This document shows positions 1-35,244 of a stretch of DNA of 35,244 nucleotides, in pieces. The translations under genes and the position numbers were made by a program. Numbering within the stretch: the first letter of the stretch is position 1; each line of letters begins with the position of its first letter. Under the pieces are notes generated by a model. The model did not search any database. It had not been told where the DNA came from and saw only the letters and a list, made by a program, of their open reading frames with translations. The stretch spans positions 1 through 35,244 of IMG/VR virus record IMGVR_UViG_3300032677_000097. The stretch is one strand, 5' to 3'. The DNA is from a virus.

Positions 1-561
1 ACGGGTCCAGCCGGCACAGGCAAGACCATGCTGGCAGTACTAGCTGCGCTAAAAGCATATAGAGCCGGCGAAATTGATCGTATTGTAGTCACCAGACCAG
101 CAGTAGGAGTTGATGATGAGGAGCATGGGTTCTTACCCGGCGACCTAAATGAAAAGATGGCTCCATGGACCCGTCCTATTTTTGATATCATTGGCGAATA
201 CTACCGTCAGTCCGAAATCGCCAAGATGCTAGATGACCGTACAATCGAGATATCTCCCCTAGCATATATGAGAGGAAGAACATTTAAAGACTCGTGGATT
301 ATTGCAGACGAAATGCAAAACGCGACACCATCACAAATGAAAATGTTACTCACACGATTAGGTGAAGGTAGTAAGATGATTGTAACAGGTGACACAAGAC
401 AAGCTGACCGCAGTGACGATAATAACGGATTGCTTGATTTTCAGCGTCTAGTAGATTCATACAAGAACTGTAAATATGTGTCCGGTGTAGAATTCGATCA
501 CCGAGATATACAACGCCACCCTGCTGTGCTTGAAATACTTAAGATTTACAAGGAGGTTTGA
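1..561 (+). CDS. phoH: PhoH-like ATPase, 5' end outside the window
   Basis: The reading frame is open from base 1, so the true start lies before the window. The first codons read TGPAGTGKT, a complete Walker A P-loop. A Walker B region follows (WIIADEMQNATPSQMKMLLTR) and then a sensor-like VTGDTRQAD; both are hallmarks of the PhoH family of P-loop ATPases. PhoH is very common in T4-like marine phages. Its role there is unsettled: it is often linked to phosphate stress, and bacterial relatives are tied to RNA metabolism. The C-terminal ATPase half is intact and ends at TGA 559-561. It is one of the few plus-strand genes here. Family assignment is firm; the function in the phage is not known. 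Confidence 0.95.
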   Translation, partial: TGPAGTGKTMLAVLAALKAYRAGEIDRIVVTRPAVGVDDEEHGFLPGDLNEKMAPWTRPIFDIIGEYYRQSEIAKMLDDRTIEISPLAYMRGRTFKDSWIIADEMQNATPSQMKMLLTRLGEGSKMIVTGDTRQADRSDDNNGLLDFQRLVDSYKNCKYVSGVEFDHRDIQRHPAVLEILKIYKEV

Positions 562-640
562 TCTTATAGCATAAATAATAGTGCAGGTCGCGATGCGTCA
601 ACATCCACCTGCTCTAATAGTTGAAAAGGAACTATCAGCA

Positions 641-1270
641 ATGATATTTATTATATATAAAACCACAAATTTAGTCAATGGTAAATTTTACATTGGTAAA
701 CATAATCAATCTACTGATTCGTTTGATGGCTATTACGGGTCCGGGTCATTATTAAAAAAAGCAATTAAAAAATACGGAAAAGATAATTTTATCCGCGAAA
801 CACTTTTTGAATTTAGCGACGAATATTCGGCGTATCAGAAAGAAGTGTTGGTCATTAGCGAAAATTTATCTAATCCGCTTTGCTATAATTTACGTACTGG
901 TGGTACTGGCAGAAGTTATAATTCAACAGAGCAATCTCGCTATCTTCAGAGTAAAAGTGCTTTAGCACGATGGGAAGACCCAGAGCAATATAATGCAATG
1001 GTATTAGAAAGACAAACCCGATATAACAATGACACCGGTAAAGAAATAATAGACAATATTGCTAATTCTGTTAAAGCACTATGGGAAGATCCAGAATATG
1101 TTAAAAAGCAAACTGATGTTAGATCTTCAATGGAGTACCGATCAGTTCTTAGAGAAAAAGCAAAAAATAGAGAAAAGTTTCAATGTATACATTGCAGTGG
1201 TATGTTTCAACCAAGCCACTTAGTTCGCTGGCATAACGATAATTGTAAACTTAATCCTGCTCTCCAGTAA
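641..1270 (+). CDS. GIY-YIG homing endonuclease (Seg-like)
   Basis: The 209-aa protein opens with the GIY-YIG nuclease core: IIY at residues 4-6 and YIG at 17-19, followed by YYGSGSLLKKAIKKYG and a Glu in the YQKEVLVISE helix. The middle carries two copies of a W-E-D-P-E motif (ARWEDPEQY, ALWEDPEYV) seen in phage GIY-YIG enzymes. The C-terminus has a C2HC-like zinc finger (CIHC ... H ... H ... C). The ATG at 641 is preferred over an in-frame GTG at 581 because AAAAGGA lies about 10 nt upstream. Such enzymes cut DNA and spread their own gene. It sits just after phoH, and its last 20 bp overlap the convergent HAD gene. Confidence 0.88.
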   Translation: MIFIIYKTTNLVNGKFYIGKHNQSTDSFDGYYGSGSLLKKAIKKYGKDNFIRETLFEFSDEYSAYQKEVLVISENLSNPLCYNLRTGGTGRSYNSTEQSRYLQSKSALARWEDPEQYNAMVLERQTRYNNDTGKEIIDNIANSVKALWEDPEYVKKQTDVRSSMEYRSVLREKAKNREKFQCIHCSGMFQPSHLVRWHNDNCKLNPALQ

Positions 1271-1844
1271 CTAATTTATAAACATCCTTCCAAGATTTTA
1301 CCACTTTAATATCAGGGTGGTAATAGTGGAGGCTATGTCCATGCTCCATTAGTATACTTTTGAGCCCTAACCCTGCACCAACTTCACAATTAGTAATTTT
1401 ATCTTCGATCCAGTGATATCCACTATTTTGATATGGTTCAAGTGCTTCGTCCTTATCTGCTCCGGTGTCTAGGAATATAAATTTCTCAAATGCTGTTTCA
1501 CCGAACAACTTACGTAGATTCATTCTACGTAATTCTTGTGCATTTTCGTTTTTACTTAAACTTGATATAGCATGAAAAACATATCCGTGTTCCTCGTGTA
1601 GTCTTTTAAGATAAAACATAGAATCTCGAAGGGGTGGTAAAAAACCAATATGGGCACTTTCGTTAAAAATTCTTATTAGTTTAACTGCCTGCTCTCTATC
1701 CATGCCATATCTTTTACTGATATCGTATTTAAATTCACCGCCGGGTATTTTATTAAATCCGTGCTGTTGCAAATACACATCAAACGCATATTCCCAATCG
1801 AGGCAAACGCCGTCGATGTCGGTTAGTATAATTTTATTTTTCAT
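1251..1844 (-). CDS. HAD-superfamily hydrolase, nucleotidase-like
   Basis: The 197-aa protein begins with a beta strand and the HAD motif I, DIDGVCLDW (nucleophile Asp9, acid/base Asp11). A motif II-like AISSLS follows, and a motif IV-like HWIEDKITNCEVGAGLG lies near the C-terminus. Size and layout fit the small phage phosphatases often annotated as 5'-nucleotidases. It may dephosphorylate nucleotides or sugars; the substrate cannot be read from sequence. Its start abuts the stop of the upstream gene (TAA directly before ATG), so it is the last gene of the operon running from 3173. Its 3' end overlaps the endonuclease gene on the other strand by 20 bp. Confidence 0.75.
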   Translation of the reverse strand: MKNKIILTDIDGVCLDWEYAFDVYLQQHGFNKIPGGEFKYDISKRYGMDREQAVKLIRIFNESAHIGFLPPLRDSMFYLKRLHEEHGYVFHAISSLSKNENAQELRRMNLRKLFGETAFEKFIFLDTGADKDEALEPYQNSGYHWIEDKITNCEVGAGLGLKSILMEHGHSLHYYHPDIKVVKSWKDVYKLVTGEQD

Positions 1845-2117
1845 TTACGCCTTTAACAATTCTATAAGTTTTTCAGGTTTAACAATATCGTGTACTTCTT
1901 TAACATTGAGTACACGCACTTCTAATTCAATGATTTCAAATTCGTGCATAGTTTTTAACATATAATCGTCATGTATACAACGAGTTAGGAAACTACGCAA
2001 CTTACCAATGGTGTCAAAGGTCTTACCTTTTTCACTCCACTGACGATACATAGTACCTTTATTATACTCGGGGGGATTAGATCCCTTCCTTCGAACTTTG
2101 TAGTGTATCTCTTTCAT
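1845..2117 (-). CDS. conserved phage hypothetical protein, 90 aa
   Basis: I do not recognise a function. The start was set at ATG 2117-2115 because it forms an ATGA overlap with the stop of the upstream gene; a longer in-frame start at 2162 would overlap that gene by 49 bp. The protein begins MKEIHYKVRRKGSNPP, has a basic N-terminal third, and ends in a charged stretch (VHDIVKPEKLIELLKA). There are no membrane segments and no metal motif. It is translationally coupled within the 3173-1251 operon, just upstream of the HAD phosphatase. Confidence 0.7.
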   Translation of the reverse strand: MKEIHYKVRRKGSNPPEYNKGTMYRQWSEKGKTFDTIGKLRSFLTRCIHDDYMLKTMHEFEIIELEVRVLNVKEVHDIVKPEKLIELLKA

Positions 2118-2311
2118 TTCAAACTTCCAATAGTCAATAAGTGTTCTACACACTTTGTACAAATAACATTATAACGTGGACCACCAGTGGGACTAATAGC
2201 AGTATTACATGAGGTGCACATGATAAACGCTTGTGTAACAACATGTCCGCGTTCTGCAGGGTACAACGGTGTTAAGGTATATCCGATTGGTTCTGGTTTA
2301 GTTTGATCCAT
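2114..2311 (-). CDS. small zinc-ribbon-like protein, 65 aa
   Basis: Two CxxC knuckles (CTSC and CTKC) about 20 residues apart suggest a treble-clef or zinc-ribbon fold binding one zinc ion. No catalytic domain is visible. The ATG at 2311 is chosen because it overlaps the upstream stop as TAATG; the in-frame GTG at 2320 is less likely. Such tiny zinc proteins are common in phage accessory blocks and may bind nucleic acid or protein. The specific role is unknown. Confidence 0.68.
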   Translation of the reverse strand: MDQTKPEPIGYTLTPLYPAERGHVVTQAFIMCTSCNTAISPTGGPRYNVICTKCVEHLLTIGSLK

Positions 2312-2502
2312 TATGCACACCTCAATAAAAATGTAGTATAATCCCTCTTAGAAAAAAATATAAACTCATATATTTTAGACCTTTGTGTGGTCCAAGTAGT
2401 CCATTTATCACGTTTAAGATTCTGTATTAACCACGCCCGAATATTGTTAATATTATCAATATCATTATTTGATATATACGGAACACTATACGAATAAGAC
2501 AT
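2311..2502 (-). CDS. stray member of the F-x-L-K/R-W small-protein family, 63 aa
   Basis: The C-terminus KRDYTTFLLRCA fits the D-A-x-x-F-x-L-K/R-W/Y/F ending shared by the array at 20.8-26.4 kb, and the body (IRAWLIQNLKRDKWTTW) matches the central Trp-plus-helix pattern of that family. No function is known for the family. Start and stop overlap both neighbours as TAATG. The location, about 18 kb from the main array, suggests the family moves or duplicates within the genome. The nearest look-alike is the first array gene at 26160-26360. Confidence 0.65.
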   Translation of the reverse strand: MSYSYSVPYISNNDIDNINNIRAWLIQNLKRDKWTTWTTQRSKIYEFIFFSKRDYTTFLLRCA

Positions 2503-3173
2503 TACAGGACCTTAACATAGTTTAACACCGTAACCTTGGCATTGTTGCGGTACTCTTCTTCCCTGTGTGCTTTAACACGACCTTGTATCTGCCCTACTTC
2601 GCATACCTTGTCTAAGTTCTTGGCCCAGTAAAATACTAGATTGTCGTGTTCAGTATATCCATAAACTGCGTAGCAATCTGTTGATTGGATGTAACGCTTT
2701 TCGATCAAGCTAAACTTGACAGTAATGGTTTCACCGATACGACCAGTATAACGACTTGTACGTTCGTATCTGGCACCTAGTTCACGCACATGATCACGTT
2801 GCTGGTACTGGTCCACCAAGTGCGGTGCCCATGCAATTCGACCAAATGTGTTAGGCCCTACTTCTTTGTCGGCCAGGATTTGGTTAAGTAGGCCCAGGAA
2901 CTGATCTGGTTTTCCTTTAAGGCTCTGCATGATTACATTTTGTTCAATGTACTGTATAACACCATCGGCTTGCTTGTGATGGAAGTCGTTGACAATAAAC
3001 TTGCCTCCGAACGTGTTGCCAAACAACACAGATTCAGAAATAAGGTGACGATTAGGGTGATAATCCACACCATTTATTGCGATGGGATTACGTACAATAG
3101 ATCGGTTATTGTGCTCATATGCCGCAATAGCTGTAGCAAGCACTAGTAGGGTGGGGGAGGATTTAATCTTCAT
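2502..3173 (-). CDS. conserved phage hypothetical protein, 223 aa
   Basis: No domain can be named with confidence. The N-terminus is moderately hydrophobic (PTLLVLATAIAAYEHNN) but lacks a convincing signal peptide. The C-terminal half is beta-rich and ends in GRVKAHREEEYRNNAKVTVLN, a type of ending (KGRVK-AH ... TVLN-RVK) that recurs in phage proteins of unknown function, possibly an OB-like nucleic-acid-binding element. It is the first gene behind the promoter at 3204-3232 and heads the small operon running to 1251. Confidence 0.72.
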   Translation of the reverse strand: MKIKSSPTLLVLATAIAAYEHNNRSIVRNPIAINGVDYHPNRHLISESVLFGNTFGGKFIVNDFHHKQADGVIQYIEQNVIMQSLKGKPDQFLGLLNQILADKEVGPNTFGRIAWAPHLVDQYQQRDHVRELGARYERTSRYTGRIGETITVKFSLIEKRYIQSTDCYAVYGYTEHDNLVFYWAKNLDKVCEVGQIQGRVKAHREEEYRNNAKVTVLNYVKVL

Positions 3174-3203
3174 TTAGTTGTCCATTATTCCAGTTCATAC
3201 TAT

Positions 3204-3232
3204 ATTATAGCATTATGGGAATTAATGGTCAA
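3204..3232 (-). promoter_or_regulatory. sigma70-like promoter for the 3173-1251 operon
   Basis: Read on the minus strand there is TTGACC (3232-3227), a 17-bp spacer containing ATTAATT, and TATAAT (3209-3204). It sits between the TAG of the gene ending at 3233 and the ATG at 3173. It belongs to a 29-bp block repeated exactly at 18630-18658. Confidence 0.85.
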
Positions 3233-3234
3233 CT
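3206..3234 (-). repeat. 29-bp direct repeat copy A (promoter block)
   Basis: Twenty-nine bases, including the -35 and the whole spacer, are identical to 18630-18658. Both copies point the same way. The match ends inside the -10 region, where the copies differ by a small shift. Confidence 0.9.
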
Positions 3235-3478
3235 ACTTGGATTTGAGCTTGCTGTGTACGTACTGATGTAAGGTGTTTAAATAGTTGGTTTGAGTAAGCA
3301 TTTTAAACTCTAATGCTTCTAAACGGTGCTTTAATTGTTGGTTTTCGTGCTGTAAATACTCCAGGGTCAGTTTAGTATCCTTGAGTACTTTCTCGTGGCT
3401 AAGTAGGTTAGGACGTGGTGGAGCATTAGGATCCACAGCCCGTTTCTTCTTAGGTTTATACATGTTAAATATGCTCAT
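3233..3478 (-). CDS. coiled-coil hypothetical protein, 81 aa
   Basis: The N-terminus is basic and proline-rich (YKPKKKRAVDPNAPPRP). From about residue 28 onward a heptad-like Leu/Gln pattern (LEYLQHENQQLKHRLEALE) predicts a coiled coil, so the protein is probably oligomeric. The ATG overlaps the cupin stop as ATGA, and a GATAAATA box lies just upstream (3485-3492). It is the last gene before the promoter at 3204. No function is recognised. Confidence 0.7.
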   Translation of the reverse strand: MSIFNMYKPKKKRAVDPNAPPRPNLLSHEKVLKDTKLTLEYLQHENQQLKHRLEALEFKMLTQTNYLNTLHQYVHSKLKSK

Positions 3479-3798
3479 ACTAGATATTTATCGTTGGGCA
3501 CACTTGGGAATTTTACTGCTACTGTATCTGTATCTTCTGTATAGACCGCTTCGTTGACATCGCCGGGTTCTACAATGCAAATATCACCTGCACGGAATTC
3601 TTCTCCGTTTAGAATCATACAACCACGGGTAATCAATTGTATCTCTGTAATCACTGCATGATAGTGTTTGGGATAACTAGTTCCTGCTAAATTAGTTTGA
3701 AAGCAAACTTCAAAGTCTTCGGTTCGCACTACTGCTCCGGGAAAGTTACCAATAAACCATCCGCGGGCTCCTGCGTCACTTAGTCGATGTCTTTTCAT
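3475..3798 (-). CDS. cupin-fold protein paired with a radical SAM enzyme
   Basis: The 107-aa protein fits a single cupin beta-barrel: the first cupin motif contains PKHYHAVITEIQLITRG (H-x-H-type metal ligands with a downstream Glu), and the second contains FRAGDICIVEPGDVNEAVY. The start at ATG 3798 follows the radical SAM stop (TAA, then 1 nt, then ATG); an in-frame GTG at 3819 is less likely. Small cupins act as sugar epimerases or isomerases, metal-dependent oxygenases or ligand sensors, and the exact chemistry is not visible. Direct coupling to the radical SAM gene suggests the two products act in one modification pathway. Confidence 0.78.
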   Translation of the reverse strand: MKRHRLSDAGARGWFIGNFPGAVVRTEDFEVCFQTNLAGTSYPKHYHAVITEIQLITRGCMILNGEEFRAGDICIVEPGDVNEAVYTEDTDTVAVKFPSVPNDKYLV

Positions 3799-3799
3799 A

Positions 3800-4996
3800 T
3801 TATTTCCAATACGGTGCAAATTCGGGTACTACATCTAATACATTTTCGTTACGTACTTGATCGAGACGTTGCGTAGTTTCAATTACCGCAGACCAAGACG
3901 ATTCCGGTGCTTGGTACATATATGTAATTACAGCATCAATTTTATTTTTAAGAACTTGGTACTTGCTACTAGACACCAAACGATCTCTTGCTAAATCTTT
4001 TAATTCTATAGGTAAATTAGTAATATTTTGATCTGCTGGACCATGCGCTATGGTAAGATCTGTTCCAGCAAAGTTTGTAGTATTGTCAATGGCAAAATCA
4101 AATACTTCTGTTAGATGCAAGATATTATATACTGTAATCACTACATTGAATTTTAATTTTGCGGCAGGATATGCTAATACCGTTTTAATATTAGTTTGTG
4201 TAGTTGCCCAATTGGCACCAGATCGAACATATTCTAATAACGGGCCTGTGGCATCAAGGCTCACAATAAACAACACATTAGTAAATCGTTTTAGGTAATC
4301 TTCTAATTGCTTCTTGCCAAAATTTAATTTACTTAAATTTGTTGTGTAGGTAATACGTATATTGTGTAGGCCTAATTGATCTAAGTGATCCAACATTGAC
4401 CAGTGTTCTTTTTGATATAGTGCTTCACCACCAGCAAAGTATACTTCCTTCAGTTCAGATAAATCGCCATACTTGGCAATAATATCTTCCCATTCATCTG
4501 TATCATGTGCTTGTATTACGTAGTCCTTGCGCCCGGTTCCACGATAGGCTTCTTCTGCCCAGGAATGACTATAAGCAGGGCCGCACATGCGACATTTAAA
4601 ATTACAGATGTTGCTAAATCTGGCATCCCAATACTGCATTTTAAAATTATGCAACTTGCCATCAGTTTCAGTATTTGCTAATAGTGTGTCAACATTGATG
4701 TTGAAGTTTTTGATATCTAGATTCTTATTTTCACGAAAACTAGCAAGTCCGTGTTGTTCTTCGCGATAGCATTGGCTACAGGCAGAGTTCTTCTTGCCTG
4801 CCAACATATCCGTTCTGACCTTTTTCATAGAATCAGAATTCATTATATCTTCTGCTGACTCAAAGTCCTTTATGTTACCAAATTTTCCGTCACCGGGATT
4901 GGCAGAACAGCAAGCACGTATTTCACCACTGGGCTCATGAAAGAAATGAATCCAGGGTAAAATACAAAAAGTATTACTGGGCAGGGGTTTCTGCAT
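3800..4996 (-). CDS. radical SAM enzyme with N-terminal Cys (twitch-like) domain
   Basis: The 398-aa protein has the canonical radical SAM cluster motif CNFKCRMC (Cys131, 135, 138), followed by a glycine-rich SAM-binding segment (EVYFAGGEALY) and further TIM-barrel strands (ITYTTNLS, FIVSLDATG). The N-terminal region begins FCILPWIHFF and has extra cysteines (11, 29, 30, 73, 76) in a layout typical of 'twitch domain-containing radical SAM' proteins, where they bind an auxiliary Fe-S cluster. It should cleave SAM to a 5'-deoxyadenosyl radical and modify a sugar, peptide or nucleotide; the substrate is unknown. Its 5' end overlaps the upstream gene by 23 bp, and the cupin gene follows directly. 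Confidence 0.88.
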   Translation of the reverse strand: MQKPLPSNTFCILPWIHFFHEPSGEIRACCSANPGDGKFGNIKDFESAEDIMNSDSMKKVRTDMLAGKKNSACSQCYREEQHGLASFRENKNLDIKNFNINVDTLLANTETDGKLHNFKMQYWDARFSNICNFKCRMCGPAYSHSWAEEAYRGTGRKDYVIQAHDTDEWEDIIAKYGDLSELKEVYFAGGEALYQKEHWSMLDHLDQLGLHNIRITYTTNLSKLNFGKKQLEDYLKRFTNVLFIVSLDATGPLLEYVRSGANWATTQTNIKTVLAYPAAKLKFNVVITVYNILHLTEVFDFAIDNTTNFAGTDLTIAHGPADQNITNLPIELKDLARDRLVSSSKYQVLKNKIDAVITYMYQAPESSWSAVIETTQRLDQVRNENVLDVVPEFAPYWK

Positions 4997-5354
4997 CTTC
5001 TACTGGAGTTTCTTCTACAGCTTCTTCTTTGGGAATAAACTGTTCTAAGTAAGCCATATCCAACTGTGCCATTGTTTGAATAACGTACTGTGGATAACCT
5101 TCTAAGAAGTATTTGAACATTTCGTCGAATGTTTTAGTGGTGCCAAACTTGTTGTATACAATTTTCTTTTCGTTAAGATTTAGAATAACACCTGCGTACT
5201 GACGATCTTTGCCAGAGAGCCCTTTGGTGAACTCGATACGCTCATCGTATTGATAATTGTCTGGATTCTTTGTCCAGCCAGCAATTTGTGTTTGTACTCC
5301 GGCACGCGGCTTTTGTACATAAAATGCGAGTAAGTGAATATCTTTAATTTTCAT
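4974..5354 (-). CDS. conserved T4-like hypothetical protein after the clamp loader, 126 aa
   Basis: The start overlaps the clamp-loader stop as ATGA, so expression is coupled to gp44. In T4 the small clamp-loader subunit gp62 occupies this place, but this protein is shorter than T4 gp62 (187 aa) and I do not see clear similarity. Visible features are an N-terminal strand (IHLLAFYVQKPR), a middle part rich in aromatics (YFLEGYPQYVI) and an acidic Glu/Pro/Ala tail (KEEAVEETPVEDAETPAQ) that is probably disordered. It could be a diverged gp62-like partner or an unrelated replication accessory protein. Confidence 0.68.
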   Translation of the reverse strand: MKIKDIHLLAFYVQKPRAGVQTQIAGWTKNPDNYQYDERIEFTKGLSGKDRQYAGVILNLNEKKIVYNKFGTTKTFDEMFKYFLEGYPQYVIQTMAQLDMAYLEQFIPKEEAVEETPVEDAETPAQ

Positions 5355-6268
5355 AGTTGTGTAAGTTCGATTAAGGTTGCTGATAGGTTAATTTCTTGAT
5401 CTGCTACTAGTGGTACGTTTACAAGACCTTTGCGAATTGCTAAAATTGCTGCGTCTTGCCCTTCTTGAGTTTTTGACCATAAGTCTAAGTTATCGTACAT
5501 CCAACGGAACATATCATCCATGTCCTCAATGGTTGCTTGAGCACAAATAACCTTACGTGCATCTACGATCTTGCCTGCTTTAAATAGAGCTACTGCATCT
5601 AGTTTCCAATCCTTAACACCACGATCATTTTCGCCTGGAGTATTTAACTTACCAGAGCTTGAATTGGGCTGTAGCAAGTTTAGACATTTACGTAGATCTG
5701 GATATGTTGCCTTGACATAACTGTCTAGAGTATCTAGATCAAATTCAATATTTTCTGTTACTAAAATAGTTGCTGCACGTGCTGTAAATTCTGTTACATC
5801 ACTTTTATCAATATGAAAACCTTGACAACGACTGTGTAGTGCTGGGATAATCTTATGTGGCATGTTGCAAGTAAGAATAAAACGTGCCGACTCTTGATAC
5901 GTTTCCATTAGGCCACGCATGATGGCTTGAGCATTGTGTGTTAGGTAATCCGCTTCGTCTAACAAGACTACTTTAAACTTACCAAATGGCATTGTGCTAA
6001 CAAAACCTTCAACACGAGTTTTAATAAAATCCACACCGTTATCACGTGATGCATTAATATGCAAGGTATCGTAATCTTCTACGCCTAGTTCGTTAATAAG
6101 AACTTTGGCCAAGGTAGTCTTGCCTGTGCCCGGACTTCCGCTTAATAAGATATGCGGAATAACCCCATCTTTGATCCAGGCATCAACCTGATCTCGTTGC
6201 GATTGATCGGTGAATACATAATCTCCTACTACCTTAGGTCTGTATTGTTCTGTCCAAAGTTGTTTCAT
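5351..6268 (-). CDS. 44: sliding-clamp loader large subunit (gp44-like AAA+ ATPase)
   Basis: The 305-aa protein shows the clamp-loader layout: an N-terminal WTEQYRPK box, Walker A GSPGTGKTT (residues 44-52), Walker B with the DEAD signature (104-107), sensor 1 ILTCN, and the SRC arginine-finger motif (146-148). A C-terminal helical domain follows. Length is close to T4 gp44 (319 aa). With its partner subunit it should open and load the gp45-type sliding clamp for phage DNA polymerase and late transcription. Its ATG overlaps the stop of the upstream 63-aa gene as ATGA. No clamp gene or DNA polymerase lies inside the window. Confidence 0.93.
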   Translation of the reverse strand: MKQLWTEQYRPKVVGDYVFTDQSQRDQVDAWIKDGVIPHILLSGSPGTGKTTLAKVLINELGVEDYDTLHINASRDNGVDFIKTRVEGFVSTMPFGKFKVVLLDEADYLTHNAQAIMRGLMETYQESARFILTCNMPHKIIPALHSRCQGFHIDKSDVTEFTARAATILVTENIEFDLDTLDSYVKATYPDLRKCLNLLQPNSSSGKLNTPGENDRGVKDWKLDAVALFKAGKIVDARKVICAQATIEDMDDMFRWMYDNLDLWSKTQEGQDAAILAIRKGLVNVPLVADQEINLSATLIELTQL

Positions 6269-6456
6269 TCTTTTACCTGTTGTATGATTGTTTGTGCTAT
6301 TTTACTGGCTTTATCTTCGGCAAGCGAGTACTTGTGTAACCGTTCTGCACATTTTCTAAGTGCATCGCTTAGTACTTGATCTTCGGCTTCTTCTAATACT
6401 AATCGGGCAATATCGTGTAAGGCGACAACTGCGTCGACGAGTTTAAGATTCCTCAT
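6265..6456 (-). CDS. small helical protein before the clamp loader, 63 aa
   Basis: The start is set at ATG 6456, which overlaps the stop of the 52-aa membrane-protein gene as ATGA; a longer in-frame start at 6531 would run through that gene. The protein is almost fully helical and charged (VALHDIARLVLEEAEDQVL, ALRKCAERLHKYSLAED). No motif is recognised. The stop overlaps the clamp-loader ATG, so both are probably made together. Confidence 0.65.
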   Translation of the reverse strand: MRNLKLVDAVVALHDIARLVLEEAEDQVLSDALRKCAERLHKYSLAEDKASKIAQTIIQQVKE

Positions 6457-6611
6457 ACTAGTTCTTCTGCAATTCCTAAAACTTCTGCTAAGATTAAAAA
6501 TGCGCCTGCAGCAAATAATTGTCCGGCACACAGAAGTCCGCCTGCTACAATACGGAATGCGCTTTTAACTAAACTAATTTTTAAGTGTGCTACTGGATTT
6601 GGTGTACTCAT
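6453..6611 (-). CDS. tiny membrane protein, 52 aa
   Basis: This short ORF starts at ATG 6611-6609 and stops at TGA 6455-6453. Both ends form ATGA overlaps with the flanking genes, which strongly supports it. The translation begins MSTPNPVAHLKISLVKSAF and continues with a Gly/Ala/Leu-rich hydrophobic stretch (about residues 18-47), then ends GIAEELV. One or two membrane segments are likely. Similar tiny membrane proteins occur in T4-like marine phages; the role is unknown. Confidence 0.72.
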   Translation of the reverse strand: MSTPNPVAHLKISLVKSAFRIVAGGLLCAGQLFAAGAFLILAEVLGIAEELV

Positions 6612-6808
6612 TTTGTGCCTTTGAAAAATTTGATAATATTGTTGAAACGTGTTTTGACTTCTTTAACGGAAATCATTGATGGGTGATGCGGACACCTGCC
6701 TTGCATAAAATCACAAGTAGGTGTATATGTGTGCTTGCATACGCTACAACGTGGTGGTTTGCTACTTACTCGCTTTTGAGTATCTCTACTATTCTGTCCT
6801 GATCCCAT
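6608..6808 (-). CDS. small zinc-binding protein, 66 aa
   Basis: A CSVC knuckle followed by C ... C-P-H-H (CDFMQGRCPHHP) gives four or more plausible zinc ligands, and the C-terminus is basic (RFNNIIKFFKGTK), which suits nucleic-acid binding. The start at ATG 6808 has GGGGAAG just upstream; it overlaps the upstream gene by 43 bp. The stop overlaps the next ATG as ATGA. Function is unknown. Confidence 0.62.
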   Translation of the reverse strand: MGSGQNSRDTQKRVSSKPPRCSVCKHTYTPTCDFMQGRCPHHPSMISVKEVKTRFNNIIKFFKGTK

Positions 6809-6990
6809 TGTTCTTCCCCGGTAAATGTTGGGCAATGCATATATCTATCGTCTAACCAACATTTTAACAGATACAAATCTTTTTTACAAGACATTTGGGT
6901 AAAGCCATCATTGCGATCATTGTGAATTTCTATCAATGATTTTTGAATAGCCCACCGAACACTTTCTAAATCGGGTTTTTTAAATCCCAT
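6766..6990 (-). CDS. conserved hypothetical protein, 74 aa
   Basis: The start at ATG 6990 follows the GroES-like gene's TAA by 1 nt; in-frame starts at 7011 and 7026 lie inside that gene. The protein (MGFKKPDLESVRWAIQKSL ...) is a mixed helical polypeptide with two Cys (SCKKDLYLLKC) and a Trp/Asp-rich middle. No domain is recognised. It sits between the co-chaperonin and the zinc protein in one coupled operon. Confidence 0.65.
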   Translation of the reverse strand: MGFKKPDLESVRWAIQKSLIEIHNDRNDGFTQMSCKKDLYLLKCWLDDRYMHCPTFTGEEQWDQDRIVEILKSE

Positions 6991-6991
6991 T

Positions 6992-7363
6992 TTACCAACG
7001 GTCTTTTGCATCAATTTGAGTTGCACTACTTAGACTATCATCACTTGGCTCAGATTCTGAAACCAGTAAGATGTCGGCCGGGTCAATTCTGCGAATTGTG
7101 ACTTCGCCTGTTGTGTCTTCGATAGTAACACCCCGAGTCCAACGTCCGTGGCTTACCAAAACCCATTGCCCAATGGTAATATCTTCTTGTTCTGGTCCAG
7201 TAGCGTATACCTGTGCCCAACGTGGACGAATACCTGCACCACGTCCATCATCGTTTAACAAATAGATACCACTACTTAGTTTACGTTCTTTGAAATTCAT
7301 ATCAGATACAAGCACATGATCATTTAGTGCTCGTAAATTATCTACTTTGATTGGTTTAAACAT
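6992..7363 (-). CDS. GroES/gp31-like co-chaperonin
   Basis: The 123-aa protein follows the Hsp10 plan: an early LRALNDHVLVSDM strand (compare 'P-L-x-D-R-V-L-V' in GroES), a loop with SSGIYLLNDDG in the mobile-loop region, then beta strands with VYATGPEQ and the closing IDPADILLVSES. T4 gp31 replaces host GroES and allows folding of the major capsid protein, so this protein most likely partners host GroEL in head assembly. The C-terminal 20 residues are an acidic/Ser-rich extension. The ATG lies 2 nt after the stop of the 150-aa gene that starts behind a late promoter, so it is probably made late. Confidence 0.8.
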   Translation of the reverse strand: MFKPIKVDNLRALNDHVLVSDMNFKERKLSSGIYLLNDDGRGAGIRPRWAQVYATGPEQEDITIGQWVLVSHGRWTRGVTIEDTTGEVTIRRIDPADILLVSESEPSDDSLSSATQIDAKDRW

Positions 7364-7365
7364 AA

Positions 7366-7818
7366 TTAGATTCTTGTCGGTCCGTTTGATTTTGCTTGTT
7401 CTTTTGGAGTCGGTAATGGTTCTTGTGTAACTGTTGCAGGAGCCGCCAGACTATTTGCTAAACTACCACGAGCTGATGGTTGTGCTGGTTGCTTGTCTGG
7501 TGATGCTGGAACATTAGTTGTTACAGTTAAGTTATTTGCCAAATCTGTTAATTGCTGTGCATTACTAGCTTCTAGTATTGTTTTTTGTGTTTGATATTCG
7601 TGTGGATCATTTGGACTATAGCCAGCACCAGCTGATGGTACCGCATACACTTGATCCATAATTGCGTTTCGTCCAGCGGCAATTTTACCACCAGCACCAA
7701 TTAAATCACCACGTGCGTTTACCTTCATGTTTCCAACTGCGATTGCTGTTTCGTTGGTTAATTTAATTTTGTCCATATCAACTGCTTGACCACGTGCTGT
7801 TTTATATATTCTTGCCAT
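7366..7818 (-). CDS. conserved T4-like late protein, probably virion-associated, 150 aa
   Basis: The protein opens MARIYKTARGQAVDMDKIKL and then has AVGNMKVNARGDLIGAGGK, a signature I associate with a conserved protein of T4-like marine phages. The second half is rich in Ala, Thr and Pro and ends TPKEQAKSNGPTRI, so it is likely flexible. A TATAAATA late box (7838-7845) and a clear CTCCTT-complement ribosome site (7826-7831) precede the ATG at 7818, which points to late expression and a structural or assembly role. No exact function is known. Confidence 0.75.
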   Translation of the reverse strand: MARIYKTARGQAVDMDKIKLTNETAIAVGNMKVNARGDLIGAGGKIAAGRNAIMDQVYAVPSAGAGYSPNDPHEYQTQKTILEASNAQQLTDLANNLTVTTNVPASPDKQPAQPSARGSLANSLAAPATVTQEPLPTPKEQAKSNGPTRI

Positions 7819-7837
7819 TTTAATTCTCCTTGTATGC

Positions 7838-7845
7838 TATTTATA
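7838..7845 (-). promoter_or_regulatory. T4-type late promoter box TATAAATA
   Basis: A perfect match to the T4 late consensus on the minus strand lies 20 bp before the start of the gene at 7818, with an AAGGAG ribosome site between them. It is in the only gap of this block (7819-7856). Confidence 0.8.
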
Positions 7846-7856
7846 AACTGGGTAGT

Positions 7857-8369
7857 TTACTTTAAAAATTCTTCAATCGGAAGATCGTAATATAAGCTAT
7901 TAACCTTGTGAACACCCAATAGGTATAATACATAACTTGCTACACTTGATCCACGACCTAATCCCCATACTACCTTGTTTGCTCGCATGGTATCTACAAA
8001 ATATTTCAAATAGCGTAGCAAGTTAAACAGGTCACGTTCCTGGTATAATAGTAGTTCTTCGCCCACACGTTGCAATTCAGGCGCTGTCTTGCACAAATCC
8101 AAGATATGTTGGGCTATATCTAATGTTTTATATTCGTCTGGCATGTGCCAGTTATTTTGATTTTCGTTATCAAATTGTTCAACCGGTATGTTACGTGGTA
8201 TCCATTGTTGCAATGATGGAATATCTGCATACGTTTTGTTTACAGCCACGTTGAACAAGTTGGCATCTTCAACGTAGAATAGTTCTAGCATCAAATCGGG
8301 ATTTTGATAAAGCATATCGGCCAACTCATTTGTGTTGGTGTATGCTTGACCATGAGTATCATACTTCAT
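7857..8369 (-). CDS. DnaE-like polymerase III alpha fragment protein, 170 aa
   Basis: The C-terminal 40 residues (VWGLGRGSSVASYVLYLLG, then YYDLPIEEFL) closely resemble the C-family polymerase segment G-x-G-R-G-S-x-x-G-S ... L-x-Y-x-L-x-F-E-R-F-L. The rest is helical. The catalytic P-D-I-D-x-D aspartates that follow in DnaE are absent because the protein ends just before them. It therefore cannot be a polymerase. Relatives occur in T4-like marine phages, sometimes annotated as polymerase III alpha. It could be a decoy, a nucleotide or DNA binder, or a relic with a new role. The ATG overlaps the next upstream stop as ATGA. Confidence 0.72.
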   Translation of the reverse strand: MKYDTHGQAYTNTNELADMLYQNPDLMLELFYVEDANLFNVAVNKTYADIPSLQQWIPRNIPVEQFDNENQNNWHMPDEYKTLDIAQHILDLCKTAPELQRVGEELLLYQERDLFNLLRYLKYFVDTMRANKVVWGLGRGSSVASYVLYLLGVHKVNSLYYDLPIEEFLK

Positions 8370-8605
8370 TGAATATCAATAATGTTCTTAAATTGTTTAG
8401 ATTTTGATTCCATTTCTTCTAATGCTTTGCGATTGCGATTATTCATTTCTTCTTGATAATCCTGAAGCAGTAGTTGTAATTGTCCTACCATATCTGCTTG
8501 CCCAATACGGTAAGCATACATCATACGGCTTTGCAATTCAGATAACTTTTTTGTAAGCTCATCCATTGACATCTTGGACAAGTCTGGTGTTAAAGGGTGA
8601 CCCAT
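8366..8605 (-). CDS. conserved coiled-coil phage protein, 79 aa
   Basis: The protein begins MGHPLTPDLSKMSMDELTKK and is otherwise nearly all helix with heptad character (LSELQSRMMYAYRIGQADM, LQLLLQDYQEEMNNR). This pattern recurs in T4-like marine phages, but I know of no assigned role. Its ATG lies inside the upstream gene (16-bp overlap) and its stop is coupled as ATGA to the DnaE-like gene. Confidence 0.7.
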   Translation of the reverse strand: MGHPLTPDLSKMSMDELTKKLSELQSRMMYAYRIGQADMVGQLQLLLQDYQEEMNNRNRKALEEMESKSKQFKNIIDIQ

Positions 8606-8793
8606 GACGGAATGTCTCCTACAGTTGGTTCTACGTATTCTTGTTTTAATTCTTCACCTTTGAGCAAGGCGGTTAGGTCTACCATGGATTGATTTTCTAA
8701 GATAGAGACCCATTCACCAGCGTTGGTTTTATGAAATGTTAAATATGCTATTGTACCGATCGGTAACTGTACTGGTATTTTTCTTTGGTCCAA
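8590..8793 (-). CDS. hypothetical protein, 67 aa, TTG start
   Basis: There is no usable ATG. TTG at 8793-8791 is chosen because AAGGAG (8805-8800) lies 6 nt upstream; a longer in-frame TTG at 8841 is the -35 element of the promoter and is upstream of the predicted transcript. The translation (DQRKIPVQLPIGTIAYLTF ...) is a small beta-rich protein ending EPTVGDIPSWVTL. No family is recognised. It is the first gene behind the promoter at 8813-8841. Confidence 0.65.
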   Translation of the reverse strand: MDQRKIPVQLPIGTIAYLTFHKTNAGEWVSILENQSMVDLTALLKGEELKQEYVEPTVGDIPSWVTL

Positions 8794-8812
8794 AATAAAC
8801 TCCTTGTATATA

Positions 8813-8841
8813 ATTATATAGCAATTATACCAAGGAGTCAA
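8813..8841 (-). promoter_or_regulatory. sigma70-like promoter before the 8793-7857 genes
   Basis: On the minus strand: TTGACT (8841-8836), 17-bp spacer, TATAAT (8818-8813). The predicted transcript start is near 8806, leaving a leader of about a dozen bases that holds just the AAGGAG ribosome site. It separates this group from the tail-fibre genes upstream. Confidence 0.8.
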
Positions 8842-8851
8842 GTATTTTAAA

Positions 8852-10117
8852 TTAGAACGTGCTGGCTGCTATTCGTTTCCAGGTATTGGTTGCTACGCAA
8901 ATATACATATAATTTGAATCATATGCTACTTGGCCTTGTACACCCGTTGAACTAGAAGTTGCAGGCGCACCAGAATGCAATACTACATTACCAAAAAAGC
9001 GTGTACTCTGATCGTTCTCAACACCAATGGCTTGTTTCTGTGCAACAAATGGAGTAGAACCTGTACCATCTGGTGTGGTCCAAACAGTAACATTACCACC
9101 GAGACCTGCTGTTACGTTGGCACCTTTGGCATAGAATCCAATAGACCCTACAGTATTAGGAACATTGGCTGTGGTACCAGATCCAGTAAATGTTAGAGCA
9201 TTAATGTATCCAACAAAGTCATTATTCTGTATACCAACGATAGTACCTGTTGCAAGATTGCCACGCAGACCGGTTATGCTGTAGCCTGCACTCGGACCGT
9301 TGTCACCTTGTGTGTACGCTATGTTACCTGTGTAGTTTGTACCTGCACTAACAGAGTTATAACTGCCCTGAGTACTAACACGGTCTTCACCTGTTTCTAA
9401 TGCAAGTGCTATAGGCAACGAATTAACTCCGTAGCCGATTAAAAATGTAGAATTTACTGTTGCATTAAAATATAATTCTGGATCACGGAAAGTGGCACGG
9501 TTACGCGATAAGTCAAAAATTTGATAATTGTTACCGCCGTCGATACTACTAAAGTCAAACAGGTAACTGCCCGGTGAACCTTGGTCAGTAGCTTGGTCAA
9601 ATGTGATAGTTTGTGTACCATCACCGTTTGGTTCAGACCAGGCAATATCGTTAATACCGATAGTAACACTACTTGGAGTTGTTACAGTATGTGAAGTATC
9701 AGTGACCTGAATCCATACACGCATAACACCGTAGCCCAATGCACCAGTACCAGTTGATGTTGGCCAGTTGATAAATTTTAATGTAATTGGACCAGCTGTG
9801 GTAATCTTTTGGAAGTTGGCCTGGTCAAAGTCCAATATTGCTACGCCAGAGACCGCACCCAAGTCCAATAAACTTTGTGTCCAACTAGCCAATTGTGGAC
9901 GACGAATCTGTGTTCCTGCCATGTCATTGTTTAATGGCTGACCAGTTAATGCTGTAGTTACAAGAGCTTTGGATTGCAGATCGCTAATCTCAGACCCTGC
10001 AAATGTAAAATTGTTTTTAATGTTGGTAAAGTTGTCGCGGAAGCCCTGGCTACTGTTATTTTGGTTAGCAATCGGGAATGTACCGTCGACGTTGTATGGA
10101 TTAATATTTGATGGCAT
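8852..10117 (-). CDS. tail-fibre/adhesin protein, 421 aa
   Basis: The N-terminal module (SNINPYNVDGTFPIANQNNSS, then FRDNFTNIKNNF) is shared with the 101-aa protein upstream and is the type used to attach or assemble fibres in T4-like marine phages. The middle is Gly/Thr/Asn-rich beta structure. The C-terminus, GVQGQVAYDSNYMYICVATN followed by WKRIA, is a common tip motif of such fibres. It likely forms part of the host-recognition apparatus. It is the last gene of the tail-fibre operon, 14 bp after the 101-aa gene, with GGAAAC before the ATG. Confidence 0.82.
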   Translation of the reverse strand: MPSNINPYNVDGTFPIANQNNSSQGFRDNFTNIKNNFTFAGSEISDLQSKALVTTALTGQPLNNDMAGTQIRRPQLASWTQSLLDLGAVSGVAILDFDQANFQKITTAGPITLKFINWPTSTGTGALGYGVMRVWIQVTDTSHTVTTPSSVTIGINDIAWSEPNGDGTQTITFDQATDQGSPGSYLFDFSSIDGGNNYQIFDLSRNRATFRDPELYFNATVNSTFLIGYGVNSLPIALALETGEDRVSTQGSYNSVSAGTNYTGNIAYTQGDNGPSAGYSITGLRGNLATGTIVGIQNNDFVGYINALTFTGSGTTANVPNTVGSIGFYAKGANVTAGLGGNVTVWTTPDGTGSTPFVAQKQAIGVENDQSTRFFGNVVLHSGAPATSSSTGVQGQVAYDSNYMYICVATNTWKRIAASTF

Positions 10118-10131
10118 TTAATGTTTCCTGA

Positions 10132-10437
10132 TTAACTTAATGTTACGTTGGCCCACTTAGTGCCGTTATACACCTGAATATTTCCTGTGGTGTAGTTATA
10201 TACTGTCATGCCTATTGCGGTTGGAGTTATGGCATTTACTTGAGTTGTAGTTAAATTGGCAAATTGTATAGCACTTGTTAAAGTAACGTTACCTTGTAAT
10301 GCTGAAATCTCAGAAGCTGCTGTGATAAAGTTGGTTTGTATATTCTGAAAGTTAGATCTAAAACCTTGTGTGTCGTTATCCTGCCCTGCGATTGGGTAGG
10401 TGATATTTATAGTAGCTGGGTTAATATTTGATGCCAT
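10132..10437 (-). CDS. short fibre-like structural protein, 101 aa
   Basis: It is a miniature of its downstream neighbour: the same N-terminal module (SNINPATINITYPIAGQDND, FRSNFQNIQTNF) followed almost directly by a tip-like end (GMTVYNYTTGNIQVYNGTKW). It may be a minimal fibre, a fibre-assembly partner, or a product of internal deletion after duplication. The start overlaps the stop of the 1189-aa gene as TAATG, and a GATAAATA box lies 34 bp upstream of the start. Confidence 0.78.
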   Translation of the reverse strand: MASNINPATINITYPIAGQDNDTQGFRSNFQNIQTNFITAASEISALQGNVTLTSAIQFANLTTTQVNAITPTAIGMTVYNYTTGNIQVYNGTKWANVTLS

Positions 10438-13400
10438 TAGTTAAACACTCCGTATTGTGGAAATTTTAAGTATTTATCCTGACTTCCCGGTGTATAGTAA
10501 CTATCTCTATAGTTAAAGAACTTGGTAGTGTCGCCGTTAAAGGTAGTTTTCTTAGCAACAGAATTGGCTTGATACTTGTAAACAGCATAGAATGGAACTG
10601 TTTGGCCCGGACTTAAAATTTGGTCGTAGTAAACAATAGCAGTACCATAGGTTACACCAAAAAATACTCGTATACGATCACCTGGGGTAATTTCCTGTAT
10701 AAAGTTTAACTGTACCACATCGTTAACAACTGTAATCTGCCATATGCCGCCGCGCTGATTAACTGGGGCAAGTCCCTGTGATTTTTCTAAGTATCCGGGT
10801 ATTAGTGTGTACGTATCATAACTTTCAGAATCGTAACCTTCAATCCGGGTCGTAGTAGTATTATTGCCGATCCATGCATCCATGTAATCTACCCAGCCAT
10901 CGTAAGGACCAGGATCTAAGAATTTTTCTTGTTTTGCAAATATCAGTGTATCGCCTGTGCCAAATGTAGTAATTCCGTCTATACCACCGTTGGCAATAAT
11001 ATACTCTACTGTTCTGCCGTTGATCTGACTAAATGGCACGGTTACTGCATAATTAACAGAAGCAACCAACGCACCAATATTGCTATTTGGTAATGCATCG
11101 AAGGTTGTTTCTTTACCTAAGGTATATTGATCAGTTGTGGTATTAAAGTTTGAAGTATAGAAATCGTCTAAGAAATATCTATCAACAGTAAAGTCTATAT
11201 TATTAAAATTAATACCTGAATTTTGTAAACGATACGCAATTAATTTACTTGCGCCCGGTACAGTATAGGCCAGTACCGACGCTTGCACATAACCCAGCGG
11301 AGTACTAAATGTTCCATTAGTGGTACCAGGTTGGTTACTGGTCATCCAGGGTGGCAAACTACTTTGATCGTAGTATCCGACACCGGTTGTTAATCTACTG
11401 ATCATATTCTGACTACTATCAGGATATACTATTTTATATTCTGCACCTGTGGCATCAATATATGGATTAGTAATAGTATTGGTTAAATCTATTTCTAATT
11501 CAGCACCATTGCCGTTGCTATTTAGAGTAGGGTCAACGATATCAATATATACTACTTCGTATTTTACATTATAGTTACTGTCCAATACCACGGCTGTTTT
11601 AATATCACCAAACTTGAAATTTTTAGTATAATGATTTTTAGCCATTGCATTAGCATAAGTTAATAAATCGCTAGGCTTTAGTCCTGGTAAAAATAACATC
11701 TCAATATCTTTAGCAATACCAAACCATGGATCATCGATTCGATAAATTAATTCAGGCACAAATATTTCTGTATTGTTTACAACACTATTAAAGATTTGAC
11801 GTTGGTCCCACTTTAACATTGCCTGTAGATATAAATTATCATATGGTTCAATATCAATAATATCTAGTGTTAATGTAAACTCTCTTACTGCGGTTGCAGT
11901 ACCATCTGCAGTTGATACTTGAACAGTAAAGTTGTAAACTCTATCAAATGATTCAGTGTTGCCGTCGATAGTGGTTGCAAAATCATCTAGGCAGAACGCT
12001 TCAAACGTAACACGTCCACTTATTTCACCTGAAGGCAATAACGATAGGCCTTGCGGTAATCTAATAGGCACACCAGGAGCATCAACTAAGGTATATACCA
12101 ATGGCTTGCCTTCAACACTGGTAGCTGTCAGTACTATCTCGCTGACCTGTCCGTTATTAACAGTTCCAAGATTTTCTGGACTATTCCATTGAATGATATT
12201 GTTAATATCGCCCAAGACCGGTAAGTTAAAATAAATTGGGTTACTTGCGTAAGTTACGTTACCTCTGATTTTACTAACCTGTACACCAAACGAATAATTT
12301 TCATAAGATGAACTTTGTGTTGTTAGTTTACCATATAACCAACCTGTAGATGCATCCAATAGTAGTCCTGGTAAGTTGGTTGTTGATCCGGAACCGGACC
12401 CACTGCTATCAAATCCAACACCGCCGATGTGTGTAATGTCATCACCTTGATAGTCAAAGCCGGCATCTAATCCGTAGACATAGGCATCAAACGTGCCGGA
12501 TGTATTTGATAATGAATATGTTATGACATCGCCTTGGAAATCCATTCCTTCAAATTTGTAAGCATAGTAACTACCACTACGTGCAGTTGGCAATGTTGTT
12601 ACATTGCCGTTTAAGATAACTGGAATATAGGTATTAATTGTATCGGTTGTTAGGTATGTATTGTCGACTGTGATGTTACCATTGTCTGTGGTATATCCGC
12701 TACGACTTACAACGTCAATGATATAAGTTTGTAAATCATAATTTGCGCCATCATAGGCCTGGATTGTAAAATTATAGCTTAGTGTTTGATTTAATTGATT
12801 AAAATCGTATGGTCCAAGATCATATTCAGCTGCATCAAGAATTTCATTATTGGCACCAGGTGCAGGAATATTGCTATCATATCCGGCTGGACCAAATGCA
12901 CCAATTAATTGTAAAGGTTGTATGTACCCACTTAGTAATCCAGTAGAACTTAATGTTACACCAGATGGTAAACTACCAATGTTTGACCAGGTAATTGCTA
13001 CGTTGGGATTTAATTCGTTAACTGATAATTGCTGACTATAGTATGTACCATCAAAGAATGATCCTAGCAAGGTAGTTGCTGGTTCAATGACTGGACCGTA
13101 TACGTTGGTTACACTTAAACTAAATGCTTGATCTCTAATGTGTCCAAAGTTTGTAGTAGCACGGATTGTAAATCTAAATGTTTCTGCTGTATCAACTTGT
13201 ACTGCATTTAACAATGTCGGTACACCTTGCAATGATCCGGTGGCAACAACACCCATACCCGGTGGCAATTCGCCAGAAACAAAGGTAAAGGTTACAGTAG
13301 TGTTGGCCGTTGTTGTTTCTACTTGCAATGGTAATTGATAAAATTCACCATTGGGAACCGTACCTAGGTCACCGGGAGGCGTAACCCAGGTTAAATCACT

Positions 13401-14006
13401 GTTAACGGTGTTGGTTAGAATAATAGCAAACGCACCATCAATTGGTTTAGTATTGTCTGAGCCGGAGACTCTAACAATAAAATTATAGCTTAAAGTTGTA
13501 AAATAATTATTGCTTGGAGAACTATAAGTAGGAGTACCGGATATTATACCTGTACTACTCATGGTCATACCAGGTGGTAAACTTCCACTAATAACTTGAT
13601 ATGTTAATGTTGCGCCGTTGTTGGCACTATCAAATGCCTGTACTTCTATAGAGATAGGCAAGCCAATGCCCAAATTGGCCAAAGACCCAAGCGGGGTAAT
13701 CCATTCTAGTTGTGGCGGATTGATAACAGCAATACTAAAATCGCCTATGATAGAACTAACACCATCGGCAACAAGTATTTCAAATGTTGATGAATAATTG
13801 TTATTCTGACTATAATCGGGCACACCGGAAATTACACCAGTTGCTCCGTTTAAGGTCATGCCCGAAGGCAACGACCCACTAACAAGAGTAAAGGTTGGTG
13901 TATTGTTTGGATTGGATTCATTAACTGATAAAGTAACAGAGGATAATGAACCCTTAGATAATGTAGCAAGTTGACCTTGCTGGCTAACCCAACTTAATGT
14001 TGACAT
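10437..14006 (-). CDS. large fibre/adhesin with tandem Ig-like (He_PIG) repeats, 1189 aa
   Basis: Residues 1 to about 720 hold some six tandem Ig-like repeats of roughly 100 residues. Each has a W-x-x-P-x-G-x-L entry, a core such as LVSGSLPSGMTLNGATGVIS or VISGSLPPGMTMSSTGIISG, and an F-x-I/V-x-V-x-D/N exit; this is the He_PIG (putative Ig) pattern. The last 450 residues are unrelated, rich in Tyr, Asp and Asn, and may form the receptor-binding or trimerising part. He_PIG arrays are common on phage tails and probably touch surface glycans. The ATG is 1 nt after the TAA of the 787-aa fibre gene. The length and repeats are typical; the exact place in the virion is not known. Confidence 0.84.
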   Translation of the reverse strand: MSTLSWVSQQGQLATLSKGSLSSVTLSVNESNPNNTPTFTLVSGSLPSGMTLNGATGVISGVPDYSQNNNYSSTFEILVADGVSSIIGDFSIAVINPPQLEWITPLGSLANLGIGLPISIEVQAFDSANNGATLTYQVISGSLPPGMTMSSTGIISGTPTYSSPSNNYFTTLSYNFIVRVSGSDNTKPIDGAFAIILTNTVNSDLTWVTPPGDLGTVPNGEFYQLPLQVETTTANTTVTFTFVSGELPPGMGVVATGSLQGVPTLLNAVQVDTAETFRFTIRATTNFGHIRDQAFSLSVTNVYGPVIEPATTLLGSFFDGTYYSQQLSVNELNPNVAITWSNIGSLPSGVTLSSTGLLSGYIQPLQLIGAFGPAGYDSNIPAPGANNEILDAAEYDLGPYDFNQLNQTLSYNFTIQAYDGANYDLQTYIIDVVSRSGYTTDNGNITVDNTYLTTDTINTYIPVILNGNVTTLPTARSGSYYAYKFEGMDFQGDVITYSLSNTSGTFDAYVYGLDAGFDYQGDDITHIGGVGFDSSGSGSGSTTNLPGLLLDASTGWLYGKLTTQSSSYENYSFGVQVSKIRGNVTYASNPIYFNLPVLGDINNIIQWNSPENLGTVNNGQVSEIVLTATSVEGKPLVYTLVDAPGVPIRLPQGLSLLPSGEISGRVTFEAFCLDDFATTIDGNTESFDRVYNFTVQVSTADGTATAVREFTLTLDIIDIEPYDNLYLQAMLKWDQRQIFNSVVNNTEIFVPELIYRIDDPWFGIAKDIEMLFLPGLKPSDLLTYANAMAKNHYTKNFKFGDIKTAVVLDSNYNVKYEVVYIDIVDPTLNSNGNGAELEIDLTNTITNPYIDATGAEYKIVYPDSSQNMISRLTTGVGYYDQSSLPPWMTSNQPGTTNGTFSTPLGYVQASVLAYTVPGASKLIAYRLQNSGINFNNIDFTVDRYFLDDFYTSNFNTTTDQYTLGKETTFDALPNSNIGALVASVNYAVTVPFSQINGRTVEYIIANGGIDGITTFGTGDTLIFAKQEKFLDPGPYDGWVDYMDAWIGNNTTTTRIEGYDSESYDTYTLIPGYLEKSQGLAPVNQRGGIWQITVVNDVVQLNFIQEITPGDRIRVFFGVTYGTAIVYYDQILSPGQTVPFYAVYKYQANSVAKKTTFNGDTTKFFNYRDSYYTPGSQDKYLKFPQYGVFN
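10471..10478 (-). promoter_or_regulatory. candidate late promoter box GATAAATA
   Basis: The box matches NATAAATA on the minus strand and sits inside the last codons of the 1189-aa fibre gene. The predicted start leaves about 27 nt of leader with ACGGAG before the ATG at 10437. Confidence 0.45.
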
Positions 14007-14007
14007 A

Positions 14008-16371
14008 TTATAATATTACCACTTCAATAATTTTAATACCATCTGTTAAATCTGTTTCGAGTGCTTTGGCAAATACAGCTTGTCCAAAAGCTAAACTTGT
14101 TCCTACACTAACTGCATATCCTGCTGTTTGACTAGTTACCAAGCTATCACCTTTGGTAACAGGACCAGTAACTTGACATGGAATACGTCCACGCAAGGCC
14201 AACGGTAATCCTTCTGCTTCACGATTCATTAAGTATGCTGGGTTAGTAGATATAGCACCTGCAACACGTGCGTCGGCAAATGTTGTAGTGGTTGTAATTT
14301 CCTTGTCACCGCCAAATACAACAACGGTACCTGGTTGGTATTCAACATCGCCGACATAGTTTTCTGCCAAGTCGGCGTATAGTGCTGTAGTTGCTGTGGC
14401 AAAAATTGTATTAAACGCTGCACCGGCAGAACCAATATTACCTGTACCAGTTGTGCCACTGTGTACAATACTTGGAACTGTTAATCCAGATAGTGTTACT
14501 GTTCCTAAATTACCATTGTAGCCAGGCAAGTAAGCGGCTACGTTGGAATTTGTATATGAACTAGCAACAATAGAAGCATTAGCGGCTGTAATGTTGGCAC
14601 GTAATCCAGAGATCTCTGTTTCTTGCGTTGACGCATTGGCTGTCCATGCTGTAGTAACTGCATCAACATATGATTTCATTCCAGTGTTGGCTGTAACAAT
14701 AGCGGCATTGGCAGCAACAACGTTGGCAATCATTGCGGTGTTTAGAGTATTTACATAACTAACCACTGCGGCGTTAGCCGTAACGATAGCGGCGTTGGCA
14801 CCGGTAATTTGGTTACTTAAGGTAACTTCGTTAGCATTATTGGTCTGTATACTAGTATATAATACTGCGGTATTAGCTTGCCATGCATTGTTTACACTAA
14901 CAATAGCGGCGTTGGCGGCAGTTACGTTGGCATTTGTGGCTGTTAATTGTGGAGTAGTTGCAACTCCAGACAATGCAATACCATTACCATTGAAATATGC
15001 AGCAGTTACGTTACCGGTTGCAGTTTCAATCGATCCACTTATATTACCAATGAACCAAGGAGCAGTAATGTTACCGGACGTGGCTAAACTAGTTAAGTTA
15101 TTGATACTTGCACCAGACATGTTTAACTGACTAGTAACTGTTACTGTACCTGCACCAACTGATGTTGCACTTATTCCGTTTGTGTTGATAGATCCAGAAC
15201 TACTAATTGTAGTGTTACCACTGCCTATGCTTAAACTACTAATATTGTTTTGTGCTCCATAAATCTGTCCAGTAAAACCAAACGCATTTACGTTACCACC
15301 AATACCAACTCCGCCGTAGTAAACAACAGCGCCAGTTGTGGTACTGGTACTTGGAGTAACAGAAGTGTAAACAATGTTGCCTGTGATGGCTGCACCGGCA
15401 GTATACAGGGTACCAAATCCGGTTGATCCAGTTGTAAGAACTTGTCCGCCGTATGCAAAAATATTTCCGGTGACAGATAAATTACCAAGTACACTACCTG
15501 TAACAGAAGCGTTACCGATGGTTGCAGTTGTTGATACAATGTTACCGTAATGAGTTGCAGCATACACGTTGCCAGCAACACCAACACCACCTGCAACAAT
15601 TAATGCACCAGTTGATGTACTTGTTGATACAGTTGTATTACTTAAGAATTGGCTACCAAATTGGGTATTACCATACACACCACCATAGTTAATACTGTTA
15701 CCAGTAGTTGCATTAAATGGAGTTTGGTAATAGATAAAATTATCTGTTGCGGCTTGGAAACCAAAGTATGCGAAATTGTTTGCACCAGCTTGGTTATATT
15801 GGCCCAAGATACCAACGTCTTTAGGAACACCAACAACAACGTTTGGCTGTAACTCTAAGATACTTGCACTTGATTGTAAAGAAACAGTATTGACCTGAAC
15901 CAAACCTTGTGTGTATAAATTACGGAAGAAGTTACTTGGGCTACCCAAGTCGTAGGTTAAGTTTGCTGTGGGAATAATAGCTGCACCAACACTGACATTG
16001 CCGTTGAACTGGCTAGTTCCGGAGATAGTAATATTGCCTACGTAGGTATTACCACTGTGGATACTGGTGCCTAAACTGTAAAATCCATTATTGGCAGTTA
16101 CATTTCCGCCGGTGATATTTCCGCTAAAACTTGCAGTGGTGCCTGTTGCATTTGCAACAAACAAATTACTAGTTGTGACGTAGTTTGTGTTTAGTTGTTG
16201 TTGAACGTTTGCATTTAACCAGTCTTGAATTGGCTGTGCCAATTGTTGTGACACATTAGCAAAACTTTCGTTAACTTTAATAAATGCATCACGAATATCA
16301 TCGCCTGTACCGTCGTTAGGTCGAGTACCATCGTTAATACTTATAATTTGGTTAGGGTTCCAAAATGCCAT
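14008..16371 (-). CDS. long tail-fibre protein with peptidase-G2-like C-terminus, 787 aa
   Basis: The N-terminus (SINDGTRPNDGTGDDIRDAF, IKVNESFANVS) matches the assembly module of T4-like marine fibres. The shaft holds Gly/Thr/Asn-rich repeats and a LTYDLGSPSNFFRNLYT motif typical of fibres, followed by an Ala/Asn-rich helical repeat (TAANAAIVTANAA-like, about residues 460-610) that probably forms a trimeric coiled coil. The last ~130 residues (YADLAENYVGDVEYQPGTV, RVAGAISTNPAYLM, ALRGRIPCQVTGP) resemble the G2-type intramolecular chaperone/autoprotease found at fibre ends. It heads the fibre operon behind a late box at 16395-16402. Confidence 0.85.
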   Translation of the reverse strand: MAFWNPNQIISINDGTRPNDGTGDDIRDAFIKVNESFANVSQQLAQPIQDWLNANVQQQLNTNYVTTSNLFVANATGTTASFSGNITGGNVTANNGFYSLGTSIHSGNTYVGNITISGTSQFNGNVSVGAAIIPTANLTYDLGSPSNFFRNLYTQGLVQVNTVSLQSSASILELQPNVVVGVPKDVGILGQYNQAGANNFAYFGFQAATDNFIYYQTPFNATTGNSINYGGVYGNTQFGSQFLSNTTVSTSTSTGALIVAGGVGVAGNVYAATHYGNIVSTTATIGNASVTGSVLGNLSVTGNIFAYGGQVLTTGSTGFGTLYTAGAAITGNIVYTSVTPSTSTTTGAVVYYGGVGIGGNVNAFGFTGQIYGAQNNISSLSIGSGNTTISSSGSINTNGISATSVGAGTVTVTSQLNMSGASINNLTSLATSGNITAPWFIGNISGSIETATGNVTAAYFNGNGIALSGVATTPQLTATNANVTAANAAIVSVNNAWQANTAVLYTSIQTNNANEVTLSNQITGANAAIVTANAAVVSYVNTLNTAMIANVVAANAAIVTANTGMKSYVDAVTTAWTANASTQETEISGLRANITAANASIVASSYTNSNVAAYLPGYNGNLGTVTLSGLTVPSIVHSGTTGTGNIGSAGAAFNTIFATATTALYADLAENYVGDVEYQPGTVVVFGGDKEITTTTTFADARVAGAISTNPAYLMNREAEGLPLALRGRIPCQVTGPVTKGDSLVTSQTAGYAVSVGTSLAFGQAVFAKALETDLTDGIKIIEVVIL

Positions 16372-16382
16372 AGCTCATTAAT

Positions 16383-16412
16383 CCTTATATACGTTATTTA
16401 TCGCATATAAGG
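16383..16412 (-). promoter_or_regulatory. late promoter GATAAATA framed by an 8-bp inverted repeat
   Basis: GATAAATA (16402-16395, minus strand) sits in the 14-nt loop between CCTTATAT (16383-16390) and ATATAAGG (16405-16412). It lies in the 76-bp gap before the tail-fibre operon. The inner arm supplies an AAGG that could serve as a ribosome site for the ATG at 16371. Confidence 0.6.
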
Positions 16413-16447
16413 CAAAGCCAGTTTTGGTTTGGAATTAAGTAGGAGTA

Positions 16448-16774
16448 TTACTCAGGGCTAAAGCTAGATCCGCAACCACAGGATGTTACAGCATTGGGAT
16501 TTTTGATGCTAAAACTACTGCCCATGTCAGATTCGACATAATCTATAACAGCACCTTGTAGGTAATTACTGCTCATAGAATCTACGTAGACAGTTACACC
16601 ATCAACTTCGATATCCCAATCATCCTCGGCTTGAGTATCGTCTAGGGTAAATCCATAGCTCATGCCTGAACAACCGCCGCCTTGTACAAATACTCGTAAC
16701 TTAAGGTCAGGATTGTTTTCTTCTGCCAGGATATCTTTAATTTTTACTACTGCTGAGTCTGTTATTGTTATCAT
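16448..16774 (-). CDS. IscA/ErpA (HesB) type Fe-S cluster carrier
   Basis: The 108-aa protein has the A-type carrier fold throughout: [18 protein letters not shown] at the start, [15 protein letters not shown] with Cys35, and a C-terminal CGCG with Cys99 and Cys101. All three cluster-binding cysteines are present and the length equals that of bacterial IscA/ErpA. It should accept and hand over [2Fe-2S] or [4Fe-4S] clusters. HesB-like genes are known from T4-like cyanophages. Its ATG overlaps the SOD stop as ATGA, tying Fe-S supply and oxidative protection together; the phage also carries a radical SAM enzyme that needs clusters. Confidence 0.92.
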
Positions 16775-17316
16775 AATCTGCGGTTAACAGCGGCCCAATC
16801 AATGATGCGCCAAATGTTATCTAAATACTTGTCTTTTTTACTACCGTAATCATTTTGAAAAGCGTGTTCCCACATATCAACTAGTAGTGCTATGTCAGTA
16901 CGTTTTGCATGATTGTGTATTGTTTTAATTTGCCCGGATTTGCTTAGATAGCACCAACCCGACCCTTGAATCTTCATTGCTTCCGCTTTGAAGTTCTTTT
17001 TAAAGTCTACAAAGTTAGTATGGTGGCGATTGATAATATCTAAAATCTGTCCATGCGGTTTACTTACGCCAGGATGTTTAAATTGACTAAAGAATATACT
17101 GTGCAAATAAGCACCAGCTTCATTGAAATTGCGATCACCTTCGTGTTTATTAAAGCGATCAACATATCCTTTATACAACTTACCATAGTGCAAATCAATA
17201 AGCGCAGAACTCATTACAGGAGCCAATGCTGTACGAGCATAAGGCAGTTTAATCTGCTCTAGGTTGCCTTTTTCTTTTGCTTCTAGGAGGTCTATTGTTT
17301 TGCGTATATCGTTCAT
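16771..17316 (-). CDS. Fe/Mn superoxide dismutase family protein
   Basis: The 181-aa protein aligns along the whole Fe/Mn SOD fold: [14 protein letters not shown] near the N-terminus, [10 protein letters not shown] with ligand His43, LHSIFFSQF with His72, GSGWCYLSK, and VDMWEHAF with Asp147 and His151. All four metal ligands and the active-site Tyr (Tyr51) are kept. The residue matching the family's outer gateway His (E. coli FeSOD His30) is Leu47, an unusual change. It should disproportionate superoxide during late infection, when host protection fails; SOD genes are known from some T4-like phages. It starts 4 bp after the IF-1 stop. Confidence 0.88.
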
Positions 17317-17320
17317 ACTA

Positions 17321-17539
17321 CTATTTATTACGATATACCACTCTACCGCGATTCATATCGTAAGGGCTCATTTCAACATCAACTGAGTCGCCTAGTAATA
17401 TGCGTATATTATTTTGTCTTAATCTACCGCCGATTGTGGCAGTAATTTTATGTCCATTTTCTAGAATTATTCGAAACATAGCGTTTGGCAAACATTCTTC
17501 GACGATACCCGACATTTCAATTGTATCTTCTTTTGCTAT
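17321..17539 (-). CDS. infA: translation initiation factor IF-1, apparent AUA start
   Basis: Read from ATA at 17539-17537 the protein is 72 aa, the same length as E. coli IF-1, and begins (M)[20 protein letters not shown], matching bacterial IF-1 from its second residue on. The rest keeps the S1/OB fold ([41 protein letters not shown]). No ATG, GTG or TTG exists between the upstream in-frame stop and this ATA, and AAGGGG lies 7 nt before it. The nearest ATG (17515) would drop the conserved first eight residues. IF-1 binds the ribosomal A site during initiation. A phage copy could bias translation; the rare start suggests tight or self-limiting control. Confidence 0.85.
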
Positions 17540-17565
17540 TTTAATTCCCCTTTATATATGTATAT

Positions 17566-17573
17566 TATTTATC
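17566..17573 (-). promoter_or_regulatory. late promoter box GATAAATA before IF-1
   Basis: The box on the minus strand overlaps the TAA of the 132-aa gene and leaves about 20 nt to the AUA start of IF-1, with AAGGGG between. It likely drives the IF-1, SOD and IscA genes late. Confidence 0.6.
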
Positions 17574-17967
17574 GCCGCATGGTACTGATATCAACTGCTT
17601 CTTCGTTGCTAAACACAGGAATACCATTTGATTTGTGTAAGGTAGAAATACCAAGTACCTTGGTACCGGTGTATTCTTGGTTGGGCGCAGTTGTGCAAGC
17701 AACCCATCCAGTATCTCGACTGGCAATGTGCGGAGTTTCGCGACCGGGTGGAGTTCGCGGAGCACCCATAGACCAGTCAGTTTTGCGTTTGGGTGCAGGC
17801 TTGTTATTACTAAATCTAGGTTTCATTCGATCAAACTCTTTTAGCTTGAGTTCCCAGTCAGTCTTGCGCTGTTCGGCCTTATGTTTAGCTTCAGCGGATT
17901 CCCACTTTTTGGGACCTTTCTTTTTACCGGTGGTACTGAGCCACGGGCCTTCTAGATGCATTGTCAT
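17569..17967 (-). CDS. conserved phage hypothetical protein, 132 aa
   Basis: This belongs to a phage family with two fixed ends: HLEGPWLSTTGKKKGPKKW at the start and a C-terminal YTGTKVLGISTLHKSNGIPV, then FSNEEAVDISTMRR. The middle is a charged helix. Relatives are common in phages of Proteobacteria and no role is assigned. Two starts are possible, ATG 17967 or ATG 17961 (MHLEG); the first is only about 8 bp past the -10 of the promoter at 17975-18003. Confidence 0.78.
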   Translation of the reverse strand: MTMHLEGPWLSTTGKKKGPKKWESAEAKHKAEQRKTDWELKLKEFDRMKPRFSNNKPAPKRKTDWSMGAPRTPPGRETPHIASRDTGWVACTTAPNQEYTGTKVLGISTLHKSNGIPVFSNEEAVDISTMRR

Positions 17968-17974
17968 AGTAAGT

Positions 17975-18003
17975 ATTATAGCTTATTTAGATTTATCGGT
18001 CGA
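17975..18003 (-). promoter_or_regulatory. sigma70-like promoter before the 132-aa gene
   Basis: TCGACC (18003-17998), 17-bp spacer, TATAAT (17980-17975), minus strand. The -35 differs from TTGACC by one base. It lies over the 3' end of the upstream gene, and the predicted start falls at or within a base or two of ATG 17967. Confidence 0.6.
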
Positions 18004-18336
18004 CTGTGGAATCCAGTTGTGCTTGGCACACAGGATATGATTCAATGATTCAAAGTAAAAAATGTGATCGGGATAGCGTGATTTAAGTACAGTGATAATC
18101 TCTTCATCGGACTTGCCCTGCCCTAGAAACTTGTTGTTGTCCTGATCAAACCAGTAATAAACATCGTTATGCTTTTCTACTTTGACACGGTGTACAATCT
18201 CATCCAGGCGTTTAACCAGTTGGTCGTGTAGTAAATCCGCAGAGGATTTGTAATGATTTGTAATCCCGATAATGAGTTGCACAATAAAATACGTGCAAGC
18301 AAGCCAGAGTAATAATAGAGTGGTATCTTCGAACAT
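17983..18336 (-). CDS. membrane-anchored hypothetical protein, 117 aa
   Basis: One N-terminal membrane helix (TLLLLWLACTYFIVQLIIGI, about residues 5-25) anchors a soluble part with aromatic strands (VYYWFDQDNNKFLGQG, HIFYFESLNHILC). The soluble part has the look of a small sensor or binding domain, but no named family is recognised. It is 4 bp downstream of another small membrane protein, so the two may work together at the host membrane. Confidence 0.7.
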   Translation of the reverse strand: MFEDTTLLLLWLACTYFIVQLIIGITNHYKSSADLLHDQLVKRLDEIVHRVKVEKHNDVYYWFDQDNNKFLGQGKSDEEIITVLKSRYPDHIFYFESLNHILCAKHNWIPQSTDKSK

Positions 18337-18340
18337 AAAA

Positions 18341-18580
18341 TTATTTATTTTTTAAACTCTCTTTGATCTTGTCTTGGCTTTCTAAGATACCTGCTTGGAT
18401 TTTAATCATGTTGTATGTGGCAAACAGACAGAATCCAGCTAAAAGAGTTCCAATGACCTGAGTCGCAGTTGGTTGAATATACAGTAATACTTCAGCAGTT
18501 ATCATGCCAACGACAGCAGCAAATGCGAAATATCCCAAGGTTTGAGCGGTTGCTTTTACTACATACTTATTAATTTTCAT
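18341..18580 (-). CDS. small membrane protein, 79 aa
   Basis: Two hydrophobic segments (TLGYFAFAAVVGMITAEVLL and TQVIGTLLAGFCLFATYNMI) predict a two-helix hairpin, followed by a charged Lys-rich tail. The ATG at 18580 is preferred over ATG 18586 because AAGGA is 6 nt away from the former and touches the latter. It is the first gene behind the promoter at 18626-18656. No family is recognised. Confidence 0.7.
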   Translation of the reverse strand: MKINKYVVKATAQTLGYFAFAAVVGMITAEVLLYIQPTATQVIGTLLAGFCLFATYNMIKIQAGILESQDKIKESLKNK

Positions 18581-18625
18581 ATACATCCTTTTCCGAAGTT
18601 ATTGTTAATTTTCTACTACAACTAC

Positions 18626-18656
18626 ATTATATAGCATTATGGGAATTAATGGTCAA
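18626..18656 (-). promoter_or_regulatory. sigma70-like promoter inside the 3' end of tctA
   Basis: TTGACC (18656-18651), then TATATA after 17 bp (18633-18628) or TATAAT after 19 bp (18631-18626), minus strand. The whole -35 and spacer are read as the last codons of tctA (K-L-T-I-N-S-H-N-A-I-stop). It should drive the two small membrane genes downstream. Confidence 0.8.
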
Positions 18657-20123
18657 CTTACGCACAAACCCATATACACTATAGGCTATAAACACACCAA
18701 TGATCACCAGCATTGTAGCACTAATCGGACTGGTCCAAAATGGGCTAAAATCTCCTCTTGATATTGTCATTTCTCTGCGGAAGTTTTCTTCCAACATAGG
18801 GCCCAGAATAAAGCCCAGCATTAAGGGTGCAGCCTCCATACCCAACTTCAGGAACGTATATCCGATTATACCAAAGACTACCGTGGTATATATATCTTCA
18901 ATATTGTTGTTGGTACTGTAGGTGCCGAGACAACAAAAGAATAAAATACACGGGAATAGTACTGCATACGGAATCTTGAATACTGTTAACCAAAGTCTAA
19001 CCATTGGTACATTCAAGATAAGCAAGAATACATTGCCAATCCACATACTTGCAATTAGTCCCCAAAATACGTCTGGGTGCCTGTCAATCATCTGCGGGCC
19101 CGGAGTAATACCTTTGATCATTAACGCACCTAGTATCAGAGCCATAACAGCATTTTCTGGGATACCTATTGACATCAGGGGAATAAAACTTGTACGAGCC
19201 GCGGCTTCATCAGCGGCCGCCTGTCCGGCTACTCCTTCAATGGCTCCGGTTCCTATTTCATCTCTATACTTGCTGAACTTTTTATCTATGGCATAAGCAC
19301 CGTATTGAGCAATAGTAGGACCGCCGCCAGGTAACAGGCCCAAGAAACTACCCACAATACTACCACGCAGGGCCGACGGAATAATACGTTTAAATTCGGC
19401 CCAAGTCGGCATTAATTTAATATTGCCAGTAAAAGGTGTACGCTCATCTCGTTTATCTAAGTTGCTGACAATTTCTGCAAGCCCAAAGCAACCAATGGCA
19501 ATACTAACTATTCCCACACCGTCCATCAAAAAAGGAAATCCCATTGTATAACGTGTAACACCACTATTGACGTCAGTACCAATCATGCCCAGCAGTACTC
19601 CGATACACACCATGCCCAGACCATTGACCAAACTACCAGTGGTAATTAAACTGACGCAGACAAATCCTAGCAACATTAACATTACATATTCTGTAGGACC
19701 AAACAGGAATGCCACATCGCCTAGCATAGGAGCAAACGCCACAACAATAACAGCCGACACAGTTCCACCAATAAAACTACTGACACCTGCTGTAAACAGG
19801 GCAAGACCGGTGCGTCCTTGTAGGTGCATTTGATATCCGTCAATGCAGGCAACAATACTACTGGCATGCGGAATCTTCATGGTAATAGCACTTACACTAT
19901 CTCCGTATTGTGCGCCATAGTAAATACCTGCCAACATAATAATAGCACCGGTTGTTGGCATTGCATAAGTCAATGGTAACAATAAACTAATGGTAGCAAT
20001 CGGGCCCAGGCCGGGTAATAATCCGATCAAGGTTCCCACAAAGCACCCAATGGCGCAGTACATTAAATTTTGTACAGTAAATGCTGTGTCAAATCCCGAT
20101 GCAAGGTGTGCAAGTATATCCAT
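18627..20123 (-). CDS. tctA: TctA-family large membrane subunit, tripartite tricarboxylate transporter
   Basis: The 498-aa protein has the normal TctA length and its two signature loops: GLLPGLGPIATISLLLPLTY near residues 34-53 and GLLPGGGPTIAQYGAYAIDK near 262-281. About a dozen hydrophobic helices are visible. With TctB and a periplasmic TctC it imports citrate or other carboxylates using the ion gradient. No TctC is present here, so the phage pair would need a host binding protein. The last ten residues are encoded by a promoter block that also occurs at 3206-3234, so the original C-terminus may have been replaced. The ATG overlaps the tctB stop as TAATG. Confidence 0.93.
   Translation of the reverse strand: MDILAHLASGFDTAFTVQNLMYCAIGCFVGTLIGLLPGLGPIATISLLLPLTYAMPTTGAIIMLAGIYYGAQYGDSVSAITMKIPHASSIVACIDGYQMHLQGRTGLALFTAGVSSFIGGTVSAVIVVAFAPMLGDVAFLFGPTEYVMLMLLGFVCVSLITTGSLVNGLGMVCIGVLLGMIGTDVNSGVTRYTMGFPFLMDGVGIVSIAIGCFGLAEIVSNLDKRDERTPFTGNIKLMPTWAEFKRIIPSALRGSIVGSFLGLLPGGGPTIAQYGAYAIDKKFSKYRDEIGTGAIEGVAGQAAADEAAARTSFIPLMSIGIPENAVMALILGALMIKGITPGPQMIDRHPDVFWGLIASMWIGNVFLLILNVPMVRLWLTVFKIPYAVLFPCILFFCCLGTYSTNNNIEDIYTTVVFGIIGYTFLKLGMEAAPLMLGFILGPMLEENFRREMTISRGDFSPFWTSPISATMLVIIGVFIAYSVYGFVRKLTINSHNAI
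18630..18658 (-). repeat. 29-bp direct repeat copy B (promoter block)
   Basis: Exact match to 3206-3234 in the same orientation. Here it doubles as the coding end of tctA, while copy A is intergenic. Confidence 0.9.
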
Positions 20124-20539
20124 TATAGTGGTAAATTTAATCCAAGTAAATATTTGAATGCAAGTGTAATCAATACCAGCCCTATAGTAATTTTAATAAC
20201 TCTTGCAATAGAGTAAGTTGATGCAGCAGTCGATGCAACTGAAGCAAGTATTACAATACCTAAGATCATGCCGCAGTATTCAGTAGCTACAGCAAACCCA
20301 AGTAGTGCCAGGGAAATAATAATAATGTTTCTAAATTTAAAATCAACCGGTACTGCATCTATCAAGCGACTTTTAATAATGATAATCAGTCCTAGTACAA
20401 GTAAGAATACACTGACTGCAATAGGAAACAGTCCTGCGCCCGGATCGGCAAAGTTGCCAACAGTATATCTAAATCCATTGAGGCCAAACACAATAGAAAA
20501 CACAATGAACAGTATACCAGTTAATAAGTTTTTATTCAT
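20123..20539 (-). CDS. tctB: TctB-family small membrane subunit, tripartite tricarboxylate transporter
   Basis: The 138-aa protein shows four hydrophobic helices and the TctB signature after the first one (FADPGAGLFPIAVSVFLLVL). The ATG at 20539 overlaps the stop of the upstream small gene as ATGA; an in-frame ATG at 20551 is less likely. TctB is the small integral subunit that pairs with TctA. The gene is coupled to the end of the small-protein array upstream and to tctA downstream, so all may share the transcript from 26366-26394. Confidence 0.88.
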   Translation of the reverse strand: MNKNLLTGILFIVFSIVFGLNGFRYTVGNFADPGAGLFPIAVSVFLLVLGLIIIIKSRLIDAVPVDFKFRNIIIISLALLGFAVATEYCGMILGIVILASVASTAASTYSIARVIKITIGLVLITLAFKYLLGLNLPL

Positions 20540-20781
20540 TGTTCTATCCACCCTTTAATTATTTCCATTGCTTTGACATTGTTGGTTTCATAGTATAATC
20601 TAACACTTTGTTGTTTACCTAAATCTCCATCATTGTTCCAGATCTTATCTACTTCGTTAAAGTAGTTTAGGAAGCCTTGTCCTAGTCTATAGTCTGGACT
20701 TTTAAGTAATTGCCAAGCATAGTGCTCCTCAAATTCCGCCCACCGTTCTTTGGAGATTCGGTATTGATTTGGATTTGTCAT
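20536..20781 (-). CDS. conserved phage hypothetical protein, 81 aa
   Basis: The protein is Trp/Tyr-rich: WAEFEEHYAWQLLKSPDYRL, then GQGFLNYFNEVDKIW and a C-terminal AMEIIKGWIEQ. The Y-R-x-G-Q-x-F-x-N-Y-F core is found in many T4-like phages; no role is known. It lacks the F-x-L-K-W ending and so is not a clear member of the array family, though it is coupled to it by ATGA overlaps at both ends. Confidence 0.7.
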   Translation of the reverse strand: MTNPNQYRISKERWAEFEEHYAWQLLKSPDYRLGQGFLNYFNEVDKIWNNDGDLGKQQSVRLYYETNNVKAMEIIKGWIEQ

Positions 20782-20993
20782 GAATACTTTAAGCAGAATA
20801 AACTTACTGCTGGATTTTCGGGATCATAAAATCGCATTTCGATTGCTTCGTGCTTGGATGTATAATTGCAGTCGTAGTCACGTCGTTCTATTAGTCCGTG
20901 TTCTTTAAGTTCTTCTTTAATACGTAGGGTTTTAACGGCCCACATTTCTGTGCCACGTTCGTGTCTATCGTGTGGTATTCTAATTATCTTCAT
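20778..20993 (-). CDS. F-x-L-K-W family small protein, 71 aa
   Basis: It ends ENPAVSLFCLKYS, fitting the family ending with Cys in the x position and Tyr in place of Trp. The body is charged (RIKEELKEHGLIERRDYD) with a strand MRFYD before the ending. ATG 20993 forms ATGA with the stop of the next upstream gene; the in-frame ATG 20999 would extend it by two residues. Function unknown. Confidence 0.68.
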   Translation of the reverse strand: MKIIRIPHDRHERGTEMWAVKTLRIKEELKEHGLIERRDYDCNYTSKHEAIEMRFYDPENPAVSLFCLKYS

Positions 20994-21238
20994 ATCCATT
21001 TCAACCTAAACATGATCGCATCTGCTTCATCCATGTAGTATAGCGTATTATTGTGATAAAAGCAATTGGGCAAAGTTTCTTCACACCATATTTTTATTTT
21101 AGTTTGCGTGTATACCCAATCTGCTGGACCATAAACTTTCTTATAGTCATAATATTTCAGTTCTATTAGAAACTCGGCATCTAAGGAATCGGCCATTTGT
21201 TGAGCTAAATCATTTGCGATTGCATCTTCTAAGTTCAT
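20990..21238 (-). CDS. F-x-L-K-W family small protein, 82 aa
   Basis: A clear member: it ends DEADAIMFRLKWI and has the central motif TKIKIWCEETLPN (Trp-Cys followed by a helix). The N-terminal part (LEDAIANDLAQQMADSLDAE) is a helix not shared by most members. ATGA overlaps at both ends. Confidence 0.72.
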   Translation of the reverse strand: MNLEDAIANDLAQQMADSLDAEFLIELKYYDYKKVYGPADWVYTQTKIKIWCEETLPNCFYHNNTLYYMDEADAIMFRLKWI

Positions 21239-21447
21239 AGGTACTTTAATGTAAAAGAAGTTGCATCTGCAGGATTGTAAAATTCAAATTCTACACTGGG
21301 TAATCGTAGTTCGTGGGTTTCCCAACTGTACCCTCCCTGTAAGAATCTATAACTAAAATCTGCGTGTTGACGCAAAGTTTGCCTGGGTTCTTGCACTATT
21401 TCTATAGCACGGTTAGCATTAGTATTTTCTAGCACAATTATAGTCAT
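21235..21447 (-). CDS. F-x-L-K-W family small protein, 70 aa
   Basis: It ends FYNPADATSFTLKYL. The start (MTIIVLENTNANRAIEI) shows the family's first strand and helix, and the middle has Tyr/Trp (FSYRFLQGGYSWETHEL). ATG 21447 makes ATGA with the previous stop, so the in-frame ATG at 21453 is not needed. Confidence 0.72.
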   Translation of the reverse strand: MTIIVLENTNANRAIEIVQEPRQTLRQHADFSYRFLQGGYSWETHELRLPSVEFEFYNPADATSFTLKYL

Positions 21448-21680
21448 AACCATTTCAACTTGAAGTGCGTAGCATCTGCAGGCTGTTCAAATCTAAAACA
21501 AAATCCTTCAGTGCTGTTAAATCCGTGTAAGTGATATCGCCCGCCTTCGGCTGTTTCGATCCAGTTGAGTATTTCCCTAATAGGATACCTAGGACCATCA
21601 AATACATCTCGCCATAGTATTATAACTTCTTCCCAACTAGTGTGCGGGCCATTAATATGCTCAAACGGTATTTGTATCAT
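21444..21680 (-). CDS. F-x-L-K-W family small protein, 78 aa
   Basis: It ends FEQPADATHFKLKWL, one of the most regular endings. The central motif IREILNWIETAEGG matches the Trp-helix position of its neighbours, and it starts with a short strand (MIQIPFEHI). ATGA overlaps at both ends. Confidence 0.73.
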   Translation of the reverse strand: MIQIPFEHINGPHTSWEEVIILWRDVFDGPRYPIREILNWIETAEGGRYHLHGFNSTEGFCFRFEQPADATHFKLKWL

Positions 21681-21922
21681 TTAAACTTCAAGGTAAAGGC
21701 TGTTGCATCCGGTTCGTCAATAAACCAAAATGCCGCTATATAATCGTGTTGGTAGCTTGCATCTGAAGTATCTAACAATTCTGACCACATTAAACTTAAA
21801 TCATTTTCCCTACACCATTTCTTCATTTTCCACATTACGGTTTTAGGGTCAGCAATTACGACTTGATGGCATCGATCAAGTACAGCTTGCGGAGGAGTTA
21901 GGTCAACATTGTTTACATACAT
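21677..21922 (-). CDS. F-x-L-K-W family small protein, 81 aa
   Basis: It ends IDEPDATAFTLKFK and has the central motif WKMKKWCRENDLSLMW, very close to the Trp-Cys helix in other members. The start overlaps the upstream stop as TAATG. Confidence 0.73.
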   Translation of the reverse strand: MYVNNVDLTPPQAVLDRCHQVVIADPKTVMWKMKKWCRENDLSLMWSELLDTSDASYQHDYIAAFWFIDEPDATAFTLKFK

Positions 21923-22212
21923 TATGTGTATTTCAACTTATAAAATGTGTACTTGGCTTCGTCTATAATTTCAAATGTTTGCCCAATCATGTTATCAGGA
22001 CGGTGTATACGAAATCCGTATGTTTCTTCTAACCATGTAGCGAATCCTTCTAATTCAAACTTCAGCCCTTCTGCTATACGTATATTATCGTATTCAGCCT
22101 TGGCTATCTGTAATGAACGCCAATGGTCATACTTCTCAGCTGAATCTGCTCTAGGGATTAAAGAATCTATCCGAGCTTCAAAATCTGAATATAAGTGATT
22201 GTTATTTGCCAT
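21922..22212 (-). CDS. F-x-L-K-W family small protein, 96 aa
   Basis: It ends EAKYTFYKLKYT and has FATWLEETYGFRIH as the central Trp-helix motif. It is longer than most because of an N-terminal helical extension (SDFEARIDSLIPRADSAE). The ATG lies 11 bp inside the upstream gene. Confidence 0.7.
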   Translation of the reverse strand: MANNNHLYSDFEARIDSLIPRADSAEKYDHWRSLQIAKAEYDNIRIAEGLKFELEGFATWLEETYGFRIHRPDNMIGQTFEIIDEAKYTFYKLKYT

Positions 22213-22408
22213 CTACATTATCCAATACTGATTTAGCATACCAGCCCATGCGGCCTTCTGGGTCCATGCGTTGTATATCTTCCAGGCCTGTTCTCATGAG
22301 TTCGTTTTGTTCTTGTAGGGTGTATATACGATTGCGTAGGTTGCCAGCTTGCATCCATGACATAAGCATAGATACAAACTTACCGGCTATAGCTGACCAA
22401 TCAATCAA
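22202..22408 (-). CDS. hypothetical coiled-coil protein within the array, 68 aa
   Basis: It does not carry the family ending. A hydrophobic helix at the start (WSAIAGKFVSMLMSWMQAG) is followed by a heptad-like segment (LRNRIYTLQEQNELMRTGL) and DPEGRMGWYAKSVLDN. The first helix could be amphipathic and touch a membrane. ATGA overlap with the upstream gene. Confidence 0.65.
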   Translation of the reverse strand: MIDWSAIAGKFVSMLMSWMQAGNLRNRIYTLQEQNELMRTGLEDIQRMDPEGRMGWYAKSVLDNVDGK

Positions 22409-22686
22409 TATTCATTCCTTAATATATCAAATGCATTGCCGTATTCGTATCGGTTGTATTTCATTACCGGAAACTTGCTGTCTGATTGCCACCGGCGATA
22501 GACAGTCTTACACCATTGCCAATTGCCGTGTATATCCCGAACAGGCCGCCAGGCAAACCACCGCTCCCATTTTGGCATTGCAGTTTTAACATCGTGTTCG
22601 GGAACTATTCTCCAGTTGACGCCATCGTACATTTCCCAGTTATTAGTAGATGGGTTATAGCGTAATTTTCCAGCTTCTACAGTCAT
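22405..22686 (-). CDS. Trp-rich hypothetical protein, copy 1, 93 aa
   Basis: Ten Trp residues in 93 are concentrated in RWFAWRPVRDIHGNWQWCKT, followed by VYRRW and the ending YEYGNAFDILRNEY. The neighbouring gene at 22683-22952 has the same plan (N-G-x-W-x-W ... Y-G-x-x-F-D-x-L), so the two are paralogues of a second small family. No function is known. ATGA overlaps on both sides. Confidence 0.68.
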   Translation of the reverse strand: MTVEAGKLRYNPSTNNWEMYDGVNWRIVPEHDVKTAMPKWERWFAWRPVRDIHGNWQWCKTVYRRWQSDSKFPVMKYNRYEYGNAFDILRNEY

Positions 22687-22952
22687 CTATCGTCCTTCAA
22701 CCTATCAAAGTTGTCACCGTAGTATCTATGTACTCCACCTGGGCCAAAGCGTTCTGTGTACCAAATCCACTCACGCCAATACCAACGACCATTTATACAT
22801 CTGGGTAGTATAGAACAGAAATGTTTGTGCCATATGGCTTTATCTCCACTAATTCTACTCATCTCTTTCCTAACTTGAATATCATCTAGTTGCCAAAGTA
22901 CGTGTTGTTGTTTGTATTCCTCTGCATCAAATTTATAATCTTCTATGTCCAT
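22683..22952 (-). CDS. Trp-rich hypothetical protein, copy 2, 89 aa
   Basis: This parallels its neighbour: CINGRWYWREWIWYTERFGP in the centre and RYYGDNFDRLKDDR at the end. The N-terminal half is helical and charged. It overlaps the upstream stop as TAATG. Function unknown. Confidence 0.68.
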   Translation of the reverse strand: MDIEDYKFDAEEYKQQHVLWQLDDIQVRKEMSRISGDKAIWHKHFCSILPRCINGRWYWREWIWYTERFGPGGVHRYYGDNFDRLKDDR

Positions 22953-23176
22953 TACTTAAACCTTAGTCTAAACATTATAGCATCTTGCTCGTTAGCAAAC
23001 CAATAACAATCTTCATGCGGGCCTTCCACAACCACTGCCATGGCAATATCCGGGAAATCTCTCCACCAAGCGGCATTCCATTGCCCGATATGCTCTAAAC
23101 ACCAAGGCTCGCAGTCTGAGTAATGACTGTAGGTTTTTACAGGCACGGTCAGTACAGGATTACGATCTATAGCCAC
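22952..23176 (-). CDS. F-x-L-R-F family small protein, about 74 aa
   Basis: A clear member: it ends NEQDAIMFRLRFK and has CEPWCLEHIGQWNAAWW in the centre. The start is uncertain because no ATG is placed well: GTG 23176 gives a 10-bp overlap with the upstream gene, while TTG 23191 would give 25 bp. GTG is used here. Confidence 0.65.
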   Translation of the reverse strand: MAIDRNPVLTVPVKTYSHYSDCEPWCLEHIGQWNAAWWRDFPDIAMAVVVEGPHEDCYWFANEQDAIMFRLRFK

Positions 23177-23385
23177 CTCAGCATAAACCAAGTGTAGTCT
23201 TCGTCGCGATCAAATATATAATAAATTTCGCTACAATCGCTGTTGGAATCTGGCCTGCATCGAAACGCTTCGCGCCACCGCTGAGCATACTGGTTTGGCC
23301 GTTCTAAATGCTCAATCGGCAAGGTACGCTTGGCATTCCAAAACGCACGATTAAATGTATCGTCTAGCACATTAACTCGAATCAT
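23167..23385 (-). CDS. F-x-L-R-W family small protein, 72 aa
   Basis: It ends DRDEDYTWFMLRWL. The centre (RPNQYAQRWREAFRCRP) keeps a Trp in the helix position. ATG 23385 forms ATGA with the previous stop; an in-frame start two codons earlier is unlikely. Confidence 0.71.
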   Translation of the reverse strand: MIRVNVLDDTFNRAFWNAKRTLPIEHLERPNQYAQRWREAFRCRPDSNSDCSEIYYIFDRDEDYTWFMLRWL

Positions 23386-23687
23386 CCCCACCTTAGTAAA
23401 AACATAGTACGATCTTGTTCCGTATTAAAATGTACAACCATACCCCGTTGTGTTATAGCACCATTACTTGCCTCAATCCATTGATCAATCTCTTTTTGAT
23501 TTATATGCCACCAAGCATAATCTTCAATGATTAACAATAAGTCTCGGTCAATTGGAGACGTAGCAGGAATAAACTTGCCGCCTGTTTGTATTTGTATAAC
23601 ACCGTTAAGGAAGGTTAGTTCCTGTCCATTGTGTTCTACAGTAACTTGCTCGAGCGTTGGCGTCAGTTGTTTATAGATCTTTTTCAT
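23382..23687 (-). CDS. F-x-L-R-W family small protein with N-terminal extension, 101 aa
   Basis: The last 50 residues match the family (DYAWWHINQKEIDQWIEAS, ending TEQDRTMFLLRWG). The first 50 (EQVTVEHNGQELTFLNGVIQ ...) are an added beta-rich part not seen in neighbours. The ATG overlaps the upstream gene by 17 bp. Confidence 0.68.
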   Translation of the reverse strand: MKKIYKQLTPTLEQVTVEHNGQELTFLNGVIQIQTGGKFIPATSPIDRDLLLIIEDYAWWHINQKEIDQWIEASNGAITQRGMVVHFNTEQDRTMFLLRWG

Positions 23688-24024
23688 ATATTAGTGTAAT
23701 ACGATTAAGTGCTTGTCTAGGAGTAGTATGTCTTGTTTGTACATAGATCTGCCCGTCGGGGAAATCGTACGTTAGCATCCAATTAAAATAACGCTTATCG
23801 TATATATGTCCTTCTTTGTACATTAAAGTTTCTACTAAGTTGGGTAATGTACGTTCTTCTGGATATATACCATCGGGACGTTTAATACGCTCAATTAAGA
23901 TTTCCTCTTGTAATTCTCTGTAGGTTAGGGGCTCTACTACAATCTCTGTCCACAAGGGATTCTTACGTTCTCGATTTAGGACCGCAATCATGTCCTTGTC
24001 CCGCATAATAAGTTTTACTTTCAT
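23671..24024 (-). CDS. hypothetical protein, 117 aa, borderline array relative
   Basis: The start (MKVKLIMRDKDMIAVLNRER) forms ATGA at 24024. The protein is longer than the family and ends QALNRITLIYEKDL, which only loosely recalls the F-x-L-K-W ending. It has a charged helical middle (RELQEEILIERIKRPDGIYP) and an aromatic strand part (YFNWMLTYDFPDGQIYVQT). No family is recognised. Confidence 0.62.
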   Translation of the reverse strand: MKVKLIMRDKDMIAVLNRERKNPLWTEIVVEPLTYRELQEEILIERIKRPDGIYPEERTLPNLVETLMYKEGHIYDKRYFNWMLTYDFPDGQIYVQTRHTTPRQALNRITLIYEKDL

Positions 24025-24299
24025 AGCGTCTCTATATCCTTGCAAATAAGTTTAAGCCATACGAGTTCTCGTTCATCAACTTTGCCCCAACTAAGATCAG
24101 TGTGCGGACCTTTAACTAGGCAAACACCATTGGCATTTTCCATCCATACTCTAGTACTGTGCTTTACGGCTTCATCGTGCCAGACTGGATTGAACATACC
24201 AGTCTTACCTGGATGCACGTCAAACTGTGCCAAGTAACGGCAGGTAGTACGTCCAAACATTTTAACATCTTGTTTGAGTTCGTAATAGTAATTGATCAT
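24021..24299 (-). CDS. hypothetical protein, 92 aa, borderline array relative
   Basis: The ending ERELVWLKLICKDIETL looks like a shifted form of the family ending (W-L-K-L). The N-terminal half is Tyr/Arg-rich (YYYELKQDVKMFGRTTCRYL) and the centre has VWMENANGVCLVKGPHTDL, which compares with VVEGPHEDCYWF in the member at 22952-23176. Membership is plausible but not certain. Confidence 0.62.
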   Translation of the reverse strand: MINYYYELKQDVKMFGRTTCRYLAQFDVHPGKTGMFNPVWHDEAVKHSTRVWMENANGVCLVKGPHTDLSWGKVDERELVWLKLICKDIETL

Positions 24300-24300
24300 A

Positions 24301-24498
24301 TTACCAATCTGTTTTTAAGCGGCGACTTTGCCCATGATTACAGTCAGCACAATACCGATGCTGGTATGCATATAAGTTACTGGCTTTCTTTTCAATCGCA
24401 GACCATTTAAGCCAACGGTGTAAGCCAACACGACATTGCCAACGTTCTACAATAGGCTCTTGATCTTTTAATGTTCTAAATGTATTTTCTTTATTCAT
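24301..24498 (-). CDS. small Cys/His protein, 65 aa
   Basis: WQCRVGLHRWLKW followed by HRYCADCNHG gives possible zinc ligands (Cys, His, CxxC). This W-Q-C-x-x-G-x-H-x-W pattern is seen in other phage accessory proteins without known role. It lacks the F-x-L-K-W ending. It lies 1 bp and 2 bp from its neighbours. Confidence 0.65.
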   Translation of the reverse strand: MNKENTFRTLKDQEPIVERWQCRVGLHRWLKWSAIEKKASNLYAYQHRYCADCNHGQSRRLKTDW

Positions 24499-24500
24499 TG

Positions 24501-24812
24501 TTAAAACCCATGCCCGTCAACATATCCAATCATTTGTTGGCTTCCATCTTCCCAACGCTCAACTCTCATTAGTATTAATTGTCCTGTACCGCCATATTTT
24601 AATTTTAACATAGCTTCTTGGTCATCGTCAATGGTATCTACAAAAACCTGCCCGGGACCGCTAAAGACCTGTATAGGACGACCTTCTTCAAATAAGTTTT
24701 GAAACTCGTACTTAGTTTCAAGTGCATGACAGCACCCACGCAACCACTCAACGTCTGCTTCGTCAATATGATCTTTTTCAATGCGCCAACGCTTTAGAGT
24801 CATTTCCATCAT
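24501..24812 (-). CDS. F/M-x-L-K-Y family small protein with C-terminal extension, 103 aa
   Basis: The family ending occurs internally (DDDQEAMLKLKYGGTGQLI) with Leu/Met replacing the first Phe, and is followed by 30 more residues (MRVERWEDGSQQMIGYVDGH). The centre has ADVEWLRGCCHALETKY, matching the Trp-helix. The extension looks like a fused small beta unit. ATG 24812 makes ATGA. Confidence 0.68.
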   Translation of the reverse strand: MMEMTLKRWRIEKDHIDEADVEWLRGCCHALETKYEFQNLFEEGRPIQVFSGPGQVFVDTIDDDQEAMLKLKYGGTGQLILMRVERWEDGSQQMIGYVDGHGF

Positions 24813-24994
24813 AGCCAATATAATGCAAACAAGCTCGCATCCTCTTCTCGTTCAAACTGCATAAACTGTGTGCCAAAGGCAAATCGCTGATACCAACGAT
24901 CAGGATCCATTTCGCCGAACTGATCCCAACACCATTGGGCAATATCACGGTGCTTGTGATAATATTCAGTGCGATCTAATGTAAATTCAATCAT
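24809..24994 (-). CDS. F-x-L-Y-W family small protein, 61 aa
   Basis: One of the shortest and most typical members: first strand MIEFTLDR, helix IAQWCWDQFGEMDPDRWYQR, strand FMQFEREEDASLFALYWL. It therefore outlines the minimal family fold (strand, helix, strand, strand, closing motif). ATG 24994 makes ATGA. Confidence 0.73.
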   Translation of the reverse strand: MIEFTLDRTEYYHKHRDIAQWCWDQFGEMDPDRWYQRFAFGTQFMQFEREEDASLFALYWL

Positions 24995-25224
24995 AGCCAT
25001 TTTAATCTAAACATTGTTTCTGCGGCATCGCTATAAAAGTCCAAGTGTATTTCACGTATTACATTATAGTAAATACCAAACTTGTCCTCTTTGTAGGTAT
25101 GCTCTCTAGCAGTAAAGCCCAACTCACGCCGCATTTTATCTCTTAATAAGACCATGCTACGACCGTGTTCGGCTATAATACTGTCCTGTACAATCCGCCA
25201 TTCTTGTAATGAAAGTATAATCAC
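24991..25224 (-). CDS. F-x-L-K-W family small protein, GTG start, 77 aa
   Basis: It ends DAAETMFRLKWL. It starts at GTG 25224 in a GTGA overlap with the previous stop; no ATG is close by. A charged helix (GRSMVLLRDKMRRELGFTAR) fills the middle and lacks the usual Trp-Cys. Confidence 0.7.
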   Translation of the reverse strand: MIILSLQEWRIVQDSIIAEHGRSMVLLRDKMRRELGFTAREHTYKEDKFGIYYNVIREIHLDFYSDAAETMFRLKWL

Positions 25225-25475
25225 GATTTAATACCCAAGTACTTTAAGTTATAGAATGTTAATGCCTCGCCTGTAAGGGGTGCGTAGATACGAATCTTAA
25301 ATCCCCATGTAACAGGATCCGAATCGACGAAAAATACCAAATCGTCGCACTTTGATTTTAACCATTTGGCTTCTTCGCTCTGTTCCCATTGGTATATAGG
25401 TTCTGCTGCATACAGGTAAGGGTCTTCACAATCGCCCATTCTTATTTCTTTTACTAAGGTCCCCCTAGAGTCCAT
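25221..25475 (-). CDS. F-x-L-K-Y family small protein, 84 aa
   Basis: It ends GEALTFYNLKYLGIKS, the family ending plus five residues. The centre has EEAKWLKSKCDDLVFFVD with the Trp-helix. The ATG lies 11 bp inside the upstream gene. Confidence 0.69.
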   Translation of the reverse strand: MDSRGTLVKEIRMGDCEDPYLYAAEPIYQWEQSEEAKWLKSKCDDLVFFVDSDPVTWGFKIRIYAPLTGEALTFYNLKYLGIKS

Positions 25476-25722
25476 TAATTAATCCCCCAACAAATTCTGC
25501 TGTATATTCTTCCCGGTACCGACGATGGCCACCAGTCTTTAACTGAAACATAAGCGCATCATGTTCATCTGTGAATGTAAAGTCCATCCAATCGTGTGTG
25601 GGATGAAAGGATACTCGATCTCCTGGTAATCCGTAAGTTTCTACAGTCCAAGCAAGTAGTTCATTCCATGCGTGTTTATGATTTGCTGGATCTGCCCAAG
25701 GTACTCTAATCGTTACGCTCAT
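25465..25722 (-). CDS. F-x-L-K-T family small protein with extension, 85 aa
   Basis: The core ends DEHDALMFQLKTGG and a 17-residue tail (RRYREEYTAEFVGGLI ...) follows. The start MSVTIRVPWADPANHKHAW and the helix NELLAWTVETYGLPGDRV fit the family closely. The L-K-x-G-G pattern recalls the member at 24501-24812, which also carries a tail. Confidence 0.7.
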   Translation of the reverse strand: MSVTIRVPWADPANHKHAWNELLAWTVETYGLPGDRVSFHPTHDWMDFTFTDEHDALMFQLKTGGHRRYREEYTAEFVGGLINGL

Positions 25723-25918
25723 TCTTTGCTTTCAACATGCGCCAAGCTCTTGGCTCTAAATGTTTGCACTCCCAAAATAACTTCTTCTTAACGCGACTAT
25801 ATCTAACGTAAACATGCCAGCGATCTAAACTCAATACAAATCCTACACTACGATCACCTGGGCGCCAAATGCTCAGTCCAGGTTTAACAGGAGCACCTTC
25901 GTCTCTCCACTGTATCAT
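25706..25918 (-). CDS. basic hypothetical protein, 70 aa
   Basis: It is not a family member. It starts MIQWRDEGAPVKPGLSIWRP and continues with a strand (VGFVLSLDRWHVYVRYSRV) and a basic end (KKKLFWECKHLEPRAWRML). The charge would suit nucleic-acid binding. Its ATG overlaps the upstream stop as ATGA. Confidence 0.65.
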   Translation of the reverse strand: MIQWRDEGAPVKPGLSIWRPGDRSVGFVLSLDRWHVYVRYSRVKKKLFWECKHLEPRAWRMLKAKNERND

Positions 25919-26163
25919 GAGAATTTTAATAATGCTGTTGTGTACATTTGCTCTGCATCCTTACGATTGCTGTACTTCCAATGTGATCCCCAACGACCAC
26001 CTTTGTTGCGTAAGGGATCAAAGAAATTACGAATTTCGTGTTCAACTTCGTGTTCCAGTGTCCACGCCTCGCAACGAACTTCATACCACTTCTTATCTTT
26101 TTTCTTGCATTGTACAAGGGCAAAGCATCCAACTTGGCTTAGTGTTTTATTCTGATTACTCAA
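25915..26163 (-). CDS. array-associated protein, TTG start, 82 aa
   Basis: TTG 26163 is chosen because AAGGTGG lies 5-6 nt upstream and it makes a TTGA overlap; the in-frame GTG at 26172 lies inside that ribosome site. The protein has two Cys in CFALVQCKKKDKKWYEV and ends KDAEQMYTTALLKFS, a loose version of the family ending. Confidence 0.62.
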   Translation of the reverse strand: MSNQNKTLSQVGCFALVQCKKKDKKWYEVRCEAWTLEHEVEHEIRNFFDPLRNKGGRWGSHWKYSNRKDAEQMYTTALLKFS

Positions 26164-26360
26164 TTGGCCCACCTTAATCTAAATAAGGTTTCACTTTCTG
26201 CGTCGGGTAAATAGAACCTCCAGTGATAACTGGGAAAGTCGGTCATGAAGTTCCATTTATCCGATTCAAAATGTTGTCCACACCATCGTATAATTCGCTC
26301 GATCTGTGTTGGGGTTAGTTTAGTTGTATTAAGTACTACGCAATTTGATTTAGGGTCCAT
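26160..26360 (-). CDS. F-x-L-R-W family small protein, first of the array, 66 aa
   Basis: It has the central motif IERIIRWCGQHFESDKWNF and ends DAESETLFRLRWAN, both typical. It is the first gene after the promoter at 26366-26394, and its ATG begins only 5 bp past the -10, so the transcript would be leaderless. Its composition is closest to the stray member at 2311-2502. Confidence 0.72.
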   Translation of the reverse strand: MDPKSNCVVLNTTKLTPTQIERIIRWCGQHFESDKWNFMTDFPSYHWRFYLPDAESETLFRLRWAN

Positions 26361-26365
26361 ATACT

Positions 26366-26394
26366 ATTATAACATATTGGCAATTAATTGTCAG
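26366..26394 (-). promoter_or_regulatory. sigma70-like promoter of the small-protein array
   Basis: CTGACA (26394-26389), 17-bp spacer starting ATTAATT, TATAAT (26371-26366), minus strand. The -35 overlaps the TGA of the 122-aa gene. It could transcribe the whole array together with tctB and tctA. Confidence 0.82.
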
Positions 26395-26759
26395 GATTTT
26401 TTAAGTACTTCCCACATGGCTTTTTGATCCAACAGTTTCCGTTCAAGTTCTCGGTAACGGTCAGCACAAGCCCTAAGCTCTTCGAATTCTTTTTCAAGCA
26501 CGGGATTTGGTTGTAGCACGGCCAAGCGTTCTGTGATGGTTTTCAAGGTCTCTCGGAGACTCCACCCGTCAAGTTTGATATCCTTATCGGTTATTTCGAT
26601 TTTGGATGCACTTGGTGCCCACGAGGCTGTTGTGGCTGTGGTATAGGAGAGTCCAGCAGACGGGATAGCTGTACCAATGGTTATATTACCATAGGAATGT
26701 CCAGCAAGTCCTGCCCCAGTTACTGGAATTGTTGTTGAATACGTTGGTTGTTTGGCCAT
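26391..26759 (-). CDS. conserved phage protein, possibly virion-associated, 122 aa
   Basis: The first 55 residues are Thr/Ala/Gly/Ser-rich and probably extended (PVTGAGLAGHSYGNITIGTA). The second half is a charged helix with a well-known pattern, LKTITERLAVLQPNPVLEKE followed by FEELRACADRYRELERKLL and MWEVLK. Relatives are widespread in phages, usually annotated hypothetical. The ribosome site AAGGA is inside the hairpin at 26760-26793, so translation may be controlled by that structure. Confidence 0.75.
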   Translation of the reverse strand: MAKQPTYSTTIPVTGAGLAGHSYGNITIGTAIPSAGLSYTTATTASWAPSASKIEITDKDIKLDGWSLRETLKTITERLAVLQPNPVLEKEFEELRACADRYRELERKLLDQKAMWEVLKKS

Positions 26760-26793
26760 AAAAATCCTTATACGGTTAAGTATAAGGATTTTT
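26760..26793 (-). terminator. 14-bp perfect hairpin, terminator-like, burying a ribosome site
   Basis: Arms 26760-26773 and 26780-26793 are perfect complements around a 6-nt loop. On the minus strand the 3' arm ends AAGGATTTTT and ATG follows after one base, so the arm serves both as U-tract and as ribosome site of the 122-aa gene. It lies 22 bp after the stop of the upstream 114-aa gene. Confidence 0.78.
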
Positions 26794-26815
26794 ACTTAAT
26801 AAGTCAAATGAATAT

Positions 26816-27160
26816 TTAAACGTCTGTTAGTACTGTATGATCTGCTGGACGAGTTAGACTTGGATCGTTTGCATATTGAGCCGCAAATGATCTCCATTCT
26901 GTGTCGTCTTCGATTACGCCGTTAAACACATAAGTAACACCTTCTTTAACTTCACCTTCTGCAGGTGTAATTGGTGTCATTACTACTGTGCCTGCTGTTT
27001 TTGCCGCTTCAAAAATTGCTGCTTGACGAGCAGCAGACGCTTGGAATTTAACAAAATCATCTGCTGATAATGTATCTTTAGCCCAGATGTCTAAAGATAC
27101 CAATGTTGTTACTCCATCAACTACTTTGGTAGCTGTGTAAAAATTTCCTGTTGTTGCCAT
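26816..27160 (-). CDS. hypothetical late protein, 114 aa
   Basis: The protein starts MATTGNFYTATKVVDGVTTL and is Ala/Thr/Val-rich with a helix (ADDFVKFQASAARQAAIFEA) and then strands (GVTYVFNGVIEDDTEWRSF). This composition and its late box (27191-27198) suggest a virion or assembly protein. GGAGAG precedes the ATG. No family is recognised. Confidence 0.68.
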   Translation of the reverse strand: MATTGNFYTATKVVDGVTTLVSLDIWAKDTLSADDFVKFQASAARQAAIFEAAKTAGTVVMTPITPAEGEVKEGVTYVFNGVIEDDTEWRSFAAQYANDPSLTRPADHTVLTDV

Positions 27161-27190
27161 GGTTACTCTCCTAAGTATAATACTTTATAA

Positions 27191-27198
27191 TATTTATC
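27191..27198 (-). promoter_or_regulatory. late promoter box GATAAATA
   Basis: NATAAATA match on the minus strand in the 36-bp gap before the gene at 27160, leaving a leader of about 24 nt with a GGAGAG ribosome site. It overlaps the stop codon of the phosphoesterase gene. Confidence 0.6.
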
Positions 27199-28027
27199 AA
27201 ATTTCAAAACTAAATCCAGGGTCAAACTGCTCTGCACGGTCTTCGTAGCCCTTATATCCACGTGGATTACAAATAATACGAGTAGACCCGATCATATAAT
27301 CAAATACATCGTGGGTATGCCCGTGGGTCCACACTTTAATCTGTGGATTTTCTAAGATAAACTCACTGAGATCACTTGAATAAGCACCATTCATTAAATG
27401 GTCCCCGGCATACTGTGGCTTGATACTGGCCTTACTAGGTGAATGATGGGTTACTACCACAAACTTTTGATCAAACTTATCTTTAACTGTTTCTGCAATA
27501 AACTGCTTGCTTGCAAAGTGATCACTAACAGTACGCTCGGGATCTAAACGATGGTAAACATTCTTGGCTTCGTTAAATTGTGTAATCTGCTTGTAATCAT
27601 TCATTTGTTGTTTCATATGGAACATGGTCAAGGGATCTGCCTTGTTCATATCAGTCCACAGGGTAGCACCAACAAAAACAACATCATCAATGGTATGTGT
27701 TTGGTTTTCAAGCAGGGTTACATTATCGGGCAAATTGGATGCAATGTGAGCATAGGTCTTTTGATACTGAAAACCATAGTGTTCGTGGTTACCCATGACC
27801 ATAACAACCTCGCGATACTTGCTACACTCTTCTTCAAAGAATCTGTAGTACCTGTCAGGTCTTTGGTCTTTGCGTTCGTGCTCAAATAAGATCATGTCCC
27901 GGTTGTACATGTCTTTCTTTAGGCGTCGTGCTTCACAGATATCACCACTGAGGATTAATACATCGCCACCGGGCAAGGTAAGATCTGCAAAGTCCAAGTG
28001 TAGGTCACTAATTACTGCTACTTTCAT
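27197..28027 (-). CDS. calcineurin-like metallophosphoesterase, 276 aa
   Basis: All five motif blocks are present: SDLHLDF (Asp8, His10), LILSGDICEA (Asp29), MVMGNHEHYG, VVTHHSPS and WTHGHTHDVFDY. They build the two-metal site of the calcineurin-like fold. The enzyme should hydrolyse a phosphomono- or diester (nucleotide, cyclic nucleotide or nucleic-acid end); the substrate is not visible. The start at ATG 28027 lies 1 nt after the stop of the upstream gene; an in-frame ATG at 28081 would extend it into that gene by 54 bp. Cyclic-nucleotide cleavage as counter-defence is possible but unproven. Confidence 0.88.
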   Translation of the reverse strand: MKVAVISDLHLDFADLTLPGGDVLILSGDICEARRLKKDMYNRDMILFEHERKDQRPDRYYRFFEEECSKYREVVMVMGNHEHYGFQYQKTYAHIASNLPDNVTLLENQTHTIDDVVFVGATLWTDMNKADPLTMFHMKQQMNDYKQITQFNEAKNVYHRLDPERTVSDHFASKQFIAETVKDKFDQKFVVVTHHSPSKASIKPQYAGDHLMNGAYSSDLSEFILENPQIKVWTHGHTHDVFDYMIGSTRIICNPRGYKGYEDRAEQFDPGFSFEI

Positions 28028-28028
28028 A

Positions 28029-28685
28029 TCAATCCCAAAGTGTTCTAAAATATTTTCCGAATAAACGAAGTCCGTTTTCAATGCGTTTGTTATGAGCTTC
28101 TAATCCTGCACGGTCTACTTTTAACTTTGTCATACTTTTCATAAAGTCTTTTTCTTTACTACTTTCCGTATGATCATAAAACTCACTTTCACCAGTCTCG
28201 TCATCTGCTAACTGTGCAAAGGTCCAAATAAGTTCATCTAGCATCCAGCTATAGCGAGCTTCGGCATAGTTGTCCCAATCGTACGAGTTTTTAATACCTT
28301 TACGAGCACCGGGGGCGGTACTGCGTAATTCTTTTGGCACGTCTTTGTTGTCAATCCAGCCGTAACCGTGCTTCTGCGTTTTAAGTTTTTGTAACATGGG
28401 ATGAATAACAAGTGCTAAGGTATGGTCCATGCCCCAAACATCATAGTTGTCGATTTTAACATACATACGACGCTTTTTATGTTCTTGTATCCAGTTACAA
28501 AATTTGCATAGCCAACTATCATTGCCATCTCGGTCGTTGGCCAACCAAGTTCCAAAGTCATGAACCCAGACTGGTTTGTCCATATGACCATTTTCATCGG
28601 GCACTTTTTTAACCCAAAAGCATAGTAAGTCTGCTATTTGATAGGGACCTATCCAAGAGGTATACGGACCAAGATATACTTTCAT
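28029..28685 (-). CDS. conserved phage hypothetical protein, 218 aa
   Basis: The protein is Trp/Asp-rich and contains VKIDNYDVWGMDHTLALVIH, PMLQKLKTQKHGYGWIDNKD and RYSWMLDELIWTFAQLADD, a set I know as a widespread tailed-phage family with no assigned role. The conserved D-x-W-x-M-D-H-T-L stretch could hold a metal or active site. It starts behind the promoter at 28710-28738 with AAGGAA before the ATG, and the phosphoesterase gene follows 1 nt after its stop. Confidence 0.8.
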   Translation of the reverse strand: MKVYLGPYTSWIGPYQIADLLCFWVKKVPDENGHMDKPVWVHDFGTWLANDRDGNDSWLCKFCNWIQEHKKRRMYVKIDNYDVWGMDHTLALVIHPMLQKLKTQKHGYGWIDNKDVPKELRSTAPGARKGIKNSYDWDNYAEARYSWMLDELIWTFAQLADDETGESEFYDHTESSKEKDFMKSMTKLKVDRAGLEAHNKRIENGLRLFGKYFRTLWD

Positions 28686-28709
28686 TTGTGATTCCTTAGT
28701 TGAGCTACA

Positions 28710-28738
28710 ATTATACTGTTATTTGAATTAAAGGTCAA
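28710..28738 (-). promoter_or_regulatory. sigma70-like promoter for the 28685-27197 genes
   Basis: TTGACC (28738-28733), 17-bp spacer, TATAAT (28715-28710), minus strand. The spacer contains the stop of the upstream 122-aa gene. The leader of about 24 nt holds AAGGAA. Confidence 0.85.
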
Positions 28739-29096
28739 TAAATCTTTTTTGGGAAACTAGCCAGCCGATGCTATTTATGTCCGATTCAATTTCTTCAGTA
28801 ACATAGCTTTCTTCTACGAAGCCAGTGAAATCGGTACCGGAGAATCCAGTACCAGAACAATACCAATCTATGTAACTTTCATCTTCGCGGATATCAGATA
28901 TCAGTCTGGCCGCATAACTCCACGAACAATCCCAGTTGATATTTGACAATATTCCCCAGACATCTTTTGGTTGATATTGATTGTTACATAATGCGGCATA
29001 TAAATTTTGAGCGTAGATTTCTTCATGACGAACTTTATCAATGATCCGGTTCGTACCACGTAAATCGCGTTCTAAATTAAACACTTTTCTTGGCAT
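28728..29096 (-). CDS. conserved phage protein, paralogue A of a pair, 122 aa
   Basis: It shares YAQNLYAALCN, QPKDVWGIL, WDCSWSYAA, IDWYCSGTG and a closing V-T-E-E-I-x-x-D-x-x-x-x-G-W with the 136-aa protein at 31468-31878. The family is common in phages of Proteobacteria and of unknown function. The fixed Cys/Trp residues (ALCN, CSW, WYCSG) may form a metal or ligand pocket. It lies between the terminator at 29120 and the promoter at 28710. Confidence 0.78.
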   Translation of the reverse strand: MPRKVFNLERDLRGTNRIIDKVRHEEIYAQNLYAALCNNQYQPKDVWGILSNINWDCSWSYAARLISDIREDESYIDWYCSGTGFSGTDFTGFVEESYVTEEIESDINSIGWLVSQKRFIDL

Positions 29097-29119
29097 ATAA
29101 AGTATTTAACTTGGCCAAG

Positions 29120-29147
29120 AAAAAAGCCCGCCTAAGCGAGCTTTTTT
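29120..29147 (-). terminator. rho-independent terminator after the winged-helix gene
   Basis: Six A, a 6-bp GC-rich stem around a 4-nt loop, six T. One stem position is a C-A mismatch on the plus strand but a U-G wobble in minus-strand RNA, so it works better for minus-strand transcription. A 10-bp palindrome CTTGGCCAAG (29110-29119) lies beside it. Confidence 0.85.
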
Positions 29148-29164
29148 GTGCTACTTAAACTTAA

Positions 29165-29458
29165 TTAAGCAACTAAGCCCATTGAGATAGCTTTGTATGC
29201 AACAGCAACCATCTTACGACTTGCTTCACCATGACGGTATTCAGTAACTTTAACGCCGTTACCTGCAACACGTTGGTTACCGTAAATAGCGTAGCCACGA
29301 GCGCGGATATCACTAATTGTTGCGGTAGGGTTCTTGATACCAAAACGATGTGTAATTTGAGCTGGGCTCAAGGTTTCACGGTTTAATACCAATGCTTCAA
29401 ACAAACGACCTTGTTTGGTCTTCAAATCAAATTTCTTTAGTTTTACAGTAATAGACAT
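29165..29458 (-). CDS. winged-helix DNA-binding protein, 97 aa
   Basis: The protein follows a winged helix-turn-helix pattern: KTKQGRLFEALVLNRETLSP, recognition-helix region AQITHRFGIKNPTATISDIR, then a wing ARGYAIYGNQRV. Relatives are frequent in T4-like marine phages. A regulatory role on phage or host transcription is likely but unproven. It is a single-gene unit with its own promoter (29505-29534), a GGAGA ribosome site and the terminator at 29120-29147, which fits strong independent expression. Confidence 0.8.
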   Translation of the reverse strand: MSITVKLKKFDLKTKQGRLFEALVLNRETLSPAQITHRFGIKNPTATISDIRARGYAIYGNQRVAGNGVKVTEYRHGEASRKMVAVAYKAISMGLVA

Positions 29459-29480
29459 GATGTCTCCTTTAAATTTAAAA

Positions 29481-29496
29481 GCTGTTTAGTAACAGC
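29481..29496 (-). other. small leader hairpin before the winged-helix gene
   Basis: GCTGTT and AACAGC pair around a 4-nt loop in the untranslated leader, upstream of an AT-only palindrome (29468-29479). It may stabilise the transcript or bind the protein itself. Confidence 0.4.
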
Positions 29497-29504
29497 ATGA
29501 TGCT

Positions 29505-29534
29505 AGTATAGCAAACTTGTTGAGTTAAATGCAA
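29505..29534 (-). promoter_or_regulatory. promoter of the winged-helix gene
   Basis: TTGCAT (29534-29529), 18-bp spacer, TATACT (29510-29505), minus strand. It is weaker than the other promoters and lies in the 133-bp divergent gap 29459-29591, back to back with a plus-strand late box. Confidence 0.55.
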
Positions 29535-29555
29535 CTACTAATTTAACCAAAACCA

Positions 29556-29563
29556 GATAAATA
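29556..29563 (+). promoter_or_regulatory. late promoter box GATAAATA for the plus-strand island
   Basis: NATAAATA match on the plus strand, 28 bp before ATG 29592, with AAAGGAAA between. It is the only late box found for plus-strand genes other than a weaker CATAAATA at 570-577. Confidence 0.65.
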
Positions 29564-29591
29564 ATAGTATTAAACCATAAAGGAAATCAAA

Positions 29592-29807
29592 ATGGCATAC
29601 GCAATTTATAAAGCTGGTGTTCCAGCAGTAGTAGGTACAAAAACTTTCGTAACAGGACAAGTTGCTAGTCCGGTTACAGCCACTTCTGTGACTACAGGTG
29701 TAGGTACAGTATCACCAGTAACAGGTACAGCAGTTAAACGTGGTCAAAATAGTGACAACGGTACAATCGTTTCTGTTGCAAAAGCTAAAAATACACCACA
29801 GAGTTAA
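29592..29807 (+). CDS. low-complexity V/T-rich protein, 71 aa
   Basis: It starts MAYAIYKAGVPAVVGTKTF and is then built from short Val/Thr/Gly repeats (VASPVTATS, TVSPVTGT) that look like beta strands with turns. It shares the S-P-V element with the next two genes. No family is recognised. The late box and AAAGGAAA ribosome site suggest a virion surface or fibre accessory protein, which is inference. Confidence 0.68.
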   Translation: MAYAIYKAGVPAVVGTKTFVTGQVASPVTATSVTTGVGTVSPVTGTAVKRGQNSDNGTIVSVAKAKNTPQS

Positions 29808-29809
29808 TT

Positions 29810-30121
29810 ATGACTACTACAGTTAAAGTAACTACAGTTCCAGTTCCAGTAGCATCGGTTGCAAAGGTCAAGGTTGCAAGCCCTGTAGTTACAACTACAG
29901 CTGCCGCCATGACCAAGGTAGCTAATCCTGTTGTAGCTAAGGTAGTTGGCGTAGCAGTTGTAGCGCCTATTACTCCTGCAGCACCTGCGGCAGTTAAAAA
30001 TACTGCATCAGTAGCAGGTAGTGATACCGCACAACCTGCGGCTATCGGTAAAAAAGCAAAAACAACAACTACATCGCCTGTTGTAGGCAGTCAAACAAAC
30101 GGTCACGCTAGTTATCTATGA
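29810..30121 (+). CDS. low-complexity V/A/T-rich protein, 103 aa
   Basis: It is made mostly of Val, Ala, Thr and Lys with recurring units (KVASPVVTTTA, KVANPVVAKVVG, TTTSPVVGSQT). It is 2 bp after the preceding stop and overlaps the next start as ATGA. Strand-like V-x-V patterns point to a fibrous or extended protein. Function unknown. Confidence 0.65.
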   Translation: MTTTVKVTTVPVPVASVAKVKVASPVVTTTAAAMTKVANPVVAKVVGVAVVAPITPAAPAAVKNTASVAGSDTAQPAAIGKKAKTTTTSPVVGSQTNGHASYL

Positions 30122-30456
30122 CATACCCTGGACAAGGAACACCTAGCCCCGTTATTGGCCAAGCTAACCATGTTCCTAGTCCTGTAGCACCTGTGGTAGC
30201 TCCATCGAATCATCAACCTCAATATACACCGCCGCCTGTAGTAATTACTGCGGTATATACAGCGCCGGCACCAACTAGACAAGAAGTTGGTCAACGAGTT
30301 AAAAACCCCAATCCTTATAACAATCAAGTGCCTATTGTTGCACAAGGTATACACACGCCACTGAATACTCCGTTAGGAGTTTATCCTGCAAAAGAAACTT
30401 CTACACAAGAATGGACTTGGGATTATGGCAACGGTGGCGGCCAGGGCAACTACTAG
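30118..30456 (+). CDS. proline-rich protein, 112 aa
   Basis: It is rich in Pro, Val and Gln (TPSPVIGQANHVPSPVAPVV, YTPPPVV), with a more ordered end, LGVYPAKETSTQEWTWDYGN then a Gly-rich tail. It shares S-P-V units with its two upstream neighbours. Its stop overlaps the stop of the convergent methyltransferase-like gene by 4 bp. Proline-rich phage proteins are often flexible virion parts. Confidence 0.65.
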   Translation: MTYPGQGTPSPVIGQANHVPSPVAPVVAPSNHQPQYTPPPVVITAVYTAPAPTRQEVGQRVKNPNPYNNQVPIVAQGIHTPLNTPLGVYPAKETSTQEWTWDYGNGGGQGNY

Positions 30457-31064
30457 GTAGATTTAATACCACGTCCTAAGATAGTGCCATATACAGGTTG
30501 TTCTTCTGTATACAATACTTCAAACCCATTTGCTAATAAAAATGGAATTACACTTCCCGATTTACCTGAGTAATGTCCCCACCATTTGTTAAACCAAGTA
30601 TCATCGCATACTACTAAACAATGTTCGGCCATGTGCGGCAATGCCAAGATCATCTGCGATAAGTGGGCGCTTTGGCTGTTTACGTTATTCATTTCCAGGC
30701 CCAGTGTTTGATACCGAGCTTGTTGTTCTAGAATAAAGTCGGGAGTCTTATCCGGATGCCAATCCCAATCAAAATTATCTAAATAAAGAAAATTAATTGG
30801 GCGCATCGAATAAATTCTATGATAAAGATAATCTTCACCACTTTGATTTAATATAGTACAGTTTGGAATGTGCAAATTTTGCACAAACTCACAATTGGCT
30901 GGATCCATGTCAATGGTAATCAATTTAGTACCTAACTGACTGGCCCATTCGGCTAAAGTTTTAGTACTACCATCATCGCCATTACGGCTAGTACCTATCT
31001 CAACAAATTCTCCCAAACTTAATTGATCTAGGTACTGTTCTGCTGTCCTAAAGACTTGACCCAT
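30453..31064 (-). CDS. class I SAM methyltransferase-like protein, 203 aa
   Basis: The N-terminal third shows a Rossmann-like entry: EFVEIGTSRNGDDGSTKTL (motif I type E-I-G-x-x), then KLITIDMDPANCEFV (acidic end of strand 2) and INFLYLDNFDWDWH (motif IV region). Later strands (LVVCDDTWFNKWWGHYSGK) fit the Methyltransf_24-like group. Motif I is not the full G-x-G-x-G, so loss of activity or another substrate is possible. It may modify a sugar or small molecule. It is the last gene of the block coming from DNA ligase, coupled by TAATG to the 53-aa gene. Confidence 0.68.
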   Translation of the reverse strand: MGQVFRTAEQYLDQLSLGEFVEIGTSRNGDDGSTKTLAEWASQLGTKLITIDMDPANCEFVQNLHIPNCTILNQSGEDYLYHRIYSMRPINFLYLDNFDWDWHPDKTPDFILEQQARYQTLGLEMNNVNSQSAHLSQMILALPHMAEHCLVVCDDTWFNKWWGHYSGKSGSVIPFLLANGFEVLYTEEQPVYGTILGRGIKST

Positions 31065-31225
31065 TACTCTTTATCGCGTTTACGATTCAGACTTTGACGA
31101 GCATTAGCGGCTTCTGCTTCGGCATAGCCTTTGATAAAGCTACGACGTTGTGCTTTATCTGTCATTGTTGCGGCTACTCGTTTTACTGATTTGCTTACTT
31201 TTACTGCACGTGGATCGTATGACAT
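31064..31225 (-). CDS. tiny basic protein, 53 aa
   Basis: ATG 31225 has AAGGA about 10 nt upstream, and the TAA overlaps the methyltransferase ATG as TAATG. It starts MSYDPRAVKVSKSVKRVAAT and is helical and strongly basic (AQRRSFIKGYAEAEAANARQ, NRKRDKE). It may bind nucleic acid. It is easy to miss by gene finders because of its length. Confidence 0.7.
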   Translation of the reverse strand: MSYDPRAVKVSKSVKRVAATMTDKAQRRSFIKGYAEAEAANARQSLNRKRDKE

Positions 31226-31226
31226 T

Positions 31227-31463
31227 TCATTTTCCTTTAAGTTCGTTTAATACAAGTTCTTTACTGCGCTGAATATCTTCTTGTTCTAATGCCAGGGCCA
31301 TTCTTGAGCCTAGCACATTAATAATATCAAGTATAGCACGTTCGCCGGATTCAGTCAAATGGCAGTAGTCCGCCCCAATACTTGAGTGATAGTAGTAATT
31401 ACGATCTCGTAGGATTTCTTTAATACTACCAACTATCATTTTTTCAACATCTTTAGTTTTCAT
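31227..31463 (-). CDS. hypothetical protein, 78 aa
   Basis: The start at ATG 31463 follows the upstream stop by 4 bp; an in-frame start at 31535 would overlap that gene by 68 bp. It is helical (KDVEKMIVGSIKEILRDRNY, GERAILDIINVLGSRMALAL) with YYYHSSIGADYCHLTESG in the middle. No family is recognised. Confidence 0.68.
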   Translation of the reverse strand: MKTKDVEKMIVGSIKEILRDRNYYYHSSIGADYCHLTESGERAILDIINVLGSRMALALEQEDIQRSKELVLNELKGK

Positions 31464-31467
31464 TCGA

Positions 31468-31878
31468 TCAATCCTTGTCTTTAGGCCACTCACTCGGAGT
31501 CCAACCCAGAGTCGCAAAATCTTCACGTATTTCATCTGTTACTGTTCCTTCCGGTACGTGTTTTTTTTCATTGAACTTTGATTCGGCTACTGCGGGATCT
31601 TCTGTAAAGTCGAAGCCACCACCAATGCCACTACAGTACCAATCCATATAATCTTCATTAACATCTTCGAATCCATTGCGGAAGTCCGCTACTATTCCGC
31701 CCGCGGCACGCCAGCTACACGACCAATATTCGTCTTTAAGTACAGGCCAGATGTCAGCAGGTTGCCAACGCATATTACACAGGGCGGCATATACATTTTG
31801 GGCATAGTCCTTGCGGGTCCTTATTTTTTCTAAGAACCACGCACATTGCTCAAGATCGGTTACTAAATCTCTATCCAA
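31468..31878 (-). CDS. conserved phage protein, paralogue B of a pair, 136 aa
   Basis: It has the same ordered motifs as the protein at 28728-29096: YAQNVYAALCN, QPADIWPVL, WSCSWRAAGG, MDWYCSGIG, then VTDEIREDFATLGW. It carries an extra acidic insert (DPAVAESKFNEKKHVPEG). The family is widespread in phages of Proteobacteria without a known role. The ATG lies 8 bp inside the upstream gene. Confidence 0.8.
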   Translation of the reverse strand: MDRDLVTDLEQCAWFLEKIRTRKDYAQNVYAALCNMRWQPADIWPVLKDEYWSCSWRAAGGIVADFRNGFEDVNEDYMDWYCSGIGGGFDFTEDPAVAESKFNEKKHVPEGTVTDEIREDFATLGWTPSEWPKDKD

Positions 31879-32173
31879 GAACGCGAATCTCTCTTACATT
31901 AGCTACCTTAAAGGCACGCCATTGAGAACGGTCCAAACACCACACACTCAGAGTTTCTGGCTTGTATAGTCGTGTAGTTTGAAATTCTTCTGTAACTACA
32001 CGTTGTGGCATTGCTTCAGTACGCAAGGTACAAGGCATTGTGCGTAAGGTACCATCTACTTTAGTGAATGTAACTTCACAATCGTGTTCGTTGAGTAGAT
32101 GCCTAAGTTCGCGGTTGCGAGCATCCAAGTCTAGGCCTTCTACAGTCTCGGTATATCTAATTCCAAATGTCAT
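31871..32173 (-). CDS. DUF2693-like small regulator protein, 100 aa
   Basis: The core CEVTFTKVDGTLRTMPCTLR followed by a closing L-S-V-W-x-L-D-R-x-x-W-R-A-F matches a phage SH3-barrel-like family (DUF2693 pattern) seen in T4-like marine phages. The role is unknown. ATG 32173 overlaps the stop of the 57-aa gene as ATGA and has GGAAAC upstream. Confidence 0.72.
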   Translation of the reverse strand: MTFGIRYTETVEGLDLDARNRELRHLLNEHDCEVTFTKVDGTLRTMPCTLRTEAMPQRVVTEEFQTTRLYKPETLSVWCLDRSQWRAFKVANVREIRVLG

Positions 32174-32343
32174 TTTGTTTCCTTGCGTTTTAATGTCCAC
32201 GTACCATCTTTGTTATCAATCCACTCAATGATAGCACCTTCTTCCCAGCCCAGCTCTTTACAGGCCTCTCCGATGTCAAGAAGCATTTCTCCTGGATGGT
32301 CTGGATCTTCTACTATAGTAGTAATCCAACTATATCTTGTCAT
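32170..32343 (-). CDS. AbrB-like small protein, 57 aa
   Basis: This small gene has ATGA overlaps at both ends. It begins MTRYSWITTIVEDPDHPGEM and ends LGWEEGAIIEWIDNKDGTWT, then LKRKETK. The pattern of L-G-W-x-x-G-x-x-x-x-W followed by a short D-G-T-W strand matches small AbrB/SpoVT-like swapped-hairpin proteins common in T4-like phages. DNA binding is possible. Confidence 0.72.
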   Translation of the reverse strand: MTRYSWITTIVEDPDHPGEMLLDIGEACKELGWEEGAIIEWIDNKDGTWTLKRKETK

Positions 32344-32603
32344 TCTTCAACTCCAAAATGTTCTTCAAACTGTCTCACAACATCTGGTGCCACAGCGTCA
32401 GCAACCCAGTTATTAGATACAATTCTTGATGGATGTTCCTTACAAATGGTCATACATTCTCTCACAATCAACTCGGCGAACTTGGCTAAGTTTCCATCAT
32501 ATGTCATATTTTCAATATACAATCTAGGACTATCATCCCAATGTACTAATTGAATGCCTGCATCTTTAACAAGTTTTTTAAACAATTCACTATCTGGATT
32601 CAT
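32340..32603 (-). CDS. FAELIVREC family small protein, 87 aa
   Basis: It has the core LAKFAELIVRECMTICKEHP and the ending RQFEEHFGVEE. The family plan is an N-terminal helix (often MNERIKQL), a variable loop, the core helix, a second variable part and a helix ending H-F-G-V-E-E. Here the N-terminus is changed to MNPDSELFKKLVKDAGIQ. Relatives of this core occur in many T4-like phages; function unknown. Confidence 0.75.
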   Translation of the reverse strand: MNPDSELFKKLVKDAGIQLVHWDDSPRLYIENMTYDGNLAKFAELIVRECMTICKEHPSRIVSNNWVADAVAPDVVRQFEEHFGVEE

Positions 32604-32844
32604 TCTTCAACTCATCTATAGGTGGATAATCAATATAATCACCAAACTCCGAACTATACAATACTGCATCAGTTCCTAATATCTGAACTTCTAAATCGTG
32701 GTGTGTAATATCATAATCAACAAAGGTAAAGTCCTCATTATACACACGGAAGAAATAGAAGGTGCCGCCATTCATGTCAACGCCGTGCATGATAAATCCT
32801 TTTACACCATTGGCAGGTTTAACACTTCTTATCTTCTCGTTCAT
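32590..32844 (-). CDS. hypothetical beta-rich protein, 84 aa
   Basis: It keeps the MNEKIR start used by the FAELIVREC family but then diverges fully into a beta-rich sequence (GVKGFIMHGVDMNGGTFYFF, FTFVDYDITHHDLEV). It may be a recombinant that joined a family start to another gene. Coupled as ATGA to the upstream gene. Confidence 0.68.
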   Translation of the reverse strand: MNEKIRSVKPANGVKGFIMHGVDMNGGTFYFFRVYNEDFTFVDYDITHHDLEVQILGTDAVLYSSEFGDYIDYPPIDELKNESR

Positions 32845-32871
32845 TCTTCAACTCCGAAATGTTGTTTAATT
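32837..32871 (-). repeat. 35-bp direct repeat copy A in the FAELIVREC family
   Basis: Exact match to 34017-34051 in the same orientation. It covers the family's coding end (I-K-Q-H-F-G-V-E-E) and the start codon of the next gene. Confidence 0.85.
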
Positions 32872-33101
32872 ACTAAAACCGATTCATTCATACCAGCGAT
32901 AGCACCTTGCTCGTAAGAGTAAACACCTTCGTCCGCAATTTTCTTTGTGAGGCTATTATTGTTGTATGTTTCAATAGTGGTTACACATTCCCGAACAATC
33001 AACTCGGCGAATCGTAGTCTTAAAAATTCATCTGGATTGCATCCACAATCACATTCTTGTAGATTAACTTGTTGCCAAAGTTGTTCAAACCGATTGTTCA
33101 T
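32841..33101 (-). CDS. FAELIVREC family small protein, 86 aa
   Basis: Core LRLRFAELIVRECVTTIETY and ending VIKQHFGVEE. The start was set at ATG 33101 (MNNRFEQLWQQVNLQE), 17 bp inside the upstream gene; a longer start at 33134 lies deeper in it. It has an unusual Cys cluster (CDCGC) before the core. Confidence 0.74.
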   Translation of the reverse strand: MNNRFEQLWQQVNLQECDCGCNPDEFLRLRFAELIVRECVTTIETYNNNSLTKKIADEGVYSYEQGAIAGMNESVLVIKQHFGVEE

Positions 33102-33333
33102 TATTGCACCCCATATGATCTTTAACATAATCACTTACCCTATTAGCGTGGCTTCTAATTTCTTTATCATTAAGCGATTGTAAGTTATAGTTAAATGTTA
33201 GTGCGAGTTTAGCACATTCTTTAATAATCAACTCGGCGAACTTTTCTAATTCGTTGTATGACATATTGCCGTCACTTAGATTAGCCTCTGTAATGCCAAC
33301 CTGTTCACTAAGTTCTCTAATCTTCTCGTTCAT
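33085..33333 (-). CDS. FAELIVREC family small protein, 82 aa
   Basis: Starts MNEKIRELSEQVGITEANLS, core NELEKFAELIIKECAKLALT. The ending differs (YVKDHMGCNNEQSV) and lacks G-V-E-E. It starts directly after the stop of the 76-aa gene. Confidence 0.74.
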   Translation of the reverse strand: MNEKIRELSEQVGITEANLSDGNMSYNELEKFAELIIKECAKLALTFNYNLQSLNDKEIRSHANRVSDYVKDHMGCNNEQSV

Positions 33334-33564
33334 TTATAGACCTTGTGATTTTCTATAGTCTTCGAATTTATAATATTCAGATAAGCTATTAAATGAAATG
33401 CTGTCCGTTTCGCTATTTTTATATTGTATTACAGCATTAAATTTAGTCTTAGCATATTGATCAAAATCATCACTTGATTTTAGTAGAATTTTATCAAACC
33501 TTGCTGCCTTCTTAAATGCTTTGGCGTTGCGACTATATTTTGTGAAATTTACAGTTACAGTCAT
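33334..33564 (-). CDS. hypothetical protein within the FAELIVREC cluster, 76 aa
   Basis: Not a family member. It is Lys/Phe/Ser-rich (VNFTKYSRNAKAFKKAARFD) with an acidic middle and an end EYYKFEDYRKSQGL. The ATG overlaps the upstream stop as ATGA. No function is recognised. Confidence 0.65.
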   Translation of the reverse strand: MTVTVNFTKYSRNAKAFKKAARFDKILLKSSDDFDQYAKTKFNAVIQYKNSETDSISFNSLSEYYKFEDYRKSQGL

Positions 33565-33794
33565 TCTTCAATTCCGAAGTATTCTTTAACACTTTCATTA
33601 CAATGCGTAATAGCATCATTCCATCCAAGATAAAAATCTCTATGCGTACTGTTAACAGCATATGATTTATTTTGTCGTATAAATTCCCGCACAATTAACT
33701 CGGCGAACTTTTCAGCAAATACCGGATCATAATAATGAATCGAATCTCCATTATTTTGAGCCTGTAGAGCAAGTTGTTTAATCCGTTCGTTCAT
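33561..33794 (-). CDS. FAELIVREC family small protein, 77 aa
   Basis: Typical: MNERIKQLALQAQNNGDSIH, core FAEKFAELIVREFIRQNKSY, ending SVKEYFGIEE. The Cys of the core is replaced by Phe. It overlaps the upstream stop as TAATG. Confidence 0.76.
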   Translation of the reverse strand: MNERIKQLALQAQNNGDSIHYYDPVFAEKFAELIVREFIRQNKSYAVNSTHRDFYLGWNDAITHCNESVKEYFGIEE

Positions 33795-34024
33795 TATTTT
33801 GCCTTCTGATATTGTCGTTTAATTTGTTCTACAGCATGTTTAACTGAGGCATTATAACCATTTTCCCAATCTTGATACCCACTCTCCGGCTCGGCAATTT
33901 TCTGACTTTTGATAATCTTGCAGATATCTCTAGCAATCAACTCAGCTAACAAGTTAGCACGACCTGCAAGTTCTGGTGCCGCAAATCCTGCTTCTAGCAT
34001 TAGTTCTTTTATTCTATCGTTCAT
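33794..34024 (-). CDS. FAELIVREC family small protein, diverged, 76 aa
   Basis: Starts MNDRIKELMLEAGFAAPELA, core changed to ANLLAELIARDICKIIKSQK, and ending VEQIKRQYQKAK without the usual G-V-E-E. Coupled by ATGA to the upstream gene. Confidence 0.73.
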   Translation of the reverse strand: MNDRIKELMLEAGFAAPELAGRANLLAELIARDICKIIKSQKIAEPESGYQDWENGYNASVKHAVEQIKRQYQKAK

Positions 34025-34051
34025 TCTTCAACTCCGAAATGTTGTTTAATT
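34017..34051 (-). repeat. 35-bp direct repeat copy B in the FAELIVREC family
   Basis: Exact match to 32837-32871, same orientation and same position within the two genes, about 1.2 kb apart. Confidence 0.85.
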
Positions 34052-34263
34052 TGATCTGCAGAAAAGTATGCGCCTTGGCCGAATTCTGGAGCGATGTCGT
34101 TATTACAGTCCCCTACTTGAACCGCAACACCTGCACATTCCCGAACAATCAACTCGGCGAACTTTTCTCTTAACGGTTCAGGAAGCATAATAGTGGCATA
34201 CTGATGTTGTTTTGAGAACTCTTCTATAGAATCGTCCCAAAGTTGTTTAATCCGCTCGTTCAT
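34021..34263 (-). CDS. FAELIVREC family small protein, 80 aa
   Basis: Typical: MNERIKQLWDDSIEEFSKQH, core LREKFAELIVRECAGVAVQV, ending QIKQHFGVEE. It is the first family member after DNA ligase and overlaps its stop as ATGA. Its 3' end is identical over 35 bp to that of the gene at 32841-33101. Confidence 0.76.
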   Translation of the reverse strand: MNERIKQLWDDSIEEFSKQHQYATIMLPEPLREKFAELIVRECAGVAVQVGDCNNDIAPEFGQGAYFSADQIKQHFGVEE

Positions 34264-35244
34264 AACTTCTCTCCCGGTTCAAATCCGCGGAATCCTTTGA
34301 AACGTGGGAATCGTAAACTGTAAGTACCGTCTTGATTTTGTGTTACAGCATCGGCACGGACTTCAACAATGTTACCGACAAGGTTATCCCTAGCGGCCCA
34401 ATAAGTAATGCGATTATCATCTGTAAGTCCTGATCCGACATTGGTCCTAATAAGTTTACCATCATCTGTTCCTTCTACAATTAATGCACCTAGTCGGCCT
34501 TCATTCTTACCTGTGCCTTCTTCGGTGCCCACTACTGTTAAACTAACTTCAATGTAGGGCTTTTGTTTTAACCATGCCACTGAACGTTTAGTTTCGTATG
34601 GTGCGTCGGGATCTTTAATCATAATTCCTTCGTAACCGCCTGCGATTGCTTGTGCATTAATTTCCTTGAACTTGGCCTGGTGCTCGGGGTTTTCTAAGTC
34701 TAATAACACTTGCCCAACAATATCTACGTTAGGCATATGATCGGCTAAAGGGGTAAACCACTGCTTTAACCAAGTACTACGTTCAATTTGTGTACGTGAG
34801 CTTAGTCCTGCTTGAAAATCTTTAAGTGTAAGGATGTCAAACAAGTTAAGCACAGCATCGTTGCTTTCAACATCGCTCTTACGATGCACTTGTTTCATTA
34901 GGTCCTGGAACGAACTTGACATTACTTCGCCATCTAAGACCATTGGCTCTTGAAAGAAGATAGCGTGTTTGCTAATTTGTTTTGCAATATGCGGAAAGTT
35001 TACTAGCTCTTTACCGTTCCGGCTAAACATACTGACAGCGCCAGAAGGATACACGATAGTAATAACACGAACTCCGTCCAACTTAACTTCCACCAACTTT
35101 TTGCCTGAGACTTTGCTTTCATGGTTAGCACCATCATGCGCTAATTGACAAGAAAATACAGGAACAGCATATTTCTTATCTGCATGTTTATTGACTGTAG
35201 TATCGCTAGTTCCGCAACGCATATCCTTAATAAGAATACGACGG
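34260..35244 (-). CDS. ATP-dependent DNA ligase, 5' end outside the window
   Basis: The frame stays open from the first visible ATG (35222) through the window edge (RRILIKDMRCGTSDTTVNK), so the N-terminus lies beyond it. Motif I is LVEVKLDGVRV with the adenylated Lys, motif III MVLDGEVM, motif IV EGIMIKDPDAPY, and motif V includes AWLKQKPY. The C-terminal OB domain ends FKGFRGFEPGEKL. The part before motif I (R-C-G-x-S-x-x-T-V-N-K ... V-F-x-C-Q-L-A) fits the helical N-domain of T4-type phage ligases. It seals nicks in phage DNA. A polycistronic block down to 30453 follows it. Confidence 0.93.
   Translation of the reverse strand, partial: RRILIKDMRCGTSDTTVNKHADKKYAVPVFSCQLAHDGANHESKVSGKKLVEVKLDGVRVITIVYPSGAVSMFSRNGKELVNFPHIAKQISKHAIFFQEPMVLDGEVMSSSFQDLMKQVHRKSDVESNDAVLNLFDILTLKDFQAGLSSRTQIERSTWLKQWFTPLADHMPNVDIVGQVLLDLENPEHQAKFKEINAQAIAGGYEGIMIKDPDAPYETKRSVAWLKQKPYIEVSLTVVGTEEGTGKNEGRLGALIVEGTDDGKLIRTNVGSGLTDDNRITYWAARDNLVGNIVEVRADAVTQNQDGTYSLRFPRFKGFRGFEPGEKL

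Follow-up and report, generated by a model that had tools for sequence, protein, structure and literature searches.

Two enzyme genes that touch in a viral genome raise the question of whether their products also work together. In the 35,244-base IMG/VR contig of an aquatic virus of bacteria (referred to as the window, i.e. the whole stretch of DNA that was analyzed), a gene for a radical SAM protein of 398 aa (3800..4996, minus strand, ATG start) is followed by a gene for a small cupin of 107 aa (3475..3798, minus strand). As the original prediction had noted, the two lie 1 nt apart: the TAA stop codon of the first gene (3802-3800) is separated by a single T from the ATG of the second at 3798. 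A coupled pair had been proposed on this ground, which would carry out a two-step modification. Gene order across related phages does not support such a pair; each gene occurs mostly without the other, and they are adjacent in the lineage of the window and in one other only. With a probability of about 0.7, two independent metabolic genes happen to touch here within the replication operon, at a cargo slot, each being likeliest to take part in surface or virion glycan chemistry, and not in successive steps.

The radical SAM protein and the cupin

The 398-aa protein matched the NCBIfam profile NF033640 ("twitch domain-containing radical SAM protein", N_Twi_rSAM) with 362 bits at a curated cutoff of 170. 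The match ran end to end, residues 7-396 being aligned to profile positions 1-397, and judged by its sequence the protein is a full member of this known N-terminal-twitch family. Pfam assigned Radical_SAM to residues 127-276 (5.7e-12) and SPASM (PF13186, 1.9e-7) to residues 11-77. In SPASM radical SAM enzymes this domain is C-terminal and holds two auxiliary clusters; in the window's protein no C-terminal SPASM domain was found, and the SPASM-type domain, with five cysteines, is the N-terminal one. The core motif CNFKCRMC is of the CX3CX2C type (C131, C135 and C138), and the five twitch cysteines are C11, C29, C30, C73 and C76. All eight were invariant in an alignment with 32 relatives, which confirms the cysteine pattern described at the outset. 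Loss of cluster cysteines had been named as an observation that would speak against the proposal; C11, C29, C73 and C76 and the three core cysteines are retained even by 15 paralogues that have diverged strongly. The dN/dS ratio of 0.125 (window versus the related contig L005) indicates purifying selection on the gene.

Profile comparison related the twitch region to BtrN (1.7e-5) and the core to viperin (2.3e-5). BtrN is an aminocyclitol dehydrogenase whose twitch is C-terminal, whereas that of the window's protein is N-terminal. For the AlphaFold2 model (pLDDT 88.5) the best fold matches were viperin, BlsE, SPASM maturases and DesII, with TM-scores so low (0.3-0.5) that no shared function is claimed. 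Among phage protein records only Vibrio phages matched, at <27% identity. A single-protein search of bacterial genomes gave no match, and an alignment search with the family gave 79 bacterial loci, all distant (<=36%). In most loci, relatives of the gene in other phages are clustered, with 2-6 of them within 11 kb; NF033640 members are thus multi-copy elsewhere in aquatic phages, whereas the 35 kb of the window hold one copy, which sits in the replication-operon slot beside the cupin. In a jumbo-sized contig of 260,723 bases (L048-L054), 12 twitch radical SAM genes exceed the curated cutoff, and other radical SAM proteins are encoded as well. Our literature search found no report on the chemistry of phage twitch radical SAM proteins.

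The cupin belongs to phrog_24762 (2.4e-26). Its metal triad HxHx4E, corresponding to motif 1 (HxH(x)3-4E), is formed by H45, H47 and E52, which were invariant in 34 sequences. The motif 2 histidine, the usual fourth ligand, is absent, N82 or varying residues being found in its place; this histidine is not universal in the cupin superfamily, and as many cupins lack it, membership is not barred. The AlphaFold2 model (pLDDT 96.2) is mostly beta and has the double-stranded beta-helix fold, with structure matches to small cupins (Foldseek E 6e-6; VIA Z up to 12.8). Small metal cupins were matched (archaeal phosphomannose isomerase, KdgF and DddK), as was the nucleoside dehydratase Pac13. The fold matches of both proteins are generic. 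The cupin gene is likewise under purifying selection, with dN/dS of about 0.08-0.11 (window versus L011/L012) at dS near saturation. A TTG at 3819, which would make the cupin gene overlap the radical SAM gene, was rejected as its start, since the conserved start of the relatives fits the ATG at 3798. Among phage protein records the cupin matched three Synechococcus phage records only. Gp207 of Synechococcus phage Bellamy is also a member of phrog_24762, with 34% identity and with HxHx4E and the C-terminal DK kept; it lies within a nucleotide-sugar/glycosyltransferase operon, whereas the slot cupins group in a clade of their own. In the cupin tree the split between slot clade and glycan-cassette clade had support of 98/97, and going by this separation the function of the slot cupin may have changed. 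Both proteins are new members of families already known.

A probable cargo slot beside the clamp loader gene

The two genes lie in an interval with conserved edges. Upstream is the gene for the clamp loader large subunit (5351..6268, minus strand), which is T4 gp44-like (phrog_168, 9e-78), followed by a conserved 126-aa gene (4974..5354, minus strand), which occupies the place that gene 62 has in T4 and forms the upstream edge of the slot. No link was detectable between its product and solved gp62 structures; consequently, gp62 serves as a positional label only. The downstream edge in most relatives is a conserved 81-aa gene (3233..3478, minus strand). In a survey of 80 clamp-loader and 80 cupin loci the commonest order was gp44, 126-aa gene, cupin and 81-aa gene, and it lacked any radical SAM gene. 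Across dozens of relatives the cupin is near-fixed between its two flanking genes, the 126-aa and the 81-aa one, and a radical SAM gene hardly ever accompanies it.

Radical SAM genes lie between the clamp loader and the 126-aa gene in L082 and L093. Outside the window-L005-L006 and L075-L103 groups, the slot radical SAM proteins were mutually only about 20-33% identical, from which we conclude that radical SAM genes entered the interval several times. Other genes, among them one for a B12-binding radical SAM protein, are likewise accepted by the interval (L159, L011), and L159 has an FkbM methyltransferase gene just before the clamp loader. The interval thus behaves like a cargo slot. The slot radical SAM matches of L066 and L185 had been considered for the twitch family and were read as not belonging to it.

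Several neighboring features were observed in addition. In L075, L077, L082, L093 and L103, differing twitch radical SAM genes stand directly 3' of gp44 and overlap its end; the interval directly after gp44 is possibly an insertion hotspot. A GIY-YIG-type endonuclease gene below Pfam's curated cutoff lies at 581-1270 of the window, and L010 has a GIY-YIG look-alike, recognized by eye and without Pfam match. Such nearby endonuclease genes are a possible candidate cause of gene turnover at the slot. At 7857-8369 (minus strand) the window encodes a 170-aa protein with a partial match to the DNA polymerase III alpha domain (phrog_11127), and this polymerase-like gene is conserved upstream of the clamp loader in relatives.

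Distribution of the two genes

Close contact between genes is the rule in the window: in a hand-chosen gene chain, 41 of 59 same-strand neighboring genes overlap or lie within one base, and the 1-nt gap is therefore uninformative. The radical SAM-cupin order recurred in four other contigs; these were near-identical to the window and hence give no independent support for a pair. When slots were sampled by gp44 alone and dereplicated, the resulting 46 contained the cupin only in 11 cases, a radical SAM gene only in 6 (one of which, L066, was read as a radical SAM gene of another family), both in 1 and neither in 28 (Fisher p = 0.66). Whole-contig scans did not detect the radical SAM family in cupin-bearing contigs of 77.8, 157.9 and 140.8 kb, nor the cupin in two contigs (69 and 65 kb) with a radical SAM gene at the slot, both results being provisional, as the contigs are fragments. 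Near the radical SAM family, no cupin was found in any of 76 other viral or 79 bacterial loci.

The closest comparison is offered by L005. Its gp44 is 95% identical to that of the window and its sister in the gp44 tree (support 89/49, modest), and its radical SAM protein is 81% identical; in the place of the cupin, however, stands a gene for a 389-aa protein (7186-8355). A second adjacency was found in L159/L160/L161/L124, where the order is reversed, the cupin coming before a radical SAM gene whose product is about 26% identical to that of the window. Homologues in which the two genes are never adjacent had been put forward as the finding that would speak against a pair. This is nearly what was found: two lineages have the genes side by side, and elsewhere each stands without the other. 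A literature search for papers joining radical SAM with cupin in cyanophages, or radical SAM/SPASM with phage glycans, returned none.

Glycan context

The original prediction had included the possibility that the pair alters virion or host surface glycans. Relatives of each gene do sit with glycan or nucleotide-sugar genes, yet separately and not as a pair, and judging from these neighborhoods a surface or virion glycan role is our best guess for each gene on its own. Pfam scans of 82 neighbors of radical SAM relatives gave few informative matches, with each family in 1-3 members and most neighbors matching nothing. Glycosyltransferases, enzymes acting on CMP-sugars and UDP-sugars and an FkbM methyltransferase are among the neighbors; the matches included, one each, galactosyltransferase, family 2 glycosyltransferase, cytidylyltransferase, UDP-sugar dehydrogenase, FkbM methyltransferase, hexapeptide transferase and carbamoyltransferase. 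Within the 35,244 bases of the window itself no glycan genes were recognized. In pelagimyophages, radical SAM cassettes have been described in a glycosyltransferase-rich host-recognition cluster (PMC7029224). There, radical SAM genes likewise vary as added cassettes between related myophages; these cassettes belong to the host-recognition cluster, whereas the radical SAM gene of the window lies beside the clamp loader.

Cupin relatives lie between genes for a nucleotidyltransferase, a RuBisCO-like protein, a GDPD-like protein and glycosyltransferases. By sequence motif, 15 of the 18 cupin loci without a clamp-loader neighbor had at least one of the first three within six genes. A sugar-type small molecule is accordingly the leading guess for the cupin substrate, held with moderate confidence. 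A recurrent phage cassette with the order nucleotidyltransferase, cupin, RuBisCO-like, GDPD-like and glycosyltransferases was seen in L204 (4265-7061), L198, L199, L202, L206-L208 and L211-L213. In L204 Pfam confirmed the nucleotidyltransferase and the RuBisCO large-chain domain (PF00016, 144.9 bits); the GDPD reading was not confirmed. The phage RuBisCO-like protein beside the cupin in sugar clusters looks worth a separate study.

Interpretation and competing explanations

The preferred explanation starts from what was observed: the order and conservation of the genes, the missing association between them, cluster and metal motifs that are intact, and purifying selection. The slot belongs to a group of T4-like aquatic phages that is widespread; it is bounded by the clamp loader gene gp44 with the 126-aa gene on one side and the 81-aa gene on the other, and the cupin would be its long-term resident. 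In the lineage of the window a radical SAM gene would have been inserted just upstream of the cupin, and on several further occasions other members of the same large family would have entered the slot or a site next to it. The radical SAM protein would cleave SAM at its core [4Fe-4S] cluster, with the N-terminal twitch cluster holding the substrate or passing electrons onward, and would modify a sugar or another unactivated C-H site. The cupin would bind one divalent metal via His45, His47 and Glu52 and would isomerize, epimerize or oxidize a small, probably sugar-type, molecule. The end use of each protein would most likely be surface or virion glycan chemistry in infection, in separate reactions. 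Against this explanation stands that two separate lineages set a twitch radical SAM gene beside the slot cupin.

The second adjacency, with its reversed order, also argues for a true two-enzyme module, in which the radical SAM protein changes a nucleotide sugar (by dehydrogenation, epimerization or a C-C change) and the cupin then isomerizes or oxidizes the product, while relatives that lack one partner use another. The 1-nt spacing, the repetition of the order in the four near-identical contigs and the glycan contexts of relatives of both families agree with it. We nevertheless regard such a module as unlikely: the unbiased slot sample shows no association, close spacing is the rule in the window, L005 swapped the cupin for another gene and kept its radical SAM gene, and the radical SAM proteins of the two adjacent cases differ widely. 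A more promising candidate is the family of the 389-aa protein of L005, which in aquatic phages is found close to the majority of twitch radical SAM genes. This protein matched the ~390-aa neighbors of the radical SAM family in other phages with E-values to 1e-26, and its homologues lay within 3 genes of the radical SAM family in 57 of the 76 viral loci, and in 36 they were immediate neighbors. The count is to be taken as a guide and not as a rate, because these loci, some of which are redundant, were picked by closeness to the window's radical SAM gene. The control loci gave 1/80 (gp44) and 0/76 (cupin). The cupin might then be a bystander, with the real partner lost from the lineage of the window or kept elsewhere in its genome, of which 35 kb are known. 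Since the family is absent from the window's slot, in the L006 lineage the radical SAM gene stands by itself, and Pfam, PHROG and PDB give no usable match to the family, we hold this possibility tentatively, as the most plausible of the alternatives; it is compatible with independent genes in the slot. A reading as glycosyltransferase, suggested by eye from a SEKxFK..HPF block, found no usable profile match in Pfam, PHROG or PDB and is not claimed. As working partner of the twitch radical SAM protein, the ~390-aa family is in any case a better candidate than the cupin.

The position of the slot, near the clamp loader, the polymerase-like fragment and a nucleotidase-like gene, could alternatively mean that the genes act on nucleotides or DNA and not on glycans. 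Conservation of the cupin beside the clamp-loader gene across dozens of lineages points this way, as does the NT5C-like gene nearby (below Pfam's cutoff). However, the nearest non-slot cupin clade sits with sugar genes, and among the other cargo around the slot are an FkbM methyltransferase and a B12-type radical SAM protein. Pfam scans of the window and seven related contigs returned no TGT/DpdA-type or QueC gene over cutoff, so that the predicted role in DNA or nucleotide modification gained no support; the contigs are fragments, a divergent DpdA could escape, and the 7-deazaguanine type (QueC, TGT/DpdA) was the only one tested, so that the empty scans exclude little. Taken together, we consider action on nucleotides or DNA improbable. 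Two proteins with a GDSGGFQI motif that looks TGT-like by eye were noticed, one of 529 aa (L048 6024-7613), which had no Pfam match, and one of 505 aa (L055 5321-6838). Least probable of all appears a combination in which the slot cupin is a conserved metal-binding nucleotide or nucleotide-sugar enzyme of the replication operon and twitch radical SAM proteins are repeatedly recruited because their product is needed there and then. If true, it would amount to a previously undescribed replication-linked radical modification system. With independent genes as the preferred explanation, an attractive but wrong pairing is cleared away, and two leads take its place, namely the ~390-aa family and the cupin that is near-fixed within the replication operon in a large group of aquatic T4-like phages.

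Iron-sulfur carrier and tricarboxylate transporter

It had further been suggested that the phage's own IscA-type carrier supplies the clusters. The gene is indeed present (A-type, IscA/ErpA-like; 16448..16774, minus strand; PF01521, 79.6 bits), about 11.5 kb from the radical SAM and cupin genes and not linked to them. Two IscA copies each were also found in G008 and G011, in which no twitch radical SAM genes were detected; hence, the carrier is not specific to the radical SAM gene. The combination of multi-copy radical SAM genes and A-type Fe-S carriers in T4-like viruses is already published: among the environmental viruses described by Nishimura et al. 2017 (PMC5332604), one has 12 radical SAM genes. 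Those viruses resemble the present one in having an A-type carrier and radical SAM genes; they are marine, and the passages considered here name neither a cupin neighbor nor a clamp-loader slot.

The minus strand of the window also encodes TctA (18627-20123, 472.6 bits) and TctB (20123-20551) of a tripartite tricarboxylate transporter. Phage tctA is listed in a 2019 review (PMC6359870), so that these genes are not wholly new. TctC is encoded in relatives (L049 8876-9850).
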